Source: Bacteroidia bacterium (GTDB taxonomy: Bacteria; Bacteroidota; Bacteroidia; UKL13-3). Taken from it: a DNA stretch of 49,227 nt. A model generated the notes under the pieces. The model worked only from the letters and a program-made list of their open reading frames with translations. It was not told the DNA's origin and did not search any database. The stretch spans positions 1 through 49,227 of the forward strand of contig JAGVLJ010000010.1 of the NCBI GenBank assembly GCA_020049855.1, read 5' to 3'. Below are positions 1 to 49,227 of the stretch, in pieces; position 1 is the first letter of the stretch, and each line of letters opens with the position of its first letter. Made by a program: the position numbers and the translations under genes.

Positions 1-29
1 CCTTGAATGGCAAATATAGTTTTTTACTT

Positions 30-236
30 AGTTGAAAAGGAGAGCCGATGAATGCAAGTTTCACAACGCGGATTAACACCCCGCAGTTTAGAAAGTCGCT
101 AAGTGATAAACCGTGAGGTATCCACTGAAGTAAGTGAAACTGCGAGAGGTTGTACTGACGAACAGAAACTGAATACGAGGCATTATCTGGCGGATGAGGT
201 AGCACATCATATCAAAGTCCAAAGAGTAGCAAAAGA
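30..236 (+). mobile_element. Group II intron-like RNA relic (5' domain I-like)
   Basis: This stretch has no open frame but looks like structured RNA. Bases 54-64 can pair with 134-143 (gtttcac/gtgaaac core), enclosing a small hairpin gcgg (68-71)/ccgc (81-84). The later text (ctgacgaacagaaactgaatacgaggc, then caaagtccaaagagtag) resembles the part of bacterial group II intron domain I that precedes the intron-encoded reverse transcriptase. No reverse transcriptase, domain V or 3' end follows. At about 236 the sequence changes into a restriction-gene fragment on the other strand, so this would be a truncated remnant. The family assignment is from remembered sequence style, not a search; the pairing is directly visible. 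Confidence 0.4.
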
Positions 237-480
237 TTTGTAATGTATTGGCAATATTGTTTGGCTTGTTCCCATCCGAGTGCAGCGGCTACCGAAGTCT
301 TTTTGGCTTCAAAAACTGCAAGCCGTTTGCCGTCCTTTACTAATAAAACATAATCGCTGTATTGAATTCTTCAATTACCTGAGTACGGTCAGTAATATTC
401 CAGTGTGCTTATTTTAATCGGTTGTCAATGATTTTATTACAGGTTCTCTCTTCGTTCAAATTTAAGTTTTGAGTAACCCA
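236..480 (-). pseudogene. Broken N-terminal fragment of type I restriction subunit HsdR
   Basis: Read on the minus strand, two frames carry the start of an HsdR-type protein. The first (about 480 to 370) reads NEERTCNKIIDNRLK, then a TAA stop at 411-409, then AHWNITDRTQVIEE. The second, one base out of frame (about 372 to 236), reads YSDYVLLVKDGKRLAVFEAKK and then GWEQAKQYCQYI. This is the N-terminal PD-(D/E)xK nuclease region of HsdR (SDYV, then FEAK). No in-frame ATG is seen. The stop, the frameshift and the loss of everything after QYCQYI, where intron-like sequence begins, show a dead gene. No hsdM or hsdS is present. Confidence 0.75.
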
Positions 481-657
481 TATTATTATTATGAACCAAC
501 GTAATTGTGCAAGATGGAGACAACCTTTAATTTAGCGACTACCTATCAGAGTCAATCTCTCGTTGGGCAAATAACTCAAAGTGACTTTTATTTCGATTAC
601 TGGACTGCTCTTGCTCTGCTACTTGCACTACATTATTCACTATTCCAATTTTCACAC

Positions 658-687
658 TTGCAAAGCCCGGTCTTTTGCCTATCTTTG
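658..687 (+). promoter_or_regulatory. Bacteroidota-type promoter for the initiator tRNA
   Basis: TTG at 658-660, a 19-base spacer and TATCTTTG at 680-687 match the Bacteroidota TTTG/TAnnTTTG consensus. The tRNA begins 12 bases after the -7 box. Confidence 0.75.
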
Positions 688-699
688 CGCCCACAAAAT

Positions 700-774
<75 letters not shown>

Positions 775-780
775 AGCAAA

Positions 781-812
781 AGAAACCCCGAAAACCGGGG
801 TTTCTTTATTTT
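781..812 (+). terminator. Terminator or attenuator between tRNA-fMet and era
   Basis: A perfect 10-bp stem (781-790 with 796-805) with a 5-base loop, then a T-rich tail interrupted by A (ttattttac). The era start codon follows 8 bases after the tail. Either era is transcribed by read-through or its promoter overlaps this hairpin. Confidence 0.75.
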
Positions 813-819
813 ACAACAA

Positions 820-1701
820 ATGACACACAAGGCCGGTTTCGTAAGCATTATTGGTAAGCCCAACGTGGGCAAGTCAACGCTTATCAATGAATTGGTAGGC
901 GCAAAACTTTCCATTATCACCGCCAAAGCCCAAACCACCCGTCACCGTATACTGGGCATTGTTAGTGACGAAAATTACCAGGTTATTTTTTCGGATACGC
1001 CCGGCATTATCAAACCTAAATACCTGCTGCACGAGCGCATGATGGGCTCGGTAGAGCAAAGCCTGCAGGACGGAGATTTGCTGCTGCTGGTGATTGCGTG
1101 GGAGGAAAAACAACTGGACGAAGAAGTGTTAAAACGCCTGCAAAAAAACAAAGCGCCTGTAATTGGGGTATTGAACAAAGTAGATCTGGCAACCTCGCAG
1201 GAGGATGTAGTGGCTCGCGTGGAGGCATTGAAAAAAGAAATAACCTGCCTAGATTTTGTAGCTGCATCGGCCAAAGAAAAATTCAATACCAAACGCATTT
1301 TCCAACTCATTCTGGAGCATTTGCCCGAGAGCCCTGCCTTTTTTCCTAAAGACCAGCTCACCGACAGGCCCGAACGTTTTTTTGCCTCGGAAATAGTGCG
1401 CGAAAAAATATTTATGTACCTGCGCGAAGAACTGCCCTATAGCTGCGAGGTGGAGATTATGGAGTTTAAAGAAGAGGAAAACATCATACGCATTTATGCC
1501 GATATATACGTGCTGCGCGACTCGCAAAAAATTATTTTGATAGGAGCAGGCGGGCGTAATTTGAAAAAAATAGGCACTGAAGCGCGCAAGGACCTTGAAG
1601 CTTTTTTCAATAAAAAAGTGTATCTGGAGCAACACGTAAAAGTGCGCGACAACTGGCGGGATGATACGAATTATTTAAAATCATTTGGCTACACCGATTA
1701 A
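820..1701 (+). CDS. era: GTPase Era
   Basis: Era binds the 3' end of 16S rRNA and helps mature the 30S subunit. The 293-residue product has the G1 loop GKPNVGKST near the N-terminus, the G3 motif DTPG, the G4 motif NKVD and, after the GTPase domain, a C-terminal KH-type RNA-binding domain with the signature GAGGRNLKKIG. Length is normal for Era. The ATG at 820 begins directly with the conserved start (MTHKAGFVSIIG). It follows the initiator-tRNA terminator and precedes der by 6 bases, so the two ribosome-assembly GTPases are probably cotranscribed. Confidence 0.97.
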   Translation: MTHKAGFVSIIGKPNVGKSTLINELVGAKLSIITAKAQTTRHRILGIVSDENYQVIFSDTPGIIKPKYLLHERMMGSVEQSLQDGDLLLLVIAWEEKQLDEEVLKRLQKNKAPVIGVLNKVDLATSQEDVVARVEALKKEITCLDFVAASAKEKFNTKRIFQLILEHLPESPAFFPKDQLTDRPERFFASEIVREKIFMYLREELPYSCEVEIMEFKEEENIIRIYADIYVLRDSQKIILIGAGGRNLKKIGTEARKDLEAFFNKKVYLEQHVKVRDNWRDDTNYLKSFGYTD

Positions 1702-1707
1702 TACACC

Positions 1708-3015
1708 ATGACACGCATAGCAGCCATAGTGGGGCGACCCAACGTAGGAAAATCAACCCTTTTTAACCGCCTGATAGGCGAACGAAAAGCCATTGTTGAC
1801 GATTTTAGCGGAGTAACCCGCGACCGTCATTATGGAATGGTGGAATGGAACGGGGAAGAATTTACCCTGATAGATACGGGCGGTTTTGTGGCTGATAGCG
1901 AAGATGTGTTTGAGAAGGAGATAAACCATCAGGTAAAAATTGCTGTAGAAGAAGCAGCCGTAATTTTATTTATGGTGGATGTGAGCACCGGCATTACTCC
2001 GCTGGATGAAAGCATTGCCGACCTGCTGCGCAGAAGCAAAAAACAGGTATTGCTGGTGGTAAACAAAGTTGACACTAGTGAAAAAATGAATGATATTCAT
2101 GAGTTTTATTCACTGGGATTTGACGAATTGTACCCCTTAGCTTCGGCTTCGGGCAGCGGCACAGGCGAAATACTGGATGAAGTACTAAAACGCCTTCCTC
2201 CGGCACCTGAGGAAAAAGAAGAAGCCGCCTTGCCACGCATTGCTATTGTAGGACGACCTAATGTGGGGAAATCATCGCTGGTAAATGCCCTTTTGGGTGA
2301 TGAACGCAATATTGTAACTGATGTGCCAGGCACCACCCGCGATTCCATTGATACCTTGTACAATGTTTTTGGGAAAGAATTTATACTAGTTGATACAGCG
2401 GGGATTCGTAAAAAAGGAAAGGTGCATGATGATATTGAGTTCTACTCAGTGATGCGTTCCCTTCGCACGCTCGAAAATGCCGATATTGTAGTGTTGGTAA
2501 TTGATGCAATACAGGGAATTGACTCGCAGGATGTAAACCTGTTTTACCTTGCCAATAAAAATAATAAAGGAGTGGTGGTGCTTGTGAATAAGTGGGATTT
2601 GATAGAAAAGGAAACAAACACAGCCCGCGATTATGAAAAAATGGTGAAAGAAAAACTGCAGCCTTTTACCGATGTACCTGTATTGTTTATTTCGGCCCTC
2701 ACCAAACAGCGTGTGCATAAAGCCGTGGAAACTTTTTTAGAAGTTTATGAAAACCGAAAAAAACGCATTACCACAAGCAAACTCAACGACTTTTTACAAG
2801 AGATTACCGAGCATTATCCACCCCCGGCAATAAAGGGCAAGTTTGTGAAAATCAAATATGTTACGCAACTTCCCGGATATTATCCTGCCTTTGCATTCTT
2901 CTGCAATCTTCCGCAGTACCTGCGCGAACCCTATAAAAGGTATATCGAAAACCAGTTACGTGAGCGGTTTGATTTCAAGGGAGTTAGTATTAGATTATTT
3001 TTTAGAAAAAAATAA
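1708..3015 (+). CDS. der: Ribosome-assembly GTPase Der (EngA)
   Basis: Der is a double-domain GTPase needed for 50S subunit assembly. The 435-residue protein carries two complete G domains. The first has [13 protein letters not shown] and NKVD; the second, from about residue 178, has [13 protein letters not shown] and NKWD. The C-terminal KH-like domain follows from about residue 350. Length and order fit the family. The start ATG is 6 bases after the era stop. Its coding end overlaps no other gene, and a promoter for the next lipoprotein begins 6 bases after the stop codon. Confidence 0.97.
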
Positions 3016-3020
3016 AAAAT

Positions 3021-3051
3021 TTTGCATTTCTCATTTCACCTTGTATATTCG
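3021..3051 (+). promoter_or_regulatory. Bacteroidota-type promoter for the small lipoprotein at 3090
   Basis: TTTG at 3021-3024, a 19-base spacer and TATATTCG at 3044-3051, a near-consensus TAnnTTTG box. The start codon is 38 bases downstream. Confidence 0.65.
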
Positions 3052-3089
3052 CACCCAATTTGTTAATCACCATTAAACTTCAAACCAAA

Positions 3090-3317
3090 ATGAAAAAAGT
3101 ATTTTCAGTATTAGCTCTTGCATCTGCCCTGGCTTTCGTTGCTTGCGGTGGAGAGAAAAAAACAGAAGAAACACCAGTTACTGAGGCACCTGCAAATGCA
3201 GATTCTTTAATGAATGCCACAGAAGAAGTTGCTCCTGCTACTGACAGCACTGCTGCTCCAGCTGATAGTGCCGCTGCTACAGTTGCTCCGGCTGAAGGTG
3301 ATCATGCTGCTCACTAA
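3090..3317 (+). CDS. Small Ala/Glu/Asp-rich lipoprotein, function unknown
   Basis: A 75-residue exported protein. The N-terminus MKKVFSVLALASALAFVACGG is a signal peptide with a loose lipobox and a cysteine at position 20, so it is probably a lipoprotein. The mature part is low-complexity and acidic, rich in Ala, Thr, Glu, Pro and Asp with repeated ADS/TDS and APA units, and ends DHAAH. I chose the ATG at 3090 because it starts the signal peptide; an earlier in-frame ATG at 3060 would place ten extra residues before it. It has its own promoter and a strong terminator, so it is a single-gene unit, probably well expressed. No function can be assigned. Confidence 0.8.
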   Translation: MKKVFSVLALASALAFVACGGEKKTEETPVTEAPANADSLMNATEEVAPATDSTAAPADSAAATVAPAEGDHAAH

Positions 3318-3351
3318 GCAAGAAGGTAATCAAAAAAATTGATTGAAAGGA

Positions 3352-3379
3352 AGAGTGCAGGCGATGCACTCTTTTTTTT
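3352..3379 (+). terminator. Rho-independent terminator after the small lipoprotein gene
   Basis: Arms agagtgca (3352-3359) and tgcactct (3365-3372) form a perfect 8-bp stem with a 5-base loop, followed by seven T residues. Confidence 0.85.
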
Positions 3380-3393
3380 GTTATTTTTGAACC

Positions 3394-3585
3394 ATGAAAA
3401 AGATATTTTCAGTAGTTATAATTAGTATAGGATTGAGCTTTGGTTGCTCCTCGGGGAAAAACGAACAGCAACCTACCACTGACGATACCACTCTTTTAGT
3501 AAATGACTCCATTGATGCACAATTGAAAAAAGCGGAGGAACTAGTAAAAGACGATACCACCACTGCAGAAGAAACCAACTTTTAA
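3394..3585 (+). CDS. Small acidic lipoprotein, function unknown
   Basis: A 63-residue protein beginning MKKIFSVVIISIGLSFGCSSG, a lipoprotein signal with cysteine at position 18. The mature part is acidic and Thr-rich with no recognisable domain. The box TATTTTTG (3382-3389) lies only 4 bases before the ATG, so the mRNA may be leaderless. The stop codon abuts the ATG of the next gene with no gap. Both products are small acidic lipoproteins with ordered DS(I/A)-type segments and may be distant relatives. The function is unknown. Confidence 0.75.
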   Translation: MKKIFSVVIISIGLSFGCSSGKNEQQPTTDDTTLLVNDSIDAQLKKAEELVKDDTTTAEETNF

Positions 3586-3786
3586 ATGAAACAACTTCTC
3601 CTTATAGCCGCACTCGCAACTACTTGTGCAATAGGTTGCACAACTGCTCAGGAAGAAAAAGATACCGACATGGCAGTAGAACAAAATGTGATTTCCGATC
3701 AACAAAAACTCGACTCGGCCGAAGCAGCAATCAACAAATTAATGGAATCGGTGTCTGACGATTCGGTGATGAAATCAATAAAATAA
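3586..3786 (+). CDS. Small acidic lipoprotein, function unknown
   Basis: A 66-residue protein beginning MKQLLLIAALATTCAIGCTTAQ. The second cysteine (position 18, after AIG) is the likely lipidation site. The remaining 48 residues are polar and acidic (SDQQKLDSAEAAINKLMES) and could form one helix. It starts immediately after the stop of the previous small lipoprotein gene, so the pair is translated from one mRNA. No family is recognised. Confidence 0.75.
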   Translation: MKQLLLIAALATTCAIGCTTAQEEKDTDMAVEQNVISDQQKLDSAEAAINKLMESVSDDSVMKSIK

Positions 3787-3848
3787 TATATTCTTATAAA
3801 ACTCGTTGCCACTTTTAGCAACTTCATTGATTTCTTATACAGAAAAAA

Positions 3849-5447
3849 TTATTTTAAATAGTAGCCTGTATTCTGCAACACGCGGATAGCTGAAGCAATA
3901 GCCTTATCCGACTGATTGATGATGTAAAAGTATCCATTATCTTTCCAAAGCTGTCGGGCAATAAGTGCTCTGGTTAAAGTGTACATCCATAACCCTGAAG
4001 TTTTTACTTCATCCTGCGTATAAGTTATATTATTGGCCTTGATAAAATCGAGCAGTTCGGCCATCAGGTGGTGCTGTGAATCGAATGTTTTATCAAACTC
4101 TTCCACAGTTGCATATCCGGCCAGCTCTTTTGTATGTTCATCGTGGTAGCTAAAGGCAAATTTGCTCAACAATCCGATAGAAAGCACTTCAGTTAAAAAA
4201 GCAGAGCGCATGGTGGTATCAAACGGAACAAACACATCGGGTTTAATTCCACCACCTCCGTACACCACCCGTCCGTTATGCGTTTTAAAAACTTCACCCT
4301 TCGCTTCTTTCGAACTATCTTCAACAGTTAACTCTCCATTGGAGAAACGTTCAAAAATTTCATGTTCGTACGCATCGGTATTGGCTTCATAGGGTTTTTG
4401 TATGCAACGACCCGAAGGAGTGTAGTACCGCGACACCGTGAGGCGCAATGCCGAGCCATCGCTTAGCTGAAACGGTTGCTGCACCAGTCCTTTTCCAAAC
4501 GACCTGCGGCCAACAATTACCCCGCGGTCCCAATCCTGAACAGCTCCTGCAAAAATTTCGCTGGCCGAAGCACTGGTTTCATCAATAAGCACCACCAGAT
4601 CTCCTTTTTCAAATAAACCTGCATGTTTGGTTTTGTATTCGCTGCGCGAGGTGCTTCTTCCCTGTGTGTACACTACCAGTTTGCCGTCTTCCAGTACTTC
4701 GTCCACCATTTTTGATACTTCTTCGAGGTAACCTCCCGGATTTCCCCTCAGGTCGATCACCAGTTTAGTGATTCCCTTTTTTTTGAACTCCTGCAAAGCA
4801 GCGGTAAACTCATTATACGTGGTGGCTGCAAATCGGCTTATTTTAATATATCCCGTTTGGGCATTAAGTTTATACGAAGCCTCTACACTGTAAATAGGAA
4901 TGGTGTTGCGGGTAATAGTGTACTCGATAAGTTTAGGCACTCCCCTGCGGAAAACAGATACAGAAACCTGTGTTCCCTTTTTTCCTTTAAGCAGTCGGGT
5001 TACGTCTTCATTTTTAATATGAATGCCTGCCACTTTTTTTCCGTTCACCTGTACAATGCGATCACCGGCCTGAATGCCCAATTGCTGCGATGGGCCACCG
5101 CTTATGGGAGTTACCACCACAATGGTATCGCCCACAATATTAAACTCTACCCCTATGCCTTCAAAATTTCCTTCCAGCGGTTCGTTTACTGCTTGCAGGT
5201 CTTTAGCCGCAATGTACGCTGAATGGGGATCGAGGGTATGCAGAAACTGATTGATGGCATCGTCTTCTGCCTGTTCAAAATTAATGGTATCCACATACAT
5301 GGCATCCACCAGATTTAGTATTTCGGCCAGCTTGGTATCAGGTGTGTTGGTAAAACTACGTTGTCCGGCCGGACGAAGTATTATTCCCGCTGCTACCCCC
5401 AGGGCAACAAGCGAAGTGTAAATTAAGGGTCTCCAGGGATTGTTCAT
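3849..5447 (-). CDS. S41-family C-terminal processing protease (CtpA/Tsp type)
   Basis: A secreted or periplasmic serine protease that trims C-terminal ends of exported proteins. One N-terminal membrane anchor (residues about 10-27) is followed by a PDZ domain (GIQAGDRIVQVNGKKV) and the S41 catalytic core. The core includes the substrate-binding strand LVIDLRGNPGGYLEE, the nucleophile region DETSASASEIFAGA (Ser at about residue 300) and the general-base lysine in RRSFGKGLVQQPF. About 532 residues is usual for Bacteroidota members. I prefer the ATG at 5447; an in-frame GTG three codons earlier is possible. It is divergent from the kinase gene at 5523, with a -7 box TATATTTG on the minus strand at 5471-5464. 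Confidence 0.93.
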   Translation of the reverse strand: MNNPWRPLIYTSLVALGVAAGIILRPAGQRSFTNTPDTKLAEILNLVDAMYVDTINFEQAEDDAINQFLHTLDPHSAYIAAKDLQAVNEPLEGNFEGIGVEFNIVGDTIVVVTPISGGPSQQLGIQAGDRIVQVNGKKVAGIHIKNEDVTRLLKGKKGTQVSVSVFRRGVPKLIEYTITRNTIPIYSVEASYKLNAQTGYIKISRFAATTYNEFTAALQEFKKKGITKLVIDLRGNPGGYLEEVSKMVDEVLEDGKLVVYTQGRSTSRSEYKTKHAGLFEKGDLVVLIDETSASASEIFAGAVQDWDRGVIVGRRSFGKGLVQQPFQLSDGSALRLTVSRYYTPSGRCIQKPYEANTDAYEHEIFERFSNGELTVEDSSKEAKGEVFKTHNGRVVYGGGGIKPDVFVPFDTTMRSAFLTEVLSIGLLSKFAFSYHDEHTKELAGYATVEEFDKTFDSQHHLMAELLDFIKANNITYTQDEVKTSGLWMYTLTRALIARQLWKDNGYFYIINQSDKAIASAIRVLQNTGYYLK

Positions 5448-5463
5448 GTTGTGCACAAGTGTT

Positions 5464-5516
5464 CAAATATAAAACCAAGAACAGGGCTTTTTTGACGAAG
5501 GGAAAATATATTTTTG
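5464..5516. promoter_or_regulatory. Divergent promoter pair between S41 protease and MurNAc/GlcNAc kinase
   Basis: Minus strand: TATATTTG at 5471-5464, 16 bases before the protease ATG. Plus strand: TATTTTTG at 5509-5516, 6 bases before the kinase ATG. Neither has a convincing TTG at exactly 19 bases, so the -33 elements are weak or replaced by activator binding. Confidence 0.5.
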
Positions 5517-5522
5517 TTCACG

Positions 5523-6365
5523 ATGAAGCTGATAGCTGATAGCGGTTCAACCAAAACAGAATGGTGCTTGGTACAAACACCTGATAACACACGGATTATT
5601 ACCACCGAGGGAATTAATCCGTATTATCAGAATACGCAGGATGTGGAAGCCATTATTGAAAAAAGTTTGGTGGCGGTGCTTGATACGCAGCTGGTGACTG
5701 AAATTTATTATTATGGTGCGGGTTGTTCAAACGAGCGTAAAAAGCAGATTGTACACCGTGCACTTACCCGTTATTTTCCATCAGCTCATACCGAAGTAAA
5801 CCATGATGTGATGGCTGCAGCCCGCTCATTGTGTAACCGCGAGCGTGGAATGGTGGCCATACTTGGCACAGGCTCCAACTCGGTTTTGTTTGACGGAGAA
5901 AAAATTATTGCCAATGTGCCGTCACTCGGTTTTACACTGGGAGATGAAGGCAGTGGCGGCTATATAGGAAAAGAATTGATTAAACAATTTTTGTACGGAG
6001 AACTTGACAGGGACGTACATCATCAGTTTGAAAAGGAATATGAGTTGAGTAAGGATGCTATTTTAGAAAAAGTATATCACCAGCCTTTACCCAACCGCTT
6101 TATGGCCGGGTTTACCCGTTTTGTACATGAGCATATACACAATCCCGGATTAAACCGCCTGGTGGTTTCGGCTTTTGAAGAGTTTATTCATCGGCATATT
6201 TCAAAATACCCCGATTATCACCACACTCTCCTGCACTGCACCGGTTCAGTGGCATTTGTATTTAAAGAACAGTTGCAGCAAGCTTGCACCAATAAACAGG
6301 TTTCATTAGGCAGGGTAGTAAAAAACCCGCTGAACGGATTAGTTCAATACCATTTACACCAGTGA
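5523..6365 (+). CDS. BadF/BadG/BcrA/BcrD-family sugar kinase, probably MurNAc/GlcNAc kinase
   Basis: An ASKHA-fold ATPase of 280 residues. The phosphate-1 loop DSGSTKTEW is near the N-terminus, GTGSNSVLF is at about residue 117, and the GDEGSGGYIGKE segment is typical of N-acetylglucosamine kinase-like members. Clostridium MurK, a kinase of MurNAc and GlcNAc, belongs to this family. Here the stop codon overlaps the start of murQ, which supports the reading that the kinase makes MurNAc-6-phosphate for MurQ, possibly GlcNAc-6-phosphate as well. The ATG at 5523 is chosen because the promoter box ends at 5516; an upstream TTG at 5514 would lie within that box. Confidence 0.85.
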   Translation: MKLIADSGSTKTEWCLVQTPDNTRIITTEGINPYYQNTQDVEAIIEKSLVAVLDTQLVTEIYYYGAGCSNERKKQIVHRALTRYFPSAHTEVNHDVMAAARSLCNRERGMVAILGTGSNSVLFDGEKIIANVPSLGFTLGDEGSGGYIGKELIKQFLYGELDRDVHHQFEKEYELSKDAILEKVYHQPLPNRFMAGFTRFVHEHIHNPGLNRLVVSAFEEFIHRHISKYPDYHHTLLHCTGSVAFVFKEQLQQACTNKQVSLGRVVKNPLNGLVQYHLHQ

Positions 6366-7177
6366 AAAAAAAAGCATTTAAAAAAACTACCGAGAGTGAT
6401 TCGCATTACAACCATTTGGAAAAAATGAGTGTAAAAAATTTATTGCTCAGCATAAACCGCGAAGACCAAACGGTGCCGTTGGCTATAGCCAAAGTAATTC
6501 CGCGCATAGAAAACCTGGTAAAAATAATTGTGCAGCAAATGAAACAAGGTGGGCGATTGTTTTACATGGGTGCAGGCACTAGCGGGCGATTGGGTATTGT
6601 AGATGCCAGTGAATGCCCCCCCACTTTTGGGGTATCGCACGGAATGGTAATTGGGTTGATAGCCGGAGGTGATAAAGCCATTCGCAAAGCGGTAGAGTTT
6701 GCCGAAGACGATAAGCAGCAGGGCTGGAAAGATTTGCTGGAACATAAAATCAACAAAAAAGATGTGGTGATAGGTATTGCCGCGTCAGGTACCACCCCAT
6801 ACGTGATTGGAGCGTTGGAAGCCTGTAATAAAAAAGGAATTATTACCGGGTGCATTACCTGCAATAAAGATAGTGATGTGAGCAAAACAGCTAACTATCC
6901 TATAGAAGTGGTAGTGGGTCCTGAGTTTGTAACCGGAAGCACCCGCATGAAAGCAGGTACTGCACAAAAATTGGTGTTGAACATGATAAGCACCAGTGTG
7001 ATGATTCAACTGGGACGTGTGCAGGGAAACAAAATGGTGGATATGCAACTGAGCAATAACAAGCTTATTGATCGCGGCACCCGAATGATTATGAAAAGCT
7101 TAGGAGTAAGCGAAACAAAAGCAAAAAAACTACTTCTAAAATTTGGTAGCGTTAGACAAGTTATTAATAACATTTAA
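6362..7177 (+). CDS. murQ: N-acetylmuramic acid 6-phosphate etherase
   Basis: MurQ cleaves the lactyl ether of MurNAc-6-phosphate, giving GlcNAc-6-phosphate and D-lactate, in cytoplasmic cell-wall sugar recovery. The 271-residue protein has the SIS fold with GAGTSGRLG (phosphosugar loop), the family signature DASECPPTFG with a catalytic Glu, and AVEFAEDD with the second catalytic Glu. EFVTGSTRMKAGTAQK follows. It starts at a GTG whose last three bases are the TGA stop of the kinase gene (GTGA overlap), so the two are translationally coupled. Nine A residues follow the GTG directly, a slippage-prone start. It is slightly shorter at the C-terminus than the roughly 300-residue E. coli enzyme. 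Confidence 0.96.
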   Translation: MKKKAFKKTTESDSHYNHLEKMSVKNLLLSINREDQTVPLAIAKVIPRIENLVKIIVQQMKQGGRLFYMGAGTSGRLGIVDASECPPTFGVSHGMVIGLIAGGDKAIRKAVEFAEDDKQQGWKDLLEHKINKKDVVIGIAASGTTPYVIGALEACNKKGIITGCITCNKDSDVSKTANYPIEVVVGPEFVTGSTRMKAGTAQKLVLNMISTSVMIQLGRVQGNKMVDMQLSNNKLIDRGTRMIMKSLGVSETKAKKLLLKFGSVRQVINNI

Positions 7178-7181
7178 ATAT

Positions 7182-7286
7182 TTGAAAAAAAAACCCTTAA
7201 CCATTCTTTTTACCCTTTGCTTTTTTGGGGTATTTAGCCAAACCATCAGCACCAAATGGACTGTATATTTCGGAAATGGGCAGTAA
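7182..7286 (+). pseudogene. Signal-peptide fragment of an interrupted gene
   Basis: Five bases after murQ a TTG opens a short frame reading KKKPLTILFTLCFFGVFSQT, a clear Bacteroidota signal peptide. It continues TKWTVYFGNGQ and stops at TAA 7284-7286. The body of the protein is missing. Within 50 bases the sequence becomes the C-terminal end of an IS3-family transposase. A plausible reading is that this is the 5' stub of the membrane-protein gene that resumes at about 7568-8101. That is inference from position, not from alignment. Confidence 0.55.
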
Positions 7287-7328
7287 AAAATCCTAACCTT
7301 TATAGAGTGTTGGGAGTATCGCAACAAG

Positions 7329-7550
7329 ACCTTCTTATTGCCTATATCGAACGATTTAACCGTAGCTATAAAGAAGACATTTTAGATGCTTACCTTTTTG
7401 AATCCATTGATCAACTTCGGGAATTATCCACCAACTGGATGAATGACTACAACCAATTCCACCATCATCAATCATTAAATAACATGAGTCCTTTAAAATA
7501 TTTAGAATCTAATCAGCATATTTGAATTGCCAATTTAAAACGGGGTACTT
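7329..7550 (+). mobile_element. IS3-family insertion sequence remnant (C-terminus of OrfB transposase)
   Basis: From about 7334 the plus strand encodes YIERFNRSYKEDILDAYLFE, followed by DYNQFHHHQSLNNMSPLKYL, and stops at 7523-7525. This is the last part of the DDE integrase domain and the C-terminal tail of IS3-group transposases, including the final catalytic Glu helix (YIERFNR...). The rest of OrfB, OrfA and the left end are absent. About 25 bases of presumed right-end sequence (ttgccaatttaaaacggggtacttaca) follow the stop. It is a dead element. Its sequence is unrelated to the other IS3 derivative at 46007. Confidence 0.85.
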
Positions 7551-7627
7551 ACAGTGGCTGCATATAATGCTTCGTAATACACATATTTTTCCCGATATTT
7601 GACGTTCATTTTGAACACTGGACAGGA

Positions 7628-8101
7628 ATGGAACATCACCCTTTAATGAAAGCATTGGTTGTATTCGGGTGGTCGGCTATTAAGTATATGGTTGGGGTAT
7701 TTCACGCACTTCTTTTTGACGTAAACCTGTTGCTCGGTATTGGACTAACCGTAGCCGGAGGAATGACCGGAGTAATTTTTTTCCTTTACGCCTGGGATAT
7801 TCTTCATAAATACTGGGTACGTATTTTTTGGCGAAAGCCGCGCAAAATAAAAATTAACCGATATCGAAGATGGTTAGTTAAATTTCTACACACCTACGGA
7901 TTATTCGGTATTGCATTTCTCACCCCCGTTATTCTCACAGTACCCATTGGAACCATGATGGCCGCAACCATAGAGCACAACAAATGGAAGATAAAACGCT
8001 ATATGCTTATTTCGTTTATCAATTGGTCGGTTTTGTTTCTTGGATTTTTTCAGTTCTTCGATATCAACGTAAAAGAATTGATACAGCGGCTTCCGTTTTA
8101 A
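7628..8101 (+). CDS. Multi-pass membrane protein, probably 5'-truncated
   Basis: A 157-residue hydrophobic protein with about four membrane segments (around residues 8-30, 36-56, 90-112 and 126-146) separated by a basic cytoplasmic loop RKPRKIKINRYRR. The pattern LTPVILTVPIGTMMAA loosely recalls re-entrant motifs of small export or DedA-like proteins, but I cannot name a family. The frame stays open upstream to 7568, and that stretch (FPIFDVHFEHWTG) looks coding. The ATG at 7628 may therefore be an internal methionine of a longer protein whose signal peptide sits at 7182, before the IS remnant. It may now be non-functional or use a new start. Confidence 0.6.
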   Translation: MEHHPLMKALVVFGWSAIKYMVGVFHALLFDVNLLLGIGLTVAGGMTGVIFFLYAWDILHKYWVRIFWRKPRKIKINRYRRWLVKFLHTYGLFGIAFLTPVILTVPIGTMMAATIEHNKWKIKRYMLISFINWSVLFLGFFQFFDINVKELIQRLPF

Positions 8102-8142
8102 AAAAAATCTATTAAAAAATGGGGCTAAACCCTAACCTTTAT

Positions 8143-9198
8143 TCACCCCTCCTCTTTTGAAGGCACATACTTGGAGTAGTGCCGCCATTTATCGAGTACA
8201 GCGGTAAAATCTTCGGGTAATTCAGATTCAAAAAACACCCGTTTGCCACCCTTTGGGTGTGCAAAGCCAAGCGATTTGGCATGCAATGCCTGACGCGGAA
8301 TTAATTCGAAACAATTATCAATAAACTGCTTGTACTTGGTAAATGTAGTACCCTTATGAATGCGGTCACCTCCATACGTTTGATCATTAAACAACGGATG
8401 CCCTATGGATTGCATGTGTACACGTATTTGATGGGTGCGCCCGGTTTCCAGTGTACATTCTACCAAGGTTACATATCCGAAACGCTCCAGCACCTTGTAG
8501 TGAGTAATAGCAGGCTTGCCCTGTGAGCCGTCATGAAATACCGCCTGAATTTTGCGATCGCGCAAACTGCGGCCTACATTTCCTTGTATGGTTCCTTCCT
8601 TTTCTTCAAAATCTCCCCATACCAGCGCATAGTAACTGCGGTCAATCGTATGATCGAAAAACTGTTTCGCCAAATGCGTCATGGCATATTCGGTTTTAGC
8701 AATCACCACTAATCCCGAGGTATTTTTATCAATGCGATGCACCAGCCCCGGACGTATTTCTCCATTGGCTGTAGGCAATTGCTGTAAATGGTAAACAAGC
8801 GCATTAACCAAAGTGCCACTGTAATTATTAAACCCCGGATGTACTACCATGCCTGCAGGTTTGTTCACAATCAGAAACTCGTCATCCTCATACACAATAG
8901 TGAGTGGGATATTTTCAGGATAAACCTTCGTATCGCGTGGTGGTGTGGGCAGTACGATGGATATTACATCGCCCCCTTTTACCTTGTAACTTGATTTAAC
9001 CGGTTTTTCGTTTACCAGCACACAATCGGCATCTGCCGCATATTGTATTTTAGTACGACTGGCATTTTGCAAACGTATCATCAAGTATTTGTCAATACGC
9101 AACATACTTTGCCCTTTATCTACCGTTATTCGGTGATGTTCGTAAAGTTCCTGCTCTTCCTGATCGTCAACTATTTCCTCTCCTAATACGATTGCCAT
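8143..9198 (-). CDS. RluD-type 23S rRNA pseudouridine synthase
   Basis: It converts specific uridines to pseudouridine, probably in the 23S rRNA helix 69 region if it is a true RluD. An N-terminal S4 RNA-binding domain (RIDKYLMIRLQNASRTKIQ) is followed by the RluA-family catalytic domain, with IVNKPAGMVVHPG and the catalytic-Asp signature VHRIDKNTSGLVVIAKT. The late motif is LETGRTHQIRVHMQ. At about 351 residues it is typical. I place the start at the ATG at 9198, because the -7 box TATCTTTG (9212-9205) ends 6 bases upstream; an upstream TTG frame would begin within the promoter. RluD-type is the best guess among the RluA paralogues. Confidence 0.9.
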   Translation of the reverse strand: MAIVLGEEIVDDQEEQELYEHHRITVDKGQSMLRIDKYLMIRLQNASRTKIQYAADADCVLVNEKPVKSSYKVKGGDVISIVLPTPPRDTKVYPENIPLTIVYEDDEFLIVNKPAGMVVHPGFNNYSGTLVNALVYHLQQLPTANGEIRPGLVHRIDKNTSGLVVIAKTEYAMTHLAKQFFDHTIDRSYYALVWGDFEEKEGTIQGNVGRSLRDRKIQAVFHDGSQGKPAITHYKVLERFGYVTLVECTLETGRTHQIRVHMQSIGHPLFNDQTYGGDRIHKGTTFTKYKQFIDNCFELIPRQALHAKSLGFAHPKGGKRVFFESELPEDFTAVLDKWRHYSKYVPSKEEG

Positions 9199-9257
9199 AA
9201 GATGCAAAGATAACCTGTGCAGGCAGGATTTAGTGTTTTTTTGTAACTTGCACCTAC

Positions 9258-9938
9258 ATGAATAAGGGAAAGTTGCCTTTCAGTTTATTTTTTTTCCTTT
9301 GGCAATCCCTGCTTGCACAGGATAGTACCGGTTACAGGTTATTGCCCTTTTCCATAAGCATTTTCAATAATCAAACTTCGTTGCCCCTTGGAATGAAACT
9401 AGGCATGACGCAATCGCCCGTTCACCCAGGCATTTGTTTCAGCTACCTGCATACTTGGAAAAATGAAACGCGCAACGAATGGCAGCAGAGTTTTAAACTG
9501 GGCAACTACTACCACCGATATTCGCAATATGGCATTCAGTTGTACACCGAAATATATTACCGCTACAAACGCTTTAAATGGCTTTACCCCGAGGCCGGAA
9601 TTGGTGCTGGCTACCTTCACGCCTTCCCCGATTTGCAACAATTTAAGCTTAACAGTAACGGGCAATATGAAAAGATAAAAAACTGGGGCCGCTCGCAATC
9701 TATGATAAGCACATTTATCGGACTATCGGCACCTATGCACAAAAAAGGGAAACTACCCAAACACACATGCACCACATGCCGCCAAAGCACTTATACCCCG
9801 CCACCAAATAGGCTGTTTATTACGTACCAATTTTGGATGCAAGCACCATTTGTAAAAAACTATGTCCCGTTATTGCCTAACACTTCGCTGCATATTGGAT
9901 ATGCTTTTACCATTAAACAAAAAATAAAAGGAGTGTAA
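9258..9938 (+). CDS. Exported protein, possible small outer-membrane beta-barrel
   Basis: A 226-residue protein with a signal peptide (MNKGKLPFSLFFFLWQSLLAQ). The mature part has alternating aromatic/polar strands such as YGIQLYTEIYYRY and LFITYQFWMQAP, and ends LHIGYAFTIKQ. This suggests an eight-stranded outer-membrane barrel of unassigned family. An odd CTTC motif (about residues 171-174, in HTCTTCRQST) lies in a predicted loop. It starts 59 bases from the divergent rluD-type gene, and its stop is 4 bases before the beta-lactamase-fold gene, so the two are probably cotranscribed. Confidence 0.7.
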   Translation: MNKGKLPFSLFFFLWQSLLAQDSTGYRLLPFSISIFNNQTSLPLGMKLGMTQSPVHPGICFSYLHTWKNETRNEWQQSFKLGNYYHRYSQYGIQLYTEIYYRYKRFKWLYPEAGIGAGYLHAFPDLQQFKLNSNGQYEKIKNWGRSQSMISTFIGLSAPMHKKGKLPKHTCTTCRQSTYTPPPNRLFITYQFWMQAPFVKNYVPLLPNTSLHIGYAFTIKQKIKGV

Positions 9939-9942
9939 CCCA

Positions 9943-11115
9943 ATGAGACGAATTTATTTATCCCCGTTATTACTTCTTTTTGTGCTGTTTTCGACTTGTA
10001 AAAAAGACTCCATATCTGGAAGCAGTGTGTGCACCACGCTTGCTGCCGACAGCAGTGCCGGCCATCCAAAGGCCTCAGCACTGCAAACTTTGCTGAACGA
10101 ATATGTAAAACAGGGATTACCCGGTATAGCTTTATTGGTTCACGACAGCGATGGTACATTTACAGGAAGTGCCGGCAAAGCAGATATTGCCAAAGGGATA
10201 AATTTTGAACCCTGCCATGTATCAAAAGCAGCCAGTATCACCAAAATGTTTATGGGTGTACTTACGCTAAAACTGGTAGAAGAAGGAAAACTTGAATTAG
10301 ACAAGCCCATCAGAGACTACTTACCTTCAAAATATATTTCTACGATTCGCAATGCGGATAAAGCAACTGTGAGGCAATTGATGAACCACAGCGCAGGGAT
10401 TTATGATGTAATCAAAGATCAGGGGTTTTACTTGGCTGTGCTAAACAATCCAAATAAACGCTGGACACAAGATGAATTACTTGAATTTGTTTACCGCAAA
10501 CCTGCACAATTTCCCAACGGAACAAAAGCCCAATATAGTAATACCAATACCCTGCTCCTTAGTTTAGTGATTGAATATGCCACCGGCCAAAAGCACTACA
10601 ACTTGCTCCATGAAAAAGTAATTTGGCCTCTGGGATTAACAAACACCTACTACCACTACCATGATGCACTCCCGCCAACCACCGCACAAGGTTATTTTGA
10701 TTTGTACAATAACCAAAGTATTGTCAATGTAACTAATTACATTACCGGGAGCGGAAACGGGTATGGTGGATTACATTCCAACGTCTTCGATCTTTACACT
10801 TTCCTTGATGCCTTGCTTGTGAAAAAAACCTTGTTGCAGCCCGCCAGTCTGCAGCAAATGAAAACATTTACCTTTCATGATGAAAACACCGGATATGGAT
10901 TGGGCCTGCTGGAAAAATTTGGGATAAAAGGAAAGGGTAATACAGGTATAGGGCATACCGGACGCGATTTGGGATACAGCGCTGATTTATTCTATTTTGA
11001 AAAAAATGGAACCATTATGTGTTTTCTGATTAATTACGGAACTGACGGACAAAGTAATTTACGGGAAGTTTTTCGTAATTTCGAAAGCAATTTAGTTGAT
11101 ATTGCATTGCAATAA
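9943..11115 (+). CDS. Serine hydrolase of the beta-lactamase/PBP (class C-like) fold, lipoprotein
   Basis: A 390-residue protein with a lipoprotein signal (MRRIYLSPLLLLFVLFSTC). The catalytic signatures are SITK (Ser98-x-x-Lys101), YSN (Tyr198-Ser199-Asn200) and a late HTG box in GIGHTGRDLGYS. These define the serine beta-lactamase/D-alanyl-D-alanine peptidase-like family. Such lipoproteins usually act as esterases or D-amino-acid peptidases and not as antibiotic-resistance enzymes. The gene is 4 bases behind the barrel-like protein gene. The substrate cannot be inferred. Confidence 0.88.
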   Translation: MRRIYLSPLLLLFVLFSTCKKDSISGSSVCTTLAADSSAGHPKASALQTLLNEYVKQGLPGIALLVHDSDGTFTGSAGKADIAKGINFEPCHVSKAASITKMFMGVLTLKLVEEGKLELDKPIRDYLPSKYISTIRNADKATVRQLMNHSAGIYDVIKDQGFYLAVLNNPNKRWTQDELLEFVYRKPAQFPNGTKAQYSNTNTLLLSLVIEYATGQKHYNLLHEKVIWPLGLTNTYYHYHDALPPTTAQGYFDLYNNQSIVNVTNYITGSGNGYGGLHSNVFDLYTFLDALLVKKTLLQPASLQQMKTFTFHDENTGYGLGLLEKFGIKGKGNTGIGHTGRDLGYSADLFYFEKNGTIMCFLINYGTDGQSNLREVFRNFESNLVDIALQ

Positions 11116-11156
11116 AACATAACCGCAACGAATAAAATAATACCCATCTCCATGCA

Positions 11157-11505
11157 CGCACAACTTTCCTGTTGTTGCATGTACCGAAGATGGTAACATT
11201 AATATTGATCCCGTAATCGCAACAAAATTGTTTGCCATACAGGTAGCCCGGAAGTTCCTTAAACATATCATATGCTAATGCCTTACTCACCAAAAGTGGT
11301 GCACCCAGTAAAGTGCTTACCACCACCCTTCCTCCAGATCTAAACTATTTACAATGGTCGGTTGCGGGAGGTATTTGTTTTTACAGCATAACCAAAACTT
11401 AGGAAAATTTAACCAACACCCATTGGGTATTAAAAATGAACAATGTGGAAGCGGATACCTACTGCCAGATGAAATTACAAAACAGCAGGTCGGACAAAAA
11501 TTTTG
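11157..11505 (+). pseudogene. Decayed coding sequence in the gap 11116-11696, family unknown
   Basis: Three plus-strand segments in successive frames look coding but are broken. The first, about 11180-11276, includes EDGNINIDPVIATKLFAIQV. The second, about 11274-11401, includes SGAPSKVLTTTLPPDLNYLQ. The third, about 11351-11505, includes NEQCGSGYLLPDEITKQQVG. Each ends in a stop shortly after the next opens, as expected for a gene with frameshifts. On the minus strand at 11700-11587 another open stretch (VRVSGNLSKILGN, then TTGVALAIKHGTN) continues past the PorP-like stop in another frame. None of these is recognised. The remaining sequence of this 580-base gap shows no terminator or RNA gene. 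Confidence 0.35.
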
Positions 11506-11696
11506 AATTGAACACAAGCCACCTTACCCTAATACCTAAATCAGGTTTATTAAAAATGACAACCCCTAAATGATGTTAGTGATGTAACCAGCCTTATTAA
11601 TCGCTGCCATTAGTGCCATGTTTAATAGCTAAAGCAACCCCAGTAGTGTACACACGATTAACTCGATTCTGAGTATTACCAAGAATTTTAGATAAA

Positions 11697-12674
11697 TTAC
11701 CAGATACGCGGACAAACCAAATGTACCGAACGGGATTTGGAACGTCTGTTCCACTCAATAACAGCCGAAATTTCATGAGAACCTTTCAATGCCTGATATC
11801 CCTCGGAAATGGTGAAATCAAAGCTATATCCGAATTTGAATTTACCACTTCTAAAACCAGCCATAAACGTAAGTGCATCAGAATTAGCAGCCGTTTGACG
11901 TACCAGCGCACCCAATACCAATGGGCCTTTGCTAGCATAAAAGCCTAAACTTATCTGGGTAAATTCACGCTGGCGCATAATAATAAGTGCTGGAGAAATA
12001 GCCGAGTTGCTGTACTTTGAACGAGATAACGGCAAATTCATTCCTGCTTGCACCGTGTACCTGCGCGGAAGATTGCTTGCATTACCAGGTGTTTTATAAA
12101 AAGACTGATTAGGTTCGGTTATATTATGCACTGCCCCCCCAAAATAAAATATGCGTGTAAATGCTACAAAGCCTGCTGCAAAATTAGGAATCCCAATGGT
12201 AGTTGACGGGTTAGGCTCTGTTGTAGCGGTTACAAATCCCTTTTTCTTTACTATCTGATCACCCCAACGTAACTTTTCAAAATCAATACTTCGTTGAAAA
12301 TATTGGGACTCAATTCCCAGTTTTATATTAAATCGAGTGTTTACTTTTAACAGGTATGAATATATCCCCGATAAAGTGGTGGTTGAAAGCAACCCTTGAC
12401 CTGAAACATCTTGCATAGCCACAATCCCAATTCCTCCGCCAATTTGATCAAAATGCTCATCGTAGGCACCTGAGAAAGTACGAAAAGTACCCGGTAGTGA
12501 TGACCATTGGTTGCGATAATTCAAACTCACCCTTCCATTGAGATTGGCGCCCGCAAAAGCCGGATTGGTATATACCGGTGCAGCAAAAAACTGCGAAAAT
12601 TCGGGATCCTGTGCATATACATTGTTTAATAAAAACAAACTTGACAGCCACAAAATCCTAATGATGCTACTCAT
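11697..12674 (-). CDS. PorP/SprF-family type IX secretion-associated outer membrane protein
   Basis: PorP/SprF proteins are 14-strand outer-membrane barrels that hold T9SS-exported proteins, such as gliding adhesins, at the surface. The 325-residue product has a signal peptide (IRILWLSSLFLLNNVYAQ) followed by the family's opening DPEFSQFFAAPVYTNPAFAG and NYRNQW. It has alternating barrel strands to the end (FKFGYSFDFTISE). It is orphan here: no adjacent large cargo gene on the same strand. The nearest gliding-type C-terminal-domain protein is at 46532. Confidence 0.9.
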   Translation of the reverse strand: MSSIIRILWLSSLFLLNNVYAQDPEFSQFFAAPVYTNPAFAGANLNGRVSLNYRNQWSSLPGTFRTFSGAYDEHFDQIGGGIGIVAMQDVSGQGLLSTTTLSGIYSYLLKVNTRFNIKLGIESQYFQRSIDFEKLRWGDQIVKKKGFVTATTEPNPSTTIGIPNFAAGFVAFTRIFYFGGAVHNITEPNQSFYKTPGNASNLPRRYTVQAGMNLPLSRSKYSNSAISPALIIMRQREFTQISLGFYASKGPLVLGALVRQTAANSDALTFMAGFRSGKFKFGYSFDFTISEGYQALKGSHEISAVIEWNRRSKSRSVHLVCPRIW

Positions 12675-12816
12675 TCACTAAATACTTGTCATCTGATTAA
12701 AAACCTCACTAAATTACAAATAAATCCCGTACTTACCTATAGACGACAAAGTTATTTTTTGTTGCATACTGTTTTTCAGCGACTTTAAGCACAAACATAT
12801 TATCTAAAATAGGAGA

Positions 12817-14196
12817 CTAATCTACTTCTTCATTCTTCACAGCTTTGAAATAATCGGGCGATTGAAGCAGATACTGCGTATCAGCAGCTTTATCCATACG
12901 TAAAAAATTTGCCCAGTAATAGGCCTTTGTTACCGAATCAAAATGCAACACATTTTTTCGGGTTTGGTACGTTTGAAACTGATTAATGAAGATCAATGCC
13001 AATAAAACCGGAATCGCCAGTTGTTTCAACATCTTGTGTTTCATCACTTGCTGCATGAAGGCTGCCAGCGGAATGGAAAGCAGCGGATAAATATCTACCA
13101 TAGGGCGCAACCCAAAACCGGCACCGTACCACCAACACCAAAAACTAACTACCACATAAAAATGCAGGCCGAGCAGAAAAATCAACCAACCTGTTAATCC
13201 CGTAACATATTTATGCAGCACAAAAAAACCTGCCAGTGCAAAAATCATTATTGGAGTGTACAACAGCCAGCCCTTGCGGTAACTGAACAATCCATCCCAT
13301 AGGTGAGGCGTATCAAAATAAAATGCACCCAGAAAACCATACGAGTAATAATACCATTGCCCAGTTTGCATTTTCCAGTAAATGAGCTGTGGTAAAAAAA
13401 CAAGCATTGAACTTAGCAACATAAGTACAAATTGTTTGCGCTTTTTAACAAATAGCAAAAATCGTTCGGTGAGCATAGTGAAATGTGGCAAATTCCATAT
13501 CGGAAACAAAAGCAACCCCACCACATTAGTTGGCCGTACCACAATAATAAAGGCAGCCACATGACCCAAAAGGAACGAGGTAAGTATATCGTGCTTGCGA
13601 TACCAACGAATGGTAAGGTATAAAAAAGCTGCAAACAGAAAAAAATTAGCTACGTGAGTTATTAGAGGTAACGAAGTGACATAGTAAAAGAGATTTGTTC
13701 CCATATTTATAGATAGAAGTGTAATGGCGGTTGCTTCGTCTGTAAACCATCTTTTAAGCACGTTGCGCAGCAGCATATTTCCGCACAAGGCAAATACCAG
13801 GGTACCGAGTAACATAAAAAAATAATAAGGTGCCGAAAAACCATTAGCTTCAGCCCCCGTAAGGTATGCCCCGGCATGACCCAAGAGAAAAAAGGGGGCG
13901 TACAACATAGCCAAGCCCATACTCATTCTTCCCACCGGTTTTCCGGTAGGAGAAAGGAAATCCCACTTAAACCCCTCTCCTATTTTTTGCAGTTCGGGCA
14001 TGGCCCAGTCGAGGTTGAAATTATGGTGCACAAAAACCGAAGGCAGGTAGAGGTAATACTCATACGCGTCCCAAACAATTACGCGACTGCCTTTCCAGGA
14101 TGAAAAATTAAAAAAAACCCAGAGGTATATAATAGCCAGCACCCACAAACTGAGGGTTGACCGCGAAAAAGAAGCTGATTTAAGTAAACGCTGCAC
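12817..14196 (-). CDS. Polytopic membrane protein, GT-C glycosyltransferase-like
   Basis: A 459-residue integral membrane protein with about ten hydrophobic segments. After the first segment there is an acidic loop (VIVWDAYEYYLYLP) and later an aromatic motif WCWWYGAGFGLRPMVDIYPLL. Both are arranged as in GT-C-fold glycosyltransferases of the dolichyl-phosphate-mannose or family-39 type. The loop DAYEYY could hold the catalytic acid. The start is GTG at 14196, only 4 bases after the minus-strand box TATTTTTG (14208-14201). The function is inferred from topology; sugar and acceptor are unknown. Confidence 0.65.
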   Translation of the reverse strand: MQRLLKSASFSRSTLSLWVLAIIYLWVFFNFSSWKGSRVIVWDAYEYYLYLPSVFVHHNFNLDWAMPELQKIGEGFKWDFLSPTGKPVGRMSMGLAMLYAPFFLLGHAGAYLTGAEANGFSAPYYFFMLLGTLVFALCGNMLLRNVLKRWFTDEATAITLLSINMGTNLFYYVTSLPLITHVANFFLFAAFLYLTIRWYRKHDILTSFLLGHVAAFIIVVRPTNVVGLLLFPIWNLPHFTMLTERFLLFVKKRKQFVLMLLSSMLVFLPQLIYWKMQTGQWYYYSYGFLGAFYFDTPHLWDGLFSYRKGWLLYTPIMIFALAGFFVLHKYVTGLTGWLIFLLGLHFYVVVSFWCWWYGAGFGLRPMVDIYPLLSIPLAAFMQQVMKHKMLKQLAIPVLLALIFINQFQTYQTRKNVLHFDSVTKAYYWANFLRMDKAADTQYLLQSPDYFKAVKNEEVD

Positions 14197-14200
14197 GGTA

Positions 14201-14236
14201 CAAAAATAGAATTATGCAGCATAGTTTCTATTTTTG
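14201..14236. promoter_or_regulatory. Back-to-back -7 boxes for the GT-C-like gene and hisS
   Basis: TATTTTTG on the minus strand (14208-14201) and TATTTTTG on the plus strand (14229-14236) are identical boxes 20 bases apart. They lie 4 and 7 bases before their start codons. The whole divergent intergenic region is only 47 bases. Confidence 0.55.
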
Positions 14237-14243
14237 TTGCCAT

Positions 14244-15656
14244 ATGGCAGCACAAAAACCATCCATTCCCAGCGGAACTCGTGATTTTGGCCCTGAACAG
14301 GTGCAGAAACGAAAATATGTTTTGACACAGATTGAAGAGGTTTTCAAATTACATGGATTTATGCCGTTGGAAACACCTACTATGGAAAACCTGAGCACAC
14401 TGGAAGGGAAATATGGGGAAGAAGGAGATCGGTTATTGTTTCGCATTCTAAATTCAGGCGATGCCTTCAAAACAATGAAAGAGAAAAATGGCAGTGAAAA
14501 AATTGGAGATTTCGACTTTCGTCCTGCTCATGTTTCAGAAAAAGGCCTCCGCTACGACCTCACCGTTCCCTTTGCCCGCTATGTGGTAATGAACCGCAAC
14601 CATATTACGCTTCCATTTAAACGTTACCAAATGCAACCTGTGTGGCGTGCTGACCGACCACAAAAAGGACGCTACCGCGAATTTTGGCAATGCGATGCCG
14701 ATGTGGTGGGAAGTGATAGTTTGCTGAATGAAGCCGACCTGCTGCTGATTTATCTGGAAGCCTTTCAGAAATTAGGATTAGAAGTAATAGTGCGACTGAA
14801 CAACCGCAAAATTCTGGAAGGCATGGCCACCCTGCATGGAGAGCGTACCCGATTTGTTGAGTTCGCTACCATTATTGATAAAATGGACAAGATTGGTTAT
14901 GCGGCCGTGATGGATGAATTGCATAAAGCGGGTTTTGATATGCAGTCATTAAACGCAAGTGAAAAAATATTCAGTATTCGCAGTGATGATTTTCCGAATG
15001 ATTACCAAAATAACGTTGTGCTGGGTGCATTAAATGACTTAGAAATCGAATTTGAAAAACGGAATATTGATTTTGGGTTAATGGGTATTGAAGAACTAAA
15101 AACCGCTTTTAACCTCATCCCTGAACCTTTCCGAAAAAATGTGATGCTGGATCCTTTGCTTGCCAGAGGGCTCTCCTACTACACCGGAATTATTTGTGAA
15201 GTGGTAAGCAATGAAGGCAGTTTAAAAAGCAGCATTGGCGGTGGAGGTCGTTATGATAACCTCACCGGTGTATTTGGTATGCCGGGGATATCAGGGGTAG
15301 GTATTTCCTTCGGGCTTGACCGCATTTATGATATTCTTGATGAATTAAAACGTTTCCCTGAATCCCTGAATAAAGTTAGCGGAACAAAAGTACTTTTATG
15401 CGGCATGGACAGTGCCGCGCAACAAGTTGCTTTTAGTCTGGTGCAACTTATACGAAAAGCAGGTATTGCTTCAGAAGTTTATCCCGATCAGAAAAAATTA
15501 GGTAAGCAATTAGATTTTGCCAATGCACTGCATATTCCATTTGCTGTAATTATTGGTGAAAATGAAATGAAGAGCGGACAACTGACTTTAAAGAATCTGA
15601 CTGCCGGAACACAGGAATCGTTGAACATTGAACAAATTATAAAAAAACTAAGTTAA
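14244..15656 (+). CDS. hisS: Histidyl-tRNA synthetase
   Basis: It charges tRNA-His. The 470-residue class II synthetase has the N-terminal PSGTRDFGPEQ, motif 2 in QPVWRADRPQKGRYREFWQCDADVVG (core arginines visible), the histidine-A type signature LARGLSYYTG, motif 3 in GISFGLDRIYD and a C-terminal anticodon-binding domain. I use the ATG at 14244; an upstream frame extension would run through the -7 box at 14229-14236. hutH follows 58 bases downstream on the same strand. Confidence 0.96.
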   Translation: MAAQKPSIPSGTRDFGPEQVQKRKYVLTQIEEVFKLHGFMPLETPTMENLSTLEGKYGEEGDRLLFRILNSGDAFKTMKEKNGSEKIGDFDFRPAHVSEKGLRYDLTVPFARYVVMNRNHITLPFKRYQMQPVWRADRPQKGRYREFWQCDADVVGSDSLLNEADLLLIYLEAFQKLGLEVIVRLNNRKILEGMATLHGERTRFVEFATIIDKMDKIGYAAVMDELHKAGFDMQSLNASEKIFSIRSDDFPNDYQNNVVLGALNDLEIEFEKRNIDFGLMGIEELKTAFNLIPEPFRKNVMLDPLLARGLSYYTGIICEVVSNEGSLKSSIGGGGRYDNLTGVFGMPGISGVGISFGLDRIYDILDELKRFPESLNKVSGTKVLLCGMDSAAQQVAFSLVQLIRKAGIASEVYPDQKKLGKQLDFANALHIPFAVIIGENEMKSGQLTLKNLTAGTQESLNIEQIIKKLS

Positions 15657-15714
15657 GTTCCACACAAAGGCACTAAGCTCGCAAAGGAGTTTCTCCTCCC
15701 ATAAAAGAACAGGT

Positions 15715-17190
15715 ATGACAACAGTTGAAATAGATCATTCGCTTTCGGTACACAGCATCGGCAGCATTTTAGCGAACAAAAAACAAATTGCTTTATCGGC
15801 AGGAGCTAAGATGCGCATCACTGGTTGTTATGATTATTTGCAGCAGAAAATTAAAAACAGTGAGGATGCCTTTTACGGAATCAATACCGGATTTGGTTCA
15901 CTGTGCAATACAGTTATTCCCAAAAATGAATTGACTATTCTGCAGGGAAATTTATTGCGTTCACATGCCTGCGGAACAGGCAACACCGTTCCAAAACCAA
16001 TAGTGAAACTGATGTTGTTGTTAAAAATACAATCGCTTTCCTATGGCCATTCAGGGGTGCAGTTGCAAACGGTGCAGCGATTGGTTGATTTTTTTAACCT
16101 TGATATTTTGCCGGTAGTATATGAACAAGGCTCTTTGGGTGCATCGGGCGATTTGGCTCCGTTGGCGCATTTGTGTTTGCCCCTGATAGGCGAAGGTGAA
16201 ATTTGGAAAAATGATACCGAAACCGAAGCAGCTTCGGATGTGTTAAAACGTCATCAACTCGCACCTGTTACCTTAACCGCCAAAGAAGGTTTGGCACTGA
16301 TTAACGGTACCCAATTTATGAGCGCCTTTGGAGTGTGGTGTTTACTGGAGGCACACGCCTTATCCAATTGGGCCGATACCATCAGTTGCATTTCCATTGA
16401 TGCTTTTGATGCCCGGCTCGACCCGTTTCATCCTTCGCTGCATAAAATAAGGGCACATAAAGGACAGGTGGCCACAGCAGCTTTGGTAATAAAAACACTT
16501 GACGGAAGTGAGATAGCCAAACAGAAAAAAACGGCTGTACAGGACCCATACGCCTTTCGTTGCATTCCACAGGTGCACGGAGCAAGTAAAGATGCCATTG
16601 CTTATGTAGAATCGGTTTTTAATACCGAAATAAACAGCGTTACCGATAACCCAAATATTTTTGCGGAAGATGATTTGATTATTTCGGGCGGCAATTTTCA
16701 CGGACAACCTTTGGCTATTACACTTGATTTTTTAGCCATTGCATTGGCCGAACTGGGCAGCATTTCGGAACGCAGAACTTACCAATTAATTTCGGGACAA
16801 AGAGGTTTACCTGCTTTTCTTACCCCCAATCCCGGATTAAATTCGGGCATGATGATTCCGCAATACACTGCCGCTTCTATTGTAAGTCAAAACAAACAAC
16901 TCTGCACTCCGGCATCGGTTGACAGCATTGTGAGCAGCAACGGACAGGAAGACCACGTGAGCATGGGTGCCAATGCTGCCACCAAATGTTTGCGGGTGGT
17001 AAATAACCTGCGTACCATTTTAGCGATTGAATTATTGAATGCCACTCAGGCACTGGAAATGAGAAGGCCGTTGAAAAGCAGCAAAACCATAGAAACATTG
17101 CTGAGCAATTACCGCCAAAATGTTTCGTTTATGAAGGAAGACCGTTACCTGCACGGGGATATCAAAAAATCGGAAGCTTTTTTGGTTTAA
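15715..17190 (+). CDS. hutH: Histidine ammonia-lyase
   Basis: HutH removes ammonia from L-histidine, giving trans-urocanate, the first step of histidine catabolism. The 491-residue protein contains the Ala-Ser-Gly triad that cyclises to the MIO electrophile (GSLGASGDLAPL, ASG at residues 143-145). It also has the N-terminal YGINTGFGSL with the catalytic Tyr, the SVTDNPNIF segment and NGQEDHVSMGANAA near the end. Length is normal. It follows hisS by 58 bases. The next Hut enzyme, HutU, is about 7.8 kb away; hutI and hutG are not in the window. Confidence 0.96.
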   Translation: MTTVEIDHSLSVHSIGSILANKKQIALSAGAKMRITGCYDYLQQKIKNSEDAFYGINTGFGSLCNTVIPKNELTILQGNLLRSHACGTGNTVPKPIVKLMLLLKIQSLSYGHSGVQLQTVQRLVDFFNLDILPVVYEQGSLGASGDLAPLAHLCLPLIGEGEIWKNDTETEAASDVLKRHQLAPVTLTAKEGLALINGTQFMSAFGVWCLLEAHALSNWADTISCISIDAFDARLDPFHPSLHKIRAHKGQVATAALVIKTLDGSEIAKQKKTAVQDPYAFRCIPQVHGASKDAIAYVESVFNTEINSVTDNPNIFAEDDLIISGGNFHGQPLAITLDFLAIALAELGSISERRTYQLISGQRGLPAFLTPNPGLNSGMMIPQYTAASIVSQNKQLCTPASVDSIVSSNGQEDHVSMGANAATKCLRVVNNLRTILAIELLNATQALEMRRPLKSSKTIETLLSNYRQNVSFMKEDRYLHGDIKKSEAFLV

Positions 17191-17223
17191 AAGCCAACTC
17201 AAAATAACTTTAAACGGTATAAA

Positions 17224-17276
17224 ATATTCCAATTTGGAATATCGCTTGTTTTTTAAAAAAATACCTCCCACCTTTG
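17224..17276 (+). promoter_or_regulatory. Operator-like dyad and promoter of the surface-protease operon
   Basis: A perfect dyad, 9-bp arms atattccaa/ttggaatat around one T (17224-17242), is followed 3 bases later by TTG (17246-17248), a 20-base spacer and CACCTTTG (17269-17276), one mismatch from TAnnTTTG. The dyad touches the -33 element, a usual place for a regulator. The start codon is 23 bases after the -7 box. Confidence 0.55.
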
Positions 17277-17299
17277 ATAAAGCTAATTTTGTTAAACAC

Positions 17300-18121
17300 A
17301 TGAAACCATCATTTACCCCCCCCCAACTAAGAATTTTTCTCCTTAGCATTTCTATGCTTAGCACAGCCTCTTTATTTGCACAGTTTACAGGCACGAATCC
17401 AATTACCACAAGCAGTAATGTTAATATCCAATCGCCAGGCAATGATGCGGCTTTGGATGTTGGAGGTGCAGGCGATTCCGCAACTGTTCAAATCACTACC
17501 CCTTGGGTAATGCCTGCCAGTTATGTAGGTCCCTTTCGAATAAGAGGAACTTACTCTTTAATAAATGGTCCTACTATGTATTTCCCGCTATTTTGCGTAA
17601 CACCAAATGGAAATGTAGGTTTAAAAACAGAAACTCCCGGTGAACTGCTCACCCTGAATGGAGGCAATGCTTTAGCACTGAATGGGAGTTTTACCGCGAG
17701 TAGTGGCAATTTTGTTGCAATAAACGGTAGTTTTAAAACCCAAACCACATCAGGAACCACCAATTTTAAGGTTGATGAAAATGGTTTGTTAATAGCAAGA
17801 AGAATAGACGTTCATTTAGACCCAATTCCAGATTATGTTTTTCATGCCGCATTTAACAAAGATAGTGCGGCTTATTATGACAGTACCGGAGTTTACAAAT
17901 TTATGACCCTGCAACAAGTAGATTCTTTTGTTCAAACCAACAAACATTTACCCGGAATTAAAAGTGCTGGTGAATACCAACAGGCAGGAACCATGAATGT
18001 AGGTGAATTGCAGTTATTGTTGCTTCAAAAAGTAGAAGAGCTTACTTTGTATAATATTCAACTAATGAAGGAAATTGAAGAACTAAAAAAGAAACAAACT
18101 TTGTTAGAACAAAAGAATTAA
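17300..18121 (+). CDS. Exported tail-fibre-like protein with C-terminal coiled coil; C9 tract in its signal peptide
   Basis: A 273-residue protein. The signal peptide (ending STASLFAQ) is followed by a Gly/Asn/Thr/Ser-rich beta region with LNGS and INGS repeats around residues 115-150. Then comes a segment found at the ends of Bacteroidota tail-fibre-like surface proteins (YKFMTLQQVDSFVQTNKHLP, then GTMNVGELQLLLLQKVEELT). A heptad-type coiled coil ends in EELKKKQTLLEQKN. The ATG at 17300 begins the signal peptide. Codons 6-9 contain nine consecutive C residues (17316-17324). Loss or gain of one C gives a stop within about ten residues, so expression may be phase-variable. It is the first gene of a four-gene run. 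Confidence 0.7.
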   Translation: MKPSFTPPQLRIFLLSISMLSTASLFAQFTGTNPITTSSNVNIQSPGNDAALDVGGAGDSATVQITTPWVMPASYVGPFRIRGTYSLINGPTMYFPLFCVTPNGNVGLKTETPGELLTLNGGNALALNGSFTASSGNFVAINGSFKTQTTSGTTNFKVDENGLLIARRIDVHLDPIPDYVFHAAFNKDSAAYYDSTGVYKFMTLQQVDSFVQTNKHLPGIKSAGEYQQAGTMNVGELQLLLLQKVEELTLYNIQLMKEIEELKKKQTLLEQKN

Positions 18122-18139
18122 CCATTATACCATCAAGCC

Positions 18140-18721
18140 ATGAGAAGTTTAATTCTAGCAATATCAACATTTGCATGCCTGAGTTCTTGCAAAGATAAAA
18201 ACCCCGAAATAACCAAAACTTACGTGCTTTCGCAGGAAATGATGGATTATTTTGTAAACTATGCAGTAGGTACCAAATGGGTTTATCAGGACACCATTGA
18301 TAAAAATAACTACGATACTATTCTTTTGGTCACAAAAGAAGAATACAATGTGGTAGGAAACAGCACCCTGAAAAAGGGCTATATGCTCAACTACCTGCCA
18401 CAAAAATCAAAGAACTTTCAAATACGCATTTCTCCCGGTGCCAACAATACCAGCTATGTAAAAGTTGACCCATTGGTTGCTGCTGCAGGTGCAATTATTT
18501 TCGAAAACAATAATGGTATCTGGACAACCGGTGTTACCTTCTACGACAGTATTGAGATTACAGGGACAAAATACTATCAGGTGATTAATAGTAAATCTTC
18601 AAATTCTTACCTGCAAGACGTGTCGATTGCAAAAAGTTTAGGGTTTGTTGGTTTTTGGAAAACTAGTGGCCCAGGTGTTTTAGATAATTATTATAAGCTA
18701 ATTAAAACCATCAAGCCATGA
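18140..18721 (+). CDS. Lipoprotein, copy 1 of a tandem duplicated pair
   Basis: A 193-residue protein with a lipoprotein signal (MRSLILAISTFACLSSCKDK; Cys17 after LSS). The mature part starts ITKTYVLSQEMMDYFVNYAVGTKWVYQ and then has beta-rich stretches such as VKVDPLVAAAGAIIFENNNG and WTTGVTFYDSIEITGTKYYQ. The family is unknown. The next gene is a close copy: N-terminal 60 residues and the VDPLVAAAG...GIWTTGVT block are almost identical, while the middle and the segment before the C-terminus differ. The stop overlaps the start of copy 2 (ATGA). The C-terminal KTIKP is encoded by the same 15 bases that precede each copy. Confidence 0.7.
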   Translation: MRSLILAISTFACLSSCKDKNPEITKTYVLSQEMMDYFVNYAVGTKWVYQDTIDKNNYDTILLVTKEEYNVVGNSTLKKGYMLNYLPQKSKNFQIRISPGANNTSYVKVDPLVAAAGAIIFENNNGIWTTGVTFYDSIEITGTKYYQVINSKSSNSYLQDVSIAKSLGFVGFWKTSGPGVLDNYYKLIKTIKP

Positions 18722-19308
18722 GAAGTTTAATTTTAGCAATATCGGCATTTGCATGCCTGAGTTCTTGCAAAGATAAAGACCCCGAAATAACCAAAACTTA
18801 CGGGCTTTCCCAGGAAATGATGGATTATTTTGTAAACTATGCGGTAGGCACCAAATGGGTTTATCAGGACACTATAGATAAAAACAACTACGATACCATT
18901 GTACTACTATCTAAACAACCTATTGATGTAAATTCCGGAAATGGAACTCTATCAAAAGGTTTTGAATTGTATTACCAACCAAAAAAATCGAAAGATTTTA
19001 AGGTATTTGTAAGTGCCGGTAACAATAATAGTTACTATGTTAAAGTTGACCCATTAGTTGCTGCTGCAGGCAAAATTGTGTTTGAAAACAATAATGGCAT
19101 CTGGACAACCGGTGTTACCTACTCCGACAGCATAGAAATTACCGGGAATAAATTTTATCAGGTGATTTATAGTAAAAGTAACAATATGTATCAATACGAA
19201 ATGAGAATTGCTAAAAATAGCGGCATCATTTTTTTTCTATATAGCAATTCAAATCCGCAAAACCCATTTGGTGCCGCATACAAACTTATAAAAACCATCA
19301 AGCCATGA
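18718..19308 (+). CDS. Lipoprotein, copy 2 of a tandem duplicated pair
   Basis: A 196-residue paralogue of the preceding gene with the same signal peptide (LSSCKDKDPEITKTYGLSQE) and the same C-terminal LIKTIKP. Differences cluster at about residues 62-95 (VLLSKQPIDVNSGNGTLSKG instead of the copy 1 text) and in the last third (SNNMYQYEMRIAKNSGIIFF). It overlaps copy 1 at its start and the protease gene at its stop, each as ATGA, so the three are translationally coupled. The role is unknown; position suggests a partner of the protease, such as a chaperone, inhibitor or surface anchor. Confidence 0.7.
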   Translation: MRSLILAISAFACLSSCKDKDPEITKTYGLSQEMMDYFVNYAVGTKWVYQDTIDKNNYDTIVLLSKQPIDVNSGNGTLSKGFELYYQPKKSKDFKVFVSAGNNNSYYVKVDPLVAAAGKIVFENNNGIWTTGVTYSDSIEITGNKFYQVIYSKSNNMYQYEMRIAKNSGIIFFLYSNSNPQNPFGAAYKLIKTIKP

Positions 19309-21296
19309 AACGGAGATTGATTAAAGTAGTTCTGTTGTTATTATTTACTTTTATAAATATAATGGTAAGTGCCCAGCCATCCGAACCCGGATTTCCTGCT
19401 GCATTAATGTATCAGTTGCCTACGTCTAGTTTACCTGTTGTGAACCTGCCCTATTTTAATAATGAGGAGTTGATTGCAGCCGATACTTGTGCAGCCTGTG
19501 GCGAAGGTTATGGTGTAGATGCTAATGTAAATTTTGATTTTTGGGAGAATAGTGAATTGCAAATGATAGATAACCCATTTGAAAAAGTTGAAGTTTATCG
19601 CACAAAAATAGTTTCCCCTTCGGCCCAAGCATTGCATGTTATTTTCAGTCACTTTATGCTTTCCGAAAATGAACTCCTTTTTATCTATAGTCCAAATGAT
19701 ACAAATAGAATTTTAGGAGCTTACTCTGCTCACAACAATAAACCTGATTTATCTTTTATTAGCAACAGAATTGGCGATAAAGAATTAATAATTGAGGTGA
19801 ACAGAAGACCTCAACTTCAAACGAATATCAAAGGTATTTTAAAGGTTGGTAAATTTATTCATGTATATAAAGATAGAGATGCATTTGAGAACTCTTTAAA
19901 TTGTCACGAAAATGTGATTTGCGCTCCATGGTATAATGTCTGGTGCAATCAAATTAGAAGCGTAATTAAATTACTTCGTCATAAGGAAAACGAAGGGTGG
20001 TTTTTGTGTTCAGGTGCCATAGTAAATAATTTAAACAATAATTTTGATCCTCTGATTTTAACCGCTAACCATTGCGTGGATAATGGCGATGATTTTGCTA
20101 ATTGGACGGCATTTTTCAACTTTCAAAGTATCACTTGTAATCCGTCAACCAATGGAAATGATTTAATGACCGTGAGCGGAATGGATATTGTAACACAAAA
20201 TTACGATAATAACGGTTGCCCTGATATTGCGCTGCTAAGACTTAGACAGTTTATTCCTGAACAGTATAATGTTTTTTTTAGCGGGTGGAACAGAAGAGCC
20301 TGGAGTTCTTTACCGGGTGATGACAGGGGAATTGGCATCCATCATCCTGCAGGCGATGTAAAGAAAATATCAGAAGGATATAGGGTAAACCCGCTACTTT
20401 CAAGTTGTGTAAAAGTGAACTGGACTACCGGCTATACAGAGGGAGGTTCATCGGGCTCCCCTTTATTTATTACCAGCAAAGAAATAATTGGTGTGTTATC
20501 ATGGAGCTGGCGCGAAGAGGATCATTGTGCCGATGATGCCAATTTTTTTTATAGCTGGCTGCACAAAAGCTGGACACCATTGTGGCCTTATTTAGCTCCA
20601 ACCAATAGCGATGCTTTAACTCATTATGGTATTGATCCCATTTCGGCTTGTCAGCCGATAATAAATTTGAACAGAAGATTTTTTCCAGGTAATGATTGGC
20701 AGGTTAAAAATCAGATAATCATTCAGGCATCGCAACAGGTGAATGTGGCAAATGTAACAGCAACTTCAATAGAACAATCTCCATTTAATGTACCTGCTTT
20801 TAATTCTGATTACATTATAAGAGCTGGCAATAGAATAACTATTTTCCCGAGATTCAGAGTAAATGCACCGGACCGCATTGGCAGTTCGGGTATATATACC
20901 GGAAATTTTACATTTGGCTACCAAAATCGGGTTAGTTTCCAAATATCCCCCTGCGTTCCATTTATTGACGAATGCGGTTTTAATCATCAAAATGCATCGG
21001 TTTCCCTTTCAAAAAATGCCAACTCAGGGAATAGTGTTTCATCTGATTTGTTTCAATTTAAGGTATTTCCCAATCCAACCAACGGGGGACTTCAATTGTT
21101 TTTAACAAGCGAAAGTCAAATAAGTAAGATAAGAATAGTTGATGTTTTTGAAAAGGTGGTTTATGCCAATGAAGGTTTTGATAGTGAAAATAAAACTTTT
21201 GCTCTTTCGCTTTCAGGATTTTCATCAGGAGTGTATTTTATTTCAGTTTGGGCCGCCACTGGGCAGTTTGAATCTAAAAAATTCATAGTTAATTAA
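19305..21296 (+). CDS. Secreted trypsin-like (lysyl-endopeptidase-type) serine protease with T9SS sorting domain
   Basis: A 663-residue exported protease. Signal peptide (to about residue 24), propeptide region to about 200, then a chymotrypsin-fold domain with visible triad: His in LTANHCVDNGDD, Asp in GCPDIALLRL and Ser in TEGGSSGSPLF. Paired cysteines nearby (CHENVICAPW, CSGAIV) resemble the Lys-C/Achromobacter protease I group. After a beta domain (about 450-560), the C-terminal 80 residues form a type A T9SS sorting domain: FKVFPNPTNGGLQLFL, ending SGVYFISVWAATGQFESKKFIVN. It is probably exported by T9SS and surface-attached or released. Its ATG overlaps the stop of the second lipoprotein gene. 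It is the last gene before a convergent receptor gene. Confidence 0.88.
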   Translation: MKRRLIKVVLLLLFTFINIMVSAQPSEPGFPAALMYQLPTSSLPVVNLPYFNNEELIAADTCAACGEGYGVDANVNFDFWENSELQMIDNPFEKVEVYRTKIVSPSAQALHVIFSHFMLSENELLFIYSPNDTNRILGAYSAHNNKPDLSFISNRIGDKELIIEVNRRPQLQTNIKGILKVGKFIHVYKDRDAFENSLNCHENVICAPWYNVWCNQIRSVIKLLRHKENEGWFLCSGAIVNNLNNNFDPLILTANHCVDNGDDFANWTAFFNFQSITCNPSTNGNDLMTVSGMDIVTQNYDNNGCPDIALLRLRQFIPEQYNVFFSGWNRRAWSSLPGDDRGIGIHHPAGDVKKISEGYRVNPLLSSCVKVNWTTGYTEGGSSGSPLFITSKEIIGVLSWSWREEDHCADDANFFYSWLHKSWTPLWPYLAPTNSDALTHYGIDPISACQPIINLNRRFFPGNDWQVKNQIIIQASQQVNVANVTATSIEQSPFNVPAFNSDYIIRAGNRITIFPRFRVNAPDRIGSSGIYTGNFTFGYQNRVSFQISPCVPFIDECGFNHQNASVSLSKNANSGNSVSSDLFQFKVFPNPTNGGLQLFLTSESQISKIRIVDVFEKVVYANEGFDSENKTFALSLSGFSSGVYFISVWAATGQFESKKFIVN

Positions 21297-21357
21297 TATA
21301 ACCCAAAGCTAACTTCAATTTTGCCAGCTAATTTTTTTGATCACCAGTGTTATTTTG

Positions 21358-23757
21358 CTACTTAAATATCAAAGGTACCACCAATTTGATACTAATATTG
21401 CGTCCCATATTGTACACGCCCGTACGTGCAGTAAAGGTATTTACACCTGCATACTTCAATCGGCTCAGGTGATTCTGATAAGCTACGTCAAACACATTAT
21501 TGACACTTAAAATAAATGTACATTTTTTCACTCCGCTTTTTGAAACGATATCGGTGCCCGTTCCAATATTAAAAAGGGTGTACCCTGGTGTTGGGGTTTC
21601 GGTATTGTTCTCTTTCAAAATTTGCCCTTGCCGCAGGTAAAATTCAGCATTCATTTTAAAAAATGCATTTCGCACGTACGAACCTGTTTTTTTAATATCA
21701 ATTCTAACTTCAGAAAGCAGGCGTGGCGCAGGAATAAACGGAAGGTATTTTGAAGAATCGGGCTGGTGCAACTGGCGTGCCCGTACTATTGAAAAACTGT
21801 TTTCCAGATGCAGCCAGTCAAAAGGATGCGGGTGTATATCCAGCGTAAATTCACCTCCATACAACCACGCAGTACCCTGACTGTATTGATAGGCGGGAAC
21901 AGGATTAGCTGCATCGGCAATAGAGTCGCTTCCATGTACCGAACGTAACTTTTTGGCATAGATAAACTGTTGCACCCGATTGCTGAATACACTCACTACC
22001 CAATGAACATGCTCGCTGTTCCATTCCAGTCCCAGGTCTTGCTGCCAGCTGGTTTCAGCATTAAGTTTTGCATTTCCATATTCGTAGCGGTAAGTTCCTT
22101 CATGCCTTCCGTTCGATGCCAGCTCGGCTATATTCGGTGCTCTGAAACCACGTGCTATATTTAACCGCATGATAAGTTTTGTAGTCAGTTCGCAGGTAGC
22201 ACCAATGCTAGCTGCAACATTCTGGTAAGTACTATTAAATGCCGCAAACTTTTGCATTCCTGTAAAGGTCTGCTGTCCGTTTGAATCAAGCAACAACCTA
22301 TTGCTTTGTAAAAAACGTCTGTCATACCGTATCCCTCCGCTCAGGTTTATTCGTGAATGAACGGCTCGCTGAGTGAATACAAATGCGCCCATATCATTCA
22401 GGGTGTATTCAGGAATCAAAAACTCCACTCCCTTGTTTTTATTTTGTTGATACATTCCGCTTACGCCTACTGAACTTTTCCATTTATCGTTATCAGGGAA
22501 AAAATATTTTACATCCCACGTGGTAGTAGGAAGGTAAAAATACAAACTATAAACATTCCTGTCGGTAGGGTCGGCAAATTCTTTGCGTTGGTTAAGCTGG
22601 TATCCGGCCGAAATAGCAAGTCTTGATTTACCAATGAAAAACTGATTGGAAAGGAATAAACGCTGGTGATGTATTTGCTGATACGGAGTTCTGATGGTGT
22701 AACCTTTAAGGTCAGCATGAGTTACCGTGATGCTCGAATCTTCATTAACAAGCCGGGTAAAACGCCCCAGGCTGTCTCGCTCTCCTTCCGTCATGGCAAT
22801 GGTTTGCTGAAACGAAGAAAAATACAAACGCGAATAGCCCCATTTTCTGTTTAATCCAAGGTGTCCGTTGTAATTGGTTTCATTAAACCCAGAATTGTAC
22901 ACTATGCCATCGTATTTGTTTTGATAATTACCAGCGTATTTTTGACTGAGACGTGCCTGCCAGCTAAACCCCTTCAGATTTCCCGCATTCATGGCCGAGT
23001 ATCCGATAAACTGATTGTTTGTTTGATAATTGCTTTGCAGCGAACCAATGATTTTTCCCTGAGCAACATGAGCCGGAGTAAGAAAATTAATCACTCCTGC
23101 CAACGCATCGGAGCCGTACAAAATACTTCCAGGCCCTTTAATAATTTCTACCCGGTCAATAGAGTATTCATCGAGTTCAATGCCATGCTCATCTCCCCAT
23201 TGTTGCCCCTCCTGCCGCATTCCGTTATACAACGTAACTACGCGGTTATATCCCAACCCCCTGATGGTTGGTTTTGATATAGCCGGCCCGGTGCTCACGG
23301 CTGCCATTCCGGGTTGTTTTGACACGGCATCAATCAGGTTAGTGCTGCTCACTTCAGTCAACTGCCGCAAATCCATGCTTAGCACCGGTATGGTACTCGT
23401 TTTTTTATCTGTTGCCGATGACACACCCGTTACTATCACTCCTTTCAGTTCAGTAATGCTTGGGGTTAACTCAATAGTCAATTTTGTCGCCCCACTTATT
23501 TCCACCTTTAGCACAAGTGTTGCGTACGACACGTATTTCACTTCAATTAAAAATCTTCCGCCAGGTATATGATCTATTTTGTAAAGTCCGTTGGCATCGG
23601 TTACAGTTCCGGTTTTTAAATCGGGAATATTAATAACAGCCCCCGGCAGCAGTTCATGTGTAAGTTTATCCGTTACAACACCCGATAAACTGTTTTGTGC
23701 ATTCGCAGCAAATGCAGTAAGAAAAAAATATAAAATTAAACTATAGCTTTTGTTCAT
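21358..23757 (-). CDS. TonB-dependent outer membrane receptor
   Basis: A 799-residue receptor. Signal peptide (MNKSYSLILYFFLTAFAANAQ), a carboxypeptidase-regulatory-like domain (about 23-105: LSGVVTDKLTHELLPGAVIN, then GTVTDANGLYKIDHIPGG), the plug domain (TNLIDAVSKQPGMAAVSTGP, then VEIIKGPGSILYGSDALAGV) and a 22-strand barrel with NIARGFRAPNIAELAS and a C-terminal strand ending LVVPLIFK. I start at the ATG at 23757, which begins the signal peptide; the frame is open 35 codons further with no signal-like sequence. It lies 59 bases after a His/Cys-rich small protein gene, which suggests metal or metal-chelate uptake. The substrate is inferred, not shown. Confidence 0.92.
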   Translation of the reverse strand: MNKSYSLILYFFLTAFAANAQNSLSGVVTDKLTHELLPGAVINIPDLKTGTVTDANGLYKIDHIPGGRFLIEVKYVSYATLVLKVEISGATKLTIELTPSITELKGVIVTGVSSATDKKTSTIPVLSMDLRQLTEVSSTNLIDAVSKQPGMAAVSTGPAISKPTIRGLGYNRVVTLYNGMRQEGQQWGDEHGIELDEYSIDRVEIIKGPGSILYGSDALAGVINFLTPAHVAQGKIIGSLQSNYQTNNQFIGYSAMNAGNLKGFSWQARLSQKYAGNYQNKYDGIVYNSGFNETNYNGHLGLNRKWGYSRLYFSSFQQTIAMTEGERDSLGRFTRLVNEDSSITVTHADLKGYTIRTPYQQIHHQRLFLSNQFFIGKSRLAISAGYQLNQRKEFADPTDRNVYSLYFYLPTTTWDVKYFFPDNDKWKSSVGVSGMYQQNKNKGVEFLIPEYTLNDMGAFVFTQRAVHSRINLSGGIRYDRRFLQSNRLLLDSNGQQTFTGMQKFAAFNSTYQNVAASIGATCELTTKLIMRLNIARGFRAPNIAELASNGRHEGTYRYEYGNAKLNAETSWQQDLGLEWNSEHVHWVVSVFSNRVQQFIYAKKLRSVHGSDSIADAANPVPAYQYSQGTAWLYGGEFTLDIHPHPFDWLHLENSFSIVRARQLHQPDSSKYLPFIPAPRLLSEVRIDIKKTGSYVRNAFFKMNAEFYLRQGQILKENNTETPTPGYTLFNIGTGTDIVSKSGVKKCTFILSVNNVFDVAYQNHLSRLKYAGVNTFTARTGVYNMGRNISIKLVVPLIFK

Positions 23758-23816
23758 TTGCCATCCGATAAAATCTAAAACAATAGAAAACTGTGTGCTT
23801 AATACAGTTGGGTTGT

Positions 23817-24173
23817 TCAGATGAGGGAAGGCGGCCCTTTGTTGTTTACGCGCTTTGTCCATGCAGCCGGAGTGTTCATGTTTAAAACGGCAGCATGAAC
23901 CAACAACTTGCTGCAGGTAATTGATGCTAAAAATTTATTTATATCAAAATGTTTGGTAAGATGAAACTGGCAACTGAAGCATTTAGAATGCCCCTTTTCA
24001 ATATGCGCCTGATGGTGGCAGTCGGGTAAAAGCCCATAGGAGTTACACACGAGCAGGTCTAATTCGCAAAAATGGGATTCATCATGAGCGGCCAAAGCAA
24101 TGGCATGTACATCTTCTTGATGCCTATGCCATACACCGAAAGGCAAGCAGGTAACCGCAAAAACGATAAGCAA
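23817..24173 (-). CDS. His/Cys-rich small exported or membrane protein, putative metal-binding partner of the receptor
   Basis: About 118 residues if started at the TTG at 24173. A hydrophobic start (LLIVFAVTCLPFGVW) is followed by dense potential metal ligands: HRHQEDVH, HDESHFCELDLLVC, CHHQAHIEKGHSKCFSCQFH and LTKH. The spacing HxxxxxHxxCxxCxFH recalls small proteins encoded next to TonB receptors for metals, though I cannot name the family. No ATG is in frame; the frame stays open upstream (KSGTQYISFFLLIVFAVTC), so an ATT at about 24200 or the TTG may be used. A minus-strand -7 box TATCTTTG (24236-24229) lies about 55 bases upstream. Confidence 0.6.
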   Translation of the reverse strand: MLIVFAVTCLPFGVWHRHQEDVHAIALAAHDESHFCELDLLVCNSYGLLPDCHHQAHIEKGHSKCFSCQFHLTKHFDINKFLASITCSKLLVHAAVLNMNTPAAWTKRVNNKGPPSLI

Positions 24174-24228
24174 AAAAAAGGATATATATTGAGTCCCGGA
24201 TTTAATAATGCTTCGATTTAAAACGGGG

Positions 24229-24275
24229 CAAAGATAAACGCATCTTTATTCTTTAATGGTTTAAAGAATAAAGAT
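24229..24275 (-). promoter_or_regulatory. Promoter with a perfect 34-bp dyad, probable operator of the receptor operon
   Basis: A perfect inverted repeat with 15-bp arms (24242-24256 and 24261-24275) and a tggt centre occupies the -33 region of the minus-strand box TATCTTTG (24236-24229). There is no GC-rich stem or T run, so it is not a terminator. Position and symmetry suggest a dimeric, perhaps metal-responsive, regulator. Confidence 0.5.
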
Positions 24276-24291
24276 TGGAACAAAAAGTGTT

Positions 24292-24780
24292 TTAATTACA
24301 CTTAAAAAACACCTTCACCGTGGGGTTGGCATCTTTCAGGGTAGCGGCAAATTCGTTTAAAAAAGGGAGGGAAGTTTTACAACGCTCGCAGGTACCATCA
24401 GCAGCTTTTTCATTCGGACTCACATCGCCATAACCTTCGTTGATAAGAAAAACAATTGCCTTTAGCTTCGGGAAATGTTCTTTAAGCTTTTTCATGGCTT
24501 TTTTAAACACCTTCATTTCGGCTTTAGGGTCACCATCAAGGGTCATGGCAATTAGTTCAATCTCCTTGTCCGGATCAGCTCCTTTTTCATTTACGGCACT
24601 TACCAGTTCGTCAAGTGACAGCGTGGTGCGTTTATCCGCCAGACTGTCTTTAAACATCAGTGAATAAAAAAGTTTATTCTTTGAGTTTTCTACATTAATG
24701 CATACCGCTGTTTGGGCATACAACTTAGAGGTAATCATAAAAACAGCAGTGAGAATGAACAAGCGTAAAATTTTTTTCAT
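24292..24780 (-). CDS. Exported protein of unknown function with a C-terminal CxxC
   Basis: A 162-residue secreted protein. The signal peptide MKKILRLFILTAVFMITSKLYAQ defines the ATG at 24780; it follows a minus-strand -7 box TAGATTTG (24809-24802), with TTG (24834-24832) 22 bases further upstream. The mature part has alternating helix and strand (DKEIELIAMTLDGDPKAEMK, then LKEHFPKLKAIVFLINEG) like a small alpha/beta domain. It has a CERC motif (about residues 135-138) and ends VKVFFKCN. Not recognised. It sits between the metal-type receptor operon (same strand) and divergent hutU. CxxC in an exported protein could bind metal or be a disulfide. Confidence 0.65.
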   Translation of the reverse strand: MKKILRLFILTAVFMITSKLYAQTAVCINVENSKNKLFYSLMFKDSLADKRTTLSLDELVSAVNEKGADPDKEIELIAMTLDGDPKAEMKVFKKAMKKLKEHFPKLKAIVFLINEGYGDVSPNEKAADGTCERCKTSLPFLNEFAATLKDANPTVKVFFKCN

Positions 24781-24949
24781 GTGATTGAGGATTAGATTGC
24801 TCAAATCTAAGGAATTTTGATTGAATAAAAACAAGTCCCTTATTGTCATCTCAACAAGCTGATTTAAAATAATATTTCTGCAAAATTTGGTGTAGAAACA
24901 AGCAGGCAAGCCAAATTTCCTACCTTTGTTCCCCTATTTTTAGATTCTT

Positions 24950-26629
24950 ATGGCAAGAAAAGATTTACACGCAGCCACAGGTAATAAGCTCAACTGCAAA
25001 GGATGGGTACAGGAAGCTGCCCTGCGCATGTTACACAATAACCTTGATCCGGACGTGGCCGAGCGCCCTCAGGATTTAATTGTTTACGGGGGACTTGGAA
25101 AAGCCGCCCGCAACTGGGAAAGTTTTGACTTAATAGTAAAATCCCTTCTGGATTTAAATGAAGACGAAACGTTAGTGGTACAATCTGGGAAACCTGTAGG
25201 TATTTTGCCTACCCATAAAGATGCCCCCCGTGTGATAATCTCCAACTCCATGTTGGTACCTAACTGGGCTAACTGGAAACATTTTCGTGAACTGGAAGCC
25301 AAAGGACTAATGATGTACGGACAGATGACAGCCGGAAGCTGGATTTATATCGGTTCGCAAGGCATTGTACAGGGAACCTACGAAACATTTGGTGAGGCAG
25401 CCCGCCAGCATTTTAATGGTTCGCTGAGAGGCACACTTACCGTAACGGCAGGATTAGGTGGAATGGGAGGAGCTCAACCCCTTGCCGTAACCATGAACGA
25501 AGGCGTGTGTCTTGCTGCCGAAGTGGTGGAATGGCGCATTAAAAAAAGATTAGAAACCCGCTATCTGGATGTAATGAGTCGGGATATAGACGAGGCAATA
25601 GATATGGCCTTGCATGCTAAAGAAAATAAAAAAGCAGTTTCCATTGGAGTACATTGCAATATTGCCGATTTGCTGGAGCAAATGATAGCCCGAAACATTA
25701 CCCCCGATTTGCTCACTGACCAAACCAGTGCCCACGACCCGCTGGTAGGTTATTACCCACAGGGATTGCCCGAAGAAGTGGCCGATGCCCTACGCAGAAA
25801 TAATCCGGATGAGTATGTAAAAAAATCATATGGCACCATGGCACATCATGTTGAAATGATGCTCGAGTTGCAAAAGAAAGGGGCAATAACTTTTGACTAT
25901 GGGAACAACCTACGTGCACGCGCACAGGAAGCCGGAGTAAAAAACGCATTTGATTTTCCGGGCTTTGTTCCCGCCTATATCCGTCCGTTGTTTTGCGAAG
26001 GAAAAGGGCCGTTTCGCTGGGTAGCCTTAAGCGGAGACCCCGAAGATATATACACCACCGATAAGGCAATTATGGAACTATTCCCTGAAAACGAAAGCCT
26101 GCACCGTTGGATAAAAATGGCTCGGGAGCGTATTGCGTTTCAGGGACTGCCTGCCCGTATTTGCTGGTTAGGTCAAGGAGAACGCGAAAAAGCCGGATTG
26201 ATGTTTAATGAACTGGTGAGAACGGGGAAAGTAAAAGCCCCGATTGTAATTGGCCGCGACCATTTAGACACCGGATCAGTCGCCTCTCCAAACAGAGAAA
26301 CTGAAGCGATGAAAGATGGCAGCGATGCCGTGGCTGATTGGCCCATTCTCAATGCGCTTATTAATACCGCAGGAGGAGCAAGCTGGGTAAGTGTGCATCA
26401 CGGAGGAGGGGTGGGCATGGGTTATTCCATTCATGCCGGAATGGTGATCGTAGCCGATGGAACAGACGATGCTGCAAGACGGATAAAACGGGTATTACAT
26501 AACGACCCGGCTATGGGTGTAATCCGTCATGCCGATGCCGGTTATGATATTGCCATTGATACTGCGCGAAAACATCGACTTGAATTGAAGCAGAGATTAG
26601 AAGAAAATAAGGTACTGTCCAATATATGA
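24950..26629 (+). CDS. hutU: Urocanate hydratase
   Basis: HutU adds water to urocanate, using tightly bound NAD+, to give 4-imidazolone-5-propionate, the second step of histidine breakdown. The 559-residue protein has [52 protein letters not shown], the NAD-binding loop [14 protein letters not shown] and the active-site cysteine region [12 protein letters not shown]. Length is normal. A TACCTTTG box (24921-24928) lies 21 bases before the ATG, without a clear -33. hutH is 7.8 kb upstream on the same strand; the intervening genes are surface proteins. Confidence 0.97.
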
Positions 26630-27520
26630 AAAGTGTAAGTACTCCTAATGAATTTGTTAATACAAGTACAAAATCGTTTTGGTTGCTTTTTACTCCTTCC
26701 TCATATCCGGCTCTATCAGTTTCTATGTTCGTATTAATAACAATTCCATGCCTACTTCTTTAAACTCATTGTTATACCCCTGCTTAATATAAGCCTCATT
26801 GAGCTCTTAAGCTATAAGCAAAAAATATAAAAATACTAATTATAACAATACCTAATTGGGTGGGGCAATTGTTACAAATAATTGTTTTAAAAAGTATAGT
26901 AGCTTAACTTTTACTTAAGGCAAATCATATTTTTGAACAAAATAGCTGGAAAACCTTCTCTTCAGAGTGTGTCCCCGTTAGTAAAGTAGGGCTTTTACTT
27001 TTCAACGTGATGAAAACAACCCATAAAACACCACATGTTTTTCAGTAGGGGGTCAGTAGTTATGTTTATTACCTCCTAAATCTGAACCCTCTGGTCAACG
27101 TAACAAAAAAAACAGCTATTGATATTCAATGATTTTAAGAATCAGTTTGCCATTCCGCAAGAATCCCCTAAATACAGCGGTAGAGTAAACACTCTTACCT
27201 CAGGTAGTTCTATTCAGGCTGTAACTATGCATTGCTGGTATCTCTTTTTTATTTCCTTGCACTAATATTCCATTGTTCTGAAAAAGAAGGTAGAATTTGT
27301 TTTTCCGCGTAGGGATTTGGCCAATTACTTCAATTCTAAAAGCTGGCTCAATGCAGCGTATCTTTCTGAAAACAAAAGATTAATAAATATTCAAAGGAAT
27401 ACTTTAAGTATTTTTCACCTTCGGTTCTTACATCTATTTGCCCTGTCAAGACAAATAAAAGAATTCAAGGAGCAGGCAACTATCCTTTATCCCACAGTAA
27501 ATTAAAAATTACAGAATCGC
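26630..27520. other. Long AT-rich intergenic region
   Basis: About 890 bases without a convincing gene. On the minus strand 26806-26729 a short frame reads ELNEAYIKQGYNNEFKEVGM and stops after LLLIRT; it looks like the C-terminal stump of a lost gene but is not recognised. No tRNA, terminator or large inverted repeat is evident in the rest. Its right end leads into the promoter of the RRM gene. Confidence 0.4.
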
Positions 27521-27567
27521 TTGTTTTTATTATTTTAATATTTATATTGCTCACTAATATTTATATT
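27521..27567 (+). promoter_or_regulatory. Promoter and paired 13-bp repeats before the RRM gene
   Basis: TTG at 27521-27523, a 19-base spacer and TATATTGC at 27543-27550 form a plausible promoter. The 13-base sequence taatatttatatt occurs twice, at 27536-27548 and 27555-27567, 19 bases apart. The second copy lies in the likely 5' leader, 14 bases before the ATG. Confidence 0.45.
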
Positions 27568-27581
27568 AATTTCTCTATCAC

Positions 27582-27857
27582 ATGAACATTTACGTAGGAA
27601 ATCTCTCGTACAAAGCGAGAGAAAACGACCTTAGGCAAGCATTTGAAGCCTATGGTCAGGTTGCATCAGTAAAAATTATCACTGATCGCGCAACAAAAAG
27701 ATCTAAAGGATTTGGCTTTGTAGAAATGCCGAACGATGACGAAGCCAGACACGCCATTGAAAAATTGCATGGTCAAGACCTTATGGGGCGCAATCTTAAT
27801 GTGAACGAGTCGCTTTCTAAGCCGCAACAACCACGCGAAGGTCAACAGTCTGAATAA
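27582..27857 (+). CDS. Single-RRM RNA-binding protein
   Basis: A 91-residue protein made almost entirely of one RNA recognition motif. RNP2 is NIYVGNLSY near the N-terminus, RNP1 is KGFGFVEM at about residues 43-50, and the last strand is GRNLNVNES. A short polar tail rich in Gln, Arg and Glu follows. Such glycine-poor small RRM proteins are common in Bacteroidota and cyanobacteria and are often cold- or stress-induced, acting on mRNA. It is monocistronic, with a strong terminator and its own promoter with AU-rich repeats that could allow autoregulation. Confidence 0.95.
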   Translation: MNIYVGNLSYKARENDLRQAFEAYGQVASVKIITDRATKRSKGFGFVEMPNDDEARHAIEKLHGQDLMGRNLNVNESLSKPQQPREGQQSE

Positions 27858-27880
27858 GACTTTACCGAACTTACTGGATG

Positions 27881-27915
27881 AAAAAATCCCTTACAACAAC
27901 GTAAGGGATTTTTTG
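27881..27915 (+). terminator. Rho-independent terminator after the RRM gene
   Basis: Arms aaaaaatcccttac (27881-27894) and gtaagggatttttt (27901-27914) form a 14-bp stem with a 6-base loop. A-rich and T-rich flanks make it bidirectional, so it may also serve lspA on the minus strand. Confidence 0.88.
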
Positions 27916-27935
27916 TGCAGTTATGAACTGAAAAA

Positions 27936-28592
27936 TTAATTCTGATTTTGGATATCTTCTTCGTGTGGAGTCGGATTAATTTCTGTTTCGGCTATTTCAT
28001 TTACAGGTTCATTTTCCTTGTGTGCAAAAAAGCGCTTCTGGAAAACAAAAATACTAATGACCCCGGTACTAATAGCTGTATCGGCCAAATTAAAAACCGG
28101 ACGAAAAAAAATAAACTCCTCCCCTTTCCAGAGTGGAAACCACTCGGGGAAATGACCTTCAATAACAGGGAAATAAAGCATATCTATTACCCGGCCATGA
28201 AACCAACGGGTAGGTGAACCATAAGGCGCGTTGTTAAGCAAAATCCCGTAAAATGTACTGTCAATTATATTGCCCATGGCTCCGGCCACTACCAGCGAAA
28301 CACAGATAATAAACCATTTATTAGCCTGCTCAATGATGAGTTTAATAAGATACCAGATAATGCCAATAACCACTATTAAACGAAAACAGGTAAGAATCAA
28401 CTTCCCATATTTCATTGATAATTCCATCCCGAAAGCCATTCCCGGATTCTCGGTATAATGCAGGTAAAACCAATTACCAAGTACAGCCCGTTCCTGCCCC
28501 AAAGTCATGGTTTCATGTATCCATAACTTTAACAGTTGATCGCATAAAATTACCGATATAATTACGAGAAAAGGAATAATGTATTTCTTCAT
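27936..28592 (-). CDS. lspA: Lipoprotein signal peptidase (signal peptidase II)
   Basis: LspA cleaves signal peptides of lipid-modified prolipoproteins in the inner membrane. The 218-residue protein has four membrane segments. The catalytic aspartates are in GNIIDSTFYG and FNLADTAISTG, and the family's YTENPGMAFG motif is at about residue 52. A longer loop between the two Asp motifs and a polar C-terminal tail (NEIAETEINPTPHEE) make it longer than E. coli LspA, as in other Bacteroidota. It is the last gene of the ileS-dksA-like-lspA run on the minus strand. Confidence 0.95.
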   Translation of the reverse strand: MKKYIIPFLVIISVILCDQLLKLWIHETMTLGQERAVLGNWFYLHYTENPGMAFGMELSMKYGKLILTCFRLIVVIGIIWYLIKLIIEQANKWFIICVSLVVAGAMGNIIDSTFYGILLNNAPYGSPTRWFHGRVIDMLYFPVIEGHFPEWFPLWKGEEFIFFRPVFNLADTAISTGVISIFVFQKRFFAHKENEPVNEIAETEINPTPHEEDIQNQN

Positions 28593-28667
28593 GCTATTCT
28601 TAAAAAAGTAAAGCGAAGTTATTTTATACTTCGCTTTACGGTAACGTGAAATGGTGTAATAATCTTT

Positions 28668-29594
28668 TTACTTATACTGTTGTAATTTAGCCTCTATACT
28701 TTGAGTAGTATGGGGCACAGCTCTCAACCGTTCTTTTGAGATAAGCTTGCCGGTTACTTTACAAATACCGTAGGTTTTGTTTTCTACACGCATCAAAGCA
28801 TTCTCCAAGTTCTCCACATACTTTTTCTGGCGGGCTGCCATTTGGCTTAAACGCTCTTTCTCTTCGGTTGTTGAACCGTCTTCCAAGGTTAAATATCCGG
28901 TACTTTCAATACTTTGAATGGCTTCGTTAATGGTACTGTATTCTGTTCGGGCCGAATCAAGTTTTTTCTGAATCAACTCTTTAAATTCCTGCAACTCCTC
29001 ATCATTGTAACGGGTACGTGTATCTCCATTAGGGCCTGTTAATTTGGCAACCGGCTCCGGTTTTTTAATTGATGGCTGAACAGGCGGTGGTATAACTATT
29101 TCATTTTTTTTCTCATCCACTTTCACTACGGCCTTTTTTACTATCGGTTGAATTTTTTCTTTCGTTTTAAGCTCAACTTTAACCAGTGGTTTTGCAGGAG
29201 TCTTTACTTCTACCTTTTTTACTGTGGTGGGTTTAGAAACCTTTTTAACAATTGGTTTAGGAGAAGGCTTAGCTCCCGACTTTTTTGCCACAGGCTTTAC
29301 CACTTTTTTAGCCGCTGCCTTTTTAGGAGCAACTTTTTTTACCGGTTTTGGAGGCGCAGATTTTTTGGCTACTACTTTTTTTACTGGCTTTGAGGCTTTT
29401 TTTGCAACAACTTTTTTTGTCGGCTTTTTGGTTACTGCGTTTTTAGAAATAACTTTTTTTGCCGTAGCTTTTTTAAGAGCTACTTTTTTGGCTGGTTTTG
29501 CAACCTTTTTTGCCGATTTTTTGGCTACTGCTTTTTTGGCCGTAGCTTTTTTAAGAGCTACTTTTTTGGCTGACTTTTTTGTAGTTTTCTTCAT
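28668..29594 (-). CDS. DksA/TraR-like protein with a long Lys/Ala/Pro-rich histone H1-like N-terminal tail
   Basis: A 308-residue two-part protein. Residues 1 to about 190 are almost entirely Lys, Ala, Val, Pro and Thr in AKK/KKV units; the segment KKVALKKATAKK occurs twice (about residues 10-21 and 37-48), resembling histone H1-like tails that coat DNA. From about 195 to the end is a DksA/TraR-type domain: a coiled-coil hairpin (EELQEFKELIQKKLDSARTE, then EKERLSQMAARQKKYVENLE) and YGICKVTGKLISKERLRAVP. Here only the first zinc-site cysteine (Cys278) remains; the others are Thr/Gly, Gln and Ala-type. It begins 3 bases after ileS. It may act on RNA polymerase and nucleoid, which is inference. 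Confidence 0.85.
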   Translation of the reverse strand: MKKTTKKSAKKVALKKATAKKAVAKKSAKKVAKPAKKVALKKATAKKVISKNAVTKKPTKKVVAKKASKPVKKVVAKKSAPPKPVKKVAPKKAAAKKVVKPVAKKSGAKPSPKPIVKKVSKPTTVKKVEVKTPAKPLVKVELKTKEKIQPIVKKAVVKVDEKKNEIVIPPPVQPSIKKPEPVAKLTGPNGDTRTRYNDEELQEFKELIQKKLDSARTEYSTINEAIQSIESTGYLTLEDGSTTEEKERLSQMAARQKKYVENLENALMRVENKTYGICKVTGKLISKERLRAVPHTTQSIEAKLQQYK

Positions 29595-29597
29595 TTG

Positions 29598-32500
29598 TCA
29601 GGCTAGTTTTGAGAGTTTAACATCTGTTACAACATCTTCCACCTCAATGCTTACTCCTCCATCCAATTGATTGACGAGGGTAAACACCTCTGCTAAAATT
29701 TGGCTGCAAATATAGGTTTTATACAAATTAATAGCATCATTGAGTTTCTCATTGTTTTTAATTTCTACCGCAATGCGGTCGGTAACGTCTAAGCCCATTT
29801 CTTTTCTGAGGTTTTGTAATCTGTTAACTACCTCTCTGGCAATACCTTCCTGCTTTAGTTCGGAAGTTAATGTAATATCTAAGGCTACCGTTATTTTTCC
29901 TTCATTAGCCACTTTATAGCCGGGTATATCGGCCGAAAGAATTTCGACATCCTCAGTAACTAAAATAAACGGTACACCATCGACTTGTATCTCCAGTTCC
30001 CCGGTTTGTTCAATTTTAGCAATTTGCTCCTGATTTAATCCGGTAATCAATGCCGCCAATGTTTTCATTTTTGGCCCTGCTTTTTTCCCTAATACTTTAA
30101 AGTTGGCTTTTATGCTTTTTTGCATTGATTCCATGTACTCCAGTTCTTTCACATTTACCTCTGAAAGGATTAAGTCTTTTACATGCTCGATTTCGTTTTT
30201 AATACGAGCCTCTACCACTGGTATCAATATTTTTTGCAAAGGTTGCCTTACCCTAATTTCTTCCTTTTTACGGATGGAAAGCACCAGTGATGAAATTTTT
30301 TGTGCATAATCCATCTGTTCTTCCAGTTCTTTATCAATAATAGAAATATTGGCCACAGGCAAATCACTTAGGTGAACAGACTCTACTTTAAAACGACCGC
30401 TCACTGTATTCAAATCACGGAACAATTGGTCGGCATAAAATGGCGCATGAGGACTCATTAACTGTGCTACTGTTTCCAAACAGGTATAAAGCGTTTGGTA
30501 AGCAGAAATTTTATCTTCGGTATACTCTCCGCGCCAGAAACGCTTGCGGCATAAACGCACATACCAGTTGCTCAAATGTTCATTTACAAAATCAGCAATG
30601 GCGCGGACTGCGGGCGTAGGGTCATAGTCGTCCATGCAGGTACGCACCTTAACTACCAATGTATTTAACAACGAAAGCACCCAACGGTCAATTTCAGGCT
30701 TTTTATCATGAGGCACATCGGCTTCCTTGTAAGCAAACCCGTCCAGATTAGCGTAGAGTGCAAAGAAGGAATAAGTATTGTAGAGCGTACCGAAGAATTT
30801 ACGTTGCACTTCGGCCACGCCTTCGATATCAAATTTAAGGTTATCCCACGGATCGCTGTTGCTCATCATGTACCAACGGTTGGCATCGGCACCGTATTTG
30901 GAAATGGCCTCAAACGGATCTACCACGTTGCCCAAACGCTTACTCATTTTGTTGCCGTTTTTATCCAGCACCAAACCATTGGCAATAACATTTTTGTAAG
31001 CAATGCTATCAAACAATAATACTGAAATAGCATGAAGTGTGAAGAACCAGCCACGGGTTTGGTCTACTCCCTCAGCAATGTAATCAGCAGGGAAATTTTT
31101 GCGGAATGTTTCTTCGTTTTCAAACGGCCAGTGCCACTGCGCATAAGGCATGGCACCGCTATCAAACCATACATCAATTAAATCGGGTTCGCGGAACATT
31201 TTTTCTCCTTTGGATGAAACGAGTATTACATCATCCACATAAGGTTTATGCAAATCCTTCATTTCAAAATCAGCGGGAACAAAACCTGCCGCTTTTGCCT
31301 TCGTTATCTCTGTATGCAATTCCTCGGTTGAACCTATACATTTTTCTTCACTACCGTCTTCCGTTCTCCAAATGGGCAATGGAGTTCCCCAGTAACGCGA
31401 ACGTGACAAGTTCCAATCCACCAGATTTTCTAACCAATTACCAAAACGACCGATACCCGTGTGTTCAGGTTTCCAGTTGATGGTTTTATTCAGTTCAACT
31501 AAACGGTCTTTTGCTGCGGTAGTTTTAATGAACCAGCTCTCCAGCGGATAATACAAAATGGGTTTATCGGTACGCCAGCAATGTGGGTACGTGTGTTCGT
31601 ATTTTTCTTTTTTGAAGAGTTTACCTTCTAACTGTAACTTTAAAATGATGCGTTCATCTACGCTGAGGTAAGTGAGTTTCGAGGTGTCTTTAATCACCTC
31701 TTTCAACATCTCTTTTTGCACCGCTAATTCCGCAGCTTTTTCTGCATCACTGAGGTAAGCCTCTTTTACAAATTCTTCTCCGTATAAAAATTTACCGTCT
31801 TTTACTTCGGGAAAAAATTTACCTCTTTTATCTACCAGTGTTAAAGCACCAATACCGTTTTGTTTGGCCACACGAAAGTCATCTGCACCAAAGCTGGGCG
31901 CAATGTGTACAATACCTGTTCCATCTTCGGTGGTCACAAAATCGCCTAATATAACTTTGAAGCAATCCCCTTTTATGTAAACTTGGTTATTAACCTCAAA
32001 CGGAAGCAGTTGTTCATATCGGATTCCTTCAAGGTCTTTCCCTGTATATATTCCTAATATCTTAGAGGGAACAATTACTGAACCTGATGTTAATGCCTGC
32101 GGATTCTTTATATAATACTCGAATGGTTGTAAATCTTTTCCCCCTACTTCAGCAAATTCACCAAAAGCTGAACCAATATCTAATAATCCCCACTCCTGTT
32201 TGTAAGCAAAATAGTCTTTGAATCTTTCCTTGGCTATTATAACATTTACAACTTCAAGTGTAAATCTATTAATAGTTTGTACTAATAGGTATTCTATCTT
32301 CTCTCCAACTGCTAAAGCCGTATTGGAAGGAAGCGTCCACGGTGTGGTTGTCCATGCCAGAAAATATACATCTTCACTTACACCTAGCTTTGAAGCATCC
32401 TCAACCTTAAACATGGCTACAGCCGTACTATCCTTCACATCGCGGTAGGTGCCTTGCTGGTTTAATTCATGCGAACTTAAACCCGTACCGGCTGCCGGAG

Positions 32501-33047
32501 AATACGGTTGAATGGTGTAACCTTTGTACAACAATTTTTTATCGTAAAGTTGTTTCAACAACCACCACAGCGATTCAATGTAATTGTTGTCGTACGTAAT
32601 GTAAGGGTCGCTTAGGTCTACCCAATAGCCCATGCGGTCGGTGAGTTTGTCCCATACATCTTTGAACTTGAGTACGTCTTTGCGGCAGGCTTCATTGTAA
32701 TCAGCTACGGAGATTTTTTTGCCGATATCTTCTTTGGTAATGCCCAGGGTTTTTTCTACCTGCAATTCGATGGGCAACCCGTGGGTGTCCCAACCGGCTT
32801 TACGATTTACCTTTTTGCCGTTGAGGGTTTGGTAACGGCAAAAAATATCTTTTACCGTTCGCGCCATTACGTGGTGAATACCGGGCATACCATTGGCACT
32901 TGGCGGACCCTCGTAAAACACGAACGACTCTTTGCCCTCGCGGTTGCTTACGCTCTTTTCAAAAATCTGGTGTTCTTTCCAAAATTGTAACACTTCCTCT
33001 TCAAAAGCAGGGAAGTCGAGTTTTTTGTATTCTTTGTATTTGGACAT
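29598..33047 (-). CDS. ileS: Isoleucyl-tRNA synthetase
   Basis: It charges tRNA-Ile and edits valine. The 1149-residue class Ia synthetase has the HIGH-type box GMPGIHHVMAR (as HHVM), WDTHGLPIE, the inserted editing domain (TTPWTLPSNTALAV, then GTGIVHIAPSFGADD), the KMSKR loop KNGNKMSKRLGNVVDPF and a long C-terminal RNA-binding region. The length and absence of a C-terminal zinc-finger resemble the longer, eukaryote-like IleS type, which in other bacteria is linked with low mupirocin sensitivity (family knowledge only). It is the first gene of the ileS-dksA-like-lspA run. A possible -7 box TAACTTCG lies upstream. Confidence 0.96.
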   Translation of the reverse strand: MSKYKEYKKLDFPAFEEEVLQFWKEHQIFEKSVSNREGKESFVFYEGPPSANGMPGIHHVMARTVKDIFCRYQTLNGKKVNRKAGWDTHGLPIELQVEKTLGITKEDIGKKISVADYNEACRKDVLKFKDVWDKLTDRMGYWVDLSDPYITYDNNYIESLWWLLKQLYDKKLLYKGYTIQPYSPAAGTGLSSHELNQQGTYRDVKDSTAVAMFKVEDASKLGVSEDVYFLAWTTTPWTLPSNTALAVGEKIEYLLVQTINRFTLEVVNVIIAKERFKDYFAYKQEWGLLDIGSAFGEFAEVGGKDLQPFEYYIKNPQALTSGSVIVPSKILGIYTGKDLEGIRYEQLLPFEVNNQVYIKGDCFKVILGDFVTTEDGTGIVHIAPSFGADDFRVAKQNGIGALTLVDKRGKFFPEVKDGKFLYGEEFVKEAYLSDAEKAAELAVQKEMLKEVIKDTSKLTYLSVDERIILKLQLEGKLFKKEKYEHTYPHCWRTDKPILYYPLESWFIKTTAAKDRLVELNKTINWKPEHTGIGRFGNWLENLVDWNLSRSRYWGTPLPIWRTEDGSEEKCIGSTEELHTEITKAKAAGFVPADFEMKDLHKPYVDDVILVSSKGEKMFREPDLIDVWFDSGAMPYAQWHWPFENEETFRKNFPADYIAEGVDQTRGWFFTLHAISVLLFDSIAYKNVIANGLVLDKNGNKMSKRLGNVVDPFEAISKYGADANRWYMMSNSDPWDNLKFDIEGVAEVQRKFFGTLYNTYSFFALYANLDGFAYKEADVPHDKKPEIDRWVLSLLNTLVVKVRTCMDDYDPTPAVRAIADFVNEHLSNWYVRLCRKRFWRGEYTEDKISAYQTLYTCLETVAQLMSPHAPFYADQLFRDLNTVSGRFKVESVHLSDLPVANISIIDKELEEQMDYAQKISSLVLSIRKKEEIRVRQPLQKILIPVVEARIKNEIEHVKDLILSEVNVKELEYMESMQKSIKANFKVLGKKAGPKMKTLAALITGLNQEQIAKIEQTGELEIQVDGVPFILVTEDVEILSADIPGYKVANEGKITVALDITLTSELKQEGIAREVVNRLQNLRKEMGLDVTDRIAVEIKNNEKLNDAINLYKTYICSQILAEVFTLVNQLDGGVSIEVEDVVTDVKLSKLA

Positions 33048-33215
33048 GGGAGCTAAGGGGCTGAAATAAAGAGCGCGAAGTTAAGGTTTAGGTAGATAAT
33101 TTAAAACGACAACCTATGCATATGACAACCCTCGGAAATAAGTACTTGCCAAATATGATAATTGAATAATGGTTAATAAGCACGCATTCAACAATTAAAA
33201 ATTAAACATGGGATT

Positions 33216-35573
33216 TTACTGCTCATTCTCATCTTCTTCCTCAATCTCGATAAAGGAGGTGCCAAGTTCTTTTTTGGCATTCATAGATTTTTCTAAGGAG
33301 AGCAACAAACTTGGCAGCAGGAAAAGATTGGTAAATAACCCAATGACCAAAGCCAAGGAGGTAAGTAAACCAAGAGCAACGGTTCCGCCAAAGGAAGAAG
33401 CTGCAAAAATGATGAACCCGAAGAACAAAATAACAGTAGTATAAATCATACTCACCCCACTCTCATGCATGGAGTAATTAACCGATTCACTTATAACCCA
33501 ATTATGTTTTCTCAACTCATGTCGGTATTTAGCCAAAAAGTGAATGGTTAAATCAACTACAATTCCGTAGGCAATACTAAAAATAAGAATGGTAGATGAT
33601 TTAAGCGTTACACCGCCATACCCCATAATTCCTAAAACCATGACCAAAGGAATTAAGTTAGGTATCAATGAAATCATCACCATTTTCCAAGAGAAAAACA
33701 GGGCGGCCATAAGCAAGGAGATAAGCACCAATGCCCAGATCATACTCGAAGTAAGATTGGCGATGAGGTAATCATTTCCTTTTAGAAAAATAACACTGGT
33801 TCCGGTCATCTTCACATCGTATTGATCTTTTTCAAAAATGGAGTCAATTTTTGGCCTCAACTCTTTTTTAATCCGTTCAATCTCTACCGAGCCCACGTCT
33901 TCCATCTGCACACTTACCCGGGCAATTTGAGCATTACTATCCATAAGCGAGCGCGTTAGATCGCCATTGCCATGTGAGCGATTTACATAGGAAAGAATAA
34001 AACTTTTTTCCTGCTCGTTTGGTAGTTTATACCTTGCCGGATTGCCCCTGTAAAATGCTTGATTGGAGAATTTAATCATGTCAGAAATAGAAACTGAGCG
34101 CGAAAATTCTGGATAGGTGGCAAGCAACTCCTGAAGCTGTTCAATTTTATGAAGGGTAGATACTTTATGAACTCCTCTTTTCTTTTTAGTATCAATTGAA
34201 ATTTCAAAAGGCATTACTCCATTAAAATGCTTTTCAAAAAACAACAGGTCTTCGGATAAAGGGTCATTTTTAGGAATATCGTCAAGCATATACCCAATGC
34301 TGCGCACCTTAAAAATACCTATGAACGAAATAAAAACTAATACAATTGTTACTGAATAGATCAACTTTCTTCGATGAAAAACAGAATACGAAATAGTATC
34401 CACAAACCGTTGCATGAGTTTATTTTCAAGGTGCTTGGTTTGTTTGAAGGTAGGTTCCGGCAACAGGGTAAATACTGCAGGAATTACTACCATGGAAACC
34501 ACAAAGCTAATCATGATAGCTACCGATGACACCATGGAAAACTCGTCTAATACCACGCTACCTGAAAAACTGAACACCCCAAAACCAACTGCCGTGGTAA
34601 GGTTGGTTAAGAACGAAGCCAGACCAATTTTGGTTAACACACGTGTCATTGCTTTGAGCTTGTTTCTAACTTTTCGAAATTCAAAATGATAAACATTGAG
34701 CAGGTATATGCAATTTTGAATGGAAGTAACCACAATTAAAGGTGGAATCAACCCGGTAAGCAAGGTAATGCGGTAGCCAAATAAATCAATGAGTGCCATT
34801 GTAGATAGCACACAGATAACCACCACGAGCATGGAATAAAACATAGCAGCAAAAGAGCGGAAAAACAAAAGCATCATCACCGCTGTAACAATCATGGCCA
34901 GTAGAGTAAAAATGCGTAATTCCTTAGCTACTTTGGTCGAATAAACCGTTCGAATATAAGGCAACCCCGAAAAGTGAAGCGTAGTGTGAAAATTTTCCCC
35001 AAATTTTTCGGCCTTATCCTGAATATTTTTTACTAATTGAATCCTATCTTTTGAATCAAGTTTAGTCTTTTTTAAGGTAACCGCCATCAGGGTTACATGC
35101 GTTTTTGGATTATGAATCAATCCTTCGTAGAATTTGAGCGACTCAATCACTCTTTGAATGGAATCCAGTTCAATCTGTGTTTGCGGCTTTTGGTTCAGCA
35201 CCAGTGAAACATCAAATTTGCGAAGGCTGTCGTTTTTTACAATATGGTACAACTTAGGAAGCGACACCACTTTTTGTACGCCCTCAATTTTTTCAATTGA
35301 ATCACTTAGGTCATACCAGGCATTAAAAAATTGCAGCTCATAAATTTTTTCACTCTGCACACCAATAACCAACACATTTCCGTCCTCGCCAAACTGTTTT
35401 TTAAATTTCACGTAGTCAACATAGTCCGAATCATTAACCGGAACCACCTTGGCAAACTCGTAGCTTAACTGAACTTTTGATGCATAGTAACCCATCCATA
35501 CAGTAAAGAATAGTGTAGCTACTAAACACCATATACGGTTACGTAAAACTATTGACGCAAACTTTTCCCACAT
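33216..35573 (-). CDS. RND/MMPL-family membrane exporter
   Basis: A 785-residue transporter of the RND superfamily, MMPL or HpnN-like type. One N-terminal membrane helix, a periplasmic domain (about 40-210), a block of membrane helices (about 215-380) with a sterol-sensing-like LTNLTTAVGFGVFSFSGSVV, a second periplasmic domain, then a second helix block (about 610-760) with AYGIVVDLTIHFLAKYRHEL carrying the intramembrane acidic residue. It probably exports lipid or hydrophobic molecules. The ATG at 35573 is chosen because the -7 box TACTTTTG (35593-35586) ends 12 bases upstream; the frame extends five codons further into that box. Acidic tail EIEEEDENEQ. Confidence 0.9.
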   Translation of the reverse strand: MWEKFASIVLRNRIWCLVATLFFTVWMGYYASKVQLSYEFAKVVPVNDSDYVDYVKFKKQFGEDGNVLVIGVQSEKIYELQFFNAWYDLSDSIEKIEGVQKVVSLPKLYHIVKNDSLRKFDVSLVLNQKPQTQIELDSIQRVIESLKFYEGLIHNPKTHVTLMAVTLKKTKLDSKDRIQLVKNIQDKAEKFGENFHTTLHFSGLPYIRTVYSTKVAKELRIFTLLAMIVTAVMMLLFFRSFAAMFYSMLVVVICVLSTMALIDLFGYRITLLTGLIPPLIVVTSIQNCIYLLNVYHFEFRKVRNKLKAMTRVLTKIGLASFLTNLTTAVGFGVFSFSGSVVLDEFSMVSSVAIMISFVVSMVVIPAVFTLLPEPTFKQTKHLENKLMQRFVDTISYSVFHRRKLIYSVTIVLVFISFIGIFKVRSIGYMLDDIPKNDPLSEDLLFFEKHFNGVMPFEISIDTKKKRGVHKVSTLHKIEQLQELLATYPEFSRSVSISDMIKFSNQAFYRGNPARYKLPNEQEKSFILSYVNRSHGNGDLTRSLMDSNAQIARVSVQMEDVGSVEIERIKKELRPKIDSIFEKDQYDVKMTGTSVIFLKGNDYLIANLTSSMIWALVLISLLMAALFFSWKMVMISLIPNLIPLVMVLGIMGYGGVTLKSSTILIFSIAYGIVVDLTIHFLAKYRHELRKHNWVISESVNYSMHESGVSMIYTTVILFFGFIIFAASSFGGTVALGLLTSLALVIGLFTNLFLLPSLLLSLEKSMNAKKELGTSFIEIEEEDENEQ

Positions 35574-35679
35574 ATTATCGAGCGGCAAAAGTAATAAATA
35601 CCTGTTAATTAGCTTAGCAAAGATTTGATCTTAAAATAAGGTACGCAAATTTTCGTTATACTGGCTATATTGCAATAAA

Positions 35680-37962
35680 ATGAAGTTCGTGAAAATAATT
35701 ACATTGATTTTGTTTACAGGGGTTTTAAGCAACCTTTACGCTCAAAATGGAGCTACTGGAAGTTGGAAAGTACACCTCCCATTTCAAACAGCAACTACAC
35801 TTACCACCGATGGCCAAAAAGTGTATGTAGGTGGTCCCAGCGGCTTATTTACCTTTGGTGTACAAGATAATGCCTTAGAAATTTGGGACAAAAGTAAAGG
35901 ATTGGCCTCGCTCTCAATCAATGTTGTTAAGTACAATTCAGCACTTGACCTTTTGATGATTGTGTATCAAAATGCCGACATAGATCTTATAAAAAATGGA
36001 TTGATTTACAACCTCCCCGATATTGCCCGAAAACAAATTACTGGTGAAAAACGTATCAACCATATTTTTTTCTACGACAAGTATGCTTACCTATCAGGGA
36101 CTCTCGGAATTATTGTAGTTGATTTGGAAAAACTAGAGGTAAAAGACTCCTACACAAACATTGGTCCTTTGGCTTCGGCAATTGATGTAACCAGTTGTAC
36201 CATATACCACGACTCCATTTACGCCACAAGCAATGAGGGTATTTTAAGAGCATACATTAATAGCCCGAATTTAGCTGATTACAATTACTGGTCGCTTTTT
36301 AAGGCAAGCTCCCGAAGCAACCTAATTCATACCTTTCAAGATAAACTATATCTCGAAATTGACACCGTGATGTACACCTTTTCTTCTACTGGTGCCAGTG
36401 TTTTTCGTGATGGACAAGCAAGAACAAACTATGATATAACCGAAAATTTCGGCAATTTAATTGTATCTCAATCTGATGGAGTTAGTATTCTCTGGAAAGA
36501 TAATCCTTCACAACCCGTCTTTATCGGGTTAGATAACCCAACAAAGGCTATAACCGGCTATAACCGCCAATTATTTTTTTTAAGCTACTATAAAAACGGT
36601 TTAAACTTTAGCAATACCTATGTAGGCGGAATTACATCTAATATTTATCCTAACGGGCCGGTAGGCATTTCCGGAGCAGATATTTCGACCAATGGAACAG
36701 ATATTTATGTAGCAGGTGGAAATCCTAAAAGTTGGTATCTAGGGTATAACTTTAATCTTTTTTATAAATACAGTAATGGTATTTGGAGCAGTTGTGTAAC
36801 CAAGCAATGTGGACTTGACTCCGCCTCTGATATTGTTGCAATAGCCTCCAATCCTGTCACTAATAAACTATATTTGGGTTCATTTGGGCGCGGGTTATAT
36901 GAAAAAGATGAAGCCACGCAGGAAATAAAGGCCTACAACGAAAGTAACAGTTCATTGGGTCGGCCACCTTCCAACATAAATCGTCCCTTAAATATTTCAG
37001 GGCTTAAAGTTGACCAGAATGGAAATTTGTGGGTAAGCAATTATGGCTCGGCAAGCCCCCTTAGCGTGTTAACACCTGAAGGGAATTGGAAGAGTTTCAC
37101 TTTTCAGAGCGCATTAGGTAATCAAAATTCACTTACCGATATTGATGTTGATAATAATGGTTACAAATGGGTGGTAGCAGTACGTTCGGTTGGATTATTG
37201 GTATTTGACGATAATGGAACTATTGACAATACCGCAGATGACCGATTTCGTGTACTTAAACAGGGAGCGGGCAACGGAGGCCTTCCGAGTAACGATGTGG
37301 TTTGCGTAACTAAAGACCGTGATGGTGAAATTTGGGTAGGAACACAAGCCGGGTTGGCCGTTGTATTTGATCCGTCTAATGTATTTGACAAAGCCGAAGC
37401 ATCGCAAATAATTATTGGTACCGGAACAAATGCAGCTTACTTGTTGGGTAATTCATACATCAACAGTATTACGGTTGATGGAGGCAACAGAAAATGGATA
37501 GGAACCACTGCCGGAGTGTGGCTTTTATCGCCAGATGGAAATAAAACAATAGCCAACTTCACTGAAGAAAACAGTCCGCTTATTTCAAACAATGTACTGG
37601 ATATTGCCATCAATCCGATAACCGGAGAAGTAATGATGATTACTGATAAAGGTCTCATTTCCTACTTTGGTGATGGCTCGGAAGGTGGAGAAAAACACGG
37701 AGATGTTTTTGTATTTCCTAATCCTGTACAACATAATTTTTCGGGAGTCATTTCTATTAGAGGGCTGCCTGAAAAAGCCAATGTAAAAATCACAGATATT
37801 ACAGGTGCTTTAGTATATGAAACAGTATCTAACGGAGGAATGGCAACATGGAACGGCAGAAACTTTAATGGGTTAAAAGCCGCAACAGGAGTATATCTGG
37901 TATTTACCGCTAATAAAGATGGCAGTGATACCATGGTAAGTAAAATCCTATTTATAAATTAG
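35680..37962 (+). CDS. porZ: PorZ-like T9SS surface component (beta-propeller plus T9SS sorting domain)
   Basis: PorZ is part of the T9SS attachment complex, delivering anionic lipopolysaccharide used to anchor cargo (known in Porphyromonas). The 760-residue product has a signal peptide (to YAQ, residue 22) and the PorZ N-terminal propeller pattern: SWKVHLPFQTATTLTTDGQK, then GLASLSINVVKYNSALDLLM and NADIDLIKNG. Two-component-regulator-type propeller blades follow (NLWVSNYGSASPL, EIWVGTQAGLAVVFDP, RKWIGTTAGVWLLSPDG). The C-terminal sorting domain has VFVFPNPVQ and ends STMVSKILFIN-like. It is followed one base later by a membrane protein gene and then recO, a neighbourhood I associate with porZ in Bacteroidota. 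Confidence 0.75.
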   Translation: MKFVKIITLILFTGVLSNLYAQNGATGSWKVHLPFQTATTLTTDGQKVYVGGPSGLFTFGVQDNALEIWDKSKGLASLSINVVKYNSALDLLMIVYQNADIDLIKNGLIYNLPDIARKQITGEKRINHIFFYDKYAYLSGTLGIIVVDLEKLEVKDSYTNIGPLASAIDVTSCTIYHDSIYATSNEGILRAYINSPNLADYNYWSLFKASSRSNLIHTFQDKLYLEIDTVMYTFSSTGASVFRDGQARTNYDITENFGNLIVSQSDGVSILWKDNPSQPVFIGLDNPTKAITGYNRQLFFLSYYKNGLNFSNTYVGGITSNIYPNGPVGISGADISTNGTDIYVAGGNPKSWYLGYNFNLFYKYSNGIWSSCVTKQCGLDSASDIVAIASNPVTNKLYLGSFGRGLYEKDEATQEIKAYNESNSSLGRPPSNINRPLNISGLKVDQNGNLWVSNYGSASPLSVLTPEGNWKSFTFQSALGNQNSLTDIDVDNNGYKWVVAVRSVGLLVFDDNGTIDNTADDRFRVLKQGAGNGGLPSNDVVCVTKDRDGEIWVGTQAGLAVVFDPSNVFDKAEASQIIIGTGTNAAYLLGNSYINSITVDGGNRKWIGTTAGVWLLSPDGNKTIANFTEENSPLISNNVLDIAINPITGEVMMITDKGLISYFGDGSEGGEKHGDVFVFPNPVQHNFSGVISIRGLPEKANVKITDITGALVYETVSNGGMATWNGRNFNGLKAATGVYLVFTANKDGSDTMVSKILFIN

Positions 37963-37963
37963 T

Positions 37964-39841
37964 GTGTTGAAAAAAGAATTTGCGCTAACCAAAACACACT
38001 ACAACTATCTCTTTTTAGCAGGTTTGGTTATATGCTTTTGGGCTGCTCAGGTATGGCAATCCCTACCTTTACCTCCTCAATCTATTCATATCTCGGCTCA
38101 ATGCGACCGTGGTTCGATTGCTCAGAATTTTTATGAAGACAATATGAATATTCTGATGCCACATATCAATAATATGGAGAGAGGTACCGGCATAGCGGCA
38201 GCCGAATTTCCGTTAATACCATTTTTAGCAGCTTGCTTTTATAAACTTTTTGGCTTCCATAACTTTTGGTTTCGCCTTGTAACATTTTTGTTTTTTACTT
38301 TAGGTTTTATTTTTTCAAAAAAACTTGCCCTATTACTTTCACAAAACGAAATGGTGAGTTTTTTTGTAAGTATGCTGTGGTTATGCTCGCCTACCCTACT
38401 TTATTACATTCCAAATTTTAACCCCGATCCCGCTGCCTTAGGGATGATTATGATTGCATGGTATTACTTCTTTTTATGGCAAAAAAAGCAAAATTGGCTG
38501 TATGCAGGGCTTATTGGGGTTTCTAGTTCTCTGGCCGTATTAATGAAGGCATCCACTGCCATTAGTGTAGTGGCAATGATTGTGCTACTTATTTGTGATT
38601 TAACGGGCAGATTGGGAAATAAAAATAAAAAACACTTCCCCAATAAATTGTACTTAGTTGCCGCATTTGCATTTTCGGTCGGGATATCTTTAGGCTGGTA
38701 TCGCTATGCAAAAGGATTAAATGAAGCATTTTTTTCAGGTTTCTTTACATTAGAAGCACGGATTCCTCAAAACATTGATCAAATTAATTCTATATGGATA
38801 AACCTGAAAACAACACTATTCCCACACTATTATTCAAAACAATTAATCTGGTTAATCATTTTTTTGCACGCATTCATCCTTATAAGGAATAAAAATGTAC
38901 CCAGACAATTACTATTGCTAACCTGGGCTCTGGGGCTTGGGTCACTCGCATTTATATTTCTCATGTTTGTGGCATTTGAGCACCACGACTACTACATTAT
39001 TGCCTTGCTGCCTTGGATTTTTTTTCTGTTTCTCTCAAGTGGAATTGCCATTTCAGAAAGTATTCAGGAGAAAAAAATTAAAAAAATTCTTGTTTCCCTC
39101 TGCTCCCTGCTGCTCATTTATAATATTGCTTATTGTTATCTTCAAAACAAATGGCTTTACAACCGTCACAATCAGGTTTACTACCAACCTCCTTTTGACG
39201 GATTTTATGATGCAGAACCCTCCATGCGCCAAGCCGGAATACAACGTAATGATTTTATTATTAGCCTTACCGATCCATCGTACGATGTTACCCTATACCT
39301 CATGAATCAAAAGGGATATACCATAGCCGATAAAAAAGATATTAATCGAATTTTCAGCCTGCTTATATCCTGGAAAGCAAAATACGTAGTGACCAATACC
39401 GATGATTGCTTACCCGATTTGCCTGTGGTAAAAAAGTTTTTAGGCAAACCCATACTCGTTCATAAAAATTTGAAGTTTTATAAACCAAAGCTGGAAGACA
39501 CTTCTCTGGTGAACCGCATTCACCATATTATTCACCTGCACATAAACCGACAGATTCCGTTTTTTATCAATGACCCGGCCACCGTTCGATATAATGAAAG
39601 TTTTTGCAAGGCAACTGGAGCAACCCTTGATGGGGTATTGCACAATGCTTGCCTTTACCAATTCAAAATTACCGAGCAATCACTTGAAAATGCACTTAAG
39701 GAGTTTGCAGTTAAGGAATATCATACCCCCCAATTGTCAGCAGAAATACGGAATGCATTTGCCAACAAAAATAACCTAAGCGAATTCTACAGATATGTTT
39801 TGCAACATCCGTACAATAGCTGGTTCGACCAATTTAATTAG
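37964..39841 (+). CDS. Polytopic GT-C glycosyltransferase-like membrane protein
   Basis: A 625-residue membrane protein. An N-terminal helix is followed by a periplasmic loop with an acidic motif (YEDNMNILMPHINNMERGTG), then about ten helices (SFFVSMLWLCSPTLLYYIPN, SLGWYRYAKGLNEAFFSGFF) and a soluble C-terminal domain of about 200 residues (YDVTLYLMNQKGYTIADKKD). This is the layout of GT-C (family-39-like) glycosyltransferases that use lipid-linked sugars. The start is GTG at 37964, one base after the porZ-like stop; TTG at 37967 is possible. The position between porZ-like and recO suggests cell-envelope sugar transfer. Substrate unknown. Confidence 0.7.
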   Translation: MLKKEFALTKTHYNYLFLAGLVICFWAAQVWQSLPLPPQSIHISAQCDRGSIAQNFYEDNMNILMPHINNMERGTGIAAAEFPLIPFLAACFYKLFGFHNFWFRLVTFLFFTLGFIFSKKLALLLSQNEMVSFFVSMLWLCSPTLLYYIPNFNPDPAALGMIMIAWYYFFLWQKKQNWLYAGLIGVSSSLAVLMKASTAISVVAMIVLLICDLTGRLGNKNKKHFPNKLYLVAAFAFSVGISLGWYRYAKGLNEAFFSGFFTLEARIPQNIDQINSIWINLKTTLFPHYYSKQLIWLIIFLHAFILIRNKNVPRQLLLLTWALGLGSLAFIFLMFVAFEHHDYYIIALLPWIFFLFLSSGIAISESIQEKKIKKILVSLCSLLLIYNIAYCYLQNKWLYNRHNQVYYQPPFDGFYDAEPSMRQAGIQRNDFIISLTDPSYDVTLYLMNQKGYTIADKKDINRIFSLLISWKAKYVVTNTDDCLPDLPVVKKFLGKPILVHKNLKFYKPKLEDTSLVNRIHHIIHLHINRQIPFFINDPATVRYNESFCKATGATLDGVLHNACLYQFKITEQSLENALKEFAVKEYHTPQLSAEIRNAFANKNNLSEFYRYVLQHPYNSWFDQFN

Positions 39842-39843
39842 CT

Positions 39844-40566
39844 ATGCTTTTTAGCGCAAAAGCTATTGTAATTAAAACGGTAAAATATTCCGAGTCGAGT
39901 GTTATAGCCAAACTTTACACCCGGAAATTCGGAATTCAATCGTATATGGTGAGGGGCGTGAGGACGAGCAAAAATTCCACGTTTAAGCCTGCCCAGCTAC
40001 TCTACTTAAACCTGCTTGAAATTGTTGCGTACCACAAGCAAAATACCGAAATACAAAATATCAAAGAAATTCGCTGTACACCAGCCTTGATAAACCTGCA
40101 TACCGATTTTATCAAAACAGCTATCGGGATGTTTATGGCCGAATTGCTGCATAAATGTATTGTAGAAGAAGAACCGAACGAAGTACTTTTTGATTTTGTT
40201 CAGGAGTGCATTATTCAATTAGATCAATCTACTGTCAGCACCTCTTTGTTCCCCTGCTGGTTTATGATTCATTTAAGCCGTTTCCTGGGGTTTGAGCCTA
40301 AAGGTGAAATAACGCAGGAAGAAATTTTTGACATGGAAGAAGGGGCATTTACCTCCTCAGCCTTAGGCTTGCACATCATTCCTCATCCGCTATCTAAACT
40401 TTTGTTTGAATTAAAAGAATCCTCCCCAGAAACATTTCACCGCATTGCATCCTCCCCCGTTCAACGAAATGAATTACTTGAACACCTTATTACCTATTAT
40501 AAATTACACCACCTGAATATTGGGGAGATTAAATCGCATCGGGTGCTGAGGGACGTGTTGGGATAA
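39844..40566 (+). CDS. recO: DNA repair protein RecO
   Basis: RecO loads RecA on SSB-coated single-stranded DNA together with RecR. The 240-residue protein has the N-terminal OB fold (AIVIKTVKYSESSVIAKLYT, then GVRTSKNSTFKPAQLL) and a helical domain (HTDFIKTAIGMFMAELLHKC, then MIHLSRFLGFEPKG). The zinc-finger cysteines of some RecO proteins are absent. Length is normal. Start ATG 2 bases after the membrane protein stop, so it belongs to the 35680-40566 run. Confidence 0.93.
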   Translation: MLFSAKAIVIKTVKYSESSVIAKLYTRKFGIQSYMVRGVRTSKNSTFKPAQLLYLNLLEIVAYHKQNTEIQNIKEIRCTPALINLHTDFIKTAIGMFMAELLHKCIVEEEPNEVLFDFVQECIIQLDQSTVSTSLFPCWFMIHLSRFLGFEPKGEITQEEIFDMEEGAFTSSALGLHIIPHPLSKLLFELKESSPETFHRIASSPVQRNELLEHLITYYKLHHLNIGEIKSHRVLRDVLG

Positions 40567-40581
40567 TTTCGACCAATTGCA

Positions 40582-40611
40582 TTGAATTCAATACCAATTA
40601 GTATACTTTTG
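40582..40611 (+). promoter_or_regulatory. Bacteroidota-type promoter for the T9SS cargo gene at 40622
   Basis: TTG at 40582-40584, a 19-base spacer and TACTTTTG at 40604-40611 match TTG-N19-TAnnTTTG. The start codon is 10 bases after the box, so the leader is only a few bases long. Confidence 0.7.
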
Positions 40612-40621
40612 ATTTATTCTT

Positions 40622-43240
40622 ATGTCTTTCAAACATATCATCGTCATCATTCCCTTTCTGTATTTTAATGCAGTAAAGGCACAGTCGTGGTTAACGGTAA
40701 ACATAAACGGTATTCACTTCTACCTGGCAGAAGATTACCATAACACCCTGCATCGCGTGAGCCTTCTCAAAACCGATACACTTGCACCGGGAAAAATAAG
40801 GTATGAGTTCAATAAAACACCTACCGTAAATCCGTATCGTAATGACTGTTTTGTAAAGGACAAGGCAAGCTGGATAGGTTATCAGGTTATCAAAACAGAT
40901 GATGGAATAGAAAGGTACCTTAACTACGCTTCCGACACATTGGTTTTTTACACAAAGGCCAACCTGTATGACGCATGGAAAATATATCAATATCCTGATA
41001 GCTCCTATATCAGAGGCACGGTTGATTCCATTTCGATACTTGCTTTTATGGGCATTACTGACTCAGTAAAATATATCAGGCTCAACCTGCATGGAAAAAA
41101 TAATAGCATAATAAACGACCCGATGAATGGTGTTCGGGTGATTATCAGCAAAAACTACGGCTGGATACGAACCTTAGCCTGGGTTAACTTCCCCCAAATA
41201 AAATATATCTTCACCTCAGGCCAGGTTATAGAAAAATATGATTTCACAAAAACCTACTTGCTTAGCGGAAATACCTTTATCAAAAAAGGGCTCATCCCCA
41301 ATTTTGCTGAATTCGTTTCAGATTTTGAACCGGGGGATGAAATTCATTCCCGGCAGATTGGATGGCCTGTGATAAATTTTTATGAAATTAAAACTATCCG
41401 CACCAAAAATGTAAGCACAGATTTTGAAACTTATGTTTCTCACATCATGCGCAGGTATCCGCGCAACCAAAACTCCGATAGCCTCGTTTCCTACATGCAA
41501 ACCGACACCGTTTACTTTACTAAAAATGAGTTTTGGCCGCAGGTATTTCATTTTTCTTATCTGCCAAGAACCAAAAGACTTTGGTTAAACGGAGAGGGGA
41601 ACAAATTTGTACTTAACAATACCGACAGCTGCTACAGCGAAGCTTCCTTATCCAGCTCCAATATATTAACCAAATACAGCATTCAGGGTGTAGGAAACTT
41701 TTTTTCGTACACCAGTCTTACAATGCCTAACTATGGCTTCGAACCTGTTTACTTTAAAAAAGGAAATGAAACGTGGGGAACCCCGCTGGCATTCGATTCT
41801 GCCGATTTTTATAGCCCGGCTGACTTCAGGCTTATTAATGCAGGTAATCAAAAAGTGGCGTACCGGCAAAACACAACACAAGATAGTGCAGCATTACTTC
41901 AGCCATTTGTACCGTCTAAAATTGCTGACGACTCCCTAAAAAGTACTTATGTTTTTCCATTCTATCCAAGTGAGAACGCAAGTGGATGTATTAGCCTGCA
42001 ACATGCCTCCTGGCTTGGAAAAAAGGTTGAAATATATAAAGCCGGTGAAGTAGTTTTTTACAATTACAAAAATGAACCCATCACTATAAAAACACTTGCT
42101 GCACTCAATGAAAAATGGTTGGCTTACCAATACCCCAATGGAGATTACATCATGGCCAGAGTGGATATCATTTATCCCATTCAGCAACCCAACAATGGCG
42201 AAGAAAATATAACAAAGAAGATTTCATTTCATAAATTCAGTTATGACAGCACTGAAAAAAGTCACGTATTAAATAATATATCTATTCTTGCAAACAGTAA
42301 AAATGGTTGGCCTCAGCTGACTGAATTTAACTATTTCCCTTTTGAGGGCAAGTACAGCTCAAAAGCTGTTAACTGGTTAAGCACCTCCATCAGCCTGTTT
42401 AATCTTGACGACCAGATTTCCGGTTTTGGAGAAGCCTCCCTTATTCATCGCAAAAACTATGATTTGCGCTCATCTACATTTGAAAACACGTTAATAAAAA
42501 CTTTAACCTCTTTACACCTTGGCGACACCATCATAAAAAAACGTTCCATCTGCAAACGCATAGATGACTTATCAGGAAACAAAATTTCATTTACCGAACA
42601 AGAAGCTACCGATAGCATTCCGGTGGTTGAATACTCTTATCTATCCATGCAACCTATTCTAAACAACACCTTAGTAAAAGAAATTTGTACGGTGGCTTAT
42701 TATACCAACGACACATTTAAAACATACTACAACACCGTTCGTGTAAAGAACATCCGCTACCAGCAAATGGCCACTGATTGCTGGACCGAAATAACAGAGG
42801 ACACTATTGTTTATGAATATTATCAACCCCACTTAGGCAAATACCAACAAACACTTTCTAACCTCACGGGTAAAAGCATTCAGCGCGCATGGCCGCAATT
42901 CGGGTTGCTCACCGATACACATTTTGGCAAAAACGAAATGATGTTCTGCACCCAACTAGATACATTCCGGTTCACACAACCTTTATCAAACGGAAGGCCG
43001 GAGCGGGTTTCGGAGATAAGGATGTATCCTAACCCCGCGTCTGAACAATTCACAGTAAAGTTAGTCAATCATGATACTTTTAATCTTACTCTGTATAATT
43101 TATTTGGCCAGACAGTATTTGAAACAGAAACAAACACAGGCGCTGTAATGATACGTACCAATCAACTTGCCAGAGGCGTTTATCTTGTAAGAGTTCATAC
43201 AAATGAAGCCGAAGTGGTGAAAAAAATTGTATTAAAATAG
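40622..43240 (+). CDS. Large T9SS-exported surface protein with internal duplication
   Basis: An 872-residue exported protein of unknown function. Signal peptide (to KAQ, residue 21) and a C-terminal type A T9SS sorting domain (RMYPNPASEQFTVKLVN, then LTLYNLFGQTVFET and ARGVYLVRVHTNEAEVVKKI). The body repeats a module: ASWIGYQV with WKIYQYPDSSYIRGTVDSI at about residues 80-140, and ASWLGKKV with WLAYQYPNGDYIMARVDII at about 460-520. A LYDAW/LNEKW segment stands between in both, so it arose by internal duplication. No catalytic signature is visible. It is transcribed alone from a near-consensus promoter with a very short leader. Confidence 0.85.
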   Translation: MSFKHIIVIIPFLYFNAVKAQSWLTVNINGIHFYLAEDYHNTLHRVSLLKTDTLAPGKIRYEFNKTPTVNPYRNDCFVKDKASWIGYQVIKTDDGIERYLNYASDTLVFYTKANLYDAWKIYQYPDSSYIRGTVDSISILAFMGITDSVKYIRLNLHGKNNSIINDPMNGVRVIISKNYGWIRTLAWVNFPQIKYIFTSGQVIEKYDFTKTYLLSGNTFIKKGLIPNFAEFVSDFEPGDEIHSRQIGWPVINFYEIKTIRTKNVSTDFETYVSHIMRRYPRNQNSDSLVSYMQTDTVYFTKNEFWPQVFHFSYLPRTKRLWLNGEGNKFVLNNTDSCYSEASLSSSNILTKYSIQGVGNFFSYTSLTMPNYGFEPVYFKKGNETWGTPLAFDSADFYSPADFRLINAGNQKVAYRQNTTQDSAALLQPFVPSKIADDSLKSTYVFPFYPSENASGCISLQHASWLGKKVEIYKAGEVVFYNYKNEPITIKTLAALNEKWLAYQYPNGDYIMARVDIIYPIQQPNNGEENITKKISFHKFSYDSTEKSHVLNNISILANSKNGWPQLTEFNYFPFEGKYSSKAVNWLSTSISLFNLDDQISGFGEASLIHRKNYDLRSSTFENTLIKTLTSLHLGDTIIKKRSICKRIDDLSGNKISFTEQEATDSIPVVEYSYLSMQPILNNTLVKEICTVAYYTNDTFKTYYNTVRVKNIRYQQMATDCWTEITEDTIVYEYYQPHLGKYQQTLSNLTGKSIQRAWPQFGLLTDTHFGKNEMMFCTQLDTFRFTQPLSNGRPERVSEIRMYPNPASEQFTVKLVNHDTFNLTLYNLFGQTVFETETNTGAVMIRTNQLARGVYLVRVHTNEAEVVKKIVLK

Positions 43241-43328
43241 TTCTCACGTCATAAATTTTACGTGCAAAAGATTTTAATTAATGTGTTTGAAAGCTGAAAT
43301 GAATACCTGCCTTATCTGCGAGGTTTTA

Positions 43329-44660
43329 TCACCCTTCCTCCTCCGAACGCTCAATCAAAGCGGGAGGTAAATTTTTTGAAGTAATGGCACCCATTTTCTT
43401 CAGTTCCTGCACCCGGTTCACTAAATTACCTCTACCCTCTGAGAGTTTTTTCATGGCCTCCACATAGGTATTTTTAGAGCCATCCAGTTTTTTGCCCAGA
43501 TCAATCATGTCTTCCACAAAACCATTGAACTTATCATAGAGATCACCTGCCTTGCGTGCAATTTCTACTGCATTTCTGTTATGGTTTTCCTGACGCCAGA
43601 TACTGGCAACGGTTCGCAAGGTAGCCAACAAGGTACTCGGACTCACAATCACAATATTCTTATCAAAGGCATCATTAAACAGCTGTGCATCCTGCTGCAC
43701 CGATAAAGCAAAAGCCGGTTCAATGGGTATAAACAGCAATACAAAATCAAGGCTCCGGATATGGTAGAGGTTCTGGTAATTTTTTTCGCTCAACCCTTTT
43801 ATGTGATTTCGTATAGATAAATTGTGCTCCCGTAAAGCAGCAAGTTTTAAGGTTTCATCTTCGGCCGAATAAAATTTCTCGTACCCCACCAGCGAAACTT
43901 TAGAGTCAATGATAAGTGTTTTTCCCTCGGGCAAATTAATGAGCACATCGGGTTGCAAACGCCTGCCATCTTCCGTAGTAAAACTTTGTTGCACGCTGTA
44001 CTCTCTGTCCTTCATTAACCCCGATTTTTCCAGAATAGTCTCGAGTATAAATTCACCCCAGTTGCCCTGCGTTTTACTGTCACCCTTTAACGCCTTGGTG
44101 AGGTTTTGAGCCTCAGTAGTCATTTTCTGGTTCAGTTCATAAAGCCGGTGTATTTCTGTTTTCAAAGAGGCCTTTTCTTTGTTCTCTGCATCGTAGTTGT
44201 CCTGTACTTTTTTCTCAAAGTCTTTTATTTTTTCACCCAGCGGTTTTAATATCTGATCAATATTCTCCTTGTTCTGCTCCGTAAATTTACGACTCTTTTC
44301 ATCCAGAATTTTATTGGCTAAGTTTTCAAACTCCTTCGTAAATTTTTCCTGCAACTGCTGTAACTCTTCTTTCTGCTCGGCAAGTCGTTTGGTTAGGTTA
44401 GCATAATCTGCATTTGTTTTGGAGAGGTCAGACGACAGTTGCAGTTTTTCTTCGCGCTCCGTTTTCAATTCCGCTTCCCGCCTGGTTAGTTGTTCCGTAA
44501 GCATACGGGTACTTTCTTCACTACGCGAAAGTTGTTGTCTGGTTTGCTGAAGGTCATTCATCTCTTCTTCATTTCCACCAACTCCCTGCCTCGATTTGCT
44601 GATGAAAAAACCCAGTGCTGCACCGATTAACAATCCTATCAATAAAAAAATAATGTCCAT
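43329..44660 (-). CDS. rmuC: RmuC-family DNA recombination protein
   Basis: RmuC limits recombination at inverted repeats and is thought to be a nuclease-like protein. The 443-residue product has one N-terminal membrane helix (IIFLLIGLLIGAALGFFIS), a long coiled coil (about 30-190, with EEKLQLSSDLSKTNADYANL and AEQKEELQQLQEKF) and the RmuC domain: GNWGEFILETILEKSGL, RRLQPDVLINLPEGKTLIID, DSKVSLVGYEKFYSA and LDFVLLFIPIEPAF. It starts 3 bases after the stop of the MFS gene, so both are in one operon with the transporter first. Confidence 0.95.
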   Translation of the reverse strand: MDIIFLLIGLLIGAALGFFISKSRQGVGGNEEEMNDLQQTRQQLSRSEESTRMLTEQLTRREAELKTEREEKLQLSSDLSKTNADYANLTKRLAEQKEELQQLQEKFTKEFENLANKILDEKSRKFTEQNKENIDQILKPLGEKIKDFEKKVQDNYDAENKEKASLKTEIHRLYELNQKMTTEAQNLTKALKGDSKTQGNWGEFILETILEKSGLMKDREYSVQQSFTTEDGRRLQPDVLINLPEGKTLIIDSKVSLVGYEKFYSAEDETLKLAALREHNLSIRNHIKGLSEKNYQNLYHIRSLDFVLLFIPIEPAFALSVQQDAQLFNDAFDKNIVIVSPSTLLATLRTVASIWRQENHNRNAVEIARKAGDLYDKFNGFVEDMIDLGKKLDGSKNTYVEAMKKLSEGRGNLVNRVQELKKMGAITSKNLPPALIERSEEEG

Positions 44661-44663
44661 GTG

Positions 44664-45869
44664 TTATTTACTCCTCCATAATAAAACTGCCGCACTCAAA
44701 GTTCCCGCAGCCGAGGCCACAAAGGTAACCGTTGGGCCGAAATTATGCCAAAGCAATCCGGCTAAAAAACTGGCCGCCAAAAGTAACAAGCTGTTAAAGC
44801 TGCTGTAAAAACCAATGGCTGTTGCGGTGTCTTTGTTGTCGCTTTGGTTAGTTAAAATGGCTTTAGAACTCCCTTCAATAAATGCCGAATACCCACCGTA
44901 AAGGAAAAAGACACCAAACACCTGCCAGTGCGTTTCGGCTAGGGTAATCAAGCCATAGGTAAGTGCAAACAAAAATATCCCTATAAGCAAATTATTTTTT
45001 AGTCCGTACTGATCACCAAGTAAACCTGCCGGATAAGCCAGCAGGGCATACACCAGGTTGTAGAATATATACACGGTGAGGAGTGAAGAATCATCAAATC
45101 CCTTATACTTTAACAACAGCAACAAAAACACATCTGAACTATTAAAAAGGGTAAAAAGCATCAAAGCCGTAACCGTAGTTTTGTATCCTGCCGAAGCCTT
45201 GTTCCAATAACCTAGGTAAGAGAAAAATTTATTCTTACCGAGAGGAGATGCAGTAGCAACCCCCTTTTTCTCTCTAATTATCATGGAAAGAGCTACCGTC
45301 AATAGCCCCGGAATAAATGCCAGCGTAAAAAGTGTTTTATAATCTCCTGGATAAAAACTCAGGTAAGCCAGTGCTACCAAAGGGCCAATGGCTGCACCCA
45401 GAGTATCTAACGCCCGGTGAAAACCAAAAACCTGTCCTTTGTGTTCTGAGGTAGTTTCGTCAGAGAGCATAGCATCGCGGGCACTGGTACGTATACCTTT
45501 GCCTAAACGATCGAGGGTGCGGGCTCCGAAAATCCAGAAGGGAAATGTAAATACAACCATTAAGGGCTTGCTTACTGCGCTTAGTAAATAACCCAATTGT
45601 ACAAAGGGCAAGCGTCTTCCGCTTTGATCACTCCACTTGCCAAAGAAACCTTTGCTTAGTCCGGCTGTTGCCTCGGCAATGCCTTCAAGCAAACCAATCA
45701 GCACCATCGAAAAACCAATTTCTTTCAGGTAGACCGGCATCACCGGGTACAGCATTTCACTGGCCACATCGGTAAAGAGGCTTACAAAGGATAAGATAAG
45801 AATATTGCGGGTAATGAAACGTTTCACTCGCACAAGGTAGAATTTTTTTAGTAAACCCGTATTCCGCAT
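44664..45869 (-). CDS. Major facilitator superfamily transporter
   Basis: A 401-residue membrane transporter with 12 predicted helices. The MFS motif A-like loop between helices 2 and 3 is GKWSDQSGRRLPF, and RLGKGIRTSARDAMLSDET follows helix 4. This resembles multidrug-type or unassigned Bacteroidota MFS proteins. The substrate is unknown. Basic N-terminus (LKKFYLVRVKRFITRN). A plausible minus-strand -7 box TACCTTTG lies at 45980-45973. Downstream rmuC starts 3 bases after its stop. Confidence 0.88.
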   Translation of the reverse strand: MRNTGLLKKFYLVRVKRFITRNILILSFVSLFTDVASEMLYPVMPVYLKEIGFSMVLIGLLEGIAEATAGLSKGFFGKWSDQSGRRLPFVQLGYLLSAVSKPLMVVFTFPFWIFGARTLDRLGKGIRTSARDAMLSDETTSEHKGQVFGFHRALDTLGAAIGPLVALAYLSFYPGDYKTLFTLAFIPGLLTVALSMIIREKKGVATASPLGKNKFFSYLGYWNKASAGYKTTVTALMLFTLFNSSDVFLLLLLKYKGFDDSSLLTVYIFYNLVYALLAYPAGLLGDQYGLKNNLLIGIFLFALTYGLITLAETHWQVFGVFFLYGGYSAFIEGSSKAILTNQSDNKDTATAIGFYSSFNSLLLLAASFLAGLLWHNFGPTVTFVASAAGTLSAAVLLWRSK

Positions 45870-46006
45870 TAGGTAAAAATGCGTTATAGTTTGGGTTTTA
45901 ATTTCTAATGCGTAGTAGTAGATAAAATCAGCCTATGCTGGTACCCAATCTTAAAACAATAGTTCAACCTTTCAAAGGTACTTTTTTTTCACTAACATTC
46001 ACACAG

Positions 46007-46072
46007 GCATAAAACGAGGATAACTTTTTTTCTGCCCTTAAAGGCAGAAAAAAAGTTATCCTCGTTTTATGC
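46007..46072. repeat. 66-bp near-perfect palindrome at the IS3-derivative end
   Basis: Arms 46007-46039 and 46040-46072 are inverted copies with one mismatched pair (46037/46042). The right arm includes the last codons and the TAA of the OrfB remnant, so the left arm is an inverted copy of the element end. The centre contains a small GC hairpin (ctgcc/ggcag) flanked by runs of T and A, which could also act as a terminator in both directions. Confidence 0.9.
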
Positions 46073-46350
46073 AGCTATTGGTATTTCCATTTCTTTATTA
46101 TACATATTATTTGGAGTTTTGTGTTTTAAGTTTTCATGTGGTCTTTTTAAAAATCAAAATAATTATTAATTCCAATTTCTAATTCGGCAACTATATCCTC
46201 TATTGTTTGTTTTTCTTTTATGGCTTCTAAACCAACTTTTGTTTTAAAATCTACGCTGTGATTCCTTTTGCTTGTATTCATCTTTTTTTTTGTTTAAGTT
46301 ATTAATAATTGTCGCTTAAACTACTGTCCGATTTTTGGATACCAGCATAT
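46007..46350 (-). mobile_element. Internally deleted IS3-family element (OrfA start joined to OrfB end)
   Basis: On the minus strand, ATG 46281 encodes 44 residues (MNTSKRNHSVDFKTKVGLEA, then QTIEDIVAELEIG) and stops at 46147. This is the N-terminus of IS3-type OrfA with its helix-turn-helix start. From 46144 to 46067 another frame encodes RPHENLKHKTPNNMYNKEM and stops, the C-terminal tail of IS3 OrfB. The middle (rest of OrfA and most of OrfB, normally about 1 kb) is deleted. The outer sequence (about 46300-46345, ggacagtagtttaagcga on the minus strand) is probably the left end. It cannot move alone but could be moved in trans if ends are intact. Confidence 0.8.
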
Positions 46351-46360
46351 ACCATGAAAT

Positions 46361-46450
46361 CCTAAAATAAACAATATACTGCCGCGCTTTTATACAGCCG
46401 CTGACGGTAGCAATTATACTGCTGCCGAAGAAACTTCTACAAACGAATAA
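46361..46450 (+). pseudogene. 3' stump of an unknown gene
   Basis: A 29-codon open frame reading NPKINNILPRFYTAADGSNY, then TAAEETSTNE and TAA at 46448-46450. It has no start codon and a stop just upstream, but the composition is strongly coding-like. A strong terminator begins 25 bases after its stop. It looks like the C-terminal end of a plus-strand gene whose upstream part was lost next to the IS3 derivative. Family not recognised. Confidence 0.4.
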
Positions 46451-46474
46451 GTTAATAACCCTATATCACCTTTG

Positions 46475-46510
46475 AAAAGGATGGTTCTAACGAGCCATCC
46501 TTTTTTGTTT
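46475..46510 (+). terminator. Rho-independent terminator
   Basis: Arms aaaaggatgg (46475-46484) and ccatcctttt (46495-46504) form a 10-bp stem with a 10-base loop and a T-rich tail on the plus strand. It also lies just beyond the minus-strand gene that ends at 46532 and may stop both. Confidence 0.85.
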
Positions 46511-46531
46511 TTACGAAAATTTAAATCAAAT

Positions 46532-49227
46532 TTACCTGAACAAAGTAATGGTACCTTTTTGATTAAATATTTTTCGGTTCATCCCTTTACCATAAATGGT
46601 GTAGGCATAAACCCCTGCTGGGCAGCTTTTCCCTTTATAGGTTCCGTCCCAACTAAAATCGCAATCCTGGGTTTCAAATAGCTGTTCGCCCCATACGTTA
46701 TAAATTATTAAATGAAATTTATCGACTGCAATTGCCACTACCTTATACGTATCGTTGTTGCCATCATCGTTTGGGCTAAATGCATCGGGTACCCACATCA
46801 ATGATTGATACGGCATACATAATTCGTTGCTGTAGGATACAACTAACGGTTTGTCGTTACGCACCGCTGTTACCCTATAACATTTTTCGCTTGATTGTGG
46901 TTTCCAAAAATCTTCATCCCTAAAAGTAGTTGCAAAGGAAGTACTGTAAATTATTTTAAACGTACCATCTGCTTGCTTCGCTTCTATTTTGTACTCTTTT
47001 ACACCCGTGTTCCAATATTCATATGGAGAGTAGGTGAGCAAGCTGTATTCATTTGCCATCGCTTCACCGGTAAGTAACACAGGTTTTACATAATGCCCAC
47101 TTGCCCCTTGGTTAAGGCAACTATCTGTGGGAGTAATTTTATAATAATTTTCTCCCGACATAGTTTTGCCATTTAACTTATGAAATGCAAACGAGTCAGT
47201 GGTGTAAGCAAGTTCTAAATACATTCCGTTATTCTGACTATGAAGCAACCTATAACCTGATGCCCCGGGATATTTATTCCAAAACAGTGATATCGTACTA
47301 TCTCCGTTTCTTGTTACCAAAGCAATGTCTGCTTTTGATGCAGCCCCAAATCCTTCACGTACCAAAACCACTAAACTGTCACTAGTAATGCAACCTGTGA
47401 TGCCGGTAAGTTTTTGAATAATTTTCCAGCTACCGGGTTTAACAAACGTGTGGGCAAACTGGGGTAGTAGTTGGCTACTCCACGTTAAACTATCTTCAAA
47501 AAAATATTCTTTTTTGCTTACTCCAAAACTAACCGTATCGGTTAGCTGCACATTTAACGGGGCACAGCCATAAAGCGGAGTTGCAGTAAAGCCGGGTTTG
47601 GGTGCAGGAAGAATATATACCGAATTGGTTTTACTTATGCTATCAGAACAAAAGCCATTATCTGCTACTAATTTCACTGAAAAATTGCCACTTTTTTTAT
47701 ACCCATGAGCCGCATGTCCTATGGTATCCGTTACCCCATCGCCAAAATACCAAAGCCATTTCATTCCTTGGGCGGCCATACTATCTGCATGGCTTAGGTT
47801 GGTAAATTGAAATTGTACCCATTGGCAGCCTGTGTCGGTTTTAAAAGTAAAATCGGCTACCGGTGGTTTTACAAAAGTTATGGTATCGGTAAACCATACG
47901 GTGTAGCCGTATTGGGCACTGCCACGTAGTTTTACCAGGTATTTACCCGATTGGGCATACGGGTGTGAAACAATAGCTGAAAAAGGTTGACCAACCAGCG
48001 AATCTCCATCTCCCCAATACCAGTTAAAGGTTTTAAAAAAGGAGGTATCGCTCACGTTTTGAAGTTTTATTGCCCCGCTGCAATCATTGTAATAATAAAA
48101 CGTTAAACGCCTGTATTCATCATATCCACTGGGCAAGCCAATAACATTCATCATATTCCCTACCAACAATCCGTTAGTAATGTATTGGCAACCCAAACCC
48201 AATACATCGGGTTTATTGATTACCGCAAGGTAGCCGGGTGTAGTAGTGAAATAATAGTTAGTACTGTAAATTTTCCCGTCAGGTGCAAGTTCTATATCGC
48301 CTTGACTGCTGCTTGTATAAAAATAATACTGTTGTGCGGGGTTGTAGCGATTCAATTGAATAATCTTAAAAGGAGAAGGTCCTGAAACAAGACCATTAAA
48401 ATAAATGATTGAATCGTTAGGAGAAAAGGCAACCCCAGTTGGTCCACGTCTGTATCCTTTGGTCGAGTCAATGTACAAGGTGGTTGCCAGTTTAATGCCT
48501 TGCTCCCCCGAAATCTGTCCTGTGATGTTATCAAAATTATAAAACCGGGTTTCATACTTAGATGTATCATGCCCTGAACAGCTTATTATTAGTTTTCCGT
48601 CATGAGATGCGCGCAATAGACCTGCCTGGTAACCTGGTTCCGAAAGCTCCCTGTGAAAATATGTATTGTGTCGGGTTAAACCAGAAGCATCGAGTTTATA
48701 TATCAACAAGGTATCCTTAGAATCAGCTACTATCCAAAAGCTATTGTGCTTGTCTATATTCCTAATGGCTGTAATATTGAGTTTTTTACTATCCCTATCA
48801 AACACTATCTGTTTTTTAGTTACATAACCCTGGTTATTGTTGTAAAATGGGTTTACGATAAAGTAACTTAATGGCGTTGTAAATACGTAATACAGGTTAC
48901 CAATAGGCCCCACTGCACACATATGAAGACTACCATTTATTAATCCTGAGGTGGTAAGTGAATCTCCGTTGAGCATTAATTGATGCCGGCTATTATATAC
49001 CTTATTGGGGCTGGCATAAAACAATAAGTTGCCCGTGCTATCACAAACGGTAACACTTGCACCTGGAACGTCAGTTAAATTTGGGTAAATTGCTGATGTA
49101 AATTTTTGAGGAGGTGAGCTTGAAAAATCCAACCCGCTTTGTCTGCCAAAACACCATACATTGTTGTATTGTGCATGGGTATGTACAGTAAAAATAAACA
49201 GGAGTAATATGGTAAATAATGTTTTCA
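46532..49227 (-). CDS. Large surface protein with PKD domains and gliding-motility-associated C-terminal domain (5' end one base outside the window)
   Basis: About 898 residues. The frame runs to the window edge: the last bases read (A)TG AAA ACA TTA TTT on the minus strand, giving a signal peptide [M]KTLFTILLLFIFTVHTHAQ, so only the A of the ATG is missing. The N-terminal half is a beta-propeller-like region (about 30-380: ASHDGKLIISCSGHDTSKYE, VAFSPNDSIIYFNGLV). PKD domains follow with WYWGDGDSL and WLWYFGDGVTDT, each followed by HPYAQSGKYLV / HGYKKSGNFSV, then a weaker third. The C-terminus is the CHU-type gliding domain: VPDAFSPNDDGNNDTY, then IIYNVWGEQLFET and CPAGVYAYTIYGKG. It is probably T9SS-exported and surface-attached. 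Confidence 0.9.
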   Translation of the reverse strand, partial: KTLFTILLLFIFTVHTHAQYNNVWCFGRQSGLDFSSSPPQKFTSAIYPNLTDVPGASVTVCDSTGNLLFYASPNKVYNSRHQLMLNGDSLTTSGLINGSLHMCAVGPIGNLYYVFTTPLSYFIVNPFYNNNQGYVTKKQIVFDRDSKKLNITAIRNIDKHNSFWIVADSKDTLLIYKLDASGLTRHNTYFHRELSEPGYQAGLLRASHDGKLIISCSGHDTSKYETRFYNFDNITGQISGEQGIKLATTLYIDSTKGYRRGPTGVAFSPNDSIIYFNGLVSGPSPFKIIQLNRYNPAQQYYFYTSSSQGDIELAPDGKIYSTNYYFTTTPGYLAVINKPDVLGLGCQYITNGLLVGNMMNVIGLPSGYDEYRRLTFYYYNDCSGAIKLQNVSDTSFFKTFNWYWGDGDSLVGQPFSAIVSHPYAQSGKYLVKLRGSAQYGYTVWFTDTITFVKPPVADFTFKTDTGCQWVQFQFTNLSHADSMAAQGMKWLWYFGDGVTDTIGHAAHGYKKSGNFSVKLVADNGFCSDSISKTNSVYILPAPKPGFTATPLYGCAPLNVQLTDTVSFGVSKKEYFFEDSLTWSSQLLPQFAHTFVKPGSWKIIQKLTGITGCITSDSLVVLVREGFGAASKADIALVTRNGDSTISLFWNKYPGASGYRLLHSQNNGMYLELAYTTDSFAFHKLNGKTMSGENYYKITPTDSCLNQGASGHYVKPVLLTGEAMANEYSLLTYSPYEYWNTGVKEYKIEAKQADGTFKIIYSTSFATTFRDEDFWKPQSSEKCYRVTAVRNDKPLVVSYSNELCMPYQSLMWVPDAFSPNDDGNNDTYKVVAIAVDKFHLIIYNVWGEQLFETQDCDFSWDGTYKGKSCPAGVYAYTIYGKGMNRKIFNQKGTITLFR

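Follow-up and report, generated by a model that had tools for sequence, protein, structure and literature searches.

A small lipoprotein is encoded before each of the KLIKK proteases of T. forsythia, and these lipoproteins lack mutual similarity (PMC4404884); each has been described as inhibiting specifically the protease with which it is co-expressed (PMC7296668), and they are known as potempins. In the PrcB-PrcA-PrtP (dentilisin) operon of the spirochaete Treponema denticola, the first gene encodes PrcB, a 23-kDa lipoprotein that binds the surface protease PrtP and that PrtP requires (PMC8167434). Tandem lipoprotein genes with a conserved 5′ region and a variable body also occur in mycoplasmas (Vpma/Vsp), in which the Vpma genes have their 5′ UTR and signal-peptide regions in common (PMC2268961).

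The window (the whole stretch of DNA analyzed here, 49,227 nucleotides in length) contains two tandem lipoprotein genes followed by the gene for a T9SS protease, arranged as follows:

17300 to 18121, forward strand: upstream gene P0004, a secreted, fibre-like protein with a C-terminal coiled coil
18129 to 18143, forward strand: 15-bp repeat copy 1, non-coding leader plus the ATGA of lipoprotein A
18140 to 18721, forward strand: lipoprotein A, 193 aa, lipobox LSSC, WVY-type superfamily
18707 to 18721, forward strand: 15-bp repeat copy 2, (K)TIKP plus the TGA of A overlapping the ATG of B
18718 to 19308, forward strand: lipoprotein B, 196 aa, 71% identical to A
19294 to 19308, forward strand: 15-bp repeat copy 3, (K)TIKP plus the TGA of B overlapping the protease ATG
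19305 to 21296, forward strand: T9SS-exported trypsin-fold protease, 663 aa, lysyl-endopeptidase-like at residues ~200-424, sorting domain at 587-662

ATGA overlaps join the A and B open reading frames, and those of B and the protease. This operon-like gene order suggests that the fibre-like secreted protein, the lipoprotein(s) and the T9SS-exported protease form one operon; a promoter and terminator scan of the locus gave signal no higher than in shuffled sequences. P0004 had no matches in Pfam or NCBIfam, and its homologues lie 5′ of the lipoprotein gene in six related genomes (G002, G318, G197, G494, G294, and G058); in a seventh, G495, the homologue is reduced to a 76-codon fragment.

The protease combines a trypsin-like peptidase domain with a Por_Secre_tail (T9SS) domain, the latter a T9SS type A sorting domain according to both Por_Secre_tail (42.5 bits, cut-off 27) and TIGR04183 (36.3, cut-off 23). 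Its catalytic domain (200-424) is homologous to lysyl endopeptidase (Achromobacter protease I; E 1e-16 to PDB 4nsv), with alignment of the His, Asp, and GSSGSP serine of the catalytic triad. Unlike lysyl endopeptidase, the window protease also has a pro-domain and a T9SS tail, and the specificity residues are not clearly conserved; by eye, the aspartate that sets Lys specificity appears not to be conserved in the alignment. The protease is a mosaic, with a pro-domain that is G197-like and residues ~330-439 that are G318-like (95/109 identical), as supported by a breakpoint test that ignores rate variation among sites (0/2000 permutations).

The tight coupling to a T9SS protease proposed in an earlier note on this DNA proved to be lasting. 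A homologous lipoprotein is encoded directly 5′ of the full-length subfamily protease in all seven genomes that have one (window, G197, G318, G495, G494, G294, and G058), with a spacing of -4 bp (ATGA overlap) in six and +5 bp in G058, and the proteases of the other six are 32-59% identical to that of the window. All intact close-clade lipoprotein orthologues found were protease-linked, including those present in single copy, and the comparison shows the lipoprotein-protease pair to be conserved across families. In G366 (L100, ~4800-5770), the lipoprotein is kept with only the start of the protease (read by eye); shortly past its signal peptide, this protease gene gives way to unrelated, repeat-rich sequence. 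A search of 63 other genomes in the order of the window, including the congener G001, recovered the protease in none, although among these the G002 contig ends before the expected place of the protease. Based on this absence, the operon is patchily distributed and may have been acquired horizontally. In G001 (contig C26, L043), the same histidine ammonia-lyase-like neighbour is present upstream, followed by no fibre-lipoprotein-protease cassette. Viral origin and plasmid carriage were both rejected: relatives are absent from viral contigs, and protease matches on plasmids reached only 27-29%.

Copy number of the lipoprotein varies among the relatives compared, as the earlier note had anticipated. 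Two copies are present in the window and G495, G002 has two or more, and a single copy is found in G318 (from the genus of G495), G494, G197, G294, and G058, which indicates that unit number is evolutionarily labile. The G002 contig stops after 127 nt that exactly match its own first copy, a length that may reflect an assembler k-mer size of 127. This contig end, at exactly the end of a 127-nt repeat, together with the origin of the window from a MAG, raises the concern that tandem copies were collapsed into a chimera during assembly of the metagenome bin; we regard such an artefact as highly improbable, given that the longest exact run between A and B in the window is 32 bp, and thus easy to assemble, and that the same architecture occurs in independent assemblies of another family (G495).

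The 15-bp sequence ACCATCAAGCCATGA was reported in the earlier note as three exact repeats, and we find them at 18129-18143, 18707-18721, and 19294-19308. Among all 15-mers of the window, it alone is present in three exact copies (0/200 shuffles produced such a 15-mer), and a search allowing at most one mismatch gave no copy beyond these three in the 2.9-Mb genome; with three copies in total, it was rejected as a genome-wide element. Its ascribed roles as leader, C-terminal code, and ATGA are distributed among the copies: copy 1 is non-coding leader, located 7 bp past the stop of the 17300-18121 gene, and copies 2 and 3 encode the TIKP-stop of a lipoprotein. On the 3′ side, copies 1 and 2 remain identical for another 11 bp, and on the 5′ side, copies 2 and 3 do so for another 3 bp; identity of copies 1 and 3 stops at the borders of the 15-mer (0 bp on either flank). 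The 15-mer also sits inside a longer repeat of A and B, which have 93% nucleotide identity across the first 62 codons. Junctions resembling it are found at the lipoprotein/protease borders of single-copy relatives; in single-copy G318, the upstream gene ends in KLIKTVQP plus ATGA, and the lipoprotein in KLIKTIKP plus ATGA. The sequence comparison indicates that the 15-bp repeat is a by-product of a conserved C-terminal tail and translational coupling, and not a special seed.

One reading that follows the earlier note is that the 15-bp repeat seeded a recent duplication, after which the middles of the two copies diverged. Similar junctions on both sides of the G318 lipoprotein would offer a possible substrate for such an event. 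However, the lack of any shared base pair between copies 1 and 3 beyond the 15-mer, the age of the A and B middles, which predate the split from G002, and the location of the recombining tract in a ~200-bp 5′ segment make this model very unlikely.

The similarity of A and B is a patchwork. Nucleotide identity by segment is 93, 56, 84, and 56%; the copies resemble each other in codons 1-62, again at around 107-147, and in the last ~9 residues, and they diverge in 62-107 and 147-185. The pattern thus goes beyond the shared ends and different middle described earlier. Synonymous divergence (dS) between A and B is 0.30 in codons 1-62 and saturated in 62-107. In the first ~140 nt of both copies, comparison of the window with G002 gave 25 species-specific sites (six of which represent one 6-nt indel) and no copy-specific sites, and the middle of A has 82% nucleotide identity to G002A versus 56% to B. 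The simplest reading of these two observations is that the duplication came before the two species separated, and that homogenisation of the 5′ end followed; the 5′ third of A and B has become uniform within each species, and the middles represent old, distinct lineages.

The bodies are themselves mosaic: the C-terminus of A is 77% identical to G318 versus 57% to its nearest relative, G002A (0/2000 permutations in a breakpoint test, of a kind that ignores rate variation among sites), and the middle of B is G197/G495-like. Recombination between lipoprotein copies, which the earlier note had proposed, is thus supported, with a ~200-bp 5′ tract exchanged; its proposal that a binding face diverged after duplication is not, since the divergent parts predate the species split and are mosaic, and it is the similar part that was recently homogenised. 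Neighbouring copies swap the 5′ third (signal peptide, lipobox, and first ~60 codons), through either unequal crossing-over or gene conversion, and the lipoprotein body meanwhile stays or becomes diverse.

Relatives of the lipoprotein superfamily were identified in 56 of 395 genomes of the class Bacteroidia (profile A3 search), and 16 of the 60 gene clusters examined have at least two copies. In a 93-member tree, most copies from arrays group with others of the same genome, which implies either repeated homogenisation or numerous independent tandem expansions. When pairs are matched for divergence in the remainder of the gene, the 5′ segment of array neighbours is 24 points more identical, versus an excess of 5 points in different-genome pairs and ~5 in non-array paralogues of one genome; the effect was seen in 9/12 arrays (p 6e-7, a nominal value, the pairs not being independent). 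The extreme is G359, with 207 identical 5′ bases (dS ~0 in this part versus saturated), a middle of ~21% amino-acid identity, and a conserved tail; in G393, the ATGA-overlap design appears again, with its own conserved tail. These comparisons reveal a recurrent pattern in unrelated superfamily arrays: the anchor end is near-identical and the body diversified. In G318, near-identical lipoprotein arrays with ~713-bp units are present on two contigs (L104 and L106), and one of the arrays extends to the end of its contig.

It is possible, although we rate it as rather unlikely, that these arrays constitute a diversification system of Bacteroidia, in which recombination among tandem, partner-coupled outer-membrane lipoproteins preserves the identity of the anchor end and swaps or diversifies the recognition body, providing several matched partners (e.g., inhibitors or immunity-like guards) for exported proteins; such a system would be previously undescribed. 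The repeated finding of arrays that combine a constant 5′ end with a variable body, reminiscent of the 5′ regions shared by Vpma genes (PMC2268961), could instead reflect Vpma/Vsp-like cassettes for antigen or phage-receptor diversification, the protease being a mere operon neighbour. We consider this improbable: one lipoprotein subfamily shows lasting one-to-one linkage with one protease subfamily across families, and the ATGA coupling argues against Vpma-like promoter switching; on informal inspection, neither inverted promoters nor a recombinase came to notice. In Vpma/Vsp, expression is switched by Xer1 site-specific recombination, whereas the window genes are translationally coupled in a protease operon.

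Our tentatively favoured reading is that the lipoproteins are a dedicated surface partner of the T9SS protease, probably a potempin-like inhibitor, with the variable body serving for recognition and extra copies conferring more specificities. The lipoprotein would sit on the outer membrane and bind the co-produced protease at or during export, in an inhibitor or guard role like that of the T. forsythia potempins; the constant part would direct sorting and tether the protein, recognition would fall to the variable body, and with an extra copy the cell would hold two specificities. This reading draws on the conserved linkage, copy-number variation and 5′ homogenisation described above, and on analogy with the KLIKK proteases, which are likewise T9SS cargo, each with a small upstream lipoprotein. 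As in the potempin-KLIKK pairs, the small lipoprotein gene lies directly upstream of a T9SS protease on the same strand; in those pairs, lipoproteins at different loci are mutually dissimilar and variable between strains. In contrast to potempin genes (360-550 bp), the window lipoprotein genes are 582-591 bp, tandem, and have a homogenised 5′ end, and the proteins have no detectable homologue among solved structures.

Several observations count against an inhibitor. The lipoproteins lack an inhibitor domain, family match, or solved homologue: A and B had no match in Pfam or NCBIfam, and the profile search of solved structures gave only non-significant matches (4fvs, E 0.81), with no PDB chain beyond chance. 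(An AlphaFold model from three sequences had a pLDDT of 31 and was discarded.) Co-variation of lipoprotein C-terminal type with protease catalytic type, suggested by the window and G318, is broken by G495 and was rejected. Elsewhere in the superfamily, outside the protease-linked subfamily, the downstream genes often encode exported proteins, but often no protease. In seven loci (L099, L109, L148, L161, L162, L177, and L179), the downstream gene belongs to a YWNYRxRL-type exported family that starts KKYWNYRDRLRKxF and is 1100-1500 aa if complete; no catalytic Pfam domain was identified in the two members scanned. Linkage to T9SS cargo across the superfamily was rejected, as the T9SS sorting domain showed no clear enrichment downstream, outside the protease-linked subfamily (4/39 versus 42/486 background ORFs), which makes it less likely that the superfamily as a whole serves proteases alone.

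Among the inferred roles we rank inhibition as most likely, with a PrcB-like stabiliser as the main rival: the lipoproteins would serve as stabiliser, anchor, or chaperone, by which the protease or pro-protease is held or folded at the outer membrane. We view this as possible but less probable. Its precedent is PrcB, likewise a lipoprotein whose gene opens the operon of a surface protease; it is needed by that protease (PMC8167434) and does not inhibit it, although the system is spirochaetal, has a subtilisin-family protease, and lacks T9SS. The large YWNYR-type proteins, unrecognised as proteases, are also better accommodated by a general cargo partner. However, diversification of the body suits recognition better than generic tethering, and T9SS cargo is normally anchored via its own sorting domain, with no need of a lipoprotein.

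The superfamily, whose scanned members have no Pfam or NCBIfam match, is present in about one in seven of the Bacteroidia genomes sampled. Should its members guard or stabilise matching exported enzymes, the potempin principle would no longer be confined to one oral pathogen but would extend to other Bacteroidia, and this would suggest how T9SS proteases change specificity without harm to the cell.

Unrelated small lipoproteins are encoded directly upstream of several more distant T9SS lysyl-endopeptidases, an arrangement parallel to that of the KLIKK proteases in T. forsythia. Two of these lipoproteins, just 5′ of sibling T9SS lysyl-endopeptidases, are NigD-like (L020 958-1431; L069 2764-3228); they are, as in the window, small lipoproteins of Bacteroidota, but A and B were not matched by the NigD models of Pfam and NCBIfam. 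The source genome of the window also encodes a second superfamily pair (G000:C23, L185, 662-6842), comprising two divergent lipoproteins immediately followed by a 1573-aa T9SS-sorted protein.
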